NCBI RefSeq assembly: GCF_004786015.1
Contig: NZ_CP032096.1
Location: 868,001 to 932,000 of the forward strand
DNA length: 64,000 nucleotides
Direction: 5' to 3'
Source of the DNA: Hydrogenovibrio crunogenus
GTDB taxonomy: Bacteria; Pseudomonadota; Gammaproteobacteria; Thiomicrospirales; Thiomicrospiraceae
In this document: piece after piece, positions 1 to 64,000 of the stretch
Layout: each line of letters begins with the position of its first letter
Numbering within the stretch: the first letter of the stretch is position 1
Translations under genes and position numbers: made by a program
Notes under the pieces: model-generated
Told to the model about the DNA's origin: nothing
What the model saw: the letters and a program-made list of their open reading frames with translations, nothing else
Databases searched by the model: none

Positions 1-746
1 GTATGGTCAATTTGCACAACTTGCAGTGGATAATCAGCAACATACTCACCAGGTGTTGGGGCAAATTTCGTGTTAGCTTGTTTGGAACCATTCCGTCTCT
101 TTGTTCTATGATATTCAGACTGGTTATTAATGCGTCTTCTTATCGTGCTTTCACTAGGACGATTTAAGTTTTTTTCATCACAAGAGAGGAAAATAGCTTT
201 AATTACGCTATCTATAGGAGCTCTACTGTTGTTCAGGTAAATGTCATTAATTACTTGTTCTATAATGGCTTCAACCCTTGGTTCAACTAATAGTGTGTTA
301 GGTTTTCGTCCGTTCTTTTTAGGTAATAGGCCAGTAAGTGTTCCTGTCTCTTGGTAGTTTTTAAACCAACGATATAGTGTTGTGTAGTGAACATTTTGTT
401 GTTTGGCATGAATTACTATTTCACTTTTCGAAGCTCCATTAACTAAAGGTGTAATAAGATTAAAGCGTCTTTCAATTTCCTTCCAATCGTTATCTGAAAA
501 ATCTTCAAGGTCTCTGTGGATGAATTTGTTGTCAAACTTATCTTGAGAAGGAGTACTGACTGCTTTTAAATTTGTAATGAGCAGCCTGGACGCTTGACCA
601 CTTTTAATACTTATTCCGACCAATTCATCAAAGTTAATAATTTGGGTGATTTTATAAATTTCACCTGAGTTGGAGACATATTCACCTAGACGGAAAGAAA
701 TCTTTCTGCGGTCTGCTTTAAAGCCATTATCGTTTTCAGTCGTCAT
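1..746 (-). CDS. tnsB: Tn7-like transposase TnsB, N-terminal part (cut by window edge)
   Basis: The reverse strand is open from an ATG at 746 to the window edge, about 248 codons. The start has a strong AAGGAG ribosome site and overlaps the end of tnsA by 11 bp. The visible part has an N-terminal DNA-binding section with a helix-turn-helix-like stretch (residues about 85-150, including HYTTLYRWFKNYQETG). It ends in VVQIDHT, where the first catalytic Asp of the DDE/retroviral-integrase core is expected. TnsB binds repeated sites in the transposon ends and joins the 3' ends to target DNA. The catalytic core lies outside the window, so integrity cannot be judged. Order and overlap with tnsA match the tnsABC operon of Tn7-like elements. 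Confidence 0.85.
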   Translation of the reverse strand, partial: MTTENDNGFKADRRKISFRLGEYVSNSGEIYKITQIINFDELVGISIKSGQASRLLITNLKAVSTPSQDKFDNKFIHRDLEDFSDNDWKEIERRFNLITPLVNGASKSEIVIHAKQQNVHYTTLYRWFKNYQETGTLTGLLPKKNGRKPNTLLVEPRVEAIIEQVINDIYLNNSRAPIDSVIKAIFLSCDEKNLNRPSESTIRRRINNQSEYHRTKRRNGSKQANTKFAPTPGEYVADYPLQVVQIDH

Positions 747-1449
747 AATAAACTCCTTCCAAGTAGGATTGATCGATGTTCAGCCAAATTGTTGTAGATT
801 GATTAAGCGGTCGTCCAATGTCACAACCTAGTTTTTTGACAGAAATTAAGTGCCAAATTTGTGCTAAAGCGATTCCACGTTCTTCCTTGGTTACATATAG
901 ATGGGCTAACAGATAGTCAATTGATGTATGACCAATATCTTTAAGATGTTGAATGATTCTGATTTCCTCAAAAGTGTCATATTCTCTGCGTTTGTATTGG
1001 CTTAAAAAGTTAATATTTTTAAATTCTAAAGTTCTGATTCGTGATTCATCGTAGATGCGATAATTCATATCGTTTTCTTTAGCAAAGCGGAGTCCGACAC
1101 GGAATTTCGGACGTAATTTATCGAAATCTTTAATGATTTTTCTTCTAGGCTTTACTTCAATTATCAGAGGTTTTGGATCGGGAATTGTTTGCCAAGAGGA
1201 TTGGCTTGTAGCGAAGTTAACTAGAAAATCTGGTGTGTAAGTTGTTGGGCGATTGTTTTTATTGATGTATTCAATCGTAAAGGGTTGTTCAATAACATCA
1301 ATTACAGATTCATTAAACTCAAGCACTCTTAACAAGTCTCTTTCAAGTGATGACTCAAAAGAAATACTCTTTTCTCCTCGGAATGAAAAAACACCTGATA
1401 AACTACCGTATGTATAGCCAATTTTGCGATTTTTATGAGAAAACTTCAT
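736..1449 (-). CDS. tnsA: Tn7-like transposon endonuclease TnsA
   Basis: This is a 237-residue protein if translation starts at the ATG at 1449 (MKFSHKNRK); longer upstream starts would run through the repeated transposon-end sites. It carries a PD-(D/E)XK nuclease pattern: Glu32 in FESSLERD, Asp74 in YTPDFLV and Glu98-Val-Lys100 in IIEVKPRR. TnsA makes the 5'-strand cuts that give Tn7-like elements cut-and-paste transposition with TnsB. A C-terminal winged-helix portion that would contact TnsC fits the remaining length. The gene is read inward from the right transposon end and overlaps tnsB. The targeting subunit (TniQ/TnsD, TnsE or CRISPR effector) is outside the window, so the targeting class is unknown. 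Confidence 0.88.
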   Translation of the reverse strand: MKFSHKNRKIGYTYGSLSGVFSFRGEKSISFESSLERDLLRVLEFNESVIDVIEQPFTIEYINKNNRPTTYTPDFLVNFATSQSSWQTIPDPKPLIIEVKPRRKIIKDFDKLRPKFRVGLRFAKENDMNYRIYDESRIRTLEFKNINFLSQYKRREYDTFEEIRIIQHLKDIGHTSIDYLLAHLYVTKEERGIALAQIWHLISVKKLGCDIGRPLNQSTTIWLNIDQSYLEGVYYDD

Positions 1450-1467
1450 AATATTCCTGGTTGGTAA

Positions 1468-1604
1468 GGTTGTAGCACTGTTTGTGACGGAATGTAAAGG
1501 TAGTAGCAGGTTTAATGATAATAGTAGCAGGTTTTTTGACCATGATTCCATCTAACTCATTGATTATTTCAAAAATAGTAGCATATTTAACGAAAACTGT
1601 CACA
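1468..1604. mobile_element. Right end of Tn7-like transposon with four TnsB-site-like repeats
   Basis: Four copies of a motif with core TAGTAGCA lie at about 1470-1477 (TTGTAGCA variant), 1501-1508, 1522-1529 and 1576-1583. Most are followed by GGTTT or a similar T-rich stretch. The array sits directly upstream of tnsA and finishes with ...CTGTCACA at 1597-1604, so the element end read inward begins TGTGACAG, matching the TGT...ACA ends of the Tn7 superfamily. Several close TnsB sites at the tnsA-proximal end is the Tn7 right-end layout. The expected 5-bp target duplication would be TGCTG (1605-1609). The left end is outside the window, so the boundary is inferred. Confidence 0.75.
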
Positions 1605-1849
1605 TGCTGGGTGATTTTGGTGGTAACTTTTATGACAAGGTAATTAGTGATCAAAAAAAGTTTAAACGTGATTTAAAGAAGGCCTGGCAAGACGGTCTGG
1701 AAGAGGGCAGGCAAAAACGCCTTGCCAGAGAAGAAGCTGAAAAAAAGAAACGTTTGATAAAGAATGGGAAAAAGAGAACTATAATGGTGAGATCCTACCT
1801 AATTACGGTGAAACTCAGCTTGAATATGATAATAGAAGCAGGGTTATGA
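1604..1849 (+). CDS. Small charged protein, probably 5'-truncated by the transposon
   Basis: An 81-residue frame begins with an ATG formed exactly at the transposon terminus and has no convincing ribosome site, so the native start was probably removed by the insertion. Residues about 18-50 are strongly charged and helical (KFKRDLKKAWQDGLEEG, AREEAEKKK). After an A-run at 1740-1746 the frame continues with atypical sequence to a TGA at 1847-1849. That stop overlaps the next start as ATGA. A -1 shift at 1741-1747 (A-AAA-AAG) would join it in frame, with no stop, to the following membrane protein. The function is unknown. It may be the N-terminal half of a broken gene or an independent coupled gene. 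Confidence 0.4.
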   Translation: MLGDFGGNFYDKVISDQKKFKRDLKKAWQDGLEEGRQKRLAREEAEKKKRLIKNGKKRTIMVRSYLITVKLSLNMIIEAGL

Positions 1850-2121
1850 AAAAAGTAAAATTAGTATTTGAATGGGGTGTATTTACTGCAATGATTGTCG
1901 CATCAGTTTGGTATGGTTTTTTTTCTGCTGATGCTGAAAATGAGAATCTCATTATTGGTCAAAGTATTCTAGTATCTCTTGTGACTTTTGGTTTACTTTC
2001 TGCGGTATGGATGATTTCTGTGCGCTATATATTCCCTGTAATTGCTTTAATTCTTATTCTTATTTTGGGTGTATTGAAAAATGCTGTTGAAACCGTTGTA
2101 AGACTAACAACTACAAGATAA
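1846..2121 (+). CDS. Small hydrophobic membrane protein, function unknown
   Basis: The protein has 91 residues and three likely membrane segments at about 8-28, 40-60 and 62-82, ending in a short polar tail. Its ATG overlaps the preceding stop (ATGA), and upstream codons in the same frame stay open back past 1747, encoding a plausible hydrophilic stretch (FDKEWEKENYNGEILPNY). The true product may therefore start earlier, either by a -1 frameshift from the preceding frame or because the two frames were once one gene. It lies on the island side of the attachment scar. The family is not recognised. Confidence 0.5.
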   Translation: MKKVKLVFEWGVFTAMIVASVWYGFFSADAENENLIIGQSILVSLVTFGLLSAVWMISVRYIFPVIALILILILGVLKNAVETVVRLTTTR

Positions 2122-2187
2122 AAATTAAAAAAGGGTTGTTGTTGCCAGGTAAGTTAGCGCAACTTACTGTCGCCCGTGAAGCGGTAT

Positions 2188-2502
2188 TTAATGAATTGTT
2201 TTCCCTTCTCGTTCAATATATAGATTGATTTCTGATTCTAAGTAGCCTGTACAACCGTTATCTAGTCTGATGACTATCGGAAAGCCAGGGTCCTTTTGGC
2301 TGAGTAAATCTATTTGCGCTCTAGAATAACCAAGGATTTGTTGAACCTCTTTTGGGAGAAGTACTTTTTGTTGTAAATTATCAGTCTTCTGTTGAGGTTT
2401 ATAGATTTCAAAGAATTCAGTAATGATCACCGCAATCAGGTTACGTAAATCTTCATCAGGAAGTGTCGCCACCATTTTTGGTAGATTTAAATCTTTATTC
2501 AT
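2188..2502 (-). CDS. AlpA/excisionase-like DNA-binding protein
   Basis: The protein has 104 residues. Its C-terminal half (about 48-100) has the pattern of AlpA/MerR-like winged helix-turn-helix proteins of prophages and islands: LLPKEVQQILGYSRAQIDLL, then KDPGFPIVIRLDNGCTGYLESEI. Such proteins activate integrase genes or act as excision factors. The N-terminal half is acidic and helical with no recognised domain. The position about 0.7 kb inside a tRNA-end scar, read away from it, fits an island regulator. No integrase gene is seen on this side. Confidence 0.6.
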   Translation of the reverse strand: MNKDLNLPKMVATLPDEDLRNLIAVIITEFFEIYKPQQKTDNLQQKVLLPKEVQQILGYSRAQIDLLSQKDPGFPIVIRLDNGCTGYLESEINLYIEREGKTIH

Positions 2503-2836
2503 TTTGCTGTACCTTTTTATATAAAAATAAAAAAGTATTTTGAATTGTAAATTAAAATTAAAAAATTGCTAAATAAGAGGTTATTTTTTACAATTTCATA
2601 TGTATCTTCTAAATACATATTCACAATTCATAAATACTGTTGTGAAGCACCAATCTTAAGCACTGTAAATGCTTATGGAATCGACCCATCTAAACTGTGT
2701 TTGCGATGGGTTTTACCGTACTTTTCTAAATTTTAGTATCCGCCTAATCTCATATCTATAGTTTCTTTACTTTATTTATAAAAAAAATGAAATTAATTTT
2801 TAGTTTGACCTTAGTAGGAATGGCGAGGTAACTTTT

Positions 2837-2955
2837 TTAAAAATTAAAAATTAAAAATTAAAAATTAAAAATTAAAAATTAAAAATTAAAAATTAAAAAT
2901 TAAAAATTAAAAATTAAAAATTAAAAATTAAAAATTAAAAATTAAAAATTAAAAA
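2837..2955. repeat. Heptamer tandem repeat (TTAAAAA)x17
   Basis: Seventeen uninterrupted copies of the 7-bp unit TTAAAAA span 119 bp with no sequence variation, followed directly by a tetramer repeat. Perfect identity implies recent expansion or ongoing slippage. The array is intergenic, about 335 bp upstream of the AlpA-like gene start and about 210 bp from the tRNA-end scar. A 7-bp period could change copy number by slipped-strand mispairing; a regulatory role cannot be shown from sequence. Confidence 0.97.
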
Positions 2956-2979
2956 TAAATAAATAAATAAATAAATAAA
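2956..2979. repeat. Tetramer tandem repeat (TAAA)x6
   Basis: Six perfect TAAA units follow the heptamer array without a gap. The change of unit size at 2955/2956 suggests one AT-rich slippage-prone tract that expanded with two periods. Confidence 0.95.
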
Positions 2980-3167
2980 AATATGTGCCATATTTATTTG
3001 AAATTTATTTTTTTTAGAGTATCATAGCGCACAAATTAAGAGATGGACGCAAACCAAGTTGTTACAGGCTTGTTTTGAATTTGATTTAAACGGGTATCCT
3101 GACGGGTATTTAGGAAAGATAAAAGCCTTTAACCTTTTGAATTAAAAAGGATTTGTAGTTTTATTAT

Positions 3168-3187
3168 GAATCCCTAGTCCACCGCCA
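3168..3187 (+). other. tRNA 3'-end remnant, probable attachment-site scar
   Basis: The 20 nt GAATCCCTAGTCCACCGCCA read as the 3' end of a tRNA: half a T-loop, T-stem strand CCCTA, acceptor strand GTCCACC, discriminator G and CCA. The sequence to the left does not fold into the rest of a tRNA, so this is a fragment. An intact tRNA left of the window would begin GGTGGAC. Integrative elements using a tRNA 3' end duplicate such a fragment at the distal junction, so this is read as the right attachment site. The sequence after it (CCATTATTTCAAA) also follows the tRNA-Arg at 3393-3405. Confidence 0.6.
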
Positions 3188-3273
3188 TTATTTCAAAAGT
3201 AGAGTTGTTATTGATTCAAGTTCTGCTTTTAAAATTGCGTTAGGAATAAAAGCAAAAACAAGCGGTAATTTGC

Positions 3274-3302
3274 TTGACAATAAGTCTTTTACTCCCTAGA
3301 AT
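3274..3302 (+). promoter_or_regulatory. Sigma70 promoter of tRNA-Arg
   Basis: A consensus -35 TTGACA at 3274-3279, a 17-bp spacer and -10 TAGAAT at 3297-3302 lie 16 bp before the first base of the mature tRNA. This is a near-perfect housekeeping promoter, as expected for a single tRNA gene. Confidence 0.85.
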
Positions 3303-3318
3303 ACGCACTTCACAAAAT

Positions 3319-3395
3319 GCGCCCGTAGCTCAACTGGATAGAGTACTCGGCTACGAACCGAGCGGTTAGGGGTTCGACTCCCTTCGGGCGCGCCA
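3319..3395 (+). tRNA. tRNA-Arg (anticodon ACG)
   Basis: The 77-nt sequence folds as a complete cloverleaf. The acceptor stem is GCGCCCG/CGGGCGC, the anticodon stem is CTCGG/CCGAG with loop CTACGAA (anticodon ACG, read as ICG after deamination), and the T-loop is TTCGACT. The discriminator is G and CCA is encoded in the DNA. It is the first intact chromosomal gene to the right of the island scar. Confidence 0.97.
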
Positions 3396-3405
3396 TTATT
3401 TCAAA

Positions 3406-3437
3406 GCCTCGTTAGTTTTCTAACGGGGCTTTTTTGT
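3406..3437 (+). terminator. Rho-independent terminator of tRNA-Arg
   Basis: A GC-rich hairpin, GCCTCGTTAG pairing with CTAACGGGGC across a TTTT loop, is followed by six T, starting 10 nt after the CCA end. This is a classic intrinsic terminator. Confidence 0.93.
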
Positions 3438-3670
3438 TTTTAAACCTTTCGTTTTTTATCCTTTCTTTTCCTTTCACCTTTTTTCTGACAGATGTCATAA
3501 AGCATGCAGTGTTTGCACTAAACTGGTTCATGCCTATTTTTTTAGAGGCATTCTTTCGACACAATTAAGTGAGGTTTTTTATTTAAGTTGTTGTTTTTTA
3601 TGTAAATGTTCCCCTTGGTACGCATGCTGTTTTATAGGTGATATATTTGCAATGGTGGAGATGACCAAAA

Positions 3671-4315
3671 ATGGGCTTTAATGCGTTATTAGTCAGCGAT
3701 GATGTTAACCATTCAGCGGAACTGAAGTCAGGTTTAATTTTCGCGGGTGCTCAAAATGTGACAGTTACGGCAATGGATGAAGCTTGGCTCGATACGTTGT
3801 CTGCAGACACTTATGAGTTATTGGTCTTGGAGTGTCATCAGGTGTCGGAAAATGTCTTGAATACATTAGCCGAATTGAATGAGAATCCAGCCATTCCCGT
3901 CATATGCTTTACCGGTGAACGTGATTCGAAAGTGATTAAGCAATCCGTTAAATCAGGTGTGATGGCTTATGTAGTGGGGGATAAAAACCAGAATCGTATG
4001 AAACCCATCGTTGATGTCGCTTTAGCTCGCTTTAGCGAACAACGAGCCTTAAAAAAAGAATTATCGCAATTAAAAGATAAGCTGGCCAATAGAGCTGTAA
4101 TAGAAAAAGCAAAAGGTCTTTTAATGCAAGCAAGAGGATTGTCAGAGGATGAGGCATATCATGAAATAAGGAGGCATGCGATGAACCAGGGGAAAAGGTT
4201 GTCCGAAGTGGCGGAAGCTCTTTGCACAACCTTGTGCTGCGAAACTCAGCAAGAAGAGAGTTTATTTTCCAATAAGCCAATTGCTGAAGTGCAGCAGAAC
4301 CCTATTTTTGACTGA
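3671..4315 (+). CDS. ANTAR-domain response regulator (NasT/AmiR-like) with degenerate receiver
   Basis: This 214-residue protein has an N-terminal CheY-like receiver (about 3-120) and a C-terminal ANTAR RNA-binding domain (about 133-188; AVIEKAKGLLMQARGLSEDEAYHEIRRHAM). ANTAR proteins bind paired hexaloop hairpins in leader RNAs and prevent termination, often in nitrogen or amide metabolism. The acidic pocket (Asp10-Asp11) and Lys105 are present, but the phosphorylation position reads LLVLE, with Glu54 in place of Asp. Output may therefore be constitutive or controlled by a partner protein. No nitrate-assimilation genes are adjacent. The start has GTGGAG about 9 nt upstream. The C-terminal 25 residues are family-unspecific. 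Confidence 0.85.
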   Translation: MGFNALLVSDDVNHSAELKSGLIFAGAQNVTVTAMDEAWLDTLSADTYELLVLECHQVSENVLNTLAELNENPAIPVICFTGERDSKVIKQSVKSGVMAYVVGDKNQNRMKPIVDVALARFSEQRALKKELSQLKDKLANRAVIEKAKGLLMQARGLSEDEAYHEIRRHAMNQGKRLSEVAEALCTTLCCETQQEESLFSNKPIAEVQQNPIFD

Positions 4316-4382
4316 AAAGTTAGGGGTGATTTTGAATGTGGTATGGGATAAAGAGCGTCATAGTAGATGCTATGAATTTTAA

Positions 4383-5639
4383 ATGACTGTGATAAATAGA
4401 AGACTATATATGCAAAGCCCTGAAAAGGTGGGTTCTCAATCGCTAAGTATTGATAATAAGAATTTATATTCGGTGTTTCAACCGATTTACAGTTTTTCGA
4501 ACCAAGCCTGTGTTGGGGTGGAGGCTCTGGTAAGAGGCACTTCTTTAGAGACAGGGTTTCAAGTAACAGTGGAAGAGTGTTTATCCGTTCCTGATTCTAT
4601 GGAGCAAGCGGATTTCAGTCAGGCATTGAATCATTTGCACGTCATGAACTGGCAACAGTCAAAACTGCCTGACAGTTGGTTGTTTTTGAATTTGGATTTT
4701 GAAAATGTCAGTAATCTGGATGATATTTGCATTGAGCAGGTGTTGAAGGATTTGGGCGTTAAAGGGCATGAAATTGTCATAGAAGTCGTCGAAAGTGAAA
4801 TCACGGATGAGGCTTTGTTTGAACAGGTCATTGAGACCTTGAGGCGGTTGGGGTGCTTAATTGCTCTAGATGACTTTGGGGCCGGGCATTCCAATGTGGA
4901 CCGTATTTGGAAAGCGCAGCCCGATATTGTAAAACTGGATCGAGGGGTGTTGCTGGAAGCCACTAAGAGTTTACGAAGCCAGAGTATCCTTAAGAACTTG
5001 ACACGTCTGATTAAAGAGGCAGGCAGTGTCTGTTTGCTGGAAGGAGTGGAAAACAAAGAGCAAGCACTGTTGGCAATGAATGCAGGGGTGGATTTGGTAC
5101 AAGGGTTTTATTTCGCTCGCCCGAATCGATTGCTTGACCAAGTGGAAAAAGGGAAAAGCTGCGTGAAAGAGGTGATCGATGAATATCCGCTCTATATTAA
5201 AGAACGGGCTTTTATCACCAGTATTCAGCGCAAAGGCTATGAAACCTTATTTGAATCAATGGAAGATTCAGAACAGTTTGATCTGTTAGAAGAAAAGATG
5301 GCAAGCCATGTTTCCAATCTTTCATTCGTTAAACGGTATTTCATTCTTGATCAGGAAGGGTTTCAGGTCAGTGATGAATATAATCCGCCCAGTGTGAATA
5401 ACCGGGTTGAAGTTTTGAAGAAAGGGAAGGGGCTCTGTTGGAAGAATCGCCGTTACTTCACTAAGGCATTACAAAAGTCGGGGCAAGTGCATGTCTCTGA
5501 GCCGTATCGATCTTTGATTGATATGCAGCTGTGTTTTACGATTTCAAAACAAGTTATCTTGGATGAAGGTCGTTATGTAGCTTGTTTCGATGTGGTTTAT
5601 CATGACAAGTCCATGAAGTCGGTACAGATTTCAGTTTAA
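4383..5639 (+). CDS. EAL-domain cyclic-di-GMP phosphodiesterase
   Basis: The protein has 418 residues. The EAL domain (about 28-262) keeps the catalytic set: EALVR, FLNLDFEN, IEVVESE, the DDFGAGHSN metal-site loop, IVKLDR, EGVEN and VQGFYFARP. It is therefore predicted to hydrolyse c-di-GMP to pGpG. The C-terminal 150 residues form a separate domain with a Cache/PAS-like look (KRYFILDQEGFQVSD, YRSLIDMQLCFTISKQV), probably a sensor placed after the enzyme, which is an uncommon order. No membrane segment is seen, so it is likely cytosolic. The ribosome site at 4383 is weak, and Met10 is an alternative start. It follows the ANTAR gene by 67 bp and may be co-transcribed. Confidence 0.88.
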   Translation: MTVINRRLYMQSPEKVGSQSLSIDNKNLYSVFQPIYSFSNQACVGVEALVRGTSLETGFQVTVEECLSVPDSMEQADFSQALNHLHVMNWQQSKLPDSWLFLNLDFENVSNLDDICIEQVLKDLGVKGHEIVIEVVESEITDEALFEQVIETLRRLGCLIALDDFGAGHSNVDRIWKAQPDIVKLDRGVLLEATKSLRSQSILKNLTRLIKEAGSVCLLEGVENKEQALLAMNAGVDLVQGFYFARPNRLLDQVEKGKSCVKEVIDEYPLYIKERAFITSIQRKGYETLFESMEDSEQFDLLEEKMASHVSNLSFVKRYFILDQEGFQVSDEYNPPSVNNRVEVLKKGKGLCWKNRRYFTKALQKSGQVHVSEPYRSLIDMQLCFTISKQVILDEGRYVACFDVVYHDKSMKSVQISV

Positions 5640-5789
5640 ACCTGTTCTTTTTGGTTCAAAATGAATACGAAATGGTGCGCTATTTTCTATAAAAAACACC
5701 ATTTATTGTTAACTTATTGATATGTAATGTAAAAGTTTTTTTTGGCTTGCCTGTCGCTATTAGATTTAAAGAAATCTGGGAGTGATGAC

Positions 5790-6653
5790 ATGCAAGAATT
5801 TATTAGTCTATACAACGAACATAAATCTGAAATTGAAAAATTTCTGATTGAAACTATTTGTAATAATGCCCAGCTTTTACATTTAGATACCTACCAATTA
5901 CGAAAATTCTATTCAATATTTTCTTGTTTGGAATTGGTTTATACTGCTAATTCCGACTATATTCAAACCTCGCCTAATATTTATAAAAATAAGCTGAATG
6001 AAGCGGCGAAAGGGAAGAACCGTATTTATCTGGTGTCCCAAGTGGCTCGGCAGGAACAGGGGGTGTCGGTGACGCCGCCTTATATCAGCTCTGCCACTGG
6101 TGAATTTTGTGTGACCGTGATGGTGGAAGACAATGGCTCTTTTTTCTTTTTTGATTTTAATGTGGTGTCATTGTTAACTCGACTGGGATTGGTGGAGTTA
6201 CATCCGGTTTTTAATAAAGTGACGAAAAGCTTTTATTTACTCATTGGGCTTTCGTTGATGTTCTTTTCAATTATGTCGATCGGGTATGCGTTTTATGATT
6301 ATTTTATACAGTGGATGCATCCGGCTGACTATACTTTAGAAAGTGTTTTTAAACCTATTGTCGCATTAACGATGGGCTTGGCTATTTTTGATTTATCGAA
6401 AACGCTGCTGGAACGAGAGGTCTTTTTTAAAGCCTACTCGGATAAGAAAGACGAATCTAGACTGCTGTCGAAGTTTTTGATTGCCATCATTATCGCCTTG
6501 TCGATTGAAGCCTTGATGGTGGTGTTCAAGATCGCGTTGAATGACCCGACAATGATGTTACATGCGTTATATTTAATTATTGGAATTGCATTGATTATTT
6601 TGTCTTTGGCACTTTACTCGCGTTGGGTAAAGGTGCCATCAAACACGAAATAA
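5790..6653 (+). CDS. Membrane protein with soluble N-terminal domain, function unknown
   Basis: The protein has 287 residues from ATG 5790, chosen because GGGAGTG lies just upstream; a TTG at 5742 would add 16 residues. The N-terminal 150 residues are soluble and helical. They contain a PPYISSATGEFCVTVMVED segment followed by FFFFDFNV, reminiscent of small sensory (PDC/Cache-like) domains. Four membrane helices follow at about 160-185, 200-220, 240-262 and 267-287. It ends 23 bp before the glucosylglycerate phosphatase gene and may be the first gene of that operon. A link to osmotic or turgor sensing is only a guess from context. Confidence 0.7.
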   Translation: MQEFISLYNEHKSEIEKFLIETICNNAQLLHLDTYQLRKFYSIFSCLELVYTANSDYIQTSPNIYKNKLNEAAKGKNRIYLVSQVARQEQGVSVTPPYISSATGEFCVTVMVEDNGSFFFFDFNVVSLLTRLGLVELHPVFNKVTKSFYLLIGLSLMFFSIMSIGYAFYDYFIQWMHPADYTLESVFKPIVALTMGLAIFDLSKTLLEREVFFKAYSDKKDESRLLSKFLIAIIIALSIEALMVVFKIALNDPTMMLHALYLIIGIALIILSLALYSRWVKVPSNTK

Positions 6654-6676
6654 TGCGATTTTAAAGGAGAGAAGAT

Positions 6677-7486
6677 GTGTCAAAGATGATCATCTTTACA
6701 GATTTGGATGGCACGTTACTGAATCATAAGTCTTATGATTACAAGGCGGTTTTGCCCTTGCTGGAACGGCTGAAAAGCTTGGATATTCCAGTGGTGCTGA
6801 ATTCAAGCAAAACATTGTCAGAGCTGGATGAATGGAAATTGAAGTTGAAGCTGTCAACCCCGGTGATCGCTGAAAATGGTGGCGTCATGACGGTGCCGTC
6901 TTTGTCAAAAAAAGGGGAAGAAAAGATTTTGATCGGGCGGCCTTACGAGGAAATCCGGTCCTTTATCAAACATCTTCGCAAACGACATGGCTGGCAGTTT
7001 GAAGGATTTGGCGACTGGACACTTTCTGGGGTGATGAATCATACCGGTTTACATTCAAAAGAAGCATTGCTGGCGACAGAGCGCGAAGTGACCGAGCCGA
7101 TTTTATGGCAGGATTCCGAAGCGAATTTAGAGGCGTTTAAAGCGGCATTAGAAAAAGAGAATCTGACCTTGAAGAAGGGCGGGCGATTTTATCATGTGAT
7201 GGGGCATCACGATAAAGCAGATGCGATGCACTTCTTGGTGAATAAAGAATATTTTTCTGATAACAAAGATTGTGTGATTGTCGCATTAGGCGATAGTGAT
7301 AACGACATTGCCATGCTTAATTATGCTGATGTGCCGATTGTGATTTGTAACCCGTCAGGAAAAGGGTTGAATATTCAGAACGCCATTTACACCGATTCAG
7401 AAGCGCCTTTTGGTTGGGTTGAAGCGATTGAAAAAGTATTGGAAACACCGTTTGACCAATTTTCTAGAAAGCTCAAGGGGGAGTGA
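6677..7486 (+). CDS. Mannosyl/glucosyl-3-phosphoglycerate phosphatase
   Basis: A 269-residue HAD-superfamily (type IIB) phosphatase. Motif I is FTDLDGTLL (nucleophile Asp near residue 9), motif II is VVLNSSKT, and motif IV is ALGDSDNDIAML. The long cap includes AENGGVM and KGGRFYHVMGHHDKADA, as in mannosyl-3-phosphoglycerate phosphatases. Because a glucosyl-3-phosphoglycerate synthase follows with overlapping stop and start, the likely substrate is glucosyl-3-phosphoglycerate, giving the compatible solute glucosylglycerate. It starts with GTG after AAAGGAGA. Substrate choice (glucosyl or mannosyl) rests on context. Confidence 0.85.
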   Translation: MSKMIIFTDLDGTLLNHKSYDYKAVLPLLERLKSLDIPVVLNSSKTLSELDEWKLKLKLSTPVIAENGGVMTVPSLSKKGEEKILIGRPYEEIRSFIKHLRKRHGWQFEGFGDWTLSGVMNHTGLHSKEALLATEREVTEPILWQDSEANLEAFKAALEKENLTLKKGGRFYHVMGHHDKADAMHFLVNKEYFSDNKDCVIVALGDSDNDIAMLNYADVPIVICNPSGKGLNIQNAIYTDSEAPFGWVEAIEKVLETPFDQFSRKLKGE

Positions 7487-8697
7487 TGAGTGATTTTTTT
7501 CAAAATGGGACAGTAACAACCTTTCACAACATAACCGATAGACCTGTAGAGGACATTGAATCTGAACTGGTTCGCCATGGTAAACAAAAACCTCTGGGGT
7601 TGATTTTGCCTTCTCTATTCAGCGAGTTAGAAGGACCAGCACTTTTGAATATCGTTGAAGAGCTGAAAAAAGTACCTTACTTAAACCAGATTGTCATCGG
7701 GTTGGACCGAGCCGATGAAAAGCAATTTGAATTTGCGAAGGAATATTTTTCGGGTTTGCCGCAGGATACCAAAATCGTCTGGAATGACGGGCCGAGAATG
7801 CAGGCGATCACCGCCAAACTGAATGAGAAAGAGCTGGCGCCGAAAGAGCGTGGCAAGGGCAGTAATGTCTGGAACTGCTTTGGCTATATTTTGGCTTCTG
7901 ATAAAGCGGAAGCGGTGGCGTTACATGATTGTGATGTGTTGACCTATGACCGAAGCCTGTTGGCGCGTTTGATTTATCCCGTCGCTCATCCGACGTTTAA
8001 CTTTGTTTTCTCGAAAGGCTATTACCCGCGTTATGCCGATGGCAAATTAAACGGACGGGCATCACGTTTATTGGTCACACCTTTGTTGAGGGCATTAAAA
8101 GGGGTTCTGGGGAATGATGACCTGTTAACGTACCTCGACAGCTTTCGTTATCCGTTGGCGGGGGAATTCGCTATGGACGTCCATTGTTTAAAAGAGATTC
8201 GAATTCCTTCGGACTGGGGGTTGGAAATCGGGGTAATGTCAGAGGTGTTGAAGAACTATTCGAACCGTCGCGTGTGTCAGGTTGATATTGCCAATGTATA
8301 TGACCATAAGCATCAGGAAGTGTCTTTTGAGAACAAGCAAGCCGGCTTGTCGAGAATGAGTCAGGATATTGCAAAATCCTTGTTTAGAAAACTGGCGGTC
8401 AGAGGGCATCAATTTTCAAACAGTACTTTAAGAACCATTCGAGCAAAATACTATCGTACCGCTTTGGATCAATTGGAGTCTTATGCATTTGATGCCGAAA
8501 TGAACGGTCTCAAGATTGACTTGCATAGCGAAGAGCAGGTAATTGAATTGTTTGCTCAAAATATTTTAGATGCCGGGAAGGCCTTTATTGAATCTCCTAG
8601 TGAAGTGCCATTTATGCCGAACTGGAATCGAGTGGTGAGTGCGTGTCCGGATATTCTGGAAAGTATTTATGAAGCGGTTGAATTGGATAATCAGTAA
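7486..8697 (+). CDS. gpgS: Glucosyl-3-phosphoglycerate synthase
   Basis: The protein has 403 residues and is of the GT81 type. It transfers glucose from an NDP-glucose to 3-phosphoglycerate, the first step of glucosylglycerate synthesis in the cytosol. The GT-A metal/sugar-nucleotide site is ALHDCDVLTYD (about residues 144-154). Other hallmarks are the early LGLILPSLFSEL, the KGSNVWN loop and the acceptor region SKGYYPRYADGKLNGRASRLLVTPLL. ATG 7486 overlaps the phosphatase stop as TGATG and follows AAGGGGGAG, indicating translational coupling. The chain is longer than mycobacterial GpgS, with an extended helical C-terminus. Confidence 0.88.
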   Translation: MSDFFQNGTVTTFHNITDRPVEDIESELVRHGKQKPLGLILPSLFSELEGPALLNIVEELKKVPYLNQIVIGLDRADEKQFEFAKEYFSGLPQDTKIVWNDGPRMQAITAKLNEKELAPKERGKGSNVWNCFGYILASDKAEAVALHDCDVLTYDRSLLARLIYPVAHPTFNFVFSKGYYPRYADGKLNGRASRLLVTPLLRALKGVLGNDDLLTYLDSFRYPLAGEFAMDVHCLKEIRIPSDWGLEIGVMSEVLKNYSNRRVCQVDIANVYDHKHQEVSFENKQAGLSRMSQDIAKSLFRKLAVRGHQFSNSTLRTIRAKYYRTALDQLESYAFDAEMNGLKIDLHSEEQVIELFAQNILDAGKAFIESPSEVPFMPNWNRVVSACPDILESIYEAVELDNQ

Positions 8698-8716
8698 AAC
8701 GGCCTGAACCGTTTTA
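8696..8716 (+). terminator. Small intercistronic hairpin
   Basis: AAAACGG pairs with CCGTTTT across a six-base loop immediately after the synthase stop and just before the ribosome site of the phosphorylase gene. The T-run is only four bases and the operon continues, so partial attenuation or mRNA processing between the biosynthetic and catabolic halves is more likely than full termination. Confidence 0.35.
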
Positions 8717-8727
8717 AAGGGTTGGAG

Positions 8728-10497
8728 ATGAAAGAACAAGCATTAAGCCGAATTAAAGAAAGACTTCATTATTGTTATGGCGAAGAAGATGCCGAAGTCG
8801 CGTACCAAGAAATCTGTGATTTGTTGCAATCATTTCCTTCCGAACAACCGCTTCCTGATTCACGTTGGTCACATGAAGATGTCATGCTCATAACTTATGG
8901 GGATACCTTTCAAAAAGAAGGTGAAGTGCCACTTGAGACCTTATCCCGTTTTTTGAAAACACATATCAAGGATGCGATTAATAACGTCCATATTTTGCCT
9001 TTTTTTCCTTACAGTTCGGACGATGGGTTTTCTGTCATTGATTACACTCTGGTTAACCCCGATTTGGGAGATTGGCCTCAGGTGGAGGCAATCGGAGACT
9101 CTTATCAATTGATGTTTGACCTGGTGGTAAACCATATTTCTCGCGAGAGTCTTTGGTTTACTGACTTTAAAGCGAATATTCCACCATTTAACGAGTTTTT
9201 CATTGCCATGGAAGGTTCGGAAGATGTGTCTCAAGTTACCCGGCCACGGAACACGCCGTTGTTGGTGCCTGCCTATACGCATCGTGGTCGGAAGATGGTT
9301 TGGGCGACATTCAGTGCTGATCAGATTGACTTGAATTTCAAGAACCCGAAAGTCTTGATTAAGATGCTGGAAGTTTTGTTGTTGTATCTGGAAAAAGGGG
9401 CAAAAACGATTCGTTTGGATGCGATTGCCTTTTTATGGAAAGAGTTGGGCAGCAAATGTATTCATTTGCCTGAAACCCATCAAATGGTGAAATTATTCCG
9501 CGATGTGATGTCTATTGTGAAGCCGGAAAGCATTTTGCTGACAGAAACCAATGTGCCGCATCTGGAAAATTTATCTTATTTCGGTCAACAAGACGAAGCG
9601 CATATGGTGTATCAATTTGCGTTGGCACCATTGGTGTTGCATGCGTTGCATCGTGGCGATGGCAGTTATTTGACCGAATGGGCCAGTACGTTAGATGCGC
9701 CGCCAAAAGGGTGTACCTTTTTAAACTTTACCGCTTCGCATGATGGGATTGGGGTTCGACCGGTTGAAGGGATTTTGCCAGAGCGGGAAGTGGAAGATTT
9801 GATTACCAGTATGCACCGTCTGGGCGGGTTTGTGACAACCAAGTCCAACCCGGATGGCTCTGAGTCGCCTTATGAGATTAATATCGCCTTATTCAGTGCG
9901 TTTCGTGAAACCTATCATTCCAATGGCCCAGATCAATGGCAGGTGGATCGTTTTATTTGTTCACAAAATATCATGATGACATTGCAGGGCATTCCGGCTT
10001 TTTACATTCACAGTTTGGTGGCCGCTCCAAATGACAGAGAAGGGGTTGAGAAAACCGGAAGAACACGTTCTATTAACCGGCGTCGCTGGGATTATGATTA
10101 TCTGCAGGCCTTGATTGAAAGTGGTAGAACCTCGAATGCGGAAGTTTTGAAACGGTTGACCAATATTTTGCAACGCCGTAAAAAGCACAAAGCGTTTCAT
10201 CCGGATGTACCGCAGCATGTGATTGATTTAGGGCAATCTTTTTTCGCCTTGTGGCGGGATGAAGAGGGGTTACGTTTTCCATTATTGGCCATTCATAACT
10301 TAACCAGTGAGATTAAGCTCATTGACTTATCCAAAATAGACGGTGTTGAGCGTTTTTCGTATTGGGTGAATTTGCTGGATAATCGAGGTGTTTCCAGTGC
10401 GGAAAACAACTTTGTGCTGCAACCGTATCAATCGGTTTGGCTGATGCCGGAAACCGTAGATGACGTGTCAGCTCTTTGGGCACCGTTTACAGACTGA
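8728..10497 (+). CDS. GH13 sucrose-phosphorylase-family enzyme, probable glucosylglycerate phosphorylase
   Basis: A 589-residue TIM-barrel enzyme of the GH13_18 type. Conserved regions are FDLVVNH (about 130), the nucleophile segment TIRLDAIAFLWKELG, acid/base TETNVPH and transition-state Asp in FTASHDGIGVRP. Members phosphorolyse sucrose or glucosylglycerate with retention. Lying between glucosylglycerate synthesis genes and a glycerate kinase gene, it most likely splits glucosylglycerate into glucose 1-phosphate and glycerate. ATG 8728 is preferred over the TTG at 8722 because AAAGGG lies six bases upstream. Sucrose phosphorylase is the alternative, but no sucrose genes are nearby. Confidence 0.85.
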   Translation: MKEQALSRIKERLHYCYGEEDAEVAYQEICDLLQSFPSEQPLPDSRWSHEDVMLITYGDTFQKEGEVPLETLSRFLKTHIKDAINNVHILPFFPYSSDDGFSVIDYTLVNPDLGDWPQVEAIGDSYQLMFDLVVNHISRESLWFTDFKANIPPFNEFFIAMEGSEDVSQVTRPRNTPLLVPAYTHRGRKMVWATFSADQIDLNFKNPKVLIKMLEVLLLYLEKGAKTIRLDAIAFLWKELGSKCIHLPETHQMVKLFRDVMSIVKPESILLTETNVPHLENLSYFGQQDEAHMVYQFALAPLVLHALHRGDGSYLTEWASTLDAPPKGCTFLNFTASHDGIGVRPVEGILPEREVEDLITSMHRLGGFVTTKSNPDGSESPYEINIALFSAFRETYHSNGPDQWQVDRFICSQNIMMTLQGIPAFYIHSLVAAPNDREGVEKTGRTRSINRRRWDYDYLQALIESGRTSNAEVLKRLTNILQRRKKHKAFHPDVPQHVIDLGQSFFALWRDEEGLRFPLLAIHNLTSEIKLIDLSKIDGVERFSYWVNLLDNRGVSSAENNFVLQPYQSVWLMPETVDDVSALWAPFTD

Positions 10498-10573
10498 TGA
10501 CAGTGATGATGAGATTTGTTATAAAAAAAATAATGCTAACTTTTTGGGCGAGAACTTACCAAGGAAGTCATTC

Positions 10574-11743
10574 ATGAGTGTGCCCAAAACCATTTTAGTG
10601 GCGCCTGATTCTTTTAAAGGGTCGTTATCGGCGGTTAATTTTTGTCGTATTGCCGAAAAGGTAGGGCAGGCGCATGCCAACGAAATTCATGTTCTTTCTC
10701 GCCCGATGTCCGATGGGGGCGAAGGGTTTGTCGAAGCCTTGATTTATGCTGGCCTAGCGGAAGTCAAAAAAGTGGTGGTGCAAGATCCTTTAGGGCGAGC
10801 GACCACCGCAAAATTTGCCTGGCAACCGGAAACAAAAACCGCCATTGTCGAAATGGCGCAAGCCTCTGGACTTCCGTTGCTTGCACCCTATGAACGCAAT
10901 CCGCTCAAAGCTTCCACTTATGGCACGGGGCAACTGCTTAATGCCGCGATTGATCTTGGTGCGGAAAAAATTATTCTGGGACTGGGCGGCAGCGCCACCA
11001 ATGACGGTGGAGTGGGCGCGTTACAATCATTGGGGTTTGCTTTTCTGGATGATCAAGGTGATCCTATTGAATTGGGAGGAGAAGCGTTAACGTCTTTGTC
11101 TAAAATTGTGAAAAAATCGCCAGGCATGGCTGAAAATAAACGGAAATCTTTAGATGAAATAGAGTGGGTAATTGCTTGCGACGTTTCTAATCCTTTATTG
11201 GGTGAACAAGGCGCGACAGCTGTGTTCGGGCCGCAAAAAGGCGTTGATGAGCAGTCTTTCACAACACTGGAAAATGGGTTGGCTAGGCTGGCTGATATTT
11301 TAAAAAAGGATTGGCATCAAGATATCAGAGATTTACCTGGTGCCGGCGCGGCAGGCGGGATGGCGGGTTCTTTTGTGGGCTTGCTGAATGCGCAATTGGT
11401 TTCCGGGTTTGATTTATTATCTGAACTATTACAACTTGAAAAACTGTTTCAGACGCACGCGATTGATTTGGTGATTACCGGAGAAGGGAAAATGGATTTA
11501 CAAACCCAGTTTGGAAAACTGCCTAATCGAATTGCAGAGTTAGCCAACCGTTATCAAGTGCCTGCTGTTGGCGTGTGTGGAAAGTTGGAAGCCAGCGCCG
11601 CAGAGTTGGCGGCCTTTAAAGATTTACGCTCTATTCATGAAGATCTAGCCGAGACGACATCGTTAGATGTATTACTGGCACAAACGGATCAAAATCTGGA
11701 AAAAACTTTTAATCGCTATCTGACCTCCTGGTTATCCGCTTGA
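10574..11743 (+). CDS. glxK: Glycerate kinase, class II
   Basis: The protein has 389 residues from ATG 10574, which follows AAGGAAG. The family signature opens with ILVAPDSFKGSLSA, then PMSDGGEGFVEAL, the glycine-rich GLGGSATNDGGVGALQSLGF and, near the C-terminus, DLVITGEGKMDLQTQFGKLP. It phosphorylates glycerate with ATP to phosphoglycerate. Here it would return the glycerate released by the upstream phosphorylase to glycolysis, closing a 3-phosphoglycerate-glucosylglycerate-glycerate loop. The gap to the previous stop is 76 bp. It is the last gene of the operon. Confidence 0.93.
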   Translation: MSVPKTILVAPDSFKGSLSAVNFCRIAEKVGQAHANEIHVLSRPMSDGGEGFVEALIYAGLAEVKKVVVQDPLGRATTAKFAWQPETKTAIVEMAQASGLPLLAPYERNPLKASTYGTGQLLNAAIDLGAEKIILGLGGSATNDGGVGALQSLGFAFLDDQGDPIELGGEALTSLSKIVKKSPGMAENKRKSLDEIEWVIACDVSNPLLGEQGATAVFGPQKGVDEQSFTTLENGLARLADILKKDWHQDIRDLPGAGAAGGMAGSFVGLLNAQLVSGFDLLSELLQLEKLFQTHAIDLVITGEGKMDLQTQFGKLPNRIAELANRYQVPAVGVCGKLEASAAELAAFKDLRSIHEDLAETTSLDVLLAQTDQNLEKTFNRYLTSWLSA

Positions 11744-11927
11744 TGGCCAGACGTTCAGCTATCGTGTTAAAACACTGATTGCTATCATTTTATTTGATTA
11801 TCTTTACCTACCTATTTTAGCTAGAATTGACCTGTCTCAATTTTATTTTTGCAAACTTTCGTTAAGCTATTGCACAATATTTTTTTAGAAAATGACTCAT
11901 TTCTTTTGACGAAGGTATCTTATTCCC
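11744..11927. other. Intergenic region before the haem-binding GGDEF-EAL gene
   Basis: This 184-bp AT-rich gap contains a weak AATTGA/TCAATT hairpin (11825-11842) followed by TTATTTTTG, which may end the glucosylglycerate operon, and presumably the promoter of the next gene. No clear -35/-10 pair is assigned. Confidence 0.3.
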
Positions 11928-14537
11928 GTGGCTTTTAATTTGTTTTCAAAACGCAAAAAAAATCTGAATCAAACCATGCTTACCGGTGCGTTGATTACGG
12001 CATTAGCGATTTTTTCTATTACGATGTTTGCCGCATCGCAAATTTTTATTGAAAGCCTATCCAAGCAAAGCGAAAAAAATGCGACAACGCTTAGCCAATT
12101 ATCTTTCGATAATATGTACCAAATTATGAGTAAGGGGTGGAGCCGAGAACAATTATTGAATTTCCGTCAAGATCTTAAGCGTACCTATAAAGAACAGAAT
12201 TTAGAGTTTTCAATGTATCGAGCGGATATTGTTAACCAGCAGTTTGGTTTTTTAGCCTCTGATGTTAATGATGACATGCGCCCTCTCTTTAAAGAAGTTC
12301 TGTTATCAAAACAGAAAAAAGTGACTGAAGAAAGTAACCATATTCGTATTCTAAAACCCCTTCAAGCACGTGAAACCTGTCTTAAATGTCATACGCTTGC
12401 TCAAAAGGGTGATGTTTTGGGGATTATGGGGATTGAACAAAATGTCGGCGATGTGATGCGTTCTGCGCGAGATGAATTTTTATTACTGATGTTGATATTG
12501 ACCCCGATTCCGATTGTGTTGGCTTTGTGGGTAGGAAAACGCTTTTCCAGAAGTTTGGTGAAGAGCGTAGAAGAGTTGGACAACCAAGTTGTATCGATTC
12601 AACAGATAGACGATTTAAAAAAATTCGCCCATGGCCACTCAGTGTTTGATTATGAAGAATTTGATCACTTAAACCGCAGTTTGAATCAACTTGGTGACAA
12701 AATAAAACATATCGCCATTGACCGGGATATTCTTGATTTTGAAATTCAGTTGCTGGATAAGTTGGTGCTGTCTTCTGAGCTCATTAAGGATTGGAAGCAG
12801 CATATTTGCTTACTGATGAATGAAATCAATCATATCTTACCGCTGTATACCATGTTTGTGGTGTTTAGAACGGATGATGCTGAGCAATATGTGATTGAAG
12901 TGTTCTGGCTTGGTCATCCTTCACAGGAAGCGCAAGATGAATTGGAACTGCATGCAAAAGAATTATTAGATAAGGTCTCAATCTTTGAAAAGGGGTCTAT
13001 TTTCAATGTTCATCATACTTATGCCTCTCATGAGCCATTGGATATTAAAAATACTATTCAGACACAAAGTAAAAGCCTTATTCTTGATACGCCGAAAATC
13101 GGTGGTGTAGTCGGGTTGGGTGTGGAAACCTTTCCACCCAAAGAATCTTCCCGCTCGGTGGTGGTGGAAAGTATTCTAACCACTTTGGTGAATGTGATTG
13201 GGTCGATTAAGGCGATTAATAAATTTACCAAGGAATTGGAGTATTACGCCACTCGGGACCCTTTAACGCATCTGTTCAACCAGCGTGTATTTCATGAATT
13301 ATTAGCCTATGAAGTGACTCGTGCGCATGCACATCATTATTCTTTCGGGTTATTGATGCTGGATTTTGATAACTTCAAACTGATTAACGATCAATATGGG
13401 CATGCTTTCGGGGATGAAGTTTTACAGGCGTTTGCCAATGCGATACAGCAGGTTTTAAGAGAAGGGGATATCTTTGCCCGTTACGGTGGCGATGAGTTCT
13501 GTGTCATTTTGCCGGAAAGTGATCTGGAAGATGTGAAATCCATCTCTTATAAAATTCTGGATGCGACGTCCGACCTTAGAATGGTTGAGCCAAAAGGAAG
13601 TGTGGTCACTATGACTTGTTCAGTGGGGGTGAGCGTTTATCCAGACCATGCGAAGGATAAAGAAGACCTCTTTATGGTGGCGGATAATATGCTATATCGC
13701 GTGAAAGATAACGGCAAGAATTCGTTATCGTATCCCGAGGAAGAAGATCTGGTTGAAGTTTATAAGGAATCTAACGACCAGAGCTTATTCATTATGCATT
13801 CATTGGAAACGGGGGAGCCTATTGAACCGCATTATCAACCGATTGTCTGTATGGAAACCGGCGAAATCATTGTGCATGAGTTGCTGATGCGGTTAAGGCA
13901 AAATGGTGAGCTGATCAGCGCGAGTCGATTTATTGAAACAGCCGAACATATGGGATTGGTCAATCAAATGGACTTGGTTTTGATTGATAAGGCGCTGGCA
14001 CAAGTTCAAGCGTTGAGGTATCGCGGATTGCTGTTTATAAACTTGTCGCCTAAAGCCATTGTCGCCAGTGAGTTTATTGCCAAGATAAAAAGTTTAACGG
14101 AAAAATATGAAATTCATCATGAGCGCATTGTTTTTGAAATAACTGAGCGTGAAACGGTGCATAACATGGCGCTGCTTGAAAAATTTGTTCGGGAACTACG
14201 TTCCGAAGGGTTCCGTTTTGCGATTGATGATTTTGGTTCCGGTTTTTCATCCTTTCAATATTTGAAACGGTTTCCGGTGGACTTCATTAAAATTGAGGGG
14301 GAGTTCATCAATAATATGTCTAAAAATAAAATCGATTTGGCATTTGTGGAAAGTGCTGTGTCAATGGCGAAGTCTTTGGGCATTAAAACCATTGCGGAGT
14401 TTATTGAGAATGAAGAGACCTTATTGTTGGTTAAACAGCTTGGCATTGATTATGCACAAGGATTTTTATTGGCAACGCCTCAACCAGAGTTCTTAAATGA
14501 ATTGAATGCTGAGTTAGTGTCTGTGATTCAAGATTAA
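11928..14537 (+). CDS. Membrane GGDEF-EAL protein with periplasmic c-type haem sensor domain
   Basis: The protein has 869 residues and a GTG start. Membrane helices at about 18-40 and 184-204 enclose a periplasmic domain resembling Tll0287-like/DUF3365 sensors. It has one haem c motif, Cys151-Leu-Lys-Cys154-His155. A HAMP-like linker and a GAF-like region (about 280-430) follow. The GGDEF domain has RYGGDEF with inhibitory-site REGD upstream. The EAL domain has HELLMRL, FINLSP, DDFGSGFSS, FIKIEGE and AQGFLL, so both catalytic sets look intact. The likely role is to adjust c-di-GMP in response to redox state, NO or O2 sensed at the haem. It is convergent with the MCP gene across a palindromic hairpin. 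Confidence 0.9.
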   Translation: MAFNLFSKRKKNLNQTMLTGALITALAIFSITMFAASQIFIESLSKQSEKNATTLSQLSFDNMYQIMSKGWSREQLLNFRQDLKRTYKEQNLEFSMYRADIVNQQFGFLASDVNDDMRPLFKEVLLSKQKKVTEESNHIRILKPLQARETCLKCHTLAQKGDVLGIMGIEQNVGDVMRSARDEFLLLMLILTPIPIVLALWVGKRFSRSLVKSVEELDNQVVSIQQIDDLKKFAHGHSVFDYEEFDHLNRSLNQLGDKIKHIAIDRDILDFEIQLLDKLVLSSELIKDWKQHICLLMNEINHILPLYTMFVVFRTDDAEQYVIEVFWLGHPSQEAQDELELHAKELLDKVSIFEKGSIFNVHHTYASHEPLDIKNTIQTQSKSLILDTPKIGGVVGLGVETFPPKESSRSVVVESILTTLVNVIGSIKAINKFTKELEYYATRDPLTHLFNQRVFHELLAYEVTRAHAHHYSFGLLMLDFDNFKLINDQYGHAFGDEVLQAFANAIQQVLREGDIFARYGGDEFCVILPESDLEDVKSISYKILDATSDLRMVEPKGSVVTMTCSVGVSVYPDHAKDKEDLFMVADNMLYRVKDNGKNSLSYPEEEDLVEVYKESNDQSLFIMHSLETGEPIEPHYQPIVCMETGEIIVHELLMRLRQNGELISASRFIETAEHMGLVNQMDLVLIDKALAQVQALRYRGLLFINLSPKAIVASEFIAKIKSLTEKYEIHHERIVFEITERETVHNMALLEKFVRELRSEGFRFAIDDFGSGFSSFQYLKRFPVDFIKIEGEFINNMSKNKIDLAFVESAVSMAKSLGIKTIAEFIENEETLLLVKQLGIDYAQGFLLATPQPEFLNELNAELVSVIQD

Positions 14538-14570
14538 GCAGTCAAACTTAGCTAGAGCGTCTTTATTAAA

Positions 14571-14596
14571 AAAACAGCCAGGCCTGGCTGTTTTTA
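14571..14596. terminator. Palindromic hairpin between convergent genes (CCAGGCCTGG copy 1)
   Basis: The perfect dyad CAGCCAGGCCTGGCTG (14575-14590) is flanked by A-runs on the left and T-runs on the right. It can therefore end transcription in both directions, for the GGDEF-EAL gene and the oppositely oriented MCP gene. The core is the decamer repeated through the window. Confidence 0.8.
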
Positions 14597-14646
14597 AAGA
14601 GATATTAGAGAAAAGGAACGATAACGTTTAAGTATAAAAAAGCAGA

Positions 14647-16776
14647 TTATTTCGGTTTGTTTAACAACATATTGCCGACTTTTCCTTTGCTTGATTTAAA
14701 GAAATCCATCTGTTGTAGCATGTGTTGCGCGGCCTGCTGCATGTTTTGAGCGTTGTGGGCGGTTTGTTCAATTAAATGCGCATTTTGCTGTGTGTCTTTG
14801 TCTAAGCTCATAATGGCTTGATTGATATGCTCAATCGATTTTGCCTGCTCTTCGGATGAGCTGAGTATTTCATAAATGATTTTGGATACTTCCTGTATCC
14901 CTTCATTGATTTCGCTCAAAGATGACTTGGACTGATTGACATAAGCCGCACCTTCTTCTATTTTTTCAACACTGTCGTTGATCAGATTGCGAATGTCTCT
15001 TGCCGCATCAGAAGATTTTTGTGCCAAGTTTCTGACTTCTCCAGCCACAACGGCAAACCCGCGACCATGCTCACCTGCGCGCGCCGCTTCAACCGCCGCA
15101 TTCAAAGCCAGTAAATTGGTTTGAAAAGCAATGCTGTCAATCAGGCTGGTAATCTCGGAAATCTGATGGCTGGCGTTAGTGATATGTTCCATGGCGACAA
15201 CCGCATTTTGGGTGATTTCTGAACCTTTTTCCGCTTTTTCTTGTGCGGCCGTCGCCAGGTTGTTGGCATCTCTGGCATAGTCGGTGTTTTGCTTAACGGT
15301 CGAGGTGATTTCTTCTGTTGATGCAGACGTTTCTTCCAAGGTGGCTGCTTGGCTTTGCGTTTTCTCAGAGAAATGCTGAGCATCTTCAGATAATTGCTGC
15401 GACATGTTAAAGACATTGGTGGCACTGTCATTGACTTGTAAAATCGTTGACCCAATCTGGTCGCAGGTTGCATTCAGGTTGTTTTCAAGAATTTCCAAGT
15501 CACCGGTTAAGTTCGCTTGCGTTTTAGTGTGATAGTCGCCTGATGCCTGACGGTTTAAAGCATCAGCGATATGTAGAATGGCATGCTCAACAGAGTCTAA
15601 TGATTTGTTGATATTGTCTTCGAGTTTTTTGAATTCACCGCTGACATCGATATTGATTCGGCGATCAAATTTTCCGACACTCATTTCTGCCATGATTTTA
15701 TTAATTTCATCAAATGACACCTTGAGAGTATGAATAACGGTTTCAGTGTGATGAATCACTTCTCCGAAGTGACCTTGTAAGTTACTGTTGGTTTGTTTAT
15801 TGAACTGTCCTTTCGAAAGGGCTTCAATCGAATTACCTAGAATGACAATGGTTTGATTAATGTTACCGATGGATTGGTTGATACTCTGTTTTAGAAGGTT
15901 GAAGATGCCTTGCATCTCGGTTTCGATTTTGACTTCGGTTTTGCCTTGTTCGACCTGACTCATCACGCGTTGTATTTCAGAAATTGTATTGGCAAGAAAT
16001 GTAATATGATGATTGAAGTCATGGGCGATTTTGCCCAATTCATCGGTTTGATCGATTTCTATTTTTTCCGATAAATCGCCTTCATTACTGACCTTGTTCA
16101 TTATTTCGGTCATTTTTTGTAACGGGCGATTAATGGAAACAAATACTAAATAGGCAAAGGCGATACTGATCAAGACGATCAGCAACAAAATCACTAAATT
16201 TTCGATTAGGCTGCTGATGAATTCGGCATTCACATCATCAATGTAAATCCCAGTTCCAATTACCCACTGCCACTGAGGAATGGCTTTGACAAACGACATT
16301 TTCGGGACTGGATTTGGGTTGTCTGGTTTCATCCAAAAGTATTCGACGTAGCCTTGTCCTGATTTTTGAGCTGTTTGAGCCATATCAACAAAAAGTAGGT
16401 TGCCTTTTTTGTCTTGATAGTCACTGAGATCTTTGCCATCCAGTTTTGGATTCAATGGATGCATCACCATCTTGGGTTTAAAGTCATTAATCCAGAGGTA
16501 ATTTCCGTTGTCATATCGAAAGGTGGCCACCAGTTGTTTTGCTTGTGATTGCGCCTCATCTTTCGTTAAGTTGCCAGCCTTTACGGCCTGCTGTAAGTGA
16601 TCTATTTGCATGAAAACACCATTGATTATGGATTCAATGCGTTCTTTTTTGGCGTCCAGCATAATGTTGCGTTCTTTTAAACTGTCATTAATGGTAATAA
16701 AGGACATACCTAAAATGCTGACAGTCACTAATAAGATGAGTTTGATTTTAATGCCAAGATTGAGAAAAAATTTCAT
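14647..16776 (-). CDS. Methyl-accepting chemotaxis protein with Cache sensor
   Basis: The protein has 709 residues from ATG 16776. The first helix (about 8-28) and a second near 190-212 bracket a periplasmic sCache_2-type domain (GNYLWINDFKPKMVMHP, GYVEYFWMKP, QWQWVIGTGIYIDDV), as in sensors of small organic acids. A canonical HAMP domain and a long region with further HAMP-like or repeated helical segments (about 290-450) precede the signalling domain. That domain has the hairpin tip EAARAGEHGRGFAVVAGEVRNLAQ, which contacts CheA/CheW. No CheR-docking pentapeptide is seen at the C-terminus. A TTG 48 bp upstream is a poorer start. Confidence 0.92.
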   Translation of the reverse strand: MKFFLNLGIKIKLILLVTVSILGMSFITINDSLKERNIMLDAKKERIESIINGVFMQIDHLQQAVKAGNLTKDEAQSQAKQLVATFRYDNGNYLWINDFKPKMVMHPLNPKLDGKDLSDYQDKKGNLLFVDMAQTAQKSGQGYVEYFWMKPDNPNPVPKMSFVKAIPQWQWVIGTGIYIDDVNAEFISSLIENLVILLLIVLISIAFAYLVFVSINRPLQKMTEIMNKVSNEGDLSEKIEIDQTDELGKIAHDFNHHITFLANTISEIQRVMSQVEQGKTEVKIETEMQGIFNLLKQSINQSIGNINQTIVILGNSIEALSKGQFNKQTNSNLQGHFGEVIHHTETVIHTLKVSFDEINKIMAEMSVGKFDRRINIDVSGEFKKLEDNINKSLDSVEHAILHIADALNRQASGDYHTKTQANLTGDLEILENNLNATCDQIGSTILQVNDSATNVFNMSQQLSEDAQHFSEKTQSQAATLEETSASTEEITSTVKQNTDYARDANNLATAAQEKAEKGSEITQNAVVAMEHITNASHQISEITSLIDSIAFQTNLLALNAAVEAARAGEHGRGFAVVAGEVRNLAQKSSDAARDIRNLINDSVEKIEEGAAYVNQSKSSLSEINEGIQEVSKIIYEILSSSEEQAKSIEHINQAIMSLDKDTQQNAHLIEQTAHNAQNMQQAAQHMLQQMDFFKSSKGKVGNMLLNKPK

Positions 16777-16921
16777 GCAGATTTCCAGCGAAAGGGCAGG
16801 TAGGCGTGCTTGGCCTAGGTGCAACTTAATAAATTATGTGAGTCTTTTGTAATATCGTGTTTATTGTTTACTCAAACATAAAATAGCAAATAATCTTCCT
16901 ATAGAGGATTCAAATATTATT

Positions 16922-16950
16922 TACTTATATAATGGCTGTTTATATAAGTA
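16922..16950. promoter_or_regulatory. Perfect 11-7-11 inverted repeat between divergent genes
   Basis: TACTTATATAA (16922-16932) and its exact complement TTATATAAGTA (16940-16950) are separated by TGGCTGT. The element lies in the 285-bp gap between the MCP gene and the small membrane protein gene, in the zone where both promoters should be. It could be an operator for a dimeric regulator or a hairpin; no known factor is assigned. Confidence 0.5.
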
Positions 16951-17061
16951 TATAATTATAACCAATTGTTTTATCTATCTTTTTTTGAATAGGTTTGTTT
17001 AAATGTGGGAAACGGTTAACTCTTAGATAAAGATTTAAAATGAAAAAAGAGGGGAAACAGG

Positions 17062-17313
17062 ATGACAGTAGAACAACTGCAGGCTTTCTTAGGTTGGAGC
17101 GTGGTATTTAATATCTCCCTGTTGCTTGTCTGGTTTGTGTTTTTCACTTTTGCGCATCGCTGGATGTATCGATTGCATGCACTTTGGTTTGAGTTGTCTG
17201 TTGAGCGCTTTGATCAGGTTCACTACAGTGGCATGGCTTTTTATAAGCTTATGATCGTGATGTTTAATTTGGTGCCTTATTTAGCCTTATTGATGATCAT
17301 GCCGCCCAGCTAA
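17062..17313 (+). CDS. DUF6868-type small inner-membrane protein
   Basis: The protein has 83 residues and two or three membrane segments (about 10-30 and 60-80). It has the pattern of DUF6868 proteins found in marine gammaproteobacteria: MTVEQLQAFLGWSVVFNISLLL, an RWMYRLHALWFELS amphipathic middle and YKLMIVMFNLVPYLALL. The function is unknown. The start follows GAGGGGAAACAGG. It is monocistronic, between an inverted repeat and a bidirectional hairpin. Confidence 0.8.
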   Translation: MTVEQLQAFLGWSVVFNISLLLVWFVFFTFAHRWMYRLHALWFELSVERFDQVHYSGMAFYKLMIVMFNLVPYLALLMIMPPS

Positions 17314-17343
17314 AATAACCAGGCCTGGTTATTATTAGCTGGA
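17308..17343. terminator. Long palindromic hairpin between convergent genes (copy 2)
   Basis: A perfect 20-bp palindrome (17314-17333) centred on CCAGGCCTGG extends outward with CAGCTAA/TTAGCTG to about 34 nt of near-complete dyad. It overlaps the stop of the small membrane protein gene and serves the convergent rhlE from the other side. AT-rich flanks would give U-rich tails in both directions. Confidence 0.75.
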
Positions 17344-17360
17344 AGGAATATCTATTTACT

Positions 17361-18689
17361 TTAATGGCTCGTTTTAGGGGACCCGGAATGTGGGCTGCTT
17401 TTAGGTTTGTTAGGGCGGCGGTTTCGATTTGCCGGTCTCTTTTTAGGGGCGGTTGTTCCCGGTTTGTTTTCAGACGTGTCTCTGCCTGAAATACGTGGTG
17501 CTTTTGGTTTCTTCGGCTTTTTAGGGCGATGATTCAAGCGCGTTTCAGGCACTTCATTTGTTGGTTCAAACCCCTCGATGATTTTTCGCGGCAACAATTT
17601 CTGAATCAGGTTTTCAATCCCCGACAATTCCTTCACCTCATCGGCACTGACCAGTGAAACCGCTTCACCAACCGCACCGGCACGACCTGTTCGCCCGATA
17701 CGGTGCACATAATCCTCTGCGACATTCGGTAAATCAAAGTTCACCACGTGCGGTAGTTGATCAATATCAATGCCTCGCGCTGCGATATCGGTTGCCACTA
17801 ATGCTTGTACTGTTCCGTCTTTAAAGCTGGCAAGCGCTTTGGTTCGTGCGCCTTGGCTTTTGTTTCCGTGGATGGCTGCGGCTTTAATTCCTTTACCTTC
17901 AAGCTGTTTGGTCAAACGGTTTGCACCATGTTTGGTTCGTGAAAAAACCAAAACTTGTGACCAATTATTCTCTTTAATAAGCTTAGTCAGTAAGGCGGCT
18001 TTGCGTCCTTTGTCTACAGGATAAATCCATTGGGTGACGGTGGCAGCGGTGGTATTTCTCGGCGTAACCGAAATTTCCACGGGATTATTAACCAACCCTT
18101 TGGCCAGTTGGCGGATTTCATTTGAAAAGGTGGCAGAAAACAATAAGTTTTGACGGTTTTTCGGTAGGACTTTCAAAATCCGTTTGATGTCATGGATGAA
18201 TCCCATGTCGAGCATTCGATCCGCTTCATCCAGTACCAGAATTTCAAGTTGATCAAATTTAACCGCATTTTGATTAAATAAATCTAATAAACGTCCAGGT
18301 GTGGCGACTAAAATATCCACCCCTTTTCGTAGGCGCATCATCTGAGGGTTGATTTTGACACCGCCGAATACAACAGTGGATTTCAAAGAGAGTTGTTTAC
18401 CATAGATTTCAACACTGTCACTGACCTGAGCAGCCAGCTCACGAGTTGGGGTTAGAATCAATGCTCTTGCTTGGTTAGGGCCGGCCGGTTTGCCTTGGGA
18501 GAGGCGTTCTAAAATGGGTAAGGTAAAGCCAGCGGTTTTTCCGGTCCCGGTTTGTGCTGCAGCCATTACATCTTTTCCCTCAAGAACAGCCGGAATGGCT
18601 TGTGCCTGAATTGGAGAAGGGGTTTCGTAACCTTGTTGGGTTACAGCATCAAGTATGGGTTTGGATAAACCCAAGGAAGCAAAAGTCAT
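17361..18689 (-). CDS. rhlE: DEAD-box ATP-dependent RNA helicase RhlE
   Basis: The protein has 442 residues. All core motifs are visible: the Q motif ([30 protein letters not shown]), Walker [32 protein letters not shown], and [12 protein letters not shown]. The last 60 residues are basic and Pro/Lys/Arg-rich, as in RhlE, and probably hold RNA. It acts in cytosolic RNA and ribosome remodelling. The 5' leader carries hairpins (see 18711-18776), a plausible point of autoregulation. Confidence 0.93.
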
Positions 18690-18710
18690 AGATAGGTCTC
18701 GTAAAATAAA

Positions 18711-18776
18711 AGCGATAAAATCGCTGTATTTTCAACACACAACGATTGGTCGTGTAGCTTACAGCATATTGCTGTA
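18711..18776 (-). promoter_or_regulatory. Hairpins in the rhlE 5' leader
   Basis: Two perfect inverted repeats lie 20-90 bases upstream of the rhlE start: AGCGAT/ATCGCT with a 3-nt loop (18711-18725) and TACAGCA/TGCTGTA with a 3-nt loop (18760-18776). Read on the minus strand, the first is followed by TTTTATTTTA and so looks like a small terminator ahead of the coding region. Leader attenuation is an inference. Confidence 0.4.
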
Positions 18777-18830
18777 TATTGCTATTGAAAGCGATAGTTT
18801 CGGTAATGAGGCAGAACGAGGCAGGGAGGA

Positions 18831-18870
18831 TAAAAAAAACCACTAAAGTGCACCTCACACTTTAGTGGTT
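18831..18870 (-). terminator. Rho-independent terminator of yceI
   Basis: A 13-bp perfect stem, AACCACTAAAGTG (18838-18850) with CACTTTAGTGGTT (18858-18870), has a 7-nt loop. It lies 35 bp beyond the yceI stop and is followed on the minus strand by a run of eight U. Confidence 0.92.
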
Positions 18871-18905
18871 AACTCACTTATGGAGTCAAGTGATGCTGTT
18901 CAATG

Positions 18906-19496
18906 TTATTGGCGAACCCCTTCAAGGTTTAGCTGAAAGTAGACATTGGCAGAAGCCGGTCCAAGGTTGTAAGTAATACCATAATCCGCCAGTTTGATTA
19001 GAGTCGTTCCGCTGAAGCCAGCACGGTAACCACCCCATGGATCTTTTCCTTCCCCAACTTTTTGTGCATCGATTTCAATCGTTTTTGTGACGCCATGTAA
19101 GGTCAGTTTTCCTTTGACCGCTAAGGTTTTGTCACCTGTTTTTTCAATGCTGCTACTGACAAACGTCGCTTTTGGAAATTTTTTCACATCCAGAAAATCA
19201 TTGCTTCTTAAGTGTTTATCTCTTTCAGCATGGTTGGTGTTGATGCTGTTGGTATCAATGGTTACATTCACTTCACTGTTGGAGACGTTTTCTTTGTCAT
19301 AAGTGAAGTCTCCGCCAAACTGGTCAAATCGACCCGTTAACCAACTATAGCCTAAATGCTGAATTTTAAAGTTGATGGACGCATGCATTCCCTTGGTGTC
19401 AATTTCATATTTGACTGGAGCCGATAAGGCGAAGCTTGAAAAGACCATCAAACCAGTGGCTAAAAAGAAAGGGGTAAATCGGTTGAGTATTGTCAT
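18906..19496 (-). CDS. yceI: YceI-family periplasmic lipocalin-like protein
   Basis: The protein has 196 residues and a cleavable signal peptide (FLATGLMVFSSFALSAPVKYEID, cleavage near residue 25). The YceI beta-barrel is recognisable from HASINFKIQHLGYSWLTGRFDQFGGDFTYD, RDKHLRSNDFLDVKKFPKATF and KLTLHGVTKTI. YceI proteins bind isoprenoids such as ubiquinone-like or polyprenyl molecules in the periplasm. The start follows CAGGAGAACAAAC. It lies downstream of cytochrome b561, a pairing seen in many proteobacteria, suggesting a shared quinone or redox role. Confidence 0.92.
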   Translation of the reverse strand: MTILNRFTPFFLATGLMVFSSFALSAPVKYEIDTKGMHASINFKIQHLGYSWLTGRFDQFGGDFTYDKENVSNSEVNVTIDTNSINTNHAERDKHLRSNDFLDVKKFPKATFVSSSIEKTGDKTLAVKGKLTLHGVTKTIEIDAQKVGEGKDPWGGYRAGFSGTTLIKLADYGITYNLGPASANVYFQLNLEGVRQ

Positions 19497-19543
19497 GTTT
19501 GTTCTCCTGTAAAGATTAAAAGTCCGTGTTTCAGTGTTAAAAA

Positions 19544-20095
19544 TTAATCATTGGGTGTTAACATGCGTTTCAGCGTAGCGTCTTTATGAATAAAGTGGTG
19601 CTGTAAAGCTGCCAGCGCATGCAGTGTTGCAAATCCAATCAAGGTCCAGGCCAGCCAAAAATGAATGTCACCCGCTAGGTCGGCCTGATTTTCTATTTGA
19701 GGCCCAAGTGCCGGCAACGTAAACCAGTCAAAGACCTCAATGCCATGTCCTTCAGCGGTGGAAATAAGGTATCCACTCAATCCCAGTACGAGCACCAAGA
19801 TATAAAACAAAAGATGTACGATATGCGCAATCTTGTTTAAAACTGGGGTTTGATTCGATACGGCTTTGGGCACAGGCGTCACCTCTCGCCAAATAAAGCG
19901 TAGTATCATGATTCCAACCAATAAAACCCCTACGCTTTTGTGAATGGCAGGTGCATCGTGATACCAAGGGCTGTAAAAACTTAAATCGACCATCCAAAGT
20001 CCCAACGCAAAAAGCCCAATCAATCCCACGGCAAGAAACCAATGGAATCCGATGCTGATCCAGCCATAATGTGTGTGGGTGTTGGAAAGTTTCAT
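19544..20095 (-). CDS. Cytochrome b561
   Basis: The protein has 183 residues and four membrane helices (about 12-33, 50-70, 93-113 and 148-168). The haem-ligand histidines are in place: His18 in the first helix, His51 (PAIHKSVG) and His in ATLHALAALQHHF. It is an inner-membrane di-haem b protein that moves electrons between quinol and periplasmic acceptors. It is read toward yceI with a 47-bp gap, so they likely form an operon. Confidence 0.9.
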   Translation of the reverse strand: MKLSNTHTHYGWISIGFHWFLAVGLIGLFALGLWMVDLSFYSPWYHDAPAIHKSVGVLLVGIMILRFIWREVTPVPKAVSNQTPVLNKIAHIVHLLFYILVLVLGLSGYLISTAEGHGIEVFDWFTLPALGPQIENQADLAGDIHFWLAWTLIGFATLHALAALQHHFIHKDATLKRMLTPND

Positions 20096-20229
20096 GTTTT
20101 GTTATCATCCTGCGCTTGAGGTTTATGAATAGCGTACCGATTTCTTAAGTGATTGAAAATCATTTAAAAATGAAAAGACTGTTCGTTTTTAAAGAACAAT
20201 TGTTTTTGATTGGTGTTAATGAGCGAAGA

Positions 20230-20254
20230 AAAGACACCAGGCCTGGCCATTTCT
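20230..20254 (-). terminator. Palindromic hairpin after the epimerase gene (copy 3)
   Basis: CCAGGCCTGG at 20237-20246, with flanks TGGCCAGG/CCTGGTG on the minus strand followed by TCTTTTC, lies 34 bp beyond the stop of the sugar-epimerase-like gene. Position and U-rich tail suggest an intrinsic terminator, although the stem outside the core is imperfect. Confidence 0.6.
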
Positions 20255-20280
20255 AATGTCTTATAAAACGGTTCGTATGA

Positions 20281-21144
20281 TTAGTCTGAAGCTTTCAATA
20301 AGTTGTGTAACGCTTTGTCAGCGGTTGGATAGCGGAATTGAAATCCTTTCATTATCAACTTACTAGGCAAAACCGCGCTGCTGAGAGTCAATACTTGTGC
20401 TCCTTTTCCGAACAAAAGCTTGAGCTGCCAGAGCGGTAAGGGAAGAAAAAAAGGGCGGTGTAAGGTTTTGGCAAGTGTCTTTCCAAACGCTTTTTGTGTG
20501 AGCGGTTGCGGAGCGGTCAGATTATAGACCCCCTGCATATCTGGGTGTGTCAGTGCAAATAAGAAACCTTGCGCTAGATCTTCAATATGAATCCAAGAAA
20601 AACATTGTTCACCCCCTGCAACCGGGCCGCCAATCCCAAATTTGAAAGCAGGAAGCATTTTCGATAACGCGCCGCCTTGAGTTGATAAAACCACGCCAAA
20701 GCGGAAGATTAGCACTTCATCACTCAATCTTTGGGATGCGGCTTCCCAAGCGACACTTAATTCTGCAAGAAAATGGTTGCCTGGCTGTGTGGTGAATTCA
20801 TCGACTGGTTGTGCACAATCGGTTTCAGGGTAAAAACCGATGGCCGAAGCGGCAATGACTTTTTTCGGCGGCTCTGAAAGGGTCTTGATGAGGTTTGCTA
20901 CTTGATGAGTGGTTTGGACTCGACTGTTCCAAAGAACTTCTTGGTAGTGTTTTGACCAACGTTGTCCGATATTCGCACCGGCTAGATTGATTAACAGGTC
21001 AATTCCGTTAAGTACGCCAGCCAGGTCAAAATCGGCATCAAAAGCCTCTCTGCCCAAACAGGTCACGGTGTGGTCTTGTTGTTCAAAGTAGGGTTTTAGG
21101 TAGGATCCGATTAACCCTGTACCACCTAGAATCACTATTTTCAT
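20281..21144 (-). CDS. TIGR01777-type NAD(P)-dependent epimerase-like protein (YfcH family)
   Basis: The 287-residue protein has an N-terminal Rossmann site GGTGLIGSYL. Family marks are LINLAGANIGQRWSKHYQEVLWNSRVQTT, AASAIGFYP and FRFGVVLS..GGALSKMLPAFKFGIGGPVAGGEQCFSWIHIEDL. The C-terminal DUF1731 part includes PLPLWQLKLLFG and VLPSKLIMKGFQFRYPT. The family lies in the extended SDR group; the true substrate is unknown, and in some bacteria it affects cell division. The start follows AAGGAGCGCGT. It is read downstream of the Msr gene with a 30-bp gap, so the two may be co-transcribed. Confidence 0.88.
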   Translation of the reverse strand: MKIVILGGTGLIGSYLKPYFEQQDHTVTCLGREAFDADFDLAGVLNGIDLLINLAGANIGQRWSKHYQEVLWNSRVQTTHQVANLIKTLSEPPKKVIAASAIGFYPETDCAQPVDEFTTQPGNHFLAELSVAWEAASQRLSDEVLIFRFGVVLSTQGGALSKMLPAFKFGIGGPVAGGEQCFSWIHIEDLAQGFLFALTHPDMQGVYNLTAPQPLTQKAFGKTLAKTLHRPFFLPLPLWQLKLLFGKGAQVLTLSSAVLPSKLIMKGFQFRYPTADKALHNLLKASD

Positions 21145-21174
21145 ACGCGCTCCTTATAAGGTGTTGTACGGTGT

Positions 21175-22509
21175 TTATTGTTCAGTTTGCTCATCCGGTA
21201 CAAACTTGAGGACATTACCGTTAATGCAATACCGTTTGTGTGTCGGAGGCGGTCCATCATTAAACACATGCCCGAGGTGAATGCCTGAACTGGCACTGCG
21301 AACTTCAATGCGTGTCATGCCGTGACTGGTGTCTTTATGTTCGGTAATCGCTCCTTCAACCGGGTTGAAAAAACTGGGCCAACCGGAACCGCTTTCAAAT
21401 TTGGTATCACTACGGAACAGCGCGGCACCTGTAATTGGATCGACAAACGTCCCTGGGCGTTTTTCATCAAGATGCGACCCTGTAAAGGCATATTCCGTTC
21501 CTTGTTCAAATGCGATTCGGCGTTGATCGGGTGTCAGTAATCTAAACCCTAACCATTTCCAGAAGCGCTCTTTATCACCGTTATAACCGGTGTAACGGGA
21601 AACCTCTTTACCTTGTTCAAAAAGAACGATAGTCGGGGTTGCAAAGAGTGCTTTTTCCAAGCTCCAGCCTTCCGGTGCATTCGGATTTAGAGTTGTGACA
21701 ATCGGCACTTCAGACTGCCAGGTTGAGAGTATTTCTGCTTTGAATTTTTTACAGAAAGCACAGTCTTCAGCTTCAAAGACCACCAGCTGTCTTTCATTAT
21801 TGAGGTCGGTGCCTTCCAGTCGCTTTGTAACTGGAGATTTTTCAGGCATGGCATTGGCACTATCAGGGGTTGATACTGGGTACTTAACGCCTGTTCCTCC
21901 AAGACCACAATAGCCATTCGGATTCTTTTTTAGATAATCCTGATGATATTCTTCTGCCGTTATATAGTTGCGTAATGGCGCGATTTCTGTGGTAATTTTG
22001 CCAAAGCCTGCTTTGTTCAAGGCCTTTTGGTAAATCGCTTCGGTTTTTTTGGCTAAAGCGGTTTGCGCGTCAGAGTGGGTGTAAATGGCACTTCGGTAAT
22101 TGGTGCCGATATCATTGCCTTGTCGGTCTCCTTGCGTGGGGTCGTGACTTTCCCAAAATTTAATTAAAACCGTTTCCAGGTCTGTTTTTTGAGGGTCAAA
22201 GGTCACTTTAACCACTTCTGCATGATTGCGTAAGTCGCTTTTACCATAACGAATTTCTTTTTCCAGACCTAGAACATCGTAATACCCAGCATTTTTTTGG
22301 TCACCACCAGCGTAACCACTTTCAACCGTGATAACGCCTGGGACTTCTCCCATGCGTTTTTCAGCGCCCCAAAAGCATCCCATGCCCAGTACGATGTAAT
22401 CGGTTTTGTCAGAGGATGTAGGCGAAGAATTCATAGCAGGCTCCTTTGCACATGCAGTGAGTATTAAGCTGGTTGAAAGAATAAAAATCGTCAGTAATTT
22501 GCTCAACAT
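21175..22509 (-). CDS. msrAB: MsrA-thioredoxin-MsrB fusion lipoprotein
   Basis: The protein has 444 residues. Lipobox LTAC20 indicates a periplasm-facing lipoprotein. MsrA is at about 37-200 (catalytic Cys45 in GCFWG), a thioredoxin-like module at about 235-320 (Cys250-Ala-Phe-Cys253) and MsrB at about 324-440 (catalytic Cys428 in KRYCIN). The protein should reduce both methionine sulfoxide stereoisomers and carry its own reducing relay. Neisserial PilB has the order Trx-MsrA-MsrB; here the thioredoxin-like module sits in the middle. The MsrB part has DPITGAALF where zinc-binding cysteines often occur, so it is a zinc-free form. Confidence 0.92.
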   Translation of the reverse strand: MLSKLLTIFILSTSLILTACAKEPAMNSSPTSSDKTDYIVLGMGCFWGAEKRMGEVPGVITVESGYAGGDQKNAGYYDVLGLEKEIRYGKSDLRNHAEVVKVTFDPQKTDLETVLIKFWESHDPTQGDRQGNDIGTNYRSAIYTHSDAQTALAKKTEAIYQKALNKAGFGKITTEIAPLRNYITAEEYHQDYLKKNPNGYCGLGGTGVKYPVSTPDSANAMPEKSPVTKRLEGTDLNNERQLVVFEAEDCAFCKKFKAEILSTWQSEVPIVTTLNPNAPEGWSLEKALFATPTIVLFEQGKEVSRYTGYNGDKERFWKWLGFRLLTPDQRRIAFEQGTEYAFTGSHLDEKRPGTFVDPITGAALFRSDTKFESGSGWPSFFNPVEGAITEHKDTSHGMTRIEVRSASSGIHLGHVFNDGPPPTHKRYCINGNVLKFVPDEQTEQ

Positions 22510-22613
22510 GGTCGTTTCCTTTTTAGGCGTCTTATTATAATAGACCGGTTAAACAGCGGAATCTTTCTAATAGAGGTCGAAACGCTTGGAGTTGTGAGTC
22601 CTTAACTGACAAA

Positions 22614-23138
22614 CTAATTGGCTGTTTTTTGTAACATAGTTAAATCTTTTAAAACAATACCGACGTGCTTTTGAGGGTCGACATCACGATAAATTTTGGC
22701 AATGCGGCCGGTCGGGTCAATAATAAAACTATGGCGTTTGGCAAATTTAAAAACGATAAAATCATTTAAGGCATCGTACTTTTTGGCCACTTTCCCGTCG
22801 GTGTCAGACAGTAGACTAAAGGGTAATTTATATTTTTGAGAAAATGCTTGGTGGCTGTCCAGACTGTCTACACTAACCCCCAGGATAACCGCTTTTTTCT
22901 GAATCAACTTGTTGACATTGTCCCGAAAGCTACAAGCTTCAGTAGTACAACCGGGAGTGTCATTTTTGGGATAAAAGTATAACACCACCCATTTTCCTTG
23001 TTCATCAGAGAGTTTGATACGCTCATGGTGTTGGTTGTATAACGCAAAATCGGGGGCTGGTGCTCCGATACTTAACGGAGCCGCTTGGGCAGAAAGTGTA
23101 ACGAGTGTTAAGGCAAATAACCCGAGTGTTCGAAGCAT
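22614..23138 (-). CDS. Exported peroxiredoxin (BCP/AhpC-TSA type)
   Basis: The protein has 174 residues from ATG 23138, set by AAGGAGATTGACACC. It has a signal peptide (LGLFALTLVTLSAQAAPL) and the BCP-like core APDFALYNQHHERIKLSD, then YFYPKNDTPGCTTEACSFRDN. The peroxidatic Cys is in PGC and a second Cys five residues on is the likely resolving residue. It reduces peroxides in the periplasm, which fits the neighbouring methionine sulfoxide reductase. Unlike cytosolic BCP it is secreted. Confidence 0.88.
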   Translation of the reverse strand: MLRTLGLFALTLVTLSAQAAPLSIGAPAPDFALYNQHHERIKLSDEQGKWVVLYFYPKNDTPGCTTEACSFRDNVNKLIQKKAVILGVSVDSLDSHQAFSQKYKLPFSLLSDTDGKVAKKYDALNDFIVFKFAKRHSFIIDPTGRIAKIYRDVDPQKHVGIVLKDLTMLQKTAN

Positions 23139-23314
23139 GGTGTCAATCTCCTTTCTGCACGCAGTTGAAAATAATTTGAATGACAAAAAGTCATTTAAGT
23201 TATACTTTTTTTATACCTGAGTTATGCGTATGGTTTTTATTCTAACTTAATTTTTTGGGTTGTAGTTTACGATTTAATGGATGATTCTTGCTGAAACCGT
23301 CAAAGGAATGATTT

Positions 23315-24823
23315 GTGTCAGATAAAAAGCCGCTTGTTCAATCGTTCCCGCCCAGGTGGGGATATTTTATTGCTATCGCTGTCGTGGGCGCAGTTGCGTT
23401 GTTGTTTCAGTTGGTTTACAGCTTGAAACAAAACCAGGCCTTATTTGATACGCAGGTAAAGTATTTAACAGAAAATGTTCAGGGCGCGTTTTATGATTCG
23501 GCGACCAATCTTAAAGATAAGTATAACTTTTTGTTATTACATTACAGTCATTTGGAAGGGATTACGCGGTTAGTCAATCATGCTGACAGAGAGGCACTGT
23601 ACCAGAAAGTTAAAGTGGATTTTGACGCCATGCAGCAGAAAGACCCTAGCTTATTCGTCATGCATTTTCATGACCCAAATAACATTACGATTTTACGGGT
23701 ACACAATCCCAAAGTGTATGGAGATGATGTGACAAATACTCGCCCCATGGTGGTTTATGTCAATAATAACCGTCATCAGATCAGTGCATTTGAAGCTGGA
23801 AGAACAGGGCTTTCGTATCGAATCAACACGCCCTTTTTTAGCGAGAATGGACAATACTTAGGTGTGCTGGAATTCGGTGTGAAACCGGAATATTTCATTA
23901 AACGACTTAAAAACCGGTTTGATGTCCAAGCTCGTTTACTGGTTAAAAAACGTGCTTTTAAGCATTTTAAATACGAAGAAAACTATCCGGTTGTTGGTCA
24001 CTATTCAATCCTTTATTCCGATCCTATCTTTAATGAAGTTGAAATCCACAAATCTGAAAAGTCTCAATTAATTCATAAAGATAATAAAACGTATTTAGTC
24101 GTTTCAGGATTACACCTGGACTCTTATGATGGTCACACTTTAGCTGAATTTCAAGTGCTTGAGGATATCACGCATTTTTATCAAAAACACATGCGAAGTT
24201 TTTGGTTGCACTGGGTATTGAATGTTGCCGGTTTGTTGGTCTTTTTAATTCTCGTGTACTTTATTTTGAAGCGTTACAGTGATCGCCTGATGAGATCCAT
24301 GAATACAATCAGTGTCTTGCAACAAAAAAATGAGGCGATGAAATACAGCAGTGAAATTGACGAGTTGACGCAAGCTTACAACCGACGTTTCTTTAATCAA
24401 AAGTTACGTCAGCTTTTGCACTATCAGGATAAACGTCATCCGGTTTCAATATTGTTTTATGATATTGACTTTTTTAAGCAGATTAATGATACCCATGGAC
24501 ATTTAGTCGGCGATGATATTTTAAAATCATTGAGTCAATTTATGCGAAGCCATCTGCGCTCTGAAGATATTCTGGTGCGATGGGGAGGGGAGGAGTTTGC
24601 GATCGTTTTAAAAGAAGCGCATTTAAAAGAAGCCGTTGAAAAAGCAGAAGAGCTTCGTCAAGCGGTAGCAGAAAAAACCTGGCCGAATGACGTCAAGATG
24701 ACCATCAGTATCAGTGTGACGGAATTACATGAAAATGACAATCTCAAGTCGTTACAAGCGCGGTTGGATGACTTGCTTTACCAGGCCAAAGAGTCGGGCC
24801 GTAATCGTGTCGAATTTGAATAA
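23315..24823 (+). CDS. Membrane diguanylate cyclase with periplasmic Cache-type sensor
   Basis: The protein has 502 residues; GTG start after AAAGGAATG. Helices at about 14-36 and 292-318 enclose a large periplasmic region with double-Cache features (YDSATNLKDKYNFLLLHY, DPSLFVMHFHDPNNITILRVHNP, GYRINTPFF-like LSYRINTPFFSENGQYLGVLEFG). The C-terminal GGDEF domain is intact: DIDFFKQINDTHGHLVGDD, RWGGEEF, inhibitory RSED just before, and EKTWPNDVKMTISISV. It makes c-di-GMP from two GTP in response to a periplasmic ligand. The region resembles sensors called double Cache/DUF3404-like; the ligand is unknown. Confidence 0.9.
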   Translation: MSDKKPLVQSFPPRWGYFIAIAVVGAVALLFQLVYSLKQNQALFDTQVKYLTENVQGAFYDSATNLKDKYNFLLLHYSHLEGITRLVNHADREALYQKVKVDFDAMQQKDPSLFVMHFHDPNNITILRVHNPKVYGDDVTNTRPMVVYVNNNRHQISAFEAGRTGLSYRINTPFFSENGQYLGVLEFGVKPEYFIKRLKNRFDVQARLLVKKRAFKHFKYEENYPVVGHYSILYSDPIFNEVEIHKSEKSQLIHKDNKTYLVVSGLHLDSYDGHTLAEFQVLEDITHFYQKHMRSFWLHWVLNVAGLLVFLILVYFILKRYSDRLMRSMNTISVLQQKNEAMKYSSEIDELTQAYNRRFFNQKLRQLLHYQDKRHPVSILFYDIDFFKQINDTHGHLVGDDILKSLSQFMRSHLRSEDILVRWGGEEFAIVLKEAHLKEAVEKAEELRQAVAEKTWPNDVKMTISISVTELHENDNLKSLQARLDDLLYQAKESGRNRVEFE

Positions 24824-24834
24824 ATAAAGTCCTG

Positions 24835-25272
24835 TCAGCTGCTTTGTGAAAGTAAACAATTTTTTAAGCATTGCTGATTCTTAGTGATGTCAGCCAGTGT
24901 GTATTGATCTAAAGTTGCTAAAAAAGCTTCCATCGCCTTGAATAAAGCAGGCTTGAGTAAACAGATTTCTTGAATTTGACATAACGGTTTTTCGCAGTTG
25001 ACAGGATTTAATGTCATTTCAAATTTTCTAACAACTTGACCGACAAGTATTTCTGACGGCGCTTTACATAAAATGATGCCACCGTTTTTGCCTCGAATTG
25101 TCCGGATCATGCCTTCTTTCCCTAACTGGTGGACCACTTTGATTAAATGATTTTTAGGGATATCAAATTTTTCTGAAATCGTTTTGATTTGTATTTTAGT
25201 ATCGGGCTCATCTTGCATTGCCAAGTACATAAGTACTCGTAGTGCGTAGTCGGTATATTTGGTTAATTGCAT
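24835..25272 (-). CDS. nsrR: NsrR-type Rrf2 regulator 1
   Basis: The protein has 145 residues from ATG 25272, which opens with the family start MQLTKYTDYALRVLMYLA. It has a winged helix (ISEKFDIPKNHLIKVVHQL), a wing RGKNGGI, and the iron-sulfur ligands Cys93-x4-Cys98-x5-Cys104, the NsrR spacing. NsrR loses repression when nitric oxide attacks its cluster. It is divergent from a membrane protein gene across an 11-1-11 operator, and a weaker site overlaps its own start, implying autoregulation. A second NsrR lies 2 kb away. Confidence 0.88.
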   Translation of the reverse strand: MQLTKYTDYALRVLMYLAMQDEPDTKIQIKTISEKFDIPKNHLIKVVHQLGKEGMIRTIRGKNGGIILCKAPSEILVGQVVRKFEMTLNPVNCEKPLCQIQEICLLKPALFKAMEAFLATLDQYTLADITKNQQCLKNCLLSQSS

Positions 25273-25273
25273 A

Positions 25274-25296
25274 AAGGTGTATCTTGTATATATCTT
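25274..25296. promoter_or_regulatory. Degenerate NsrR-like operator at the nsrR1 start
   Basis: An 11-1-11 dyad, AAGGTGTATCT-T-GTATATATCTT, resembles the AAGATGYATTT half-site with about three mismatches per arm. It sits just before the nsrR1 start codon, where bound protein would block its own transcription. Confidence 0.4.
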
Positions 25297-25322
25297 TATG
25301 GACATTGAGGTGAAAAATCTTT

Positions 25323-25345
25323 AAGATGTATTTTGATTGCATCTT
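25323..25345. promoter_or_regulatory. NsrR operator between nsrR1 and the membrane protein gene
   Basis: A strong 11-1-11 dyad, AAGATGTATTT-T-GATTGCATCTT, matches the described NsrR half-site consensus (AAGATGCYTTT in enterics). It ends 14 bp before the ATG of the plus-strand membrane protein gene, so binding would directly block that gene's transcription or leader. Confidence 0.8.
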
Positions 25346-25359
25346 AAAGGAGTAGGAGC

Positions 25360-25905
25360 ATGTCCGTTACCCATTTAAATTATAGTCAAAAGAAACTGTC
25401 GAAAACCCCGCATCATATTTTTAATTTAAACATGATTCTTGTGCATTTATTTGCCGTAGTGTTTTTATTTGAATTTCATCTTTATTATTGGTTTTGGATT
25501 ATTCCCATCGTTTCAATCATGATTATGCTATCACAATATGCTTTTTTCAGATCGTTGCTTTCAAGAGAGGAAATCGAACATAAAGCGACTAACCAGTATG
25601 TGCTAGCAAACTGGAGACTTGTTAACCGTCATAATCGCATTATTTTAATGGGGTATGCCATTGGCGGAAGTTTGTTATCAATCGGGTATTTTTTGTCAAA
25701 TAATATGACACCTGATCCCAATATGGGGCAAATTGTTATGACCATTTTTTTGTATTTATCCGGTAATTTAATGCTGTTGATTTTACTGGTGACCTTTGTG
25801 TTGAGTAGTGGTGCTGTTTGGCATGCGAGTAAAGGTGAGATGACACGAGCACTTGAGAAACAGATACAACTTCTTCCAGCTGGAAATGGTCGTTTGTCTA
25901 AATAA
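25360..25905 (+). CDS. Four-helix membrane protein under NsrR operator, function unknown
   Basis: The 181-residue protein has helices at about 24-42, 45-62, 96-115 and 128-152. Hydrophobic segments hold several histidines (HHIFNLNMILVHLF, FEFHLYYWF, NRHNRI), which could bind metal or haem. It has a good ribosome site AAAGGAGTAGGAGC. The NsrR operator next to its start predicts induction by nitric oxide, so a part in NO or nitrosative-stress defence is likely from context. The family was not recognised; it is not NnrS by length. Confidence 0.6.
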   Translation: MSVTHLNYSQKKLSKTPHHIFNLNMILVHLFAVVFLFEFHLYYWFWIIPIVSIMIMLSQYAFFRSLLSREEIEHKATNQYVLANWRLVNRHNRIILMGYAIGGSLLSIGYFLSNNMTPDPNMGQIVMTIFLYLSGNLMLLILLVTFVLSSGAVWHASKGEMTRALEKQIQLLPAGNGRLSK

Positions 25906-25909
25906 GAAC

Positions 25910-25947
25910 TTGCCCCCTGTCTTTTAACAAAGAGAAAGAGGGCAATA
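25910..25947. terminator. Imperfect bidirectional hairpin between convergent genes
   Basis: TTGCCCCCTGTCTTT pairs imperfectly with AAAGAGGGCAA between the ends of the NO-responsive membrane protein gene and hmp. Base pairing is good at the base of the stem, with mismatches in the middle. The position argues for termination in both directions. Confidence 0.45.
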
Positions 25948-25951
25948 AAGG

Positions 25952-27139
25952 TTAACTTAATGTGGTTGTCGGACCAAATATTTCGTAATGTCTTTGTTGT
26001 TCGCTTATTCCAATTTCTGAGCACATCTTGTTTACTGCACTCATAAAAGGTTTCGAGCCGCAAAAATATACATCCGGTTGAGTATTATCCGGTAGCCACT
26101 TTTGTAAAACCTCTTTCGTTAAATAACCTTGATGATCCGCACCAGATTCAACTTCATAGGCAACATAATAATGAAATCCATATCGTTGCTGTAAGTTTGT
26201 TATTGCCTTTTTCATAAGGTGATGTTCACTGTCACGACAGCATTGAATAAAGGTGATTTTGTTCGCGTCCATGGTTTTTAACTGCTGTAAAAGCATACTT
26301 AATAATGGCGTTAATCCAACGCCACCGGCAATAAAGGTGATATGAGAGGAATCAGGAGATTGAATGGTAAAGTCTCCTGTTGGTGGTTGTAACCAAACTG
26401 TATCGCTTACTTTTGCTTTGTGGAGATGGTTTGAGACAGTGCCAGGAAACTCGGAACCATGACCTTCTTGTTTAACCGTGATTCTATAAAAATCTTCTCC
26501 TGGCGCATTAGACAAGGAATATTGTCGAATTTCTTCATAGTCGCTTTTTTCTGGCTTAACCCGAACCCCAACATACTGACCCGCTTCAAAGCTGGCATGT
26601 CGTCCGTCTTCTGCCTTTAAGTAGAAGGATTTAATGCCTTTTGATTCTGTCGTGATTTGATCAATCTTAAATGGTTTGAATCCTCTCCACCCTTGTATTT
26701 TTTGTTCATTTTCAAGGTAGATATCTTCTTCTGTCGCAATGAAAATATCTGCCAGTGCATTGTAAGCGATGCGCCAGGCATCAAGGATGGGGTGCGATTT
26801 CGGGAGTTCAAGGTGTTCTTCTATTGCTTCAAGAAGATATTTTCCAACAATAGGGTAATGTTCAGGTTGAATCGATAAACTGGCATGCTTGTTGGCAATG
26901 CGTTTTACCATGGGGGTGAGTTCCTGTAATTCATCAATTTTACTGGCATACATGAAAACCGATTCTGCTAACGCGCGAGATTGTTCGCCTTGTGCTTGGT
27001 TCGCCATATTAAAAATATTTTGTAATTCCGGGTGATTGAGAAAAAGTTTTTGATAGAAAAGATCGGTAATTTTAAGACCTTGTTCAGCTAAAACTGGAGC
27101 GGTTTCTTTGATCGTTTGTATCACACTGTTTGATAACAT
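25952..27139 (-). CDS. hmp: Flavohaemoglobin, nitric oxide dioxygenase
   Basis: The protein has 395 residues in three domains. A globin (1-140) has the distal region FYQKLFLNHPELQNIFNMANQ and proximal His in IANKHASLSIQPEHYPIVGKYL. The FAD domain (about 150-258) has GQYVGVRV and RQYSLSNAP. The NAD domain (about 262-395) has FIAGGVGLTPLLSML and ends in HYEIFGP. It oxidises NO with O2 and NAD(P)H to nitrate in the cytosol. Two tandem NsrR-type dyads lie just upstream, between hmp and the divergent second nsrR. The start follows AAAGGAATT. Confidence 0.96.
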   Translation of the reverse strand: MLSNSVIQTIKETAPVLAEQGLKITDLFYQKLFLNHPELQNIFNMANQAQGEQSRALAESVFMYASKIDELQELTPMVKRIANKHASLSIQPEHYPIVGKYLLEAIEEHLELPKSHPILDAWRIAYNALADIFIATEEDIYLENEQKIQGWRGFKPFKIDQITTESKGIKSFYLKAEDGRHASFEAGQYVGVRVKPEKSDYEEIRQYSLSNAPGEDFYRITVKQEGHGSEFPGTVSNHLHKAKVSDTVWLQPPTGDFTIQSPDSSHITFIAGGVGLTPLLSMLLQQLKTMDANKITFIQCCRDSEHHLMKKAITNLQQRYGFHYYVAYEVESGADHQGYLTKEVLQKWLPDNTQPDVYFCGSKPFMSAVNKMCSEIGISEQQRHYEIFGPTTTLS

Positions 27140-27178
27140 TTGTATTAAATTCCTTTTTGACTGAAGAGATTGTTCTTA

Positions 27179-27226
27179 AAGATTCATATTAAATGCATCT
27201 TTAAAGATGCATGATATTTGAATGTT
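27179..27226. promoter_or_regulatory. Two tandem NsrR operators between hmp and nsrR2
   Basis: The first is an 11-1-11 dyad at 27179-27201, AAGATTCATAT-T-AAATGCATCTT. A second, weaker one is at 27204-27226, AAGATGCATGA-T-ATTTGAATGTT, two bases later. Both lie in the shared control region of hmp and the second NsrR gene, about 40 bp from the hmp start. Confidence 0.8.
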
Positions 27227-27273
27227 TTAGTGAATGTCAAATATAATGAAGTCTAATTTAGGAGTAGGTGGCA

Positions 27274-27711
27274 ATGCAGTTAACCAAACAAACCGATTTT
27301 GCTTTTCGAGTGCTGATCTATTTGGCTTCAAAAAAAACAGGCGAGTTGTCGAATATTCAGATGATTTCTGAGCGATATGAGATTTCTAAAAGCCATTTGA
27401 TGAAAGTGGTTCAAAAACTGGTCAGCCACGGCTTGGTGACCTCTATCAGAGGGCAGTATGGCGGTATTTTGTTGGAAAAAGAACTGGATGAGATTACCTT
27501 ACGACAGGTAATTGAGTTGATGGAAGCGACGTTAACCCCGGTGAACTGCGATGAACCCGTATGTAAACTTAAAGAGGTTTGCCGGTTAAAGACCTATCTA
27601 ATCCAAGCCCAAAATCAATATCTCACTTATCTGGAGCAGTTCACGCTGGCCGATATTGTCAATGATACAATTCGTCAGGAAATCTTTCCCGATATGATTC
27701 GCCTTAACTGA
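27274..27711 (+). CDS. nsrR: NsrR-type Rrf2 regulator 2
   Basis: The protein has 145 residues from ATG 27274 (GGAG nine bases upstream; the in-frame GTG at 27268 is too close). It begins MQLTKQTDFAFRVLIYLASKKTG, has the recognition region RYEISKSHLMKVVQKLVSHG and cluster ligands Cys92-x4-Cys97-x5-Cys103. It is clearly paralogous to the regulator at 24835-25272, with the same length and domain plan. It is divergent from hmp across tandem operators. Having two NsrR proteins in one NO locus is unusual; they may differ in NO sensitivity or share sites. Confidence 0.9.
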   Translation: MQLTKQTDFAFRVLIYLASKKTGELSNIQMISERYEISKSHLMKVVQKLVSHGLVTSIRGQYGGILLEKELDEITLRQVIELMEATLTPVNCDEPVCKLKEVCRLKTYLIQAQNQYLTYLEQFTLADIVNDTIRQEIFPDMIRLN

Positions 27712-27725
27712 ATTTCGCATTTCGA

Positions 27726-27752
27726 AAAATAGCCAGGCCTGGTCATTTTTGA
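27726..27752 (+). terminator. Palindromic hairpin after nsrR2 (copy 4)
   Basis: CCAGGCCTGG at 27733-27742 sits in AAAAATAGCC...GGTCATTTTT, 14 bp after the nsrR2 stop. It has a stable core, A-run before and T-run after, and looks like an intrinsic terminator. Confidence 0.72.
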
Positions 27753-27824
27753 GTTTAAAGCCATTCTTTGCCGGGTAAGTCTGTTATATTGCTTTTTATT
27801 TTTTCAAATTAAGGAAGTTGCCTG

Positions 27825-28172
27825 ATGAGTATTGAGCAAACGACACAACGCAATAGACGATTGCGTAAAAAATTATTTGTGGGTGAGTTCACCGTTTACG
27901 TGTTCGAAGTCACGCTTGAGCTTAAAGAAATGTCGTTGGAGTCGTTTGAACAGTTTGTGGATGAGTTCATAGATGTGATTGAAGACAATCAATTGATTCT
28001 TGGTGGAAGCGGAGATGGCACACGTCAGTTCCGTGGCATAGTCGCTTCTGAAAAACGTTACGCCTCCGCCACGGAAGAAGATCGCAAAACGGTGGAAGCC
28101 TGGTTAAAGAAACAATCTCAGTGTGACGTGGCCACGGTGGGCGAGCTGGTTGATATGAACGATGTGTTTTAA
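27825..28172 (+). CDS. yggL: YggL-family protein (DUF469), ribosome-associated
   Basis: The 115-residue protein has family features RNRRLRKKLFVGEF near the N-terminus, an acidic middle FVDEFIDVIEDNQLILGGSGDG, and EEDRKTVEAWLKKQ. E. coli YggL binds the 50S subunit. It is followed 23 bp later by an EF-P-like gene, so both products of this probable operon act on the ribosome. Confidence 0.9.
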   Translation: MSIEQTTQRNRRLRKKLFVGEFTVYVFEVTLELKEMSLESFEQFVDEFIDVIEDNQLILGGSGDGTRQFRGIVASEKRYASATEEDRKTVEAWLKKQSQCDVATVGELVDMNDVF

Positions 28173-28195
28173 CCAAAAGATTTGAGAGTTGTAAT

Positions 28196-28774
28196 ATGCC
28201 AAAAGCGAATGAGTTGAAAAAAGGGATGGTGGTTGAGATTAACGATGCACCTTATGTAGTGAAAACAGTCGATTGTAAAAGTCCTTCCTCTCGCGGAGCG
28301 GCGACTTTATATAAGGTGCGTTTTAATAATGTCAAAACCGGTCAAAAATTGGATGAATCTTTAAAAGGGGATGACTTTCTAAAAGAGTTGGATTGCCAGA
28401 GAATGCCGGTTCAGTTCAGTTACATGGATGGTGACAATTATGTGTTTATGAATCTAACCGATTATTCACAATACACGTTGTCTCCAGAGGATTTGGAAGG
28501 TCAGATAGGCTATATTTCTGAATCTTTGGAAGGCATGGACGCCATTGTTTTAGATGAACAGGTGATTTCGATTGAATTGCCGATTGCGATAGCGTTGGAA
28601 ATTACCGAAACGGCGCCAGGCATGAAGAGTGCCTCGGCAACCAGTCGAACCAAGCCAGCGATTTTAAGCACCGGCTTGGAAATTCAGGTGCCGGAGTATA
28701 TCGAACAAGGCGAAGTGGTTAAGGTTAACTCTGAAACCGGTAAGTTCATGTCGCGTGCGTGCGTGCGTGAGTGA
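28196..28774 (+). CDS. yeiP: Elongation factor P-like protein YeiP/EfpL
   Basis: The protein has 192 residues with a KOW-like domain 1 (LKKGMVVEINDAPYVVKTVDCKSP), two OB-type domains and the C-terminal LEIQVPEYIEQGEVVKVNSETGKFMSRA. The loop that carries the modified lysine in EF-P reads SPSSRGAATLYK, as in the EfpL subgroup, with Arg at the tip and no need for EpmA modification. It helps ribosomes through polyproline stalls. It starts 23 bp after yggL. The 42-bp CDS tail encodes an Arg-Ala-Cys-Val-Arg-Glu end. Confidence 0.93.
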   Translation: MPKANELKKGMVVEINDAPYVVKTVDCKSPSSRGAATLYKVRFNNVKTGQKLDESLKGDDFLKELDCQRMPVQFSYMDGDNYVFMNLTDYSQYTLSPEDLEGQIGYISESLEGMDAIVLDEQVISIELPIAIALEITETAPGMKSASATSRTKPAILSTGLEIQVPEYIEQGEVVKVNSETGKFMSRACVRE

Positions 28775-28798
28775 TCTTAAAAAGAGAAGGAGAAGGGT

Positions 28799-29041
28799 AT
28801 GAAAGAGGTTCAGCTTAAATCAACCATCACGTGTCCGGCGTGTGGCGAGCTATCCGAAGAGGTGATGCCGACCAATGCTTGTCAATGGTATTACGAGTGT
28901 CGCCACTGTCATGCGATATTAACGCCTGAGAAGGGCGATTGTTGTGTGTTCTGTTCGTATGGAACCGTTTCTTGTCCGCCTATTCAGAATGACGATCACT
29001 GTTGTTCCAATAAACATGCTGAAAAGATTATTCGTGAGTGA
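28799..29041 (+). CDS. GDCCVxC-domain small cysteine-rich protein
   Basis: The protein has 80 residues and ten cysteines: CPACGE, CRHCH, and the signature GDCCVFCSYGTVSCPP, followed by HCC. The pairing suggests zinc or heavy-metal binding; related genes often sit near metal-resistance loci, but none is here. AGAAGGAGAAGGGT gives it a strong ribosome site. Its end overlaps the tail of the convergent gene at 29028 by 14 bp. Confidence 0.85.
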   Translation: MKEVQLKSTITCPACGELSEEVMPTNACQWYYECRHCHAILTPEKGDCCVFCSYGTVSCPPIQNDDHCCSNKHAEKIIRE

Positions 29042-29729
29042 TTTTAACCGACTTGTAGAGTTGCGGGTCTTGGGCCTTCTTTTTTAACCAGCTGTTGGCG
29101 GCGCTTTGCACTGAGCGTTCTATGGCCGCACGCTTGCCAGTCCCGTTGTTTTTCGCCTCTGTCTGCACCTTTTCTTTGTTATTGCTGACCCAAAAACGCC
29201 AATAAGCCACGAGATCACTGTTCCAGAAACGATCCGGGTTGGAGGCCACATAATGCAGAAACTTATCAAAGCTGACGTTCGCTACTTCGGCCGTTAAGCC
29301 TTCTTCCTGTGCGTATAAAAGCAACGCTTCGGTGTCTTCTTTAATCAATTGAGACAGTTTTTTATTGAGAATGGAATCGGTGCCTTGGAATCGTTTCAAA
29401 TGTTTTTTGAGGTTGTCATCCAATAATGGCTCGCTGCCACGTAAATTACTGTCCGCCTCCAGTGTCAGCCCTGTTTGCGCTTGGTAAGCGGTTGGGTTGA
29501 TGGTGAAAATACAAAAGTCTTCCAGGTTGCGCCTGACTTCAATGATTTTACGTTCTTCCAAACGAAGCAATACCTTATAGAGCAATTCGTCTTTCCAGAA
29601 AGAAAAAATCTGTTCCAACTCATCGGTTTTAATGGGCGTTCGGGCATAGTTAAATTGCAGCCACCCCAAAAAAATCGCTTCATGTATCGATAGTTTTTCA
29701 GCAACTTGCGTTTCAAAACGGATATTCAT
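29028..29729 (-). CDS. Putative replication or primosome protein (winged-helix plus DnaT-like region)
   Basis: The 233-residue protein has an N-terminal winged-helix-like domain (about 12-75; LSIHEAIFLGWLQFNYARTPIKTDELEQIF, LLRLEERKIIEVRR). Its C-terminal region (about 160-200; FDKFLHYVASNPDRFWNSDLVAYWRFWVSNNKEK) resembles the DNA-binding domain of DnaT-like helicase-loading proteins. The linker is charged. It is read after the gene at 29744 with a 14-bp gap. Replication is suggested by the look of the pair, which resembles phage replication modules; no other phage genes surround it. Alternatively it is an uncharacterised chromosomal regulator. Confidence 0.5.
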   Translation of the reverse strand: MNIRFETQVAEKLSIHEAIFLGWLQFNYARTPIKTDELEQIFSFWKDELLYKVLLRLEERKIIEVRRNLEDFCIFTINPTAYQAQTGLTLEADSNLRGSEPLLDDNLKKHLKRFQGTDSILNKKLSQLIKEDTEALLLYAQEEGLTAEVANVSFDKFLHYVASNPDRFWNSDLVAYWRFWVSNNKEKVQTEAKNNGTGKRAAIERSVQSAANSWLKKKAQDPQLYKSVKITHE

Positions 29730-29743
29730 AGAGCGCCTTAAAA

Positions 29744-30412
29744 TTATTTTGCAGCGTTGGTGGAGTTTTGTAAGTTTTTGACCAGCTTTTCAGTCGCTTG
29801 ACTGATGGTAATCAGATTGTCTGGACTTTGCAGGCGTTTCATGACTTCTTTGGCTTGCTCCGGGTTTCCAATCAATACGGGTGGGGCTTTTTTAGCGCCT
29901 TTGATTTTGGCATTTTGTGCATTAATAATGCCCGTCAACTCTATCGGTGGTTGTTGTTGAGCAGGCGTACCATACAAAGCTCGGTAAGCATTTTTAAATT
30001 CGTTTGCTTTGAACACCAAAGATTTTTCATCCGGAATGTCGCATAAGGCCATCCATCCACCCATTTTATGAATGATTTGGTGGATCAATGGGTCATGAAA
30101 CACCACATCCTGATAAGCCCCGACTTTTCGAATGGCGGTTTCAACTTCATTCCAGGCTCGAAGGGCATTGTCCTGTGTGCCCCCTTTGCAGTTTTTGATG
30201 ATATCGGAAACTTTTGGCCACCACTTTCCGTCTTCTGGGTGTTGCATGTGCGCATTAAATGCCGCTTGCACCTCATCAATGGAATAATCTTTTAGACCAT
30301 TCCAGTACATTTCAAATGTAAGGTCCGTTAAGTCCTTTTCATAATACGCAAATACCCAGCTGAGGATTTGCGAGAACTTTTCCATGTCTTGAACTTGCAT
30401 AGCGTGTCCCAT
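29744..30412 (-). CDS. DUF6475/lambda-P-like putative replication protein
   Basis: The 222-residue protein has the pattern F-x-x-x-L-x-W-x-F-A-Y-Y-EKDLTDLTFEMYW, then DYSIDEVQAAFNAHMQHPEDGKWWPKVSDIIK, AWNEVETAIRKVG and HQIIHKMGGWMALC. These recur in phage-encoded helicase-loader-type proteins annotated DUF6475. The C-terminal 70 residues are low-complexity and basic. It probably pairs with the downstream gene. The start is uncertain: Met5 at 30400 has a better ribosome site (GGGA seven bases upstream) than the ATG at 30412. Confidence 0.55.
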   Translation of the reverse strand: MGHAMQVQDMEKFSQILSWVFAYYEKDLTDLTFEMYWNGLKDYSIDEVQAAFNAHMQHPEDGKWWPKVSDIIKNCKGGTQDNALRAWNEVETAIRKVGAYQDVVFHDPLIHQIIHKMGGWMALCDIPDEKSLVFKANEFKNAYRALYGTPAQQQPPIELTGIINAQNAKIKGAKKAPPVLIGNPEQAKEVMKRLQSPDNLITISQATEKLVKNLQNSTNAAK

Positions 30413-30556
30413 TAATGACGTTGTTGAGCAAAGCGCGCGGCTTAAGTCATTGCCGATAAATTAAGTAAAATGAATTGTATTGTTATTTCGATATCTTATC
30501 ATTTTTGAACCGTATCTGTGATTGCAATTCATCGGGAAAATTCATCTGAAATTTGA

Positions 30557-30566
30557 CCAGGCCTGA
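30557..30566. repeat. CCAGGCCTGG variant (one mismatch) in a divergent intergenic region
   Basis: TTTGACCAGGCCTGATTAAAA differs from the decamer only at its last base. It lies about 100 bp before dacB and 145 bp before the divergent gene at 30412. This is a promoter-side site, where a terminator makes no sense. Confidence 0.6.
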
Positions 30567-30665
30567 TTAAAATAGGGGGCTCAAAGTTCGTCGAAGAAAA
30601 GCGTATATCAAACACCTGCAAAAGGCGTTAAAATGAAAGACAAAGTATTTAGTTAAAGGTTTGAT

Positions 30666-31919
30666 GTGTTGCTGAGAAGATTGCTGTATCAAGGGAGTGT
30701 TGGCACGGTGCTTTTGCTGGGAAGTTTGCTTCTGCACGCTGCTCCGGCTTCCGTTTCTTTAAAAGAAGCCTTGAGTCAACTCCATGAAACCGGGGTGTTG
30801 GTGCTGAATGCTCGGCAGGAAGCTGCTATTGAAAAAGAATCTTCCAAGCTCAGGGTTCCCGCTTCCACCACGAAATTGGTGACCGCTTATTTAGCGTTGA
30901 AACATTGGGGAACGGATTATCGGTTTAAAACGGACTTTTATATCACCCGAACAGCTCAAAACACCGCCTCACTTTGGATAAAAGGGTATGGCGATCCTTT
31001 TCTGGTGTCTGAAGAAATTCAAAAGCTCGCTGAAGCTTTAGCGCATCGATTGAAAGCCTCTGGCATCAATACAATTGATGAAGTTATTTTGGATACGGGG
31101 TATTTTGAAACCAATGTGGTGCTTCCTGGTCGATCGGATACAGACAATCCTTATGATGCGATCCCCGGCGCTTTGGCTGCCAATTTTAATACGCTTTATT
31201 TAAAAAAAGCGCATGGAGCAATCGTGTCTGCCGAATCCCAAACGCCACTGACACCGTTGGCAATTAAGCTTGGACAGCACGCTAACTTACGACATGGTCG
31301 CTTCAATTTAGGTGGGAGTGTCAAAACCGGAGAGCGGTATTTTGCTGAACTATTAAGCGCTTTCTTGCAGCAGTCAGGGATACAAGTGAAAAATGAGGTT
31401 CAATGGCGCAACTTAAAAGAGTTGCTGGCTTTGAAGCAATCTCAGCCATTTTATCGGCATTTGAACAGCTTGACGTTGGCTGAAATCATTCAGCCGATGA
31501 TGCGTTATTCGACCAATTTTATTGCCAATCAATTGGCATTGAAATTGAGTGCAGAGAAGTTGGGCGCGCCTGCTTCAGCGGAAAAAGTCAAACAGATGAT
31601 GAAATCGGATTTAACCAATTATTTGGGGTGGCAGGATTTCTATCTGGAAGACGGGGCAGGATTATCTCATCAGAATCGTCTCAGTCCGCAACAATTGGTG
31701 ATTTTATTGGAGGCATTCCGGCCATGGAAGTCGTTGTTACCGGAAATCGAAGATCGCATTTTTGCCAAATCCGGTACGTTGATTGGTGTCAGTACTTTGG
31801 CAGGGTATATTTATCAGGAGCAACATTGGCTTCCGTTTGCACTGATGATTAACCAGTCTGTGCCGTTTCACTACAAAAACCAGTTGGCGATAAAGCTCAA
31901 ACAGCAGTTGGAAGATTGA
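30666..31919 (+). CDS. dacB: D-alanyl-D-alanine carboxypeptidase/endopeptidase (PBP4)
   Basis: The protein has 417 residues with a signal peptide of about 28 residues. The S13-family active site has SxxK in PASTTKL (Ser near 61), SxN in RYSTNFIAN and KSG in FAKSGTL. It trims peptidoglycan peptides in the periplasm. It is shorter than E. coli DacB (477), mainly in the inserted domains. GTG start after AAAGG. It is convergent with queE, 14 bp apart. Confidence 0.92.
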   Translation: MLLRRLLYQGSVGTVLLLGSLLLHAAPASVSLKEALSQLHETGVLVLNARQEAAIEKESSKLRVPASTTKLVTAYLALKHWGTDYRFKTDFYITRTAQNTASLWIKGYGDPFLVSEEIQKLAEALAHRLKASGINTIDEVILDTGYFETNVVLPGRSDTDNPYDAIPGALAANFNTLYLKKAHGAIVSAESQTPLTPLAIKLGQHANLRHGRFNLGGSVKTGERYFAELLSAFLQQSGIQVKNEVQWRNLKELLALKQSQPFYRHLNSLTLAEIIQPMMRYSTNFIANQLALKLSAEKLGAPASAEKVKQMMKSDLTNYLGWQDFYLEDGAGLSHQNRLSPQQLVILLEAFRPWKSLLPEIEDRIFAKSGTLIGVSTLAGYIYQEQHWLPFALMINQSVPFHYKNQLAIKLKQQLED

Positions 31920-31933
31920 TCTGGCAAAAAAGT

Positions 31934-32590
31934 TTAGTCGACGCCTAATATTTTGTGTGTTTGCAGACTGAGTTTCCATTGTGGATGTTTCAGGCAATAC
32001 GCTAAAGTTGCTTTTAGATTCTTGGCTTGAGTGTCGGGGTCGGCGTCATCCATTGCTTGTAAATAAAAATGTTTGAAATCCAAGTTTTCGACCTGCTCAG
32101 GAGGAAGTGCTGCTTGTGGATAAACCAGTTTTAGTTCATCTCCCGAGTCTAGAATCAAGGGGGCGTTCGCTTTCGGGCTGACGCAAATCCAATCGATGTT
32201 ATCAGGCGCTTTTTGGGTGCCATTGGTTTCAATCGCAATTTCAAATCCATACTGGTGAAAAACATCCACTAACGTCTGGTCGACCTGTAATAAAGGTTCC
32301 CCTCCTGTCAGGACCGCAAATGGATGCGGGCAGGCCTGGTCATTTTTATCGGTTGGCCAGAGTGCTAATAAATGCTTGGCTAAACTGTCAGCATCTTTAA
32401 AACTGCCACCATTTTGACCATCCGTGCCCAAAAAATCGGTATCACAGAACTGACACACGGCATCGCTTCGGTCGGCTTCGCGCCCTGTCCACAGATTGCA
32501 ATTTGTAAACCGGCAGAAAATAGCGGGACGTCCTGAATGAAATCCTTCCCCTTGTAAAGAATAAAATGCTTCTTTAATGCGATAACCCAT
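31934..32590 (-). CDS. queE: 7-carboxy-7-deazaguanine synthase QueE
   Basis: The protein has 218 residues from ATG 32590, set by AAGGAACAGC. The radical-SAM cluster ligands have the unusual spacing Cys31-x14-Cys46-x2-Cys49, known from the QueE subgroup with an inserted loop, instead of CxxxCxxC. TGGEPLL and ETNGT motifs follow. It converts 6-carboxy-tetrahydropterin to CDG in queuosine synthesis. An in-frame variant of the decamer palindrome at 32330-32339 encodes Asp-Gln-Ala-Cys. Confidence 0.93.
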   Translation of the reverse strand: MGYRIKEAFYSLQGEGFHSGRPAIFCRFTNCNLWTGREADRSDAVCQFCDTDFLGTDGQNGGSFKDADSLAKHLLALWPTDKNDQACPHPFAVLTGGEPLLQVDQTLVDVFHQYGFEIAIETNGTQKAPDNIDWICVSPKANAPLILDSGDELKLVYPQAALPPEQVENLDFKHFYLQAMDDADPDTQAKNLKATLAYCLKHPQWKLSLQTHKILGVD

Positions 32591-32835
32591 GCTGTTCCTT
32601 AGTGTGGTTTTTTGGTTAGTGGAACGCGCTAATTTTTCCAATGAAACGGTTTTGAAATGCTATAATGTTTAGCTATTTTTTAGACCTTGTGTTCCTGTGA
32701 ATTCATTGAATTCTAGAGCGAATACTGTTCGATGCTTGAAAGATTGAATGCATCAAAGCGGCGGTTTCCGCCTTTTGAGTGCTTAGATGAGATTCAAGCT
32801 GTTCAAGTAACAATGTTAGGAGTGGAATTATACCA
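32591..32835. promoter_or_regulatory. Divergent control region queE/leuC with leader hairpin
   Basis: The 245-bp gap holds a TATAAT at 32661-32666 (no clear -35) and a GGCGG-TTT-CCGCC hairpin followed by TTTTG at 32760-32775, about 60 bp before leuC. This could be an attenuator of the leucine operon, but no leucine-rich leader peptide is evident. The AGGAG of leuC is at 32819-32823. Confidence 0.35.
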
Positions 32836-34260
32836 ATGTCTGCTAAGACCTTATACGATAAATTGTGGGATAGTCATGTCGTCCGTGAAGAAGAAGACGG
32901 AACGGCTTTGATTTATATTGATCGACAGTTGTTGCACGAAGTGACGTCACCTCAAGCATTTGAAGGGCTGCGTCTTGCAAATCGTAAGCCTTGGCGCATT
33001 GATGCAAACCTGGCCACGCCGGATCATAACGTGCCAACAACCGCCTTTAATTCGGTTGAAGACATTGTTGATCCGATTTCACGTATTCAGGTGCAGACAT
33101 TGGATGCAAACACCAAACAATTCGGTATTACCGAGTTTGGTATTGGAGATGTTCGTCAAGGAATCGTGCATGTTGTTGGCCCGGAAGAAGGGGTGACTTT
33201 GCCTGGGATGACATTGGTGTGTGGAGATTCTCATACCGCCACGCATGGTGCGTTAGGCGCGTTGGCTCATGGTGTCGGAACTTCTGAAGTCGAACACGTT
33301 TTAGCAACACAATGTCTGATTCAAAAGAAAATGAAAAACATGTTGGTCAAAGTGGATGGCAAGCTTCAACCTGGGGTGAGTCCGAAAGATGTTGTGTTGG
33401 CGATTATCGGGCAGATCGGAACCGCAGGTGGAAACGGCCATGCGATTGAATTTGGCGGGCAGGTTTTTCGTGATATGTCAATCGAAGGGCGTATGACTGT
33501 GTGTAATATGGCGATTGAAGCGGGTGCGCGCGTCGGTTTGGTGGCCGTTGACGAGAAAACGGTAGAGTATGTCAAGGATCGCCCTTTTGCGCCTAAAGCG
33601 GAAGATTGGGATGCCGCGGTTGCGGCATGGCAGGACTTGAAGTCTGATGACAACGCTCAATTCGATAAAGTGGTTGAGATAGATGGTTCAGCCATCGAGC
33701 CGCAAGTGTCTTGGGGAACCTCTCCAGAAATGGTGTCGGATGTGAATGGCAAGGTGCCAAACCCGGCACATGAGTCGGATGAAGTGAAAGCGGGTGGTAT
33801 CCGTCGAGCACTTGAGTATATGGGGCTTGAAGCGGATATGGCTATTACTGATATTCCGGTTGATTACGTCTTTATTGGATCTTGTACCAATTCACGAATT
33901 GAAGATTTTAGAGAAGCAGCTGCGGTATTGAAAGGGCAGAAAGTAGCCAGTTCGGTAGAACAAGCGTTGGTTGTGCCGGGATCAGGCTTGGTCAAAAGAC
34001 AAGCGGAAGAAGAAGGGTTGGATAAAATCTTCATTGAAGCCGGTTTTGAATGGCGTAATCCGGGGTGCTCCATGTGTCTTGCAATGAATGCCGATCGACT
34101 TCCAAGCGGAAAGCATTGCGCATCGACTTCGAACCGAAATTTTGAAGGGCGTCAAGGCGCGGGGGGGCGTACACATTTGGTCAGCCCGCAAATGGCGGCC
34201 GCAGCAGCGGTTGCAGGGCACTTTGTTGATGTGCGCGACATGATGAAAGAGGCAAGCTAA
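32836..34260 (+). CDS. leuC: 3-isopropylmalate dehydratase large subunit
   Basis: The protein has 474 residues. Aconitase-family hallmarks are [50 protein letters not shown] and [13 protein letters not shown]; the last two carry the three cysteines of the 4Fe-4S cluster. With LeuD it isomerises 2-isopropylmalate to 3-isopropylmalate. It is first in leuCDB; leuD begins 2 bp after its stop. Confidence 0.98.
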
Positions 34261-34262
34261 AA

Positions 34263-34907
34263 ATGAGTATGGATAAGTTTACAACCTTAACGGCAATTGT
34301 GGCGCCGATGGATCGTTCCAATGTGGATACCGATGCGATTATCCCTAAGCAGTTTTTGAAGTCGATTAAACGTACGGGGTTTGGTCCTAACTTGTTTGAT
34401 GAATGGCGCTATGAGGATGTTGGTGAGCCTGGGATGGATAACTCGAATCGCCCTCTGCGTAAAGACTTTGTCTTGAATCAGCCACGTTATCAGGGGTCGC
34501 GTATTTTGTTGGCGCGTGAGAATTTTGGCTGTGGTTCAAGTCGTGAGCATGCGCCTTGGGCATTAAAAGATTATGGTTTTGATGTCATTATTGCGCCCAG
34601 CTTTGCCGATATCTTTTTTAACAACAGTTTTAAAAACGGTATTTTGCCAATTGTGTTGGATGAAGCTGTTGTGGATGGATTGTTTAAAGAAGTCTTTGCG
34701 GAAGAAGGGTATCAGCTCACAATTGATTTAGAAAACCAACAGATTAAAAAGCCAAATGGCGAAACGATTCCGTTTGAGGTGGACCCTTTCCGTCGTCATT
34801 GTTTACTGAATGGTCTGGATGATATTGGGTTGACGCTGCAACATGAAGACGAAATCAAATCCTTTGAAGCGAAGCACAAAGCCGCTTCTCCTTGGTTGTA
34901 CCGATAA
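34263..34907 (+). CDS. leuD: 3-isopropylmalate dehydratase small subunit
   Basis: The protein has 214 residues; hallmarks are [22 protein letters not shown] and [16 protein letters not shown], the aconitase swivel-domain motif. It forms the heterodimer with LeuC. The 2-bp gap after leuC indicates coupled translation. Confidence 0.98.
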
Positions 34908-34935
34908 GAATTATTAAATTTAGAGTGGAAATGTA

Positions 34936-36009
34936 ATGACACAAGAAGTATTGATTTTACCCGGAGACGGGATTGGACCGGAAATTACAGCCGAAGCCGT
35001 TAAGGTTTTGGAAGCCTTGCAACAGAAAGAAAATTTAGACATCACTATGACGCATGACTTGGTGGGCGGTGCGGCTTATGATGCTCATGGTGTGCCTTTA
35101 GCGGAAGAGACGTTAGAGAAAGCAAAGCAGTCTGATGCTATTTTGTTAGGCGCGGTTGGCGGTTATCAGTGGGAATCATTAGATATTTCTGTGCGTCCTG
35201 AAAAAGGGTTGCTGGCATTACGTTCAAATTTAGAGTTGTTTGCTAACTTGAGACCGGCGTACTTGTTCCCTCAGTTGGCAGATGCCTCGACTTTAAAGCC
35301 TGAAGTGGTTGCCGGACTGGATATTCTGATTGTTCGTGAGTTGACTGGTGGGATCTATTTTGGTCAGCCTCGTGGTATTCGTACATTGGATAATGGGGAA
35401 CGCCAAGGTTATAACACTTATGTTTATTCAGAATCAGAAATTAAGCGCATTGCACATGTGGCTTTTGATGCGGCGATGAAGCGTAACAAAAAGCTGTGTT
35501 CAGTCGATAAAGCGAATGTATTGGAAGTCACGGAAATGTGGCGTGAAATTGTGGATGAGGTCGCAAAAGAATATCCAGAAGTTGAGGTTCAACACATGTA
35601 TGTGGATAACGCGGCGATGCAGTTGGTGTTGAACCCAAAACAATTTGACGTGATGGTGACAGGGAATATGTTTGGTGACATTCTTTCTGATGAAGCATCT
35701 ATGTTGACTGGGTCGATTGGCATGTTGGCTTCAGCGTCTTTGGATGCAAATAATAAAGGGATGTATGAACCAAGTCATGGGTCGGCACCGGATATTGCAG
35801 GGAAAAATATTGCCAATCCGCTGGCGACAATTTTGTCTGCAGCCATGATGCTGCGTTACAGTTTGAATCGTGAAGATTTGGCTTTAAAAATTGAAGCGGC
35901 CGTCAGTCATGTGTTGGATCAAGGCTTAAGAACAGGAGATATTTGGTCAGAAGGCTTAACGAAGGTGTCGACATCAGAAATGGGTGATGCAGTGGTCGCA
36001 GCTCTGTAA
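34936..36009 (+). CDS. leuB: 3-isopropylmalate dehydrogenase
   Basis: The protein has 357 residues; hallmarks are [44 protein letters not shown] and the metal/NAD region [46 protein letters not shown]. It oxidises and decarboxylates 3-isopropylmalate in leucine synthesis. It ends the leuCDB operon. leuA is not adjacent. Confidence 0.98.
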
Positions 36010-36092
36010 AGATTTTTACGGATAGAAAGTGCAATTTTCCTATAATTGTGTAAACTGCATTGCGAGACGATGATTAGGAATGCCTTTTTAAG

Positions 36093-37043
36093 ATGAAAAA
36101 TCATTTTACGATAACCATAAGTGATGTGCATGGGTCACGTCACTTCTCTTTCAAACAGTTCATGCGAAAATTCGCGCTGTTTGTGGTGATGTTTATCTTT
36201 TTGATGTTAGCTGGCGCTGCCGGCGTCATCTGGTGGTTGAATCAGGAAATTATCGATATTCAAGATAAACGACAGGTTGCTGAAGCCAGTTACCAGGCTG
36301 TATTAGAGAAAAGTAAACACTCGTACATGACTTTGGAAGCGGAAAAGCGCAAGCTTCAAAGTCAGTTGGATAATAAATCGAAACAAATCCAGTTTTTAGA
36401 TCAAACCTTGCAGGGGTTGGAAGATTTGATTGGGGTCAAACCGGATGAAGACGAACTGTTAACAGATCGTGTAAAGATTGTTCAGCTGACAACGCTTGAA
36501 AAACAAATCATGTTGGAAGACATACCCAGTGGACGACCTGTTAAAAAATATCAAGGTGTGAGCAGTAGTTTTGGCTGGCGGATTCACCCAGTTAAGGGGA
36601 CGAAGGAATTTCATCGGGGAATTGATTATCGTGGTAAGCGTGGTGATGGTGTTATTGCCACGGCTAGCGGCACGATTGAATACGCAGGCTACCATAAAAG
36701 AAGTGGTTATGGGCGTTTGATTATCATTTCCCACGATAATGGGTTTAAGACACTATACGGACACATGAGTAAATTGCATGTGAAAACCGGTCAGGTGGTT
36801 AAAAAAGGAGAGCTTATTGGTGAAATTGGTTCTTCCGGATTGTCTTCAGGACCTCACTTGCATTATGAGGTGAGTTTTGTGCAGCGTAAACTGAATCCAG
36901 TGCCATTTATTAACTGGGATTTAAAACATTATGATGAAATATTTAAAAAGGTAAAAGGTGTGCCATGGGGATCTTTAAGTCAGGTGGTTCAAAATCGCGT
37001 CCAGCAGGTGGAAAAACAATTATTGCTGCGGGATGTAAAATAA
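36093..37043 (+). CDS. Membrane-anchored M23 peptidoglycan endopeptidase
   Basis: The 316-residue protein has one N-terminal helix (about 27-50), then a coiled coil (about 55-115) and a C-terminal M23/LytM domain (about 150-260). The zinc ligands are in SFGWRIHPVKGTKEFHRGIDYRG and SGPHLHYEV. It probably cleaves cross-links in the periplasm. The 3' end overlaps the bactofilin start by 79 bp in another frame, tightly coupling the two. M23 peptidase plus bactofilin is a recurring pair that shapes cells. Confidence 0.92.
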   Translation: MKNHFTITISDVHGSRHFSFKQFMRKFALFVVMFIFLMLAGAAGVIWWLNQEIIDIQDKRQVAEASYQAVLEKSKHSYMTLEAEKRKLQSQLDNKSKQIQFLDQTLQGLEDLIGVKPDEDELLTDRVKIVQLTTLEKQIMLEDIPSGRPVKKYQGVSSSFGWRIHPVKGTKEFHRGIDYRGKRGDGVIATASGTIEYAGYHKRSGYGRLIIISHDNGFKTLYGHMSKLHVKTGQVVKKGELIGEIGSSGLSSGPHLHYEVSFVQRKLNPVPFINWDLKHYDEIFKKVKGVPWGSLSQVVQNRVQQVEKQLLLRDVK

Positions 37044-37465
37044 ATGGTGAAATTAAAGACCTAGATGGTGCTCTGCATATCGATGGCCATATTGATGGTG
37101 TCGTTGAAACGGACTACGATGTTTCTATCGGTGATGAAGGAATCGTTACTGGACTGATTAAAGCAAAGACCATTGTTGTCAGCGGTACTTTGGAAGGCAA
37201 GGTGGCGTGTGAAAGTATTGATATCCTTGCCACAGGCAAGCTCTTGGGCGAAGTGGTTTGTGGAGAGATGATGATTGAGTCCGGTGGTAAGTTCATTGGT
37301 GAAAGCCGTGAGCTGACAGAAGGCGGGTTGATTGTCAGCTTTCCGGAAAATGAAAAACAAAAATTAGAGAATCAGGCAAGATCGGTTGTTGAAATGATTA
37401 AAAATCAAGCTTCCATAATGGATGATCTACAACCCTCTGAAGCCGAAGCAGTAAAAAGCAAGTAA
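36965..37465 (+). CDS. Bactofilin
   Basis: The protein has 166 residues. The central beta-helix (about 20-125) is built of short repeats with small and hydrophobic residues (GALHIDGHIDGVVETDYDVSIGDEGIV, TIVVSGTLEGKV). Short N- and C-terminal tails are disordered. Bactofilins polymerise without nucleotide and position cell-wall enzymes. The ATG is inside the M23 gene, with AAAGG sites before it, so the 79-bp overlap appears genuine and not a frameshift. Confidence 0.93.
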   Translation: MGIFKSGGSKSRPAGGKTIIAAGCKINGEIKDLDGALHIDGHIDGVVETDYDVSIGDEGIVTGLIKAKTIVVSGTLEGKVACESIDILATGKLLGEVVCGEMMIESGGKFIGESRELTEGGLIVSFPENEKQKLENQARSVVEMIKNQASIMDDLQPSEAEAVKSK

Positions 37466-37475
37466 AGGGAAAAAT

Positions 37476-38498
37476 ATGACAAAGCAGTATGATATTGCCG
37501 TTGTAGGTGCAACGGGTGCCGTAGGTGAAACAATTTTAAAAGTACTTGAAGAGCGTAATTTCCCAGTTCGTAATTTATATCCGCTGGCCAGTAGTCGTTC
37601 TGCAGGTAAAAAGCTGGAATTTAATGGCGGTTGGGTTGAGATTCAGGACTTGGCAACGTTTGATTTTTCAAAAGCCCAAATCGGATTGTTCTCACCAGGT
37701 GCCAGTGTTTCTAGAGAATATGCGCCAAAAGCTGCGGCGGCAGGATGTATTGTTGTCGATAATACCTCGGAATTTCGTTACGACGAAGACATTCCCTTAG
37801 TGGTCCCAGAAGTCAACCCTGATGCGGTTGCTGGGTATAAAAATCGAGGCATTATTGCCAACCCTAACTGTTCAACCATTCAGATGATGGTTGCGTTAAA
37901 ACCTATTTATGATGCTGTCGGGATTGAGCGTATCAATGTATCAACGTATCAAGCAGTTTCTGGCTCCGGTAAAGAAGCGATTGATGAATTGGCAACACAA
38001 ACAGCTAATTTGTTGAATATGAAGCCGGTTGAGGCAAAAGTTTATCCTAAGCAGATTGCCTTTAACTGTATTCCTCAAATCGATGTGTTCCAAGATAATG
38101 GTTACACAAAAGAAGAAATGAAAATGGTTTGGGAAACGAAAAAGATCATGGAAGATGAATCGATTCTTGTTAACCCAACGGCTGTGCGTGTCCCGGTATT
38201 TTTCGGTCACAGCGAAGCCATCCATTTAGAAACAAAAGAAAAAATCACAGCAGAGCAAGCGAAAGAGCTGTTCAAAAAATCTGACGGAATCGTTCTTATT
38301 GATGAGCATGTTGATGGCGGATACCCGACAGCTGTTACTGATGCTGCGGATACGAACCCAGTTTATGTTGGACGTGTGCGTGAAGACATTTCTTTTGAGA
38401 AAGGTTTGAATCTATGGGTTGTGGCGGATAATGTCCGTAAGGGTGCCGCTACAAATACAGTTCAAATTGCTGAGCTGTTGATCAAAGATCATATCTAA
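37476..38498 (+). CDS. asd: Aspartate-semialdehyde dehydrogenase
   Basis: The protein has 340 residues with NADP site VVGATGAVGETIL, catalytic Cys in NPNCSTIQM, and TYQAVSGSGKEA and RVPVFFGHSEA. It reduces aspartyl phosphate for lysine, threonine, methionine and diaminopimelate synthesis. It starts 10 bp after bactofilin and ends 5 bp before truA, so it sits in a continuous transcription unit. Confidence 0.97.
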   Translation: MTKQYDIAVVGATGAVGETILKVLEERNFPVRNLYPLASSRSAGKKLEFNGGWVEIQDLATFDFSKAQIGLFSPGASVSREYAPKAAAAGCIVVDNTSEFRYDEDIPLVVPEVNPDAVAGYKNRGIIANPNCSTIQMMVALKPIYDAVGIERINVSTYQAVSGSGKEAIDELATQTANLLNMKPVEAKVYPKQIAFNCIPQIDVFQDNGYTKEEMKMVWETKKIMEDESILVNPTAVRVPVFFGHSEAIHLETKEKITAEQAKELFKKSDGIVLIDEHVDGGYPTAVTDAADTNPVYVGRVREDISFEKGLNLWVVADNVRKGAATNTVQIAELLIKDHI

Positions 38499-38503
38499 TA
38501 GAC

Positions 38504-39292
38504 ATGGCTTTATTGGCGATTGGTATTGAATACCAAGGCACCGCCTATTGTGGTTGGCAGCATCAGAAACATTGTGATTCTGTTCAGCAGCAACTTGAAA
38601 AGGCATTATCTTATATCGCCGATGAACCGATTGGTTTGAATTGTGCAGGTCGAACAGATACGGGGGTGCATGCAATCGGTCAGGTTGCGCATTTTGAAAC
38701 GGCTGTTAATCGGCCGGATAAAGCTTGGATTCAAGGCGTTAATACCCGGTTACCCAGTGATATTCGGGTAACCTGGGTGAAAATGATGCCTGAAGACTTT
38801 CATGCACGTTTTTCTGCTATTGCTCGACAATACCGGTATGTCATCTTTAACCGTCCTGTTCATTCTGCCATTTTAGCCAATCGTGTGACCTGGGAGAATC
38901 GTCCCTTAGATGTGGAAAAAATGCACATTGCCGCTCAGGGGTTATTAGGTGAAAATGATTTTTCATCTTTCCGTGCCTCAGGTTGCCAAGCCTCTCACGC
39001 CAATCGTAATGTGCAGTCTTTGCAGGTTTCACGTCAAGGCAATTTTGTCTTTGTTGATATTCAAGCCAATGCTTTTTTACATCATATGGTTCGAAACATT
39101 GTCGGTACCTTGATGGAAGTAGGGCGGTTGGAGAAACCGGTCGAGTGGGTGTTGGAATTGTTAAAAAAACAAGATCGAACTCAGGCCGGTATGACAGCGC
39201 CAGCGGAGGGTTTGTATTTTGTGAATGCTTTGTATCCGGAATCGTTCCAGCTCCCTCAGGTTGTTTTGGATGAGCTGCTTTGGCAAGCCTAA
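38504..39292 (+). CDS. truA: tRNA pseudouridine synthase A (positions 38-40)
   Basis: The protein has 262 residues with catalytic Asp in CAGRTDTGVHAIGQV, YRYVIFNRP and FLHHMVRNIVGTLMEVG. It modifies the anticodon stem-loop of many tRNAs. A FimV-like gene often precedes truA in relatives; here asd does. Confidence 0.97.
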   Translation: MALLAIGIEYQGTAYCGWQHQKHCDSVQQQLEKALSYIADEPIGLNCAGRTDTGVHAIGQVAHFETAVNRPDKAWIQGVNTRLPSDIRVTWVKMMPEDFHARFSAIARQYRYVIFNRPVHSAILANRVTWENRPLDVEKMHIAAQGLLGENDFSSFRASGCQASHANRNVQSLQVSRQGNFVFVDIQANAFLHHMVRNIVGTLMEVGRLEKPVEWVLELLKKQDRTQAGMTAPAEGLYFVNALYPESFQLPQVVLDELLWQA

Positions 39293-39302
39293 AAAGAGTT
39301 AG

Positions 39303-39944
39303 ATGATGCAAAATAGAACGCGTGTTAAAATTTGCGGCATTACGAACATAACGGATGCGACAACTGCCGTTCAGGCAGGGGCTGACGCACTGGGGTTCGT
39401 CTTTTATGACAAAAGTCCTAGAGTCGTGACAATTGACCAGGCCTGGGCGGTTTTTGAAAAACTGCCGGCTTTTGTTACTACGACTGCGCTGTTTGTGAAT
39501 CCGGATGTCTCTTTGGTTGAAAAAGTTATCAAAGATTTGAAGATAGACTTGTTGCAGTTTCATGGAGATGAGTCCCCTGCATTTTGCGATCAATTTTCGA
39601 GACCTTATATAAAAGCGGTTCGGATGCAGGCGGAAACGGATTTGGAACAATTGGCTGTTCAATATGCTTCGAGCCAAGGGTTGCTACTTGATACTTATGT
39701 TAAAGGTGTTCCTGGCGGAACAGGAGCGGCCTTCAATTGGAACTGGGTGGCACCTGAAAGACGGCTGAATGTGACGCTGCCTGTTATTTTGGCGGGTGGG
39801 TTAAATGAAGATAATGTCGAGCAGGCCATCCGCTCTGTTCATCCGTGGGCAGTTGATGTCAGTGGCGGCGTGGAATCGGTGCCAGGACAAAAATCATCAG
39901 AAAAGATACAAGCTTTTATTCAAGCTGTAAATAATGTTCGGTAA
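39303..39944 (+). CDS. trpF: Phosphoribosylanthranilate isomerase
   Basis: The protein has 213 residues; VKICGITNITDATTAVQAGADALGFVF opens the barrel, followed by QFHGDE and LAGGLNEDNV. It carries out the third step of tryptophan synthesis. CCAGGCCTGG at 39437-39446 lies in frame as Asp-Gln-Ala-Trp (residues about 44-47). trpB follows after 43 bp. Confidence 0.97.
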   Translation: MMQNRTRVKICGITNITDATTAVQAGADALGFVFYDKSPRVVTIDQAWAVFEKLPAFVTTTALFVNPDVSLVEKVIKDLKIDLLQFHGDESPAFCDQFSRPYIKAVRMQAETDLEQLAVQYASSQGLLLDTYVKGVPGGTGAAFNWNWVAPERRLNVTLPVILAGGLNEDNVEQAIRSVHPWAVDVSGGVESVPGQKSSEKIQAFIQAVNNVR

Positions 39945-39987
39945 TGCTTGATTACCGTTTTGATAAAACGAAAGTGGATTTAATAGA

Positions 39988-41193
39988 ATGAGTATTGATT
40001 ATTCGCAATATCCTGATAAAAAAGGACATTTTGGAGTTTATGGGGGTATTTTTGCGCCCGAAACTCTAATGGCTGCATTAGAAGAATTGAGCCAACAGTA
40101 TGAAAGTGTCAAAAACGATCCAGCATTTATCGCTGAATTGACTAAGGACTTTCAAGATTATGTTGGTCGTCCTTCTCCTTTGTATTATGCGGAGCGATGG
40201 TCAGACTCATTAGGTGGTGCCAAGATTTATCTGAAGCGAGAAGATTTGAATCACACCGGTGCTCATAAAATCAATAACACTATTGGTCAAGCCTTGCTGG
40301 CAAAACGCCTTGGTAAAAAACGTATTATCGCAGAAACCGGTGCGGGGCAACACGGGGTTGCCAGTGCAACCGTTGCGGCCAGACTGGGACTTGAGTGTGT
40401 GGTTTATATGGGGGCGGATGATATTGTTCGTCAAGCACCGAATGTGGCACGGATGAAAATGTTAGGAGCAGAAGTCATCGGTGTTGAATCAGGGACGCGT
40501 ACCTTGAAGGATGCACTGAATGAAGCCATGCGTGACTGGGTAACGAATGTGGATGATACCTTCTATATTATCGGTACCGTAGCAGGGCCCCACCCTTATC
40601 CGGCTATGGTACGTGATTTTCAAGCGATTATTGGCCGTGAAGCCAAGCAACAACACATGGAAAAAGAAGGTAAATTACCTGATGCATTGATTGCTTGTGT
40701 GGGCGGAGGTTCAAATGCAATCGGTCTGTTTTACGATTTTTTACCAGATGAATCGGTCGAAATTTATGGAGTGGAAGCCGGTGGGCTAGGGTTGGAAACC
40801 GGGCAACACGCTGCGCCTTTGTGTGAAGGAAAGCCTGGCGTACTGCATGGTAACCGAACCTATCTAATGGAAGATGAGAATGGACAAATCTTAGGAACAC
40901 ATTCTATTTCTGCGGGATTAGATTACCCAGGTGTTGGTCCTGAGCATGCTTGGTTAAAAGACATTGGTCGCGCCAAGTATGTTGCGATTAATGATGATGA
41001 AGCCATGCAAGGCTTTCGTGATTTAACAAAATTTGAAGGAATTATCCCAGCATTGGAATCGAGTCATGCATTGGCCTATGCCACCAAGCTGGCGCCAACC
41101 ATGTCAAAAGATCAGACTATCATTGTCAATTTATCGGGTCGTGGTGATAAAGATATGGGAACCATAGCGAAAATTGAGGGGTTTGAGATTTAA
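39988..41193 (+). CDS. trpB: Tryptophan synthase beta chain
   Basis: The protein has 401 residues with PLP lysine in [30 protein letters not shown] and LSGRGDKDM. It joins indole and serine to form tryptophan in an alpha2-beta2 complex. The stop precedes the trpA ATG by one base. Confidence 0.98.
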
Positions 41194-41194
41194 A

Positions 41195-42013
41195 ATGAGT
41201 AGAATTGATGCAACGCTGAAGGCCTTGAAGTCAGAAAAAAAGACAGCTTTGATTCCTTACATTACAGCAGGTGATCCCCACCCTGAGATGACAGTAACGT
41301 TGATGCACAGCTTGGTTGAGCAGGGCGCAGATATGATTGAGCTCGGTGTGCCTTTTTCAGACCCGATGGCGGATGGCCCCGTCATTCAAAAAGCGGTAGA
41401 ACGAGCTTTAGAACATAATGTTAGTTTAAAAAATGTTTTAGCGTATGTGACTGAATTTCGTAAGAAAGATGCGCAAACGCCGGTGATTTTAATGGGGTAT
41501 TTAAACCCGATTGAAGCTATGGGGAGCGATGTGTTTGCGAAAGCGGCAGCTGAAGCTGGCGTAGATGCAGTTTTGACAGTCGATATGCCACCGGAAGAAA
41601 GTGAAGGGTATTTTGAAAACTTGTCACAAGCACAACTCGATCGAATCTTCCTCGTCTCGCCGACGACACCTGATGGACGACTCAACGCCGTCAGTGAAAA
41701 AGGCAGTGGATTTGTTTACTACGTTTCTTTAAAAGGTGTCACCGGCTCAAAAGCCTTGGATGCTAAGGATGTAGCTCATCATGTTGGGCATTTGAGAGAA
41801 AGGATGTCGATGCCTGTAGCCATTGGGTTTGGTATTCGTGATGGCAATACAGCCTACGAAATGGCCAAGCTTGGTGATGCTATTATTGTTGGTTCAGCGT
41901 TGGTTAGTTTGATTGAACAGAATGCTTCAGAAGACTCTGAAGTGATTCAACAGGTATTAAGTGATAAAATGCGCGAATTCAGACAAGCAATTGATAAAGC
42001 AGATAACGAATAA
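41195..42013 (+). CDS. trpA: Tryptophan synthase alpha chain
   Basis: The protein has 272 residues from ATG 41195. Signatures are YITAGDPHPEMT, MIELGVPFSDPMADGPVIQKA (catalytic Glu) and VYYVSLKGVTGSK-like YYVSLKGVTGSK. It splits indole-3-glycerol phosphate and channels indole to TrpB. In-frame codons from 41174 overlap trpB and are not used. Confidence 0.98.
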   Translation: MSRIDATLKALKSEKKTALIPYITAGDPHPEMTVTLMHSLVEQGADMIELGVPFSDPMADGPVIQKAVERALEHNVSLKNVLAYVTEFRKKDAQTPVILMGYLNPIEAMGSDVFAKAAAEAGVDAVLTVDMPPEESEGYFENLSQAQLDRIFLVSPTTPDGRLNAVSEKGSGFVYYVSLKGVTGSKALDAKDVAHHVGHLRERMSMPVAIGFGIRDGNTAYEMAKLGDAIIVGSALVSLIEQNASEDSEVIQQVLSDKMREFRQAIDKADNE

Positions 42014-42076
42014 AATTGAATGGTGTCGGTGCATACCGTTGGCACACAGTAAAAACAAAACTCTTTGGAGAAAAAA

Positions 42077-42931
42077 ATGAGTTGGTTTGAAAAGATTTTA
42101 CCCAGTATTAAACAGGTAACGGAACGTAAGAAAAATGTTCCAGAAGGCTTGTGGACAAAATGCCCTAAATGCGAAAGCACTTTATATCGTGCAGAAGTCA
42201 GACGCAATTTGGAAGTTTGTCCAAAATGTGATCATCATATGCGTTTGGGTGGACGTGATCGTCTTGAAGCGTTTTTCGATGAAGGAACCGGGGTTGAAAT
42301 TTCAGCAGAAGTTACACCTGTAGATGCGTTAAAGTTTAAAGATATAAAACCTTATAAAACTCGCATTGCACAAGCGCAAAAAGCCACGGGTGAAAAAGAT
42401 TCTTTTGTTACGATGACAGGAAAGATCCAAGGGCTAGAAGTCGTGGCAGGCGCATTTGAATTTAAATTCATGGGCGGCTCAATGGGGTCGGTAATGGGAG
42501 AAAAATTTGTTCGAGCAGTGAATGAAGCGATTGAAAAACGTTGTCCTTTAATTGTTTTTTCGGCCAGTGGTGGCGCTCGAATGCAAGAAGCGTTGTTTTC
42601 TTTGATGCAGATGGCCAAGACGAGTGCTGCGCTGGGCCGCTTGAGAGCACATAAATTGCCGTTTATTTCCGTCTTAACCGACCCAACAATGGGTGGGGTC
42701 TCAGCCAGTTTTGCCATGTTAGGGGATTTGAATATTGCTGAACCGAAGGCGTTGATTGGGTTTGCTGGGCCGCGTGTTATTGAGCAAACGGTTCGTGAAA
42801 AGCTTCCAGAAGGCTTTCAGCGCAGTGAATTTTTGCTAGAACATGGTGCTATTGATCGCATTATACATCGTCATAACCTCAGTGATGAATTGGCTTCTAT
42901 TTGCCGTATGTTGCTACAAAAAACAGCATGA
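42077..42931 (+). CDS. accD: Acetyl-CoA carboxylase carboxyltransferase beta subunit
   Basis: The protein has 284 residues from ATG 42077 (GGAG upstream). A zinc ribbon at 29-51 (CPKC...CPKCDHH) precedes a crotonase-like carboxyltransferase domain with [26 protein letters not shown]. With AccA it moves carboxyl from biotin to acetyl-CoA in fatty acid synthesis. The position between trpA and folC is the common gammaproteobacterial order. Confidence 0.97.
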
Positions 42932-42955
42932 AAACCGCTGGGTGAGTTCAATTAA

Positions 42956-44233
42956 GTGAAACCCACTGAGACGACGTCTTTAACCGAATGGATTGATTGG
43001 TTAGTTTCATTGCATGCAGATGAAATTGACCTTGGAATCGATCGAGTGAAATCGGTTGCAGAGGCCATGAATCTGGCTTCTCCAAGCCCTGTTGTTATTT
43101 CTGTCGCGGGAACGAATGGAAAAGGGTCGAGCATTGCAATGCTGGCCTCTATTTATGAAGCCGCTGGGTATCAGGTGGGGGTTTATACGTCACCGCATTT
43201 ATTACATTTCAATGAGCGTATTCGGATTCAAGGTCATTTAGCGGATGATCAGCAAATTGTGCAAGCGTTTGCCGAGATCGAAGCGGCGCGAGGGCAAACC
43301 AAATTAACCTATTTTGAATTTTCTACGCTGGCAGCGTTGTGGGTGTTTGCTCAATATTCATTGGATGTCATCCTGTTGGAAGTTGGGTTGGGCGGACGTT
43401 TGGATGCGGTTAATTTAGTGGATGCCGATGCCAGTTTGATTACAGCGATTGGCATCGATCATGAAGATTGGTTAGGCAGTGATCGGAACCAGATTGCAGT
43501 GGAAAAAGCTGGCATTATGCGGTCGGGAAAACCCTCTGTTTGTTCCGATAATGACATCCCGGAAACCTTAGTTAAGTATGCAAGCCAGCATAATGTGCCT
43601 TTAAAAAGACTCGATACAGACTTCTTTTATCATAAAAACAACCAGGCCTGGTCATTCTTAGACTCTGAAAATCAACTGGTATATCAAACTCTGGCATTAC
43701 CCGCACTTTCAGGAGACTTTCAAATTCAAAATGCGTCAGGCGTGGTTGCTTTGATTGAGACACTGCAGGCTGAACTTCCGGTATCCTTTGATCAATTATC
43801 TCAGGGATTAAACGAAGTAAAGCACCCGGGGCGCCTGCAAAAGATGCAATTAGATCATCAAAACTGGTTGATTGATGTGGCGCATAACCCGCAGGCAGCG
43901 GAGGTTCTTGCACATTATCTAAAACAAGCCTCCATACAGGCAGATGCCATCTTTTCTGTGTTGCAGGATAAAGATGTAACCCCTATGATTGAAGCCATTA
44001 AACCTTATGTTAAAAAATGGTCTATTGCCGATTTGGGGGTTCCTCGGGCCTTGTCGATTGATAAGCTTGAAAGAGTACTACTTCAATCGGGCGTGTTGCC
44101 TGAGAATATTGTAAAATGTTCTAATATTTCAGAGGCCGTTGCGCATAATCGTCAAACATCGAAAAAAGATGTTTTAGTCTGGGGGTCATTTTTTACAGTT
44201 TCACAAACATTGGCTTGTTTTCAGAATGATTGA
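42956..44233 (+). CDS. folC: Dihydrofolate synthase/folylpolyglutamate synthase
   Basis: The protein has 425 residues; GTG start after GGGTGAG. The ATP site is SVAGTNGKGSSIAML, followed by LLEVGLGGRLDAVN, GIDHEDWLG, HPGRLQ and DVAHNPQAAE. It adds glutamate to dihydropteroate and folates. CCAGGCCTGG at 43642-43651 is in frame as Asn-Gln-Ala-Trp in a variable loop (KNNQAWSF). The end overlaps the SPOR gene by 8 bp. Confidence 0.96.
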   Translation: MKPTETTSLTEWIDWLVSLHADEIDLGIDRVKSVAEAMNLASPSPVVISVAGTNGKGSSIAMLASIYEAAGYQVGVYTSPHLLHFNERIRIQGHLADDQQIVQAFAEIEAARGQTKLTYFEFSTLAALWVFAQYSLDVILLEVGLGGRLDAVNLVDADASLITAIGIDHEDWLGSDRNQIAVEKAGIMRSGKPSVCSDNDIPETLVKYASQHNVPLKRLDTDFFYHKNNQAWSFLDSENQLVYQTLALPALSGDFQIQNASGVVALIETLQAELPVSFDQLSQGLNEVKHPGRLQKMQLDHQNWLIDVAHNPQAAEVLAHYLKQASIQADAIFSVLQDKDVTPMIEAIKPYVKKWSIADLGVPRALSIDKLERVLLQSGVLPENIVKCSNISEAVAHNRQTSKKDVLVWGSFFTVSQTLACFQND

Positions 44234-44840
44234 TTTAGAATCCGATCAAGAATTATCAAATCAAACGGCACTGAAGTACCGTTTAACAGGCGCCATTTTT
44301 TGGTTGGGGTTGTTGGTGATTATTGTGCCGATTTGGTACAGCAATCCAGTGAATTTTGATCCGGTCAAGCAAGAGGAAGCAGCTGTTAAAAAGTCGGTGC
44401 TGATTGAAAAGCCTTTTGTTTTGCCTGAGCATCAAACAAATGACACAGCCGCCAAAAAAGAATTGAACAACTCAATTGACGAGCAAGCTACGTCAACTTC
44501 TCAAAAAACGGATGCAGGTGTGCAACAAAAAGTTGATGCACCTGTTGAACAAAGTCGTGTTGCAGGTCATCAAGCTGCAAGCGCTGAACAGTATGAATGG
44601 ATTATTCGTTTAGTGGCTTATCGAAAAAAAGAATTGGCCGAAGCGTTGCAGCAACGCTTGAAATATGATTATGAAGCCTTTATTAAGCATTTTCCTGAAA
44701 ATGATTATTACTCTGTACGAGTCGGGCCTTATGCTTCCAAGGAGGAAGCCGTAAAAGATCAACAACGTTTGGATCGAGTTTTACGAATTCAATCTGAACT
44801 GGTTAAGTTTAAGCTATCACCCAAATCGCTTAACCGTTAA
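44226..44840 (+). CDS. dedD: SPOR-domain inner-membrane protein (DedD-like)
   Basis: The protein has 204 residues with one membrane helix (about 20-40), a Lys/Gln/Glu-rich linker (50-125) and a C-terminal SPOR domain (about 128-200; WIIRLVAYRKKELAEALQQRL, YYSVRVGPYASKEEAVKDQQRL). SPOR domains bind glycan strands lacking stem peptides at the septum. Its place between folC and purF equals dedD of relatives; cvpA, usually next, is absent. Confidence 0.88.
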   Translation: MIDLESDQELSNQTALKYRLTGAIFWLGLLVIIVPIWYSNPVNFDPVKQEEAAVKKSVLIEKPFVLPEHQTNDTAAKKELNNSIDEQATSTSQKTDAGVQQKVDAPVEQSRVAGHQAASAEQYEWIIRLVAYRKKELAEALQQRLKYDYEAFIKHFPENDYYSVRVGPYASKEEAVKDQQRLDRVLRIQSELVKFKLSPKSLNR

Positions 44841-44871
44841 AGCTGGGTAAAGAAATCGGAGAAGTATCACC

Positions 44872-46383
44872 ATGTGTGGGATCGTTGGAATCGTATCAAA
44901 TTCACCTGTTAATCAAGAAATTTATGATGCCTTGACTGTTTTGCAGCATCGCGGACAAGATGCGGCGGGTATCGTAACTTGTGATAACGGCCGTTTATAC
45001 CAACGCAAAGATAATGGGATGGTGAAAGACGTCTTTCGTACACGTCATATGAGAGATTTACGTGGCAACATGGGGATTGGTCATGTACGTTACCCAACCG
45101 CAGGATCGGCTTCAAGTGCAGAAGCTCAGCCGTTCTATGTGAACTCTCCTTATGGGATTGCCATGGGGCACAATGGTAATATCACCAATGCCGAGCAGCT
45201 TAGTAAAGAAATTTATGAGCAGGATTTACGCCATCTGAACACTAATTCCGATTCTGAGGTGTTGCTTAATATTTTTGCTCACGAGTTGATGCAGCAAAAG
45301 AAATTATTTATCGAGCCAGAAGATATCTTTAATGCAATTCATCGTGTTCACAAGCGCGCAAGAGGCGGATATGCCGCAGTGGGTATCATTCCAAGTACGG
45401 GACTGTTTGCATTTCGTGATCCGTTTGCGCTCAGACCAATTGTTGTTGGGAAAAGAGAAACACCGGCCGGTATCGACTACATGGTGGCCTCCGAAAGTGT
45501 GGCACTGGATGCGGCCGGTTTTGAATTACTGAAAGATTTGGAACCAGGTGAAGCGGTTGTTTTGACCGAGCAGGGAACCGTCCAGTTTAAGCAGTGTGCC
45601 GACAATCCGCAATACAGTCCATGTATTTTTGAATTTGTGTATTTTGCTCGCCCTGATTCGATGATTGATGATATTTCCGTTTATAAATCACGGTTACGAA
45701 TGGGAGAAAAACTGGCTGAACAGATTATGCGCGATTGGCCTGATAATGATATTGATGTGGTTATGCCAATTCCTGATACCAGTCGTACATCGGCGTTACA
45801 ATTAGCTGATAAACTCGGTAAGCCTTACCGTGAAGGATTTATAAAGAATCGATATATCGGCCGTACTTTTATTATGCCTGGGCAAAAACAGCGCAAGAAA
45901 TCTGTGCGCCAGAAATTAAACCCAGTGACCTTAGAGTTTGAAGGAAAAAATATTCTATTGGTCGATGATTCGATTGTTCGAGGCACAACATCGGGTGAGA
46001 TTGTACAAATGGCGCGAGATGCAGGCGCTAAAAAAGTGTATTTTGCTTCAGCTGCACCAGCGGTTCGTTACCCATATGTGTACGGAATTGATATGCCTAG
46101 TGCTTCTGAATTGGTCGCTAATGGTCGTGAAATTGACGAGATTGCCGACTATATTGGTGCCGACAAACTGTTCTATCAAGATTTAGATGATTTGATTGAA
46201 GCAGTATGGCAAGGAAATAAATCGATTAAAGAATTTGATACATCCTGTTTCAGTGGGTGTTATGTGACAGGCGACATTACGCAAGAATATTTGGATTCAC
46301 TGGATAAAACACGAAATGATGATGCTCAATCAAAACAGAAAAAAGTAGGGCAGGAGCCAGTAGGAATTTATAATGGCGGATAA
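44872..46383 (+). CDS. purF: Amidophosphoribosyltransferase
   Basis: The protein has 503 residues. The nucleophile Cys2 follows Met1 (CGIVGIV), with glutaminase motifs [11 protein letters not shown] and [10 protein letters not shown], and the PRPP loop [17 protein letters not shown]. It carries out the first committed purine step. It overlaps metZ by 11 bp. Confidence 0.98.
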
Positions 46384-47566
46384 TGAAATTGAGTTGTATG
46401 AGCTCGAGACCCTAGCGATTCGTGCAGGTTACGAGCAAACCCATGAGCAAGAAAATTCAGAAGCGATCTTTCCAACGTCAAGCTTCCGTTATCAATCGGC
46501 CCAGCAAGCTGCTGACCGTTTTGGTGGGGTTGAGCAAGGAAATGTTTACTCTCGTTTTACGAACCCGACGGTCAGAACATTTGAAAAACGCTTAGCAGCT
46601 CTTGAGCAAGGAGAGGCTTGTGTTGCAACCGCTTCAGGCATGTCAGCGATTTTATCGACCTTTATGGGATTGTTGGAATCGGGAGATCATATCGTTTCTT
46701 CGCAAAGCGTTTTCGGCACCACGCAAGTCCTGTTTAATAAGTATTTAAAAAAATTCGGTGTCGAAATTACCTTTGTTTCTCAAACGGATTTAACAGACTG
46801 GCAACAGGCGATTCAACCGAATACCAAAGCCTTGTTTTTGGAAAGTCCATCAAACCCCCTAACGGAAGTAGCAGATATTACAGCACTGGCAGCGTTAGCT
46901 CATCAAAATGACGCGCTTTTGGTAGTGGATAATTGCTTTTGTACACCTGCGTTACAGAAACCACTGACATTAGGTGCAGATATTGTCATTCATTCAGCAA
47001 CGAAGTTTTTGGATGGACAAGGGCGAGTCATAGGGGGGGCCGTAGTCGGATCTGAAGCGATTGTTGAAGAAGCGGTCAGAGGGTTCCTGCGTACAGCAGG
47101 TCCAACCATGAGTACGTTTAATGCTTGGGTGTTTTTAAAAGGGTTGGAAACCTTGTCTATTCGAATGGAGGCACATTGTCAGCGAGCTCAGCAGCTAGCA
47201 GAATGGTTAAATCAGCATGACGCGGTAGAAGGTGTTTTTTATCCGGGGTTATCTTCACATCCCCAGTATGCGTTGGCTAAACGCCAGCAGACTGGCGCGG
47301 GTGGACTACTTTCTTTCCGAGTGAAAGGTGGTCAGCAGGAGGCTTGGAAGGTGATTGATGCGACTAAAATGGTGTCTATTACGGCAAATTTAGGGGATGT
47401 GAAAACCAGTATCACTCATCCTGCCACGACAACTCATGGACGAATCAGTCCGGAAGAGCGCGCCAAATCTGGTATTACCGATAACTTATTAAGGGTGTCT
47501 GTCGGGCTGGAAAGCGTTGAAGACATTAAAGCAGACTTGGAGAGAGGGTTAAGTCAGCTTGTATAG
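46373..47566 (+). CDS. metZ: O-succinylhomoserine sulfhydrylase
   Basis: The protein has 397 residues, a PLP enzyme of the Cys/Met family; lysine in [16 protein letters not shown], with [23 protein letters not shown] and the C-terminal [11 protein letters not shown]. It makes homocysteine directly from sulfide, which fits a sulfur oxidiser but is also common in Pseudomonas. The purF-metZ pair is conserved in gammaproteobacteria. Confidence 0.96.
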
Positions 47567-47571
47567 AAATC

Positions 47572-47604
47572 CCCTGTCTTATCTTCAAGAAAAATAAGAC
47601 AGGG
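47572..47604. terminator. Bidirectional terminator metZ/yhbY
   Basis: CCCTGTCTTAT (47572-47582) pairs perfectly with ATAAGACAGGG (47594-47604) across an 11-nt loop, between the convergent ends of metZ and yhbY. The T-run is short, but the stem is strong. Confidence 0.75.
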
Positions 47605-47612
47605 ATTGATCA

Positions 47613-47918
47613 CTACTTTGGTAGTTGAAGCTCAGACTCTTCACTTGGCCGGAAAATGACAACGGTTTTACCAATCGATTGAACCAGTTGTGCGCCCGTG
47701 TTTTGCAAAATATAATCGATAATTTCTTTTCGATCAGATCTTTCAGCCGAAGCCATTTTAATCTTAAGTAGCTCATGGTGCTCTAACGTTTTTTCAAGTT
47801 CTTCCATTAAGCTGTCAGTGACGCCATTAGCGCCGATGATAATGATGGGATTTAAACCATGTGCAATTCCTTTTAAGAATTTGATCTGGTTTTTAGAAAG
47901 TTTTTTGCTTTGTGACAT
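47613..47918 (-). CDS. yhbY: CRM-domain RNA-binding protein YhbY
   Basis: The protein has 101 residues with the typical [48 protein letters not shown] and [10 protein letters not shown]. It binds pre-50S particles. It is divergent from rlmE, an rRNA methyltransferase gene, as in E. coli (yhbY-rlmE-ftsH). Confidence 0.96.
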
Positions 47919-48096
47919 TGATTTTCCAAAACTTATTATTATGAAGTATCGAACAGACGTGTTTTTTAAACAAGTCTGTTTGAAAATGTATTCTCATCTC
48001 ATTACTGGGATAGAAAAGAAGCTGTTTTATGAGTGCTTCCTTTTAAGTCGCTCATTTAAGCATATATATTCTATAAGAAAAAGTGATTTAAAACGA

Positions 48097-48717
48097 ATGG
48101 CAAGAAGTAAATCAAGTGCAGGATGGCTAAAAGAGCATTTTGACGACTATTATGTAAATAAGGCGAAACAGGACGGCTGGCGTTCTCGTGCGATTTATAA
48201 GTTACAAGAGATCGATGAAAAGGACCGGTTGTTTTCCAAGGGGATGACTGTTATCGATTTAGGGGCTGCGCCAGGAGGATGGTCGCAATGGACCACTCAC
48301 CAGACAGGTGATGAAGGGCGTGTCTTTGCATTGGATATTTTACCGGTTGAGCCGTTTGCTGGTGTGACCTTTATTCAAGGAGATTTTCAGGAAGACGATG
48401 TTTACCAGTCCTTGTTAGACGCTTTGGATGGACGAGAAGTTGACTTGGTGATGTCTGATATGGCACCGAATATGACAGGCAATAAAGGGGTCGATATTCC
48501 AAGAGCAATGTATTTAGTAGAGTTATGCGTTGACTTGGCAGATCAGGTTCTCAAGCCCAATGGCGATTTACTAATGAAAGTTTTTCAAGGCGAAGGCTAT
48601 GATCAACTATTAAAAAACTTGCATGAAAAATATCAAAAGGTATTCACGCGAAAACCTAAAGCATCACGCCCTAGAAGCAAGGAGATTTATCTGCTAGCGC
48701 GAGGTAAAAAAGCTTAA
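48097..48717 (+). CDS. rlmE: 23S rRNA 2'-O-methyltransferase (U2552)
   Basis: The protein has 206 residues from ATG 48097 ([19 protein letters not shown]); longer in-frame starts run back into the yhbY region. The SAM site is [14 protein letters not shown], with catalytic Lys/Asp/Lys/Glu in [18 protein letters not shown] and LMKVFQGEG. It methylates the A-loop of the 50S subunit. ftsH follows after 152 bp, as in E. coli. Confidence 0.96.
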
Positions 48718-48869
48718 TCTAAGAGGGTTTAAGAACTGAGTAATTCCGCTTAGATACGCAGAAAAAATACGATTTCTGTGTTTATGTATAAAGAATATTA
48801 ATATGTTTTTGTGGTAAAGTTATCTACATAAATACAAAAATAGAATATAGATGATTCCGAAGGTGAATT

Positions 48870-50825
48870 ATGAAAAATGATATGTTGAAAAATATTTTGA
48901 TTTGGACTGTGGTGGCGACTGTCATGTTGTCGATCTTCAACCATTTCAGTGGTCAGAAAATGGGGGGAAGTTCACAACTTGCCTATTCCGACTTTATCGA
49001 CCGTGTACGAGATGGCTCTGTCAGTCAAGTATCTATAGAAGGTGGTACTATCCATGGGGTTTATACCGATGGAAAAGCATTTACTACCTATAATCCGGGT
49101 GATGCAGGATTGATGGGTGACTTATTGAATAATAATGTCAAGGTTGTTGCGCGCCCACCTGAAAAACAAAGTGTTTTGATGCAAATCTTTATTTCTTGGT
49201 TCCCGATGTTGCTACTGATTGCCATTTGGATTTTCTTCATGCGCTCAATGAGTGGCGGAATGGGAGGCAAAGGCGGCCCTATGTCCTTTGGTAAAAGTAA
49301 GGCCAGAATGTTGAGTGATGATCAGGTCAAAGTGACTTTGGATGATGTTGCTGGTGCCGATGAAGCCAAAGAAGAAGTGGGTGAAATTGTTGATTTCTTG
49401 AGAGACCCTGAAAAATACCAGAATTTAGGGGGAAATATTCCGCGTGGTGTTTTGATGGTCGGACCTCCGGGGACAGGTAAAACTTTATTAGCAAAAGCCA
49501 TTGCTGGTGAAGCGAAAGTCCCTTTCTTTAGTATTTCTGGGTCTGATTTCGTTGAAATGTTCGTCGGGGTCGGTGCTTCTCGTGTGAGAGATATGTTTGA
49601 ACAGGCGAAAGCACACTCTCCTTGTATTATCTTTATTGATGAGATCGATGCTGTGGGTCGAAGCCGTGGTGCCGGAATGGGCGGTGGTAACGATGAACGA
49701 GAGCAGACATTAAACCAGATGTTGGTTGAGATGGATGGGTTTGAAGGTAATGAAGGCGTCATCGTTATTGCTGCGACAAACCGTGCAGATGTACTTGATC
49801 CGGCATTATTGCGCCCAGGTCGTTTTGACCGACAAGTCACTGTTGGGTTGCCGGATGTTCGTGGTCGTGAGCAAATTTTAAAAGTACATATGCGTAAAGT
49901 ACCTTTGGCGGATGATGTGAAGCCAGCCCTGATAGCGCGAGGAACGCCAGGTTTTTCAGGGGCTGATCTGGCCAATCTGGTAAATGAAGCAGCGTTGTTT
50001 GCCGCCAGAAATAATGACCGTTTAGTTACGCAGAAACACTTTGAAAAAGCTAAAGATAAGATATTGATGGGTGTTGAGCGTAAGAGTATGGTCATGAGTG
50101 AAGAAGAGCGTAAGCTGACTGCTTATCATGAAGCTGGACATGCGATTGTGGGGTATTTAGTACCGGAGCACGATCCAGTTTACAAAGTCAGTATTATGCC
50201 TCGTGGCCGAGCGCTTGGTGTGACGATGTATTTACCGGAAGAAGACTCTTATAGTTACAGTAAACGTAAGCTAGAAAGTCAGTTATCGAGTTTGTATGGT
50301 GGTCGTATTGCCGAAGAGATGATCTTTGGTAAGGAAGCGGTAACCACGGGTGCAAGTAACGATATTATGAGAGCCACTCAGATTGCGCGCAATATGGTGA
50401 CAAAATGGGGCTTGTCCGAAAAGCTAGGTCCTCTCATGTATGAAGAAGAGGATAATGGTTCTTTGATGGGTACGTCTCGAAATGCCAATGTTTCAAGTGA
50501 GATTTCAAATGAAATTGACATAGAAATGCGCCACTTTATTGATCGTAATTATAAAAGGGCAGAAAAAATCTTAACGGATAATATTTCGATACTGCATGCA
50601 ATGTCAGCAGCATTGTTGCAGTATGAAACCATTGATTCTGAACAAATTAAAAAATTGATGGCAGGTGAAGAACCTGGTCAGCCTAAGGACTGGGAAGATC
50701 GCTCTGATGATCATGATGGTACAGCTCAAACGGGTGCAGAGGTTGATGCTTCTTCTGCATCCGATACAAAAACAGATTTGAGTTCAGATGATTCGGTTGA
50801 GAATGGTGAGCCAAAGTTACACTAA
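48870..50825 (+). CDS. ftsH: ATP-dependent zinc metalloprotease FtsH
   Basis: The protein has 651 residues with two helices (about 7-24 and 106-125) flanking a periplasmic domain. The AAA domain has Walker A GPPGTGKT, Walker [13 protein letters not shown], pore [10 protein letters not shown] and the second region of homology [20 protein letters not shown]. The protease site is HEAGH, with a zinc-binding Asp further on. It degrades membrane and regulatory proteins. Confidence 0.98.
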
Positions 50826-50845
50826 CCTGTTGGTTGATTCGATAT

Positions 50846-50872
50846 AAAACCCCTTGAATGGGGTTTTTTTTA
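50846..50872 (+). terminator. Rho-independent terminator of ftsH
   Basis: AAACCCC pairs with GGGGTTT across TTGAAT, and a run of at least eight T follows, 20 bp after the ftsH stop and just before folP. It would lower but need not abolish read-through to folP. Confidence 0.88.
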
Positions 50873-50885
50873 TGGGGAAAGTTAA

Positions 50886-51713
50886 GTGAGATTAACTGAT
50901 AAATTACATGATCCAACATTAGATCACCCATTAATAATGGGCATTTTGAATGTCACGCCAGATTCTTTTTCCGATGGTGGGAAATTCAATTCAATGGACG
51001 CTATAAAGCGACAAGTAGAAAAAATGTCGAATGCTGGAGCAGACATTGTTGATATTGGTGGAGAATCAACCAGGCCTGGTGCAAAAATAGTCAGCTTGCA
51101 AGAAGAATTAGATCGCGTTTTACCTGCGATTGAAGCAGTGAAAGCTGTTTCGGATGCTTATATTTCCATTGATACCTATAAACCTGAGGTGATGAAAGAA
51201 TCCACCAAACTAACGATCGATATGATTAACGATGTGAATGCCTTGCAGGCCGACGGTGCGATTGAAATTGTGCGAGAATCCGGTGTTATGGCTTGTTTAA
51301 TGCACAAGCAGGGGATGCCAAAAGATATGCAACACTCGCCTGAATATAAAGAAGGTGTTTTTGAAGATGTTTATCAGTTTTTATCTAGACAAAGCGCGCA
51401 CTGTTTAGAAGCAGGCATTCAGCCTGAAAATATTGTGATTGATCCAGGTTTTGGTTTTGGTAAAAAATTACACCATAATATTGAGCTTTTTGAAAATTTA
51501 GAAGGGTTTTCTGAATTACAATACCCGCTTCTTGTTGGGGTGTCGCGAAAAACGATGATTGGTGAACTTTTAGGTGGTGTGCCTGTTGAAGAGCGAGTCG
51601 TTGGAAGCGTTTCTGCCGCCGTATTAGCAACTCTGAAAGGTGCTAAGGTTTTAAGAGTGCATGATGTCAAAGAAACAATGCAAGCAATGAAAGTTGCGAT
51701 GGCTTTGCTTTAA
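50886..51713 (+). CDS. folP: Dihydropteroate synthase
   Basis: The protein has 275 residues; GTG start. Hallmarks are MGILNVTPDSFSDGGKF, IGGESTRPGA, IDTYKP, DPGFGFGK and GVSRKTMIG. It condenses pterin and p-aminobenzoate and is the sulfonamide target. The CCAGGCCTGG at 51070-51079 encodes the conserved Thr-Arg-Pro-Gly of the family motif, so it need not be an inserted repeat. Confidence 0.97.
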   Translation: MRLTDKLHDPTLDHPLIMGILNVTPDSFSDGGKFNSMDAIKRQVEKMSNAGADIVDIGGESTRPGAKIVSLQEELDRVLPAIEAVKAVSDAYISIDTYKPEVMKESTKLTIDMINDVNALQADGAIEIVRESGVMACLMHKQGMPKDMQHSPEYKEGVFEDVYQFLSRQSAHCLEAGIQPENIVIDPGFGFGKKLHHNIELFENLEGFSELQYPLLVGVSRKTMIGELLGGVPVEERVVGSVSAAVLATLKGAKVLRVHDVKETMQAMKVAMALL

Positions 51714-51736
51714 CCCTTTTTTAGAAAGGTCGAAAA

Positions 51737-53071
51737 ATGAAAAAAGAAAAAAAATATTTTGGAACGGATGGGATTCGAGATCAAGTTGGTAAAGGCTTGA
51801 TTTGCCCAGATAAAATTTTAAAGCTCGGTTGGGCCACAGGAAAAGTTATCAAAGACCACGGAGAGTCGGTGGTGATGATTGGTAAAGATACTCGCATCTC
51901 AGGTTATATGTTTGAATCAGCTCTAGAAGCTGGCTTTATTGCAGCAGGCGTTGATGTTATGTTGCTTGGTCCTATGCCAACACCTGCTGTTGCTTACTTA
52001 ACGCAAACATTCCATGCCGATGCCGGCATTGTCATTAGTGCATCGCATAATCCGCATTGTGATAATGGCATCAAGTTTTTTTCAACGAAGGGTCAAAAAA
52101 TTTCAGATGCGATAGAACATGAAATCGAAGCAGCATATGAGCAAGACTTGAGCATCGTTCCTTCTTCAAATTTAGGGCGAGCCAAACGAATTGATGATGC
52201 AGCTGGTCGTTATATCGAATTTTGTAAAAGTACATATGAAGGTGCCAAAAAACTAGACGGGTTCAAGATTGTTTTAGATTGCGCACAGGGCGCTACCTAT
52301 CATATTGCGCCAATGGTATTTAAAGAACTGGGTGCTGAAGTGGTTGCGATTGGTGTAGAGCCAGACGGTATTAATATTAATCAAAACTGTGGAGCGACAG
52401 ACTTAGCACAACTTCAAGCACGAGTTGTGGCAGAAAAGGCTGACTTTGGTATTGCATTTGATGGCGATGGTGACCGCGTTATGATGGTGGACGCTCAAGG
52501 GGAAGTGGTTGATGGTGATGAGATTCTATATATCCTCGCTACAGGCACGACTCTTCCTGTAAAAGGTGTGGCAGGAACTTTGATGAGTAATTTAGGATTA
52601 GAAGTCGCCCTGAAAGAAAAAGATATTGAATTGATTCGAACCCAAGTTGGGGATCGTTATGTTATGGAAGCGCTTCGCGAAAAAGGGTGGGTTTTAGGTG
52701 CAGAATCCTCAGGCCATGTGTTGTGTTTAAATAAAACAACAACTGGAGATGGTATTGTTGCAGCCCTTCAAGTGGTTTCGATTATGGTTAATTCGGGTAA
52801 AACGTTAACTGAATTACGACAAGGGATGACAAAATACCCACAAATTTTGCAGAATGTTAGAGTTGAAAGCAAAGCTGGTTTAGACACTAATGTTGCATTG
52901 AAAAAAGCCGTGCAAGCTTCAGAAGATCGTATGGATGGCAAGGGTAGAGTGCTGATTCGGGCTTCAGGCACCGAGCCTCTTATTCGGGTGATGGTAGAAG
53001 GTGACACTAGATCAATGATCGAATCAGAAGTGAAAAGCCTGGTTGAACTGGTTAAAACAGAATTTTGTTAA
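51737..53071 (+). CDS. glmM: Phosphoglucosamine mutase
   Basis: The protein has 444 residues. The phosphoserine loop is VISASHNPHCDNGIKFF; metal loop AFDGDGDRVMMVD; sugar-binding ESSGH; phosphate-binding RASGTEPLIRVMVEG. It makes glucosamine 1-phosphate for peptidoglycan. folP-glmM-tpiA-secG is a standard gammaproteobacterial order. Confidence 0.98.
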   Translation: MKKEKKYFGTDGIRDQVGKGLICPDKILKLGWATGKVIKDHGESVVMIGKDTRISGYMFESALEAGFIAAGVDVMLLGPMPTPAVAYLTQTFHADAGIVISASHNPHCDNGIKFFSTKGQKISDAIEHEIEAAYEQDLSIVPSSNLGRAKRIDDAAGRYIEFCKSTYEGAKKLDGFKIVLDCAQGATYHIAPMVFKELGAEVVAIGVEPDGININQNCGATDLAQLQARVVAEKADFGIAFDGDGDRVMMVDAQGEVVDGDEILYILATGTTLPVKGVAGTLMSNLGLEVALKEKDIELIRTQVGDRYVMEALREKGWVLGAESSGHVLCLNKTTTGDGIVAALQVVSIMVNSGKTLTELRQGMTKYPQILQNVRVESKAGLDTNVALKKAVQASEDRMDGKGRVLIRASGTEPLIRVMVEGDTRSMIESEVKSLVELVKTEFC

Positions 53072-53142
53072 CATTGTCAAGATTGTTTTTTTAAAAAGAA
53101 ACCGCTAATATAGGCGGAATTTTGCGTCGGAGACTAAACAGA

Positions 53143-53904
53143 ATGAGACAGTTATTTGTTGCTGGTAATTGGAAAATGCATGGTGATAAAGCCTCCATTA
53201 AAACACTTGTGACTGGGTTGAATGCGAAAGCAGACAGTGTTGGGGATGTGTTGGTAGCGGTATGTCCGCCTGCAGTTTATCTTGATTATACAAAAAACTG
53301 TTTAATGGTAGATAACATTGCATTAGGTGGTCAAAATATGGCGGTTGAGCCTATGCAAGGTGCTTATACCGGTGAGACATCCGCTGCGATGTTAAAAGAT
53401 GTTGGGTGCCAATATGTCATTCTTGGGCATTCAGAACGTCGAGCTATTTATGGCGAAACTGATCAAGAAATCGCAGCCAAAGTTAAGACTGCATTAACTT
53501 CTGGGTTAACGCCTATTTTATGTGTGGGTGAAACGCTTGAAGAACGTGAGTCAGGTCAGCTTGAGTCGGTTATTTCACAGCAGTTAGATGCGGCTGTTGC
53601 GGAAGTAGGTATTGATCAGTTTTCAAATGTTGTGATTGCTTACGAGCCTGTATGGGCAATTGGAACTGGGAAAACAGCCAGTGCGCAACAAGCACAAGAT
53701 GTTCATGCTTTTATTCGTGGGCAACTAGCGAAGTTGAATCCTTCCGTTGCTGAAAAGGTCATTATTCAATACGGTGGAAGTGTTAAACCTAATAATGCTT
53801 CTGAATTATTTAGTCAGCCAGATATCGATGGTGGATTGATTGGTGGTGCTTCATTAAATGCAGATGACTTTATCGCAATATGTCAGGCTGCAGGAGAGCA
53901 ATAA
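53143..53904 (+). CDS. tpiA: Triosephosphate isomerase
   Basis: The protein has 253 residues from ATG 53143 (GGAG upstream), with [10 protein letters not shown] (active Lys), [11 protein letters not shown] (His), [15 protein letters not shown] (catalytic Glu) and GGSVKPNNA phosphate loop. Glycolytic, cytosolic. The in-frame TTG at 53122 is poorer. Confidence 0.98.
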
Positions 53905-53905
53905 A

Positions 53906-54226
53906 ATGTTTCAAATTATTCTGGCTATTCACTTAGTCATCGCATTTATTCTGATTGTGTTGGTGTTGCTACAGCAAGGTAAAGGCGCTGATGCTGGCGC
54001 TAACTTTGGTGGTGGTTCCTCGCAATCCGTATTTGGAAGTAGTGGGTCTAATAACTTTATGTTGAAAATGACTTCTGTAGTCGCAGTTATTTTCTTTATA
54101 ACGAGTTTGGCTCTTGCTTATTTAGGTGCTCAACAAGCGAAAGGGTATCAGAGTGTGGTTCAAAAGCCTGCTGCAGAGCAGAAAGCGACTGATTCAGATA
54201 CCAATGAGCCAGTGGTGCCGAACTAA
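53906..54226 (+). CDS. secG: Protein translocase subunit SecG
   Basis: The protein has 106 residues from ATG 53906, one base after the tpiA stop (AGGAGAGC upstream). Two helices (about 3-22 and 53-74) flank [26 protein letters not shown], the SecG cytosolic loop. The C-terminal tail is acidic and variable. Part of SecYEG. Confidence 0.97.
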
Positions 54227-54245
54227 TAAGCTGAAAAAAGAATTT

Positions 54246-54330
54246 GCCGATGTGGTGGAATTGGTAGACACGCTATCTTGAGGGGGTAGTGGCGTAAGCC
54301 GTGCCGGTTCAACTCCGGCCATCGGCACCA
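54246..54330 (+). tRNA. tRNA-Leu (anticodon GAG)
   Basis: 85 nt; acceptor GCCGATG/CATCGGC, discriminator A, encoded CCA, a long variable arm typical of class II tRNAs, and anticodon loop TTGAGGG (GAG). It sits 20 bp after secG with no obvious terminator either side, so it is probably cut out of a transcript reading into nuo. Confidence 0.96.
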
Positions 54331-54390
54331 TATTAAAATAGCATTTTGCTAACTGTTGATCTGGTGGTTGTAAAACAACTGCTAAAAGTG

Positions 54391-54408
54391 TCAGAGTCAA
54401 AACTCTGA
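54391..54408 (+). promoter_or_regulatory. Leader hairpin before nuoA
   Basis: TCAGAGT and ACTCTGA form a perfect 7-bp stem with a CAAA loop, ending 8 bases before the GAGG of nuoA. There is no T-run, so it is not a terminator; an mRNA-processing or stability role is possible. Confidence 0.4.
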
Positions 54409-54429
54409 ACGAGAAGAGGCTTGAAACCT

Positions 54430-54786
54430 ATGCTAGAAAATTACTTACCTATCCTAGTATTTGTCGTACTTGGGATTCTTTTTGGAGTGGGGCCTATTTT
54501 AGTAGGTTACTTACTGGGTCCACAAAGACCGGATTCTGAAAAACTTTCACCCTATGAGTGTGGTTTTGAAGCATTTGAAGACTCCAGAATGAAGTTCGAT
54601 GTACGGTTTTACCTAGTCGCAATTTTGTTCATTATTTTTGATTTAGAAATTGCTTTTCTATTTCCATGGGCGGTTGCATTAGAAGAAGTCGGTACATTTG
54701 GTTTGCTGGCTATGGGAGTTTTTCTAACATTGTTAGTTGTCGGTTTTATTTATGAGTGGAAAAAAGGAGCGCTGGAATGGGAATAG
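54430..54786 (+). CDS. nuoA: NADH dehydrogenase subunit A
   Basis: The protein has 118 residues from ATG 54430. Three helices; [57 protein letters not shown] is the subunit signature region (seen in shorter pieces). First gene of the complex I operon, next to tRNA-Leu. It overlaps nuoB by 10 bp. Confidence 0.97.
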
Positions 54787-55253
54787 AAGGCGTTTTAAAG
54801 GAAGGGGTTGTCACTACTTCAGCTGATAAATTAATTAACTGGGCGCGTACGGGTTCGCTGTGGCCAATGACCTTCGGTTTAGCTTGTTGTGCAGTTGAAA
54901 TGATGCATGCTGGTGCCTCTAGGTACGACTTGGATCGTTTTGGTATTATTTTCAGACCGAGTCCTAGGCAATCGGATGTCATGATCGTTGCGGGCACATT
55001 AGTGAATAAGATGGCACCTGCATTACGAAAAGTTTACGACCAAATGGCTGAGCCAAGATGGGTTATCTCAATGGGATCATGTGCGAATGGTGGAGGATAT
55101 TACCATTATTCATACTCTGTAGTCAGAGGCTGTGATCGCATTGTCCCCGTAGATGTCTACGTACCAGGGTGTCCTCCAACAGCGGAAGCTTTGTTGTATG
55201 GCATCATCCAGTTACAAAACAAAATTAAACGCACAAATACCATTGCGCGATAA
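54777..55253 (+). CDS. nuoB: NADH dehydrogenase subunit B
   Basis: The protein has 158 residues from ATG 54777, after AAGGAGCGCTGGA. The N2 cluster ligands include [12 protein letters not shown] and [15 protein letters not shown], with [16 protein letters not shown]. It carries the terminal iron-sulfur cluster next to the quinone site. Confidence 0.98.
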
Positions 55254-55277
55254 CGTCAAGCAGAGCGGGAAAAGTTT

Positions 55278-55949
55278 ATGAAACAATCTGTTTTAGATTT
55301 ACAAGCGACGATTCAAGAAACACTGGGCGATGCAATTGTTGTCTCGGATATCAAGCTTGATGAATTAACAGTGGAGCTAGCTCCAGAACAGTCTTTATCG
55401 GCGCTTACAAAACTGAAAGAAAAGCTAGGGTTTGATCAACTCATTGATGTCTGTGGTGTGGATTATCTAGCTTACGGTGATGTAACGTGGGAAACGCGCA
55501 AAGCCGCCAACTCTGGATTTAGCCGAGGTGTCTTTGATTTTGCAGAAGAAGATAATGAATCCGATACCAATATTCCTCGCCGTTTTGCTGTGGTGTATCA
55601 CTTATTATCGGTTGAGAATAACCGTCGTGTCCGAGTGAAAGTTTTTCCTGAAGACACTCAAATGCCAATGGTTGATTCTGTTGTTTCTGTCTGGAACTGC
55701 GCAGACTGGTTTGAACGTGAGGCGTTTGATTTATTTGGTATTTTGTTCAATGGTCACCCTGATTTACGTCGAATTTTGACAGATTATGGTTTTGTTGGAC
55801 ATCCATTACGAAAAGACTTCCCTTTAACTGGGCATGTTGAAATGCGTTATGACGCTGAAAAGGGTCGTGTTGTTTATGAACCTGTCACGATTGAGAATCG
55901 AGTGAATGTTCCTCGCGTCATTCGTAATGATGTAGAGCCAAAAGGATAA
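55278..55949 (+). CDS. nuoC: NADH dehydrogenase subunit C
   Basis: The protein has 223 residues with the 30-kDa-subunit signature [12 protein letters not shown]-like RRVRVKVF and [39 protein letters not shown]. It is a separate gene, unlike the fused nuoCD of E. coli. Confidence 0.97.
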
Positions 55950-55962
55950 GTAGAGAATAATT

Positions 55963-57216
55963 ATGTCAGAAATTCGTAACTATACCCTGAATTTTGGTCC
56001 GCAGCATCCTTCCGCGCATGGTGTGTTGCGTTTGGTTTTGGAACTGGATGGGGAAACCATCGTTCGCTCTGATCCGCATATCGGGTTATTGCACCGTGGA
56101 ACTGAAAAATTAGCTGAATATAAGCCATACAATCATTCAATTGGTTATATGGATCGTTTGGACTATGTCTCGATGATGGCCAATGAGCATGCTTATGTTA
56201 TGGGCATTGAAAAAATGTTAGGCATTGAAGTACCAGAGCGTGCCCAATATATTCGAGTCATGTTTGATGAAATTACCCGAATTTTGAACCACTTGATGTG
56301 GTTAGGTGCACATGCCCTAGATATTGGAGCCATGACTGTCTTCTTATACGCGTTTAGAGAACGTGAAGACTTGATGGATTGTTATGAAGCAGTTTCCGGT
56401 GCACGTATGCATGCAACCTACTATCGTCCAGGTGGCGTGTATCGTGACTTACCAGAGAGCATGACTAAGTATGAAGAGTCAAAGTGGCATTCTGGTAAAA
56501 AACTAGACCAGTTGAATGAAACACGAGAAGGGTCCTTGCTGGATTTTATTGAAGCCTTTACTGAGCGTTTCCCTGGTTATGTTGATGAATATGAAACATT
56601 GTTGACGGATAACCGTATTTGGAAACAAAGAACGGTTGATATCGGAATCGTTTCACCAGAAAGAGCGTTGCAATTAGGGTTTACAGGGCCAATGTTGCGT
56701 GGTTCAGGCATTGCATGGGATTTACGTAAGAAACAACCTTATGAAGTTTACGATAAATTGGATTTTGACATTCCAGTCGGTGCAACAGGTGACTGTTATG
56801 ATCGTTATTTGGTTCGCGTGGCTGAAATGCGTGAATCCAACAAAATTATCAAACAATGTGTGAAATGGTTAAAAGAAAACCCAGGCCCGGTTATTTCGGA
56901 TGATCATAAGGTCACTCCGCCTTCACGTGAAGATGCTAAATCTAACATGGAGGCCTTGATTCACCATTTTAAACTGTTTACAGAAGGGTATTCTGTACCA
57001 GAAGGGGAGTCTTATACTGCGGTTGAGCATCCTAAAGGTGAGTTTGGTATTTATATGGTATCGGATGGTGCAAATAAACCATACCGTCTGAAAGTCAGAG
57101 CACCAGGCTTTGCTCATTTGGCCTCTTTAGATGAAATGGCCAAGGGGCATATGATTGCTGACGTAGTGGCCATTATCGGAACACAAGACATCGTATTTGG
57201 GGAGGTTGACCGATGA
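55963..57216 (+). CDS. nuoD: NADH dehydrogenase subunit D
   Basis: The protein has 417 residues, the 49-kDa quinone-site subunit: [50 protein letters not shown] and [17 protein letters not shown]. It overlaps nuoE by 4 bp (ATGA). Confidence 0.98.
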
Positions 57217-57707
57217 GCTCAACTGTAGAAAACATCATTCAAGGGTCTGTTAAAGAACGCATTGATCGCTGGGTAGCTCGTTACCCAGATGATCAAAAGC
57301 AATCAGCTGTTATGGCTGCTTTACGTATTGTTCAAGAAACAAACGGAGGGCATTTGACAACAGAATTGATGGATCAGATTGCTGATTATCTTGAGATGCC
57401 GCCTATTGCCGTTTATGAAGTCGCAACTTTTTATGGCAACTATGAGCATGAACCAGTCGGAAAGCATAAGATTTGTTTGTGTAACAGCATCTCTTGTATG
57501 TTACGAGGCAATGATGAGATTCTGGCTCATATGGAAAAGAAATTGAACATCAAGCCGGGTGAAGTGACAGAAGATGGACGCTTTTCGATTAAGAAGGTTG
57601 AATGTTTAGGCGCCTGTGGTGGTGCTCCCATGATGCAAATCGGTAAGACATATTATGAAAACTTAACAGAAGCTTCTGTTGACGAAATTTTAGACGGGTT
57701 GGAGTAA
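57213..57707 (+). CDS. nuoE: NADH dehydrogenase subunit E
   Basis: The protein has 164 residues, thioredoxin-like, with 2Fe-2S ligands in [10 protein letters not shown] and [11 protein letters not shown]. Peripheral arm. It starts within the nuoD stop. Confidence 0.97.
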
Positions 57708-57711
57708 TCGA

Positions 57712-58992
57712 ATGGTTCATCAAAATGAAAACTGTTTCCGTTTAAACCACCTGGACAACTCGTGGGATATTGAAACTTATATCGCCAACGGTGGTTACGA
57801 AGTCTGGAAAAAAGTATTAGCAGGTGAAATGTCACCTCAAGAAATCATTGACGAAGTGAAAACGTCGAATATTCGTGGGCGCGGTGGAGCTGGCTTCCCA
57901 ACAGGGCTGAAGTGGAGCTTTATGAACCGTGCCGCACCTGGCCCGAAATATATTGTCTGTAACTCCGATGAAGGGGAACCAGGCACGTTTAAAGACAGAG
58001 ATATTCTACGTTATAACCCACATGCCTTAGTGGAAGGTATGATGATTGCCGGTTATGTGATTGGTGCTTGTGCTGGTTATAACTATATTCGAGGTGAGTT
58101 CTGGGAACCTTATCAGCGCTTCCAAGGAGCAATTGATCAAGCTCGAAAAGCTGGTTTATTAGGTAAGAATATTTTAGGATCAGGCTATGATTTTGATCTG
58201 TTCACACACTTAGGTGCTGGGGCTTATATTTGTGGTGAAGAGACGGCATTGATTGAGTCACTAGAAGGCAAGAAAGGTCAACCAAGATTTAAGCCGCCTT
58301 TCCCTGCCAGCTATGGCCTATATGGTAAGCCAACCACGATTAATAACACTGAGACGTTGGCTTCAATTCCAATGATTCTTGCAAAAGGTGGTGATTGGTT
58401 CTGTGATTTGGGTGTGCCGAATGCGGGTGGAACGAAATGTTACTCCGTATCGGGGCATGTCAACAATCCAGGCAACTTTGAAGTCCGTATGGGAACCCCA
58501 TTTAAAGACTTATTAGAGTTGGCAGGTGGTATCTGGAAAGGACGTGAATTAAAAGCGGTTATTCCCGGTGGTGCCTCAACAGCCATTCTCCCTGCGGAAA
58601 AAGCAATGGCAATGAACATGGATTATGATTCGATTGCAAAAGCCGGTTCATTCCTGGGTGCGGGATCGGTCATCATTATGGATGACCAAACAGATATTGT
58701 AAAAGTCATGGAAAACCTCAGTCATTTTTACTGGGACGAGTCGTGTGGTCAATGCACTCCTTGTCGTGAAGGGACTGGTTGGTTATACCGTGTCTTGAAA
58801 AGAATTCGTTCTGGTAAAGGACGTCCTGAAGATATCGAAGCCTTGAAAGATGTCTCGGGCAAAATTATGGGGCGTGTTATTTGTGGTTTAGGTGATGCAG
58901 CAACGATTGGTTTAACCAGTGCGTTAGAACATTACGAACATGAATTCCGTCATTATATTGATCACGGTTGTAGCATTTACGACAAGCAATAA
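57712..58992 (+). CDS. nuoF: NADH dehydrogenase subunit F
   Basis: The protein has 426 residues. NADH/FMN site: [48 protein letters not shown]; 4Fe-4S ligands in [12 protein letters not shown]. It takes electrons from NADH. Confidence 0.98.
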
Positions 58993-59045
58993 TAAGTTGT
59001 TTGTTAAGTGCGTAAAATGCCCCCAATAAAATTTAGGTTTAAATT

Positions 59046-61148
59046 ATGGTAAAAATTGAGATTAACGGACAAATGGTTGAAGCTCATGAAGGCGACATGC
59101 TGATAGATGTCGCTGATGATGCTCAAATCTCTATTCCACGATTCTGTTATCACAAAAAACTTTCAATCGCAGCAAACTGTCGTATGTGTTTGGTCGAGGT
59201 TGAAGGTGCACCTAAAGCATTACCTGCTTGTGCAACGCCGGTAACAGACGGCATGAAAGTTCATACGAAATCTGAAAAAGCCGTCGCGGCACAGAAATCG
59301 GTTATGGAATTTTTACTGATTAACCATCCTTTGGATTGCCCTATTTGTGACCAAGGTGGTGAGTGTGAGTTACAAGACGTTGCGATGGAATATGGTGATG
59401 ATGTTTCACAATATTCTGAAGCCAAACGAATCCTGGGCGATAAAAACATCGGTTCTCTGATCCATACTGATATGACGCGTTGCATCCACTGTACCCGTTG
59501 TGTCCGTTTTGGTCAGGAAATTGGTGGCATGATGGAACTGGGTGCGACCGGTCGTAGTGAGTGGATGGAAATTGGAACCTATATTGAAAAGTCCGTCACT
59601 TCAGAGCTTTCAGGAAATATGATTGATTTATGTCCTGTTGGTGCTTTGACATCTAAACCTTTCCGTTATTCTGCTCGTCCTTGGGAGCTGAAATCTCATA
59701 AGACAATTGCCCCACATGATAGTATTGGATCCAACATTATCCTGCACTCCAAAAACAATATCGTAAAACGTGTTGTGCCGGATGATAATGAATCAGTCAA
59801 TGAAGTCTGGATTTCAGATAGAGACCGATTCTCATATGAAGCCTTAAACAGTGATGACCGTTTATTGCACCCAATGATCAAAGAGAAAGGTCAGTGGAAG
59901 CAGGTTGATTGGGAAACGGCTTTAGCATATGCGGCTAAAAAATTAAAAGACTACAGTCATGCAGATGCTAGCAAAGTGGGTGTGTTGGCATCGCCTAATG
60001 CCACTCTGGAAGAGCTTTACCTGCTACAAAAATTAGCGCGTGCAGTCGGAGTTGAAAACTTGGATCATCGTCTACGACAAGCTGATTTCAGTCTGGATAA
60101 AGCGGGGTTTGTTGCACCTAAGCTGAACCATTCATTAAAAGACGTTGAGTCTCTGGATAATATTTTATTGGTCGGTTCTTACCTAAGAAAAGAAATTCCA
60201 TTATTAAATCATCGCGTACGTAATGCACACTTAAATGGTGCGGTTGTGTCTGCGGTGAACCCGATTGATTTTGAGTTTAACTTTAAGCTGAACCAACAAC
60301 TGGTCTCTGAGAATCTGGTCAATGAATTAGCCGGTATTGCGAAAGCGGTAGCGGATTTGACCGGTAAAAACGACCAGGCCTGGTTAAAATCTGTTGAAGC
60401 GACTGAAGCCCAAACGCAGGTTGCGAAAAGCTTAGTGGATGCTAAGAATGCGTCGATCATGGTTGGGCAGATTGCTCAAATGGATAAACATTATGCAGAG
60501 ATTGTAAAACTAGCGAATCTAATTGCTGACATGACGTCCATTCAATTGAATATATTGCCAATCACTGCTAATGAAGTCGGTGCACATATGACTGGTTTCA
60601 TTCCTAAAAATGGCTTGAATGTATCCGATATGGTTTCTGGAAACATGAAAGCATTCATTAACTTAGGTATTGAACCTGAAAAAGATCTTCAAGATGGCAG
60701 CTTGGCTTTGAAGGCCATGCAAGAAGCTGAGTGTGTGATTAACTTAACAGCTTTTGATACGGAAGCTCAGCGTGAATATGCAGACATTCTGTTGCCGATT
60801 TCAACATTTGCTGAAACGGCTGGAACATTTGTGAACGCGTGTGGTGTAAAGCAATCTTTCAAAATGGCAGTAGAGCCGCAAGGCGATGCCAAGCCTGCAT
60901 GGAAAATTTTCCGAGTACTTGGCAATATGCTTGAGTTAGATGGATTTGAATACACGCATGCTAATCAAGTGATGGCTGATGTTGCAGATGAAACACAATC
61001 AGTTGATCTTTCGACATCAACAATCGAACTACCAGCTGATGCAGATTTAATCGGAACACAATTAATTTCCATGTATCAAGTGGATGCTCTAGTAAGACGT
61101 TCTCCGTCATTACAAGCAACGCCTGATGCTCAGGTTGTGACAAATTAA
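59046..61148 (+). CDS. nuoG: NADH dehydrogenase subunit G
   Basis: The protein has 700 residues. N-terminal 2Fe-2S (PRFCYHKKLSIAANCRMCLVEV), then HPLDCPICDQGGECELQD and CIHCTRCVRFGQEI cluster motifs and a molybdopterin-enzyme-like remainder without cofactor. It is of the shorter kind (E. coli NuoG is about 900). CCAGGCCTGG at 60374-60383 is in frame as Asp-Gln-Ala-Trp in a variable linker (GKNDQAWLKS). Confidence 0.97.
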   Translation: MVKIEINGQMVEAHEGDMLIDVADDAQISIPRFCYHKKLSIAANCRMCLVEVEGAPKALPACATPVTDGMKVHTKSEKAVAAQKSVMEFLLINHPLDCPICDQGGECELQDVAMEYGDDVSQYSEAKRILGDKNIGSLIHTDMTRCIHCTRCVRFGQEIGGMMELGATGRSEWMEIGTYIEKSVTSELSGNMIDLCPVGALTSKPFRYSARPWELKSHKTIAPHDSIGSNIILHSKNNIVKRVVPDDNESVNEVWISDRDRFSYEALNSDDRLLHPMIKEKGQWKQVDWETALAYAAKKLKDYSHADASKVGVLASPNATLEELYLLQKLARAVGVENLDHRLRQADFSLDKAGFVAPKLNHSLKDVESLDNILLVGSYLRKEIPLLNHRVRNAHLNGAVVSAVNPIDFEFNFKLNQQLVSENLVNELAGIAKAVADLTGKNDQAWLKSVEATEAQTQVAKSLVDAKNASIMVGQIAQMDKHYAEIVKLANLIADMTSIQLNILPITANEVGAHMTGFIPKNGLNVSDMVSGNMKAFINLGIEPEKDLQDGSLALKAMQEAECVINLTAFDTEAQREYADILLPISTFAETAGTFVNACGVKQSFKMAVEPQGDAKPAWKIFRVLGNMLELDGFEYTHANQVMADVADETQSVDLSTSTIELPADADLIGTQLISMYQVDALVRRSPSLQATPDAQVVTN

Positions 61149-61167
61149 GGATAGAGGATAAATAAAT

Positions 61168-62232
61168 ATGTTTGATGCGTTACAAGCCTGGCTTTCCTCA
61201 TTTCTATTTGATTGGTTAGCGGTTTTAATTACTTTAGTTTTACAAGCAGTGATTGTTATCTTGCCGGTGATGATTACAGTGGCATGGTTGACTTATGCTG
61301 AACGTAAAGTCATCGGTTACATGCAAGTGCGCATGGGGCCAAACCGAGTCGGACCTGGCGGATGGTTACAACCGATTGCTGATGCGATTAAAGCCATGAC
61401 GAAGGAAGTTGTCATTCCTACCCAGTCGAATAAATATTTATTCATTATTGCACCTATTCTTGCATTGGCACCGGCTGTTGCTGCATGGGCGGTTATTCCG
61501 TTCGATGCCAATGGTGTGGTGGCGGCTGATATTAATGCCGGTGTGCTTTATGTTCTTGCGGTTGCCTCCATTGGGGTATACGGTATCGTCATTTCCGGTT
61601 GGGCTTCCAACTCGAAATATGCTTTCCTAGGGGCTTTACGTGCATCCGCTCAGAAGATTTCTTATGAAATCGCAATGGGCTTTGCATTAGTAACCGTATT
61701 GATGGTGGCCGACACCATGAATCTAACGGGCATTGTTGAAGGACAACAAGGGGGGATCTGGAATTGGTACTGGATTCCGTTACTGCCGATGTTCTTCGTT
61801 TATTTCATTTCCGGTTTAGCTGAAACCAACCGTGCGCCATTTGATGTGGCAGAAGGGGAATCAGAAATCGTAGCCGGTTTCCATGTGGAATACTCAGGGA
61901 TGGCATTTGCAGTTTTCTTCTTAGCAGAATACGCCATGATGATTTTAATCTCCTTTATGACCGCCATTATGTTTTTAGGTGGATGGTATTCTCCGTTTGA
62001 AGGTGTTCCTGGATTAGAGTCACTCTTTAGCTGGGTGCCTGGATTTATTTGGCTGTTCGCTAAAGTTGCTTTCTTATTGTTCTTATTCTTATGGTTCCGT
62101 GCGACCTTCCCACGCTATCGTTATGATCAGATCATGCGTTTGGGTTGGAAGGTATTGATTCCTGTCACGATTGTATGGGTCTTTGTCGTAGGGATTATGG
62201 AATATTTTAAAGTTAGTCCTTGGTTCAATTAA
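61168..62232 (+). CDS. nuoH: NADH dehydrogenase subunit H
   Basis: The protein has 354 residues and eight helices; [40 protein letters not shown] and [30 protein letters not shown] line the quinone chamber at the arm junction. Confidence 0.98.
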
Positions 62233-62242
62233 GAGGTTAAAA

Positions 62243-62734
62243 ATGATTGCATTTATTAAACATCAAGTAAAAACCTTTGGATTGATTGAGTTATTCAAGG
62301 GGTTAGCTGTAACGGGTAAGTACTTATTTAAAAAGAAAATTACGGTGCGTTACCCAGAAGAAAAAACACCTTTATCTCCACGTTTCCGCGGCCATCATGC
62401 CTTACGTCGTTATGAAAATGGTGAAGAACGTTGTATTGCCTGTAAGCTGTGTGAAGCAGTTTGTCCTGCAAATGCGATTACCATTGAATCAGAAGAGCGT
62501 GAAGACGGTACTCGTAGAACAACGCAATATGATATTGACATGTTTAAGTGTATTTATTGTGGCTTCTGTGAAGAAGCGTGTCCGGTTGATGCGGTGGTAG
62601 AAACACGTGTGTTCGAGTATGAGTTTCACGAGCGTGGTTCGCATATTATGACTAAAGAGCAACTGTTGGCTTTTGGTGATAAACACGAAAGCCAAATTGC
62701 TGCTGACCGAGCAGCGGATGCTAAGTATCGTTAA
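62243..62734 (+). CDS. nuoI: NADH dehydrogenase subunit I
   Basis: The protein has 163 residues with two 4Fe-4S motifs: [12 protein letters not shown] and [12 protein letters not shown]. It carries the N6a and N6b clusters leading to NuoB. Confidence 0.98.
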
Positions 62735-62767
62735 TTATTACCGTTAATATCAAAGAGAATGTGTTAA

Positions 62768-63406
62768 ATGACTTTTGAACAATTTATATTTTATCTGTTA
62801 GCGGGTATTTCAGCTCTTTCAGCTCTGATGGTTATCAGTGTTAAAAACCCGGTTAAAGCAGCCTTGTGGTTGGTTTTAACATTTATTGCGACTGCAGGGG
62901 TTTGGCTAACTGCTCAGGCTGAGTTCCTAGGCCTGGTTCTAATCCTCGTCTATGTCGGTGCCGTTATGGTTCTATTCTTATTCGTGGTGATGATGCTGGA
63001 TATCAATCTAGCGCAGCTCAAAGAAGGGTTTACACGTTATTTGCCTTTGGGTGTGCTTGCTGCCGCTGCCATTTTTGCTTTGATGTACTTAGTACTAGGG
63101 CCAGAACGTTTCGGGTTAGAGCAATTCGCCGCACCGCAATCTGCAGGTGGCGACTATAGCAACACCAAGTCTATCGCTGTTCCTTTATATACTACGCATG
63201 TTTATGCCTTTATCTTGGCAGCCGTTTTGTTGCTGGTCGGTATCGTGGCTGCAATTACATTGACCTTGAGACGCAGACCGCCTAAAGAAGTCTTGTATCA
63301 GGATATCGATAAACAAGTCAGAGTTCAGGCATCTGATCGTTTCAAAATGGTCAAAATGGATGCAGTGGTGAAGGAAAAAGACATTCCAGTGAAGGAGGAA
63401 GACTGA
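62768..63406 (+). CDS. nuoJ: NADH dehydrogenase subunit J
   Basis: The protein has 212 residues and five helices, with [13 protein letters not shown] and [20 protein letters not shown]. The charged C-terminal tail (about 178-212) is longer than in most homologues. The stop overlaps the nuoK start by one base. A one-mismatch decamer copy (CTAGGCCTGG) lies at 62928-62937. Confidence 0.97.
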
Positions 63407-63711
63407 TGATTGCGTTGTCAGATTATTTAATTTTCGGTGCTATCCTTTTTATGGTCAGTATGGCGGGAATCTTCCTTAACCGGAAGAATGTCATTGTTTT
63501 ATTAATGTCGATTGAATTGCTGTTATTAGCAGTGAACACAAACTTGGTTGCGTTTTCACATTACTTAAACGATGTCACCGGACAGATATTCGTATTCTTT
63601 ATTTTGACCGTTGCGGCAGCTGAAGCGGCAATTGGTTTGGCGATTATCGTGTTGGTCTTCCGTAATCGTAAGAGCATCAATGTCGATGATTTAGGTTCAA
63701 TGAAAGGGTAA
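63406..63711 (+). CDS. nuoK: NADH dehydrogenase subunit K
   Basis: The protein has 101 residues and three helices with membrane Glu residues ([27 protein letters not shown]) of the antiporter-like proton path. It starts in the nuoJ stop. Confidence 0.98.
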
Positions 63712-63720
63712 TAACAACGA

Positions 63721-64000
63721 TGATTTTAAAATTTTTATTAACCATTATCCTTTTATCACCGCTTTTTGGAGCGGTTGCAGCAGGGTTATTTGGTCGCCAA
63801 ATTGGGCGACGCGGAGCGCATACGATCACCATTTTCGGTGTCGCTGTGTCTACGATTTTATCAGCCTATGTTTTCTGGCTTTTCGTTTTCAACGGTCAAG
63901 CCGCTTATAACGATTCACTTTATACCTGGTTAGTTTCAGACGGTATTCGTTTTGAAATCGGTTACATGATTGACGAATTGTCGGCTACGATGATGTTGGT
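63721..64000 (+). CDS. nuoL: NADH dehydrogenase subunit L, 5' part (cut by window edge)
   Basis: An open frame from ATG 63721 to the window end encodes about 93 residues, MILKFLLTIILLSPLFGAVAAGL and later GYMIDELSATMMLV, the N-terminus of the largest antiporter-like subunit. nuoM and nuoN should follow outside. Confidence 0.95.

Follow-up and report, generated by a model that had tools for sequence, protein, structure and literature searches.

Two adjoining NsrR-type modules in Hydrogenovibrio crunogenus, probably kept largely apart by one operator position

Hydrogenovibrio crunogenus, a sulfur-oxidising bacterium, carries two genes for NsrR-type regulators, nsrR1 and nsrR2, that face outward and flank a membrane-protein gene and hmp, the whole arrangement lying within 2.9 kb of the 64,000-nucleotide stretch of DNA that we analysed (the window; Table 1). 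Judging from the operators and regulators of this locus and of its relatives, the two genes probably head two largely insulated NO-repressor modules, in which NsrR1 would act on nsrR1 and the membrane-protein gene, and NsrR2 on nsrR2, hmp and nnrS.

Table 1. Features of the nsrR1–nsrR2 locus (positions in the window)
Feature	Position	Strand	Description
nsrR1	24835..25272	-	Rrf2/NsrR regulator; Asn41-type recognition helix PKNHLIKVV
Weak dyad, 1 base upstream of the nsrR1 ATG	25274..25296		AAGGTGTATCTTGTATATATCTT; positions 6-7 GT and AT; 15/22
Promoter-like match, membrane-protein gene	25299..25327	+	TGGACA-17-TAAGAT; 9/12, consensus match only
Strong dyad, nsrR1/membrane-protein gene	25323..25345		AAGATGTATTTTGATTGCATCTT; half-sites GT and GC; 19/22, 0 expected
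Membrane-protein gene	25360..25905	+	Five predicted helices
hmp, NO-inducible flavohaemoprotein	25952..27139	-	NF009805
Strong dyad 1, hmp–nsrR2	27179..27201		AAGATTCATATTAAATGCATCTT; half-sites TC and GC; 20/22, 0 expected
Dyad 2, hmp–nsrR2	27204..27226		AAGATGCATGATATTTGAATGTT; half-sites GC and TC; 16/22
Promoter-like match, hmp	27240-27211	-	11/12
Promoter-like match, nsrR2	27218-27247	+	10/12
nsrR2	27274..27711	+	Rrf2/NsrR regulator; Ser40-type recognition helix SKSHLMKVV

The initial annotation had described two NsrR-type regulators with the NsrR cysteine spacing, and this was borne out. Both proteins contain the Rrf2 winged-helix domain (Pfam PF02082, E 5e-36 for NsrR1 and likewise for NsrR2) and combine the C-x4-C-x5-C arrangement with Asp8 of the N-terminal TD motif, features that are invariant in 20/20 aligned NsrRs, the two of the window among them. 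Among all NCBIfam models, NsrR is the top one for each (138.4 bits for NsrR1, 122.2 bits for NsrR2), and the best PDB matches of NsrR1 are NsrR crystal structures (E 1e-18). Neither protein reaches the curated cut-off of the NsrR model NF008240 (182 bits), which is an annotation threshold with no functional criterion behind it and was not taken as defining NsrR. The start of nsrR1 was set at ATG 25272, replacing the ORF start at 25305, and that of nsrR2 at ATG 27274, replacing GTG 27268. Hmp scores 459 bits against a cut-off of 432 and has its globin, FAD and NAD domains all present. As for the membrane protein, about four of its predicted helices look membrane-spanning; it has no family match in Pfam or NCBIfam, its structure model is moderate (mean pLDDT 71), and a structural search with that model gave nothing at E 0.001 or better. 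An NsrR-type copy of it occurs in 5 of the 62 genomes of the family and some relative in 61 of them (searching at order level brought in no genomes beyond these 62; all that changed was the threshold, which was stricter).

Each regulator gene is divergent from a probable target across an 11-1-11 dyad, in a setting of NO detoxification (hmp here, and nnrS, which carries a dyad elsewhere in the genome), and the 23-bp dyads do sit where they had been placed at the outset. Dyads were scored out of 22 against the enterobacterial NsrR consensus (PMC10783083 gives AAGATGTATTT). By this measure the dyads at 27179 and 25323 are far beyond chance: 200 dinucleotide shuffles, a null that covers the 64-kb window only, yielded on average 6.6 sites at 15 or above, 1.1 at 16 or above, 0.01 at 18 or above and 0 at 19 or above. 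The dyads at 25274 and 27204 are weak by score, yet we retain them because they are conserved in relatives. The score of the 25274 dyad, taken alone, is no better than chance; its position is kept in 4/4 nsrR1-bearing species, with 48–49 bp to the second dyad. In the nsrR2 promoters of relatives tandem dyads recur, 25–27 bp apart. As to placement, the 25274 dyad leaves the ribosome-binding site of nsrR1 no room, the 25323 dyad overlaps the -10 element of the promoter-like match of the membrane-protein gene, and the 27204 dyad overlaps both the -10 element of the hmp match and the -35 element of the nsrR2 one.

All dyads of the locus share the half-site AAGAT-xx-AT. They differ at position 6, where NsrR2 operators have T half-sites (AAGATTCAT) whereas NsrR1 operators have G or A and never T. 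With an operator scan blind to positions 6 and 7, T was found at position 6 in 0/14 half-sites of NsrR1 promoters (4 NsrRs), and TC in 37/66 half-sites of NsrR2-clade promoters (25 NsrRs, 20 of them with a dyad). The same difference follows a protein residue. Among 244 distinct NsrRs, a T half-site accompanies 19 of the 21 regulators in which Ser immediately precedes the invariant recognition-helix His, against 5 of the 42 with Asn there (Fisher p 1.2e-9, relatedness ignored); the 63 NsrRs counted have dyads at 12/14 or better, and those with other or unread residues or no dyad were left out. Identical NsrR ends had been dropped from these sets (189 to 181 and 253 to 244), as had NsrR matches below 90 bits; the mononucleotide shuffles that accompany the 181-NsrR set are a weak null. 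When every alignment column was scanned, this residue predicted T best of all (Ser, p 2.6e-9), R77 (p 5.9e-9) and other columns being nearly as good.

The Ser/Asn change arose also outside the NsrR2 clade, in Methylobacteriaceae and Endozoicomonadaceae. In Methylobacteriaceae, the proteins with Ser and those with Asn share 88% identity, with little change in the DNA-binding domain, and the upstream dyad goes from T,T to G-type. Five independent pairs had support; among them, on average, 2.6 showed a base change in the same direction, 0.1 one in the opposite direction and 2.3 none. The phylogenetic pair test was not significant, and a sign test on five pairs cannot reach 0.05. There are exceptions: the Ser-type loci L126 and L423 are without T, and the Asn-type loci L220, L319, L322, L381 and L405 have it. 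A blindly chosen phylum set (30 loci, one already in the sample, plus 60, chosen before residues were looked at) adds little, with T in 2/10 Asn-type and 1/2 Ser-type cases. The comparison suggests a residue-to-base code that has exceptions and draws on few independent switches. Structurally, PMC9338935 describes the equivalent Thr41 of the ScNsrR–DNA complex as contacting base pairs 5 and 6, where T+6 would clash with it, and IscR Ser40 as contacting base 5. We consider the residue that immediately precedes the invariant His in helix 3 (Ser40 in NsrR2, Asn41 in NsrR1) to be most likely what causes the base preference. More tentatively, and with some doubt on our part, it could be a portable specificity switch, Asn setting G (or A) and Ser permitting T at position 6, so that orthogonal NO repressors could run side by side and single genes such as nnrS be moved by one base per half-site.

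The operator of nnrS, which lies outside the locus, appears mostly to follow the resident regulator. Within the genus, it is G-type in the one species with NsrR1 alone (1/1, G012) and T-type where NsrR2 is alone (2/2), and the five nnrS genes without a resident NsrR have no dyad at 11/14 or better (5/5). The three two-NsrR species are divided: the operator is T-type in G000 and G-type in G007, and G006 has, at the homologous place, only a mixed site that is weak (10/14).

In the model that we favor, the steps that we infer, namely the cluster, NO sensing, repression and the causal role of the residue, would be as follows. When NO is absent, each NsrR, as a dimer carrying an iron-sulfur cluster, would occupy its own dyads and block the overlapping divergent promoters: NsrR1 would repress nsrR1 and the membrane-protein gene, and NsrR2 would repress nsrR2 and hmp, plus nnrS in trans. 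Damage to the clusters by NO would open both modules. Operator position 6 would separate them, Ser-type NsrR2 reading AAGATTCAT half-sites and tolerating some AAGATGCAT, and Asn-type NsrR1 reading AAGATGYAT or AAGRTATAT and avoiding T.

The initial annotation had instead proposed cross-regulation through similar operators, in which case both NsrRs would bind all dyads and, differing in NO sensitivity, give a graded or two-threshold response. The similarity itself holds, in that the AAGAT-xx-AT half-site is common to all dyads and each hmp dyad has one G-type half. A search of the whole genome with the G-type pattern at up to two mismatches found four sites, three of them in the locus (control 0), and reached the 27179 dyad with one mismatch; with its G-type half and this match, that dyad might still be bound by NsrR1. 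What speaks against a shared regulon is that T half-sites are missing from NsrR1 promoters and present in nearly all Ser-type ones, and that mixed T/G dyads are equally usual in genomes without NsrR1 (G011, G021, G057), so that the G halves of the hmp dyads need no NsrR1. Moreover, a single NsrR can already give a graded response, according to PMC4861436. Since the operators differ at position 6 and nnrS mostly tracks its resident NsrR, partition is favored over cross-talk and we regard a fully shared regulon as rather unlikely; because one half of an NsrR2 operator is often G-type, cross-talk would be at most partial and probably one-sided.

The two regulators had also been called paralogues. 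As a local duplication this is unlikely: in a tree built without near-identical rows, NsrR2 falls in a supported 25-row clade from which NsrR1 is absent, and a tree joining the Hydrogenovibrio NsrR1 and NsrR2 sequences, a hypothesis formulated once the first tree had been seen, was rejected (p-AU 0.012). A recent tandem duplication of nsrR was dismissed on these grounds. More than one NsrR is found in 14 of the 126 NsrR-bearing genomes of the class sample. Separate lineages would also accommodate a drift without consequence, NsrR1 having been transferred in with its own promoter and the sites keeping the spelling of the other lineage. The non-significant pair test and the several other protein columns that associate with T almost as strongly agree with such a drift. 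We nevertheless hold it to be unlikely, given that nnrS, outside the module, is G-type in G012 and G007 and T-type in the NsrR2-only species and G000, and that the associated residue touches this very base pair in ScNsrR (PMC9338935).

It is more doubtful still that NsrR1 is an NsrR-derived Rrf2 regulator answering to another signal (iron, redox), the NO response being confined to the NsrR2 module. Its target has no assigned family and its score lies below the NCBIfam cut-off; against this, NsrR1 keeps the three Cys and the Asp and has a higher NsrR score than NsrR2, its module adjoins hmp in G006 and G007 as well, and the nnrS operator in G012 is of the NsrR1 type. Heterodimers of NsrR1 and NsrR2, in which each subunit would read the half of a mixed dyad that suits it, would fit the pairing of a T half with a G half in both hmp dyads and were dropped as highly improbable, the NsrR2-only genomes G011, G021 and G057 having mixed dyads too.

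Two-NsrR genomes are already in print; a residue-to-base code for NsrR was not found in print. The NsrR–hmp modules of gamma- and betaproteobacteria (Rodionov et al. 2005, PMC1274295) likewise have an Rrf2 repressor beside hmp, palindromic sites, and nnrS and hmp in the regulon; they differ in that the available text of that paper treats residue–base covariation for the FNR family, with none found there for NsrR, and describes no two-NsrR genome. Paracoccus denitrificans has nsrR1–hmp and nsrR2–ytfE, each NsrR being predicted to control its own neighbor (PMC5588039), and Methylophaga nitratireducenticrescens also has nsrR1 and nsrR2 (PMC11526790). In H. crunogenus, by contrast, the modules adjoin, and the portions of those two reports available to us mention no operator difference between the copies. 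Vibrio NorR1 and NorR2 (PMC1274295) are similarly two related NO regulators whose consensus sequences are distinct enough to separate targets, although they belong to another protein family, that of sigma-54-dependent activators. Finally, the Streptomyces coelicolor complex (PMC9338935) shares the Rrf2 fold, the cluster ligands and a 23-bp operator; it differs in having Thr instead of Asn or Ser at the discussed residue and another operator sequence, and the comparison in that paper is with IscR and RsrR. Should the code hold, NsrR operators in multi-NsrR genomes could each be matched to the correct regulator, the locus would offer a compact natural example of how NO sensors that were duplicated or acquired avoid cross-talk, and a one-residue test of DNA recognition would become available in a family with few known base contacts.

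A wider NsrR1 regulon was considered and rejected, the sole G-type match outside the locus at up to two mismatches lying inside a lytic-transglycosylase-like ORF. When the whole 2.45-Mb genome was searched with a pattern built from the dyads of the locus, the best matches were those of the locus itself (0, 1, 2 and 2 mismatches), and three sites outside it, including 1249335 and 2278049, matched with two mismatches. Note that the site at 1249335 is directly upstream of an Nramp gene.

Both regulators of the locus (see the table) are Rrf2 proteins for which NsrR is the top-scoring NCBIfam model, yet they score under the cut-off of that model. NsrR1 and NsrR2 alike retain three cysteines and an Asp, which bears out the NsrR-type cysteines reported in the initial annotation; by analogy with the family, cluster chemistry, repression and NO response would be those of NsrR. 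The hmp product scores over its NCBIfam cut-off. The window spans G000:C1:868001-932000 of a closed, 2.45-Mb genome, whose Rrf2-type content is completed by one distant protein (29% identity). A recent duplication of nsrR1/nsrR2 is unlikely: the starred 25-row clade of the tree holds NsrR2 and excludes NsrR1, and a tree uniting the NsrR1 and NsrR2 proteins of the genus is rejected (p-AU 0.012). The pair thus combines two separate lineages, which either a transfer or an ancient split could account for.

Coordinates of the features discussed (window positions unless a contig or locus is named)
Feature	Coordinates	Strand
nsrR1	24835-25272	-
Dyad at nsrR1 ATG	25274 (start)	
Dyad-ATG junction of nsrR1	25272-25296	
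Dyad between nsrR1 and membrane gene	25323 (start)	
Membrane gene	25360-25905	+
hmp	25952-27139	-
Dyads between hmp and nsrR2	27179, 27204 (starts)	
nsrR2	27274-27711	+
Other member of membrane protein family	G000:C1:177670-178158	
NsrR-like site, Nramp ORF	G000:C1:1249335-1249357 (L130:6336)	
NsrR gene pair, MAG BWSM_30	L146:3989-4429, 6095-6544	same strand
NsrR-like gene pair, L307	G398:C5:30000-40000	
nsrR2 of G020	L128:7170-7612	

Dyads were scored against the enterobacterial consensus. The four dyads of the locus reach 20, 19, 16 and 15 of 22, and dinucleotide shuffles give on average 0, 1.1 and 6.6 chance sites per 64 kb at scores of at least 19, 16 and 15, respectively. Of the four operator-like dyads initially claimed, two thus stand beyond the shuffles; because the shuffles reach the scores of the weaker two, the case for these depends on where they lie and on their conservation. 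A dyad is found at the start codon of nsrR1 in G000, G006, G007 and G012, with a second one 48-49 bp away, and tandem dyads spaced by 25-27 bp are usual in nsrR2 promoters across the family. Dyad 27204 overlaps consensus matches to the hmp -10 and nsrR2 -35 elements, promoter-like matches in the region (8) showing no excess over shuffles (8.9). In 4/4 species (the window and loci L106, L107 and L108), the dyad ends 0 or 1 base before the nsrR1 ATG, apparently leaving no ribosome-binding site and pointing to an mRNA with little or no leader. An ORF for an Nramp metal transporter has an NsrR-like site with 2 mismatches, possibly due to chance, at its start.

The two regulators differ in the residue just before the invariant His of the recognition helix (Asn41 in NsrR1, Ser40 in NsrR2). 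A search for AAGAT-xx-AT dyads covered the 350 bp preceding each NsrR gene and left positions 6-7 unconstrained. At these positions, NsrR1 half-sites (n=14) read GT (6), AT (5) or GC (3), and those of the NsrR2 clade (n=66) TC (37), GC (19) or others (10). The family, class and phylum samples, together with named loci, gave 244 distinct NsrRs; among these, with a dyad at 12/14 or better required, a T half-site (T at position 6) was found for 5/42 Asn-type versus 19/21 Ser-type proteins, an association whose p values are inflated by relatedness. The exceptions are the Ser-type loci L126 and L423, which lack T, and the Asn-type loci L220, L319, L322, L381 and L405, which have it. Over all alignment columns (56 NsrRs), the helix residue is the best predictor of T, with other columns close. 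Ser and T occur together on the tree in the NsrR2 clade, Methylobacteriaceae and Endozoicomonadaceae; a phylogenetic pair test was not significant, there being too few switches (of 5, 2.6 with the association, 0.1 against and 2.3 without change). Within Methylobacteriaceae, Ser and Asn proteins share 88% identity; their main dyad upstream is T,T in the former versus G-type in the latter.

NsrR1 Asn41 aligns with Thr41 of ScNsrR, which is described in the ScNsrR-DNA structure as touching bases +5 and +6 and as clashing with a T at +6; Ser40 of IscR touches +5 (PMC9338935; ±6 and ±5 correspond to positions 6 and 7 of the operator). Val43 of Salmonella NsrR is reported to sit in the same helix (PMC10783083). 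An Asn/Ser to G/T rule was not found in the literature searched, which left most subscription journals uncovered.

The nnrS gene, present in 11/11 genomes of the genus, provides a natural test. Its upstream dyad is GT,GT in the NsrR1-only genome G012 and T-type in the NsrR2-only G010 and G011, and five NsrR-less genomes (G005, G008, G009, G013 and G014) have no dyad there at 11/14 or better. With both NsrRs present, it reads TC,TC in G000 and GT,GC in G007; in G006, the homologous place holds a weak mixed site (10/14), and a 12/14 site that fits neither type lies further upstream. An operator therefore occurs only where an NsrR exists, mostly spelling the resident one.

On balance, the locus probably comprises two adjacent, mostly insulated NO-repressor modules: NsrR1 would control nsrR1 and the membrane protein, and NsrR2 would control nsrR2, hmp and, in this species, nnrS. 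The cross-regulation through similar operators initially proposed fits less well, as position 6 differs and nnrS mostly tracks the resident NsrR. Some cross-talk is possible, most likely with NsrR2 acting on G-type halves or NsrR1 on the G-type half-site of dyad 27179, which the G-type search hits with 1 mismatch. Vibrio NorR1 and NorR2 are reported to tell their sites apart (PMC1274295), and a single NsrR to give promoter-specific NO thresholds (PMC4861436). G000 shares the possession of two NsrRs with Paracoccus denitrificans (PMC5588039) and Methylophaga (PMC11526790), as described for these organisms.

The membrane protein family matches no Pfam or NCBIfam model. P17, H18, N24, H29, W85 and G159 are invariant across ten aligned members. 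Nearly all family genomes have a diverged copy (about 25-36% identity; match in 61/62); elsewhere in gammaproteobacteria the distribution is scattered (23/370 genomes, own family included). G006 and G007 carry a further membrane-protein gene after the NsrR-type copy (TM_HPP in G006).

NsrR was found in 22/62 family genomes (E 1e-12 or better), four of which have two, adjacent in G000, G006 and G007 and on two contigs in G038. Within the genus, NsrR1 and the membrane gene occur together in four genomes, namely G000, G006, G007 and G012, and neither NsrR2 nor hmp was found in G012. In G021, NsrR2 and the membrane gene are on different contigs, the latter with its own T/G-type dyad. The NsrR2 gene of relatives is divergent from hmp or nnrS. 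In the class sample, 126/370 genomes have NsrR (E 1e-25) and 14 have two copies, so that two NsrRs are not rare; only G000 and G398 have two within 10 kb on one contig.

Several other arrangements were observed. G038 (Thiomicrorhabdus) has two hmp-nsrR pairs (contigs C3 and C34; L117, L118), with Asp as helix residue and G,G in the dyads found. The two NsrR genes of the gammaproteobacterial MAG are ~1.7 kb apart and the NsrR-like genes of L307 ~5.5 kb; in L307, one, with a GluHis helix, adjoins copper-oxidase-like and cytochrome-like genes and the other is divergent from an NnrS-like gene (names by eye). In G020, NsrR2, next to a gene of 397 aa that occupies the nnrS position, reads as two neighbouring ORFs (78 and 73 aa), and is probably frameshifted or decaying, though its dyad is kept.
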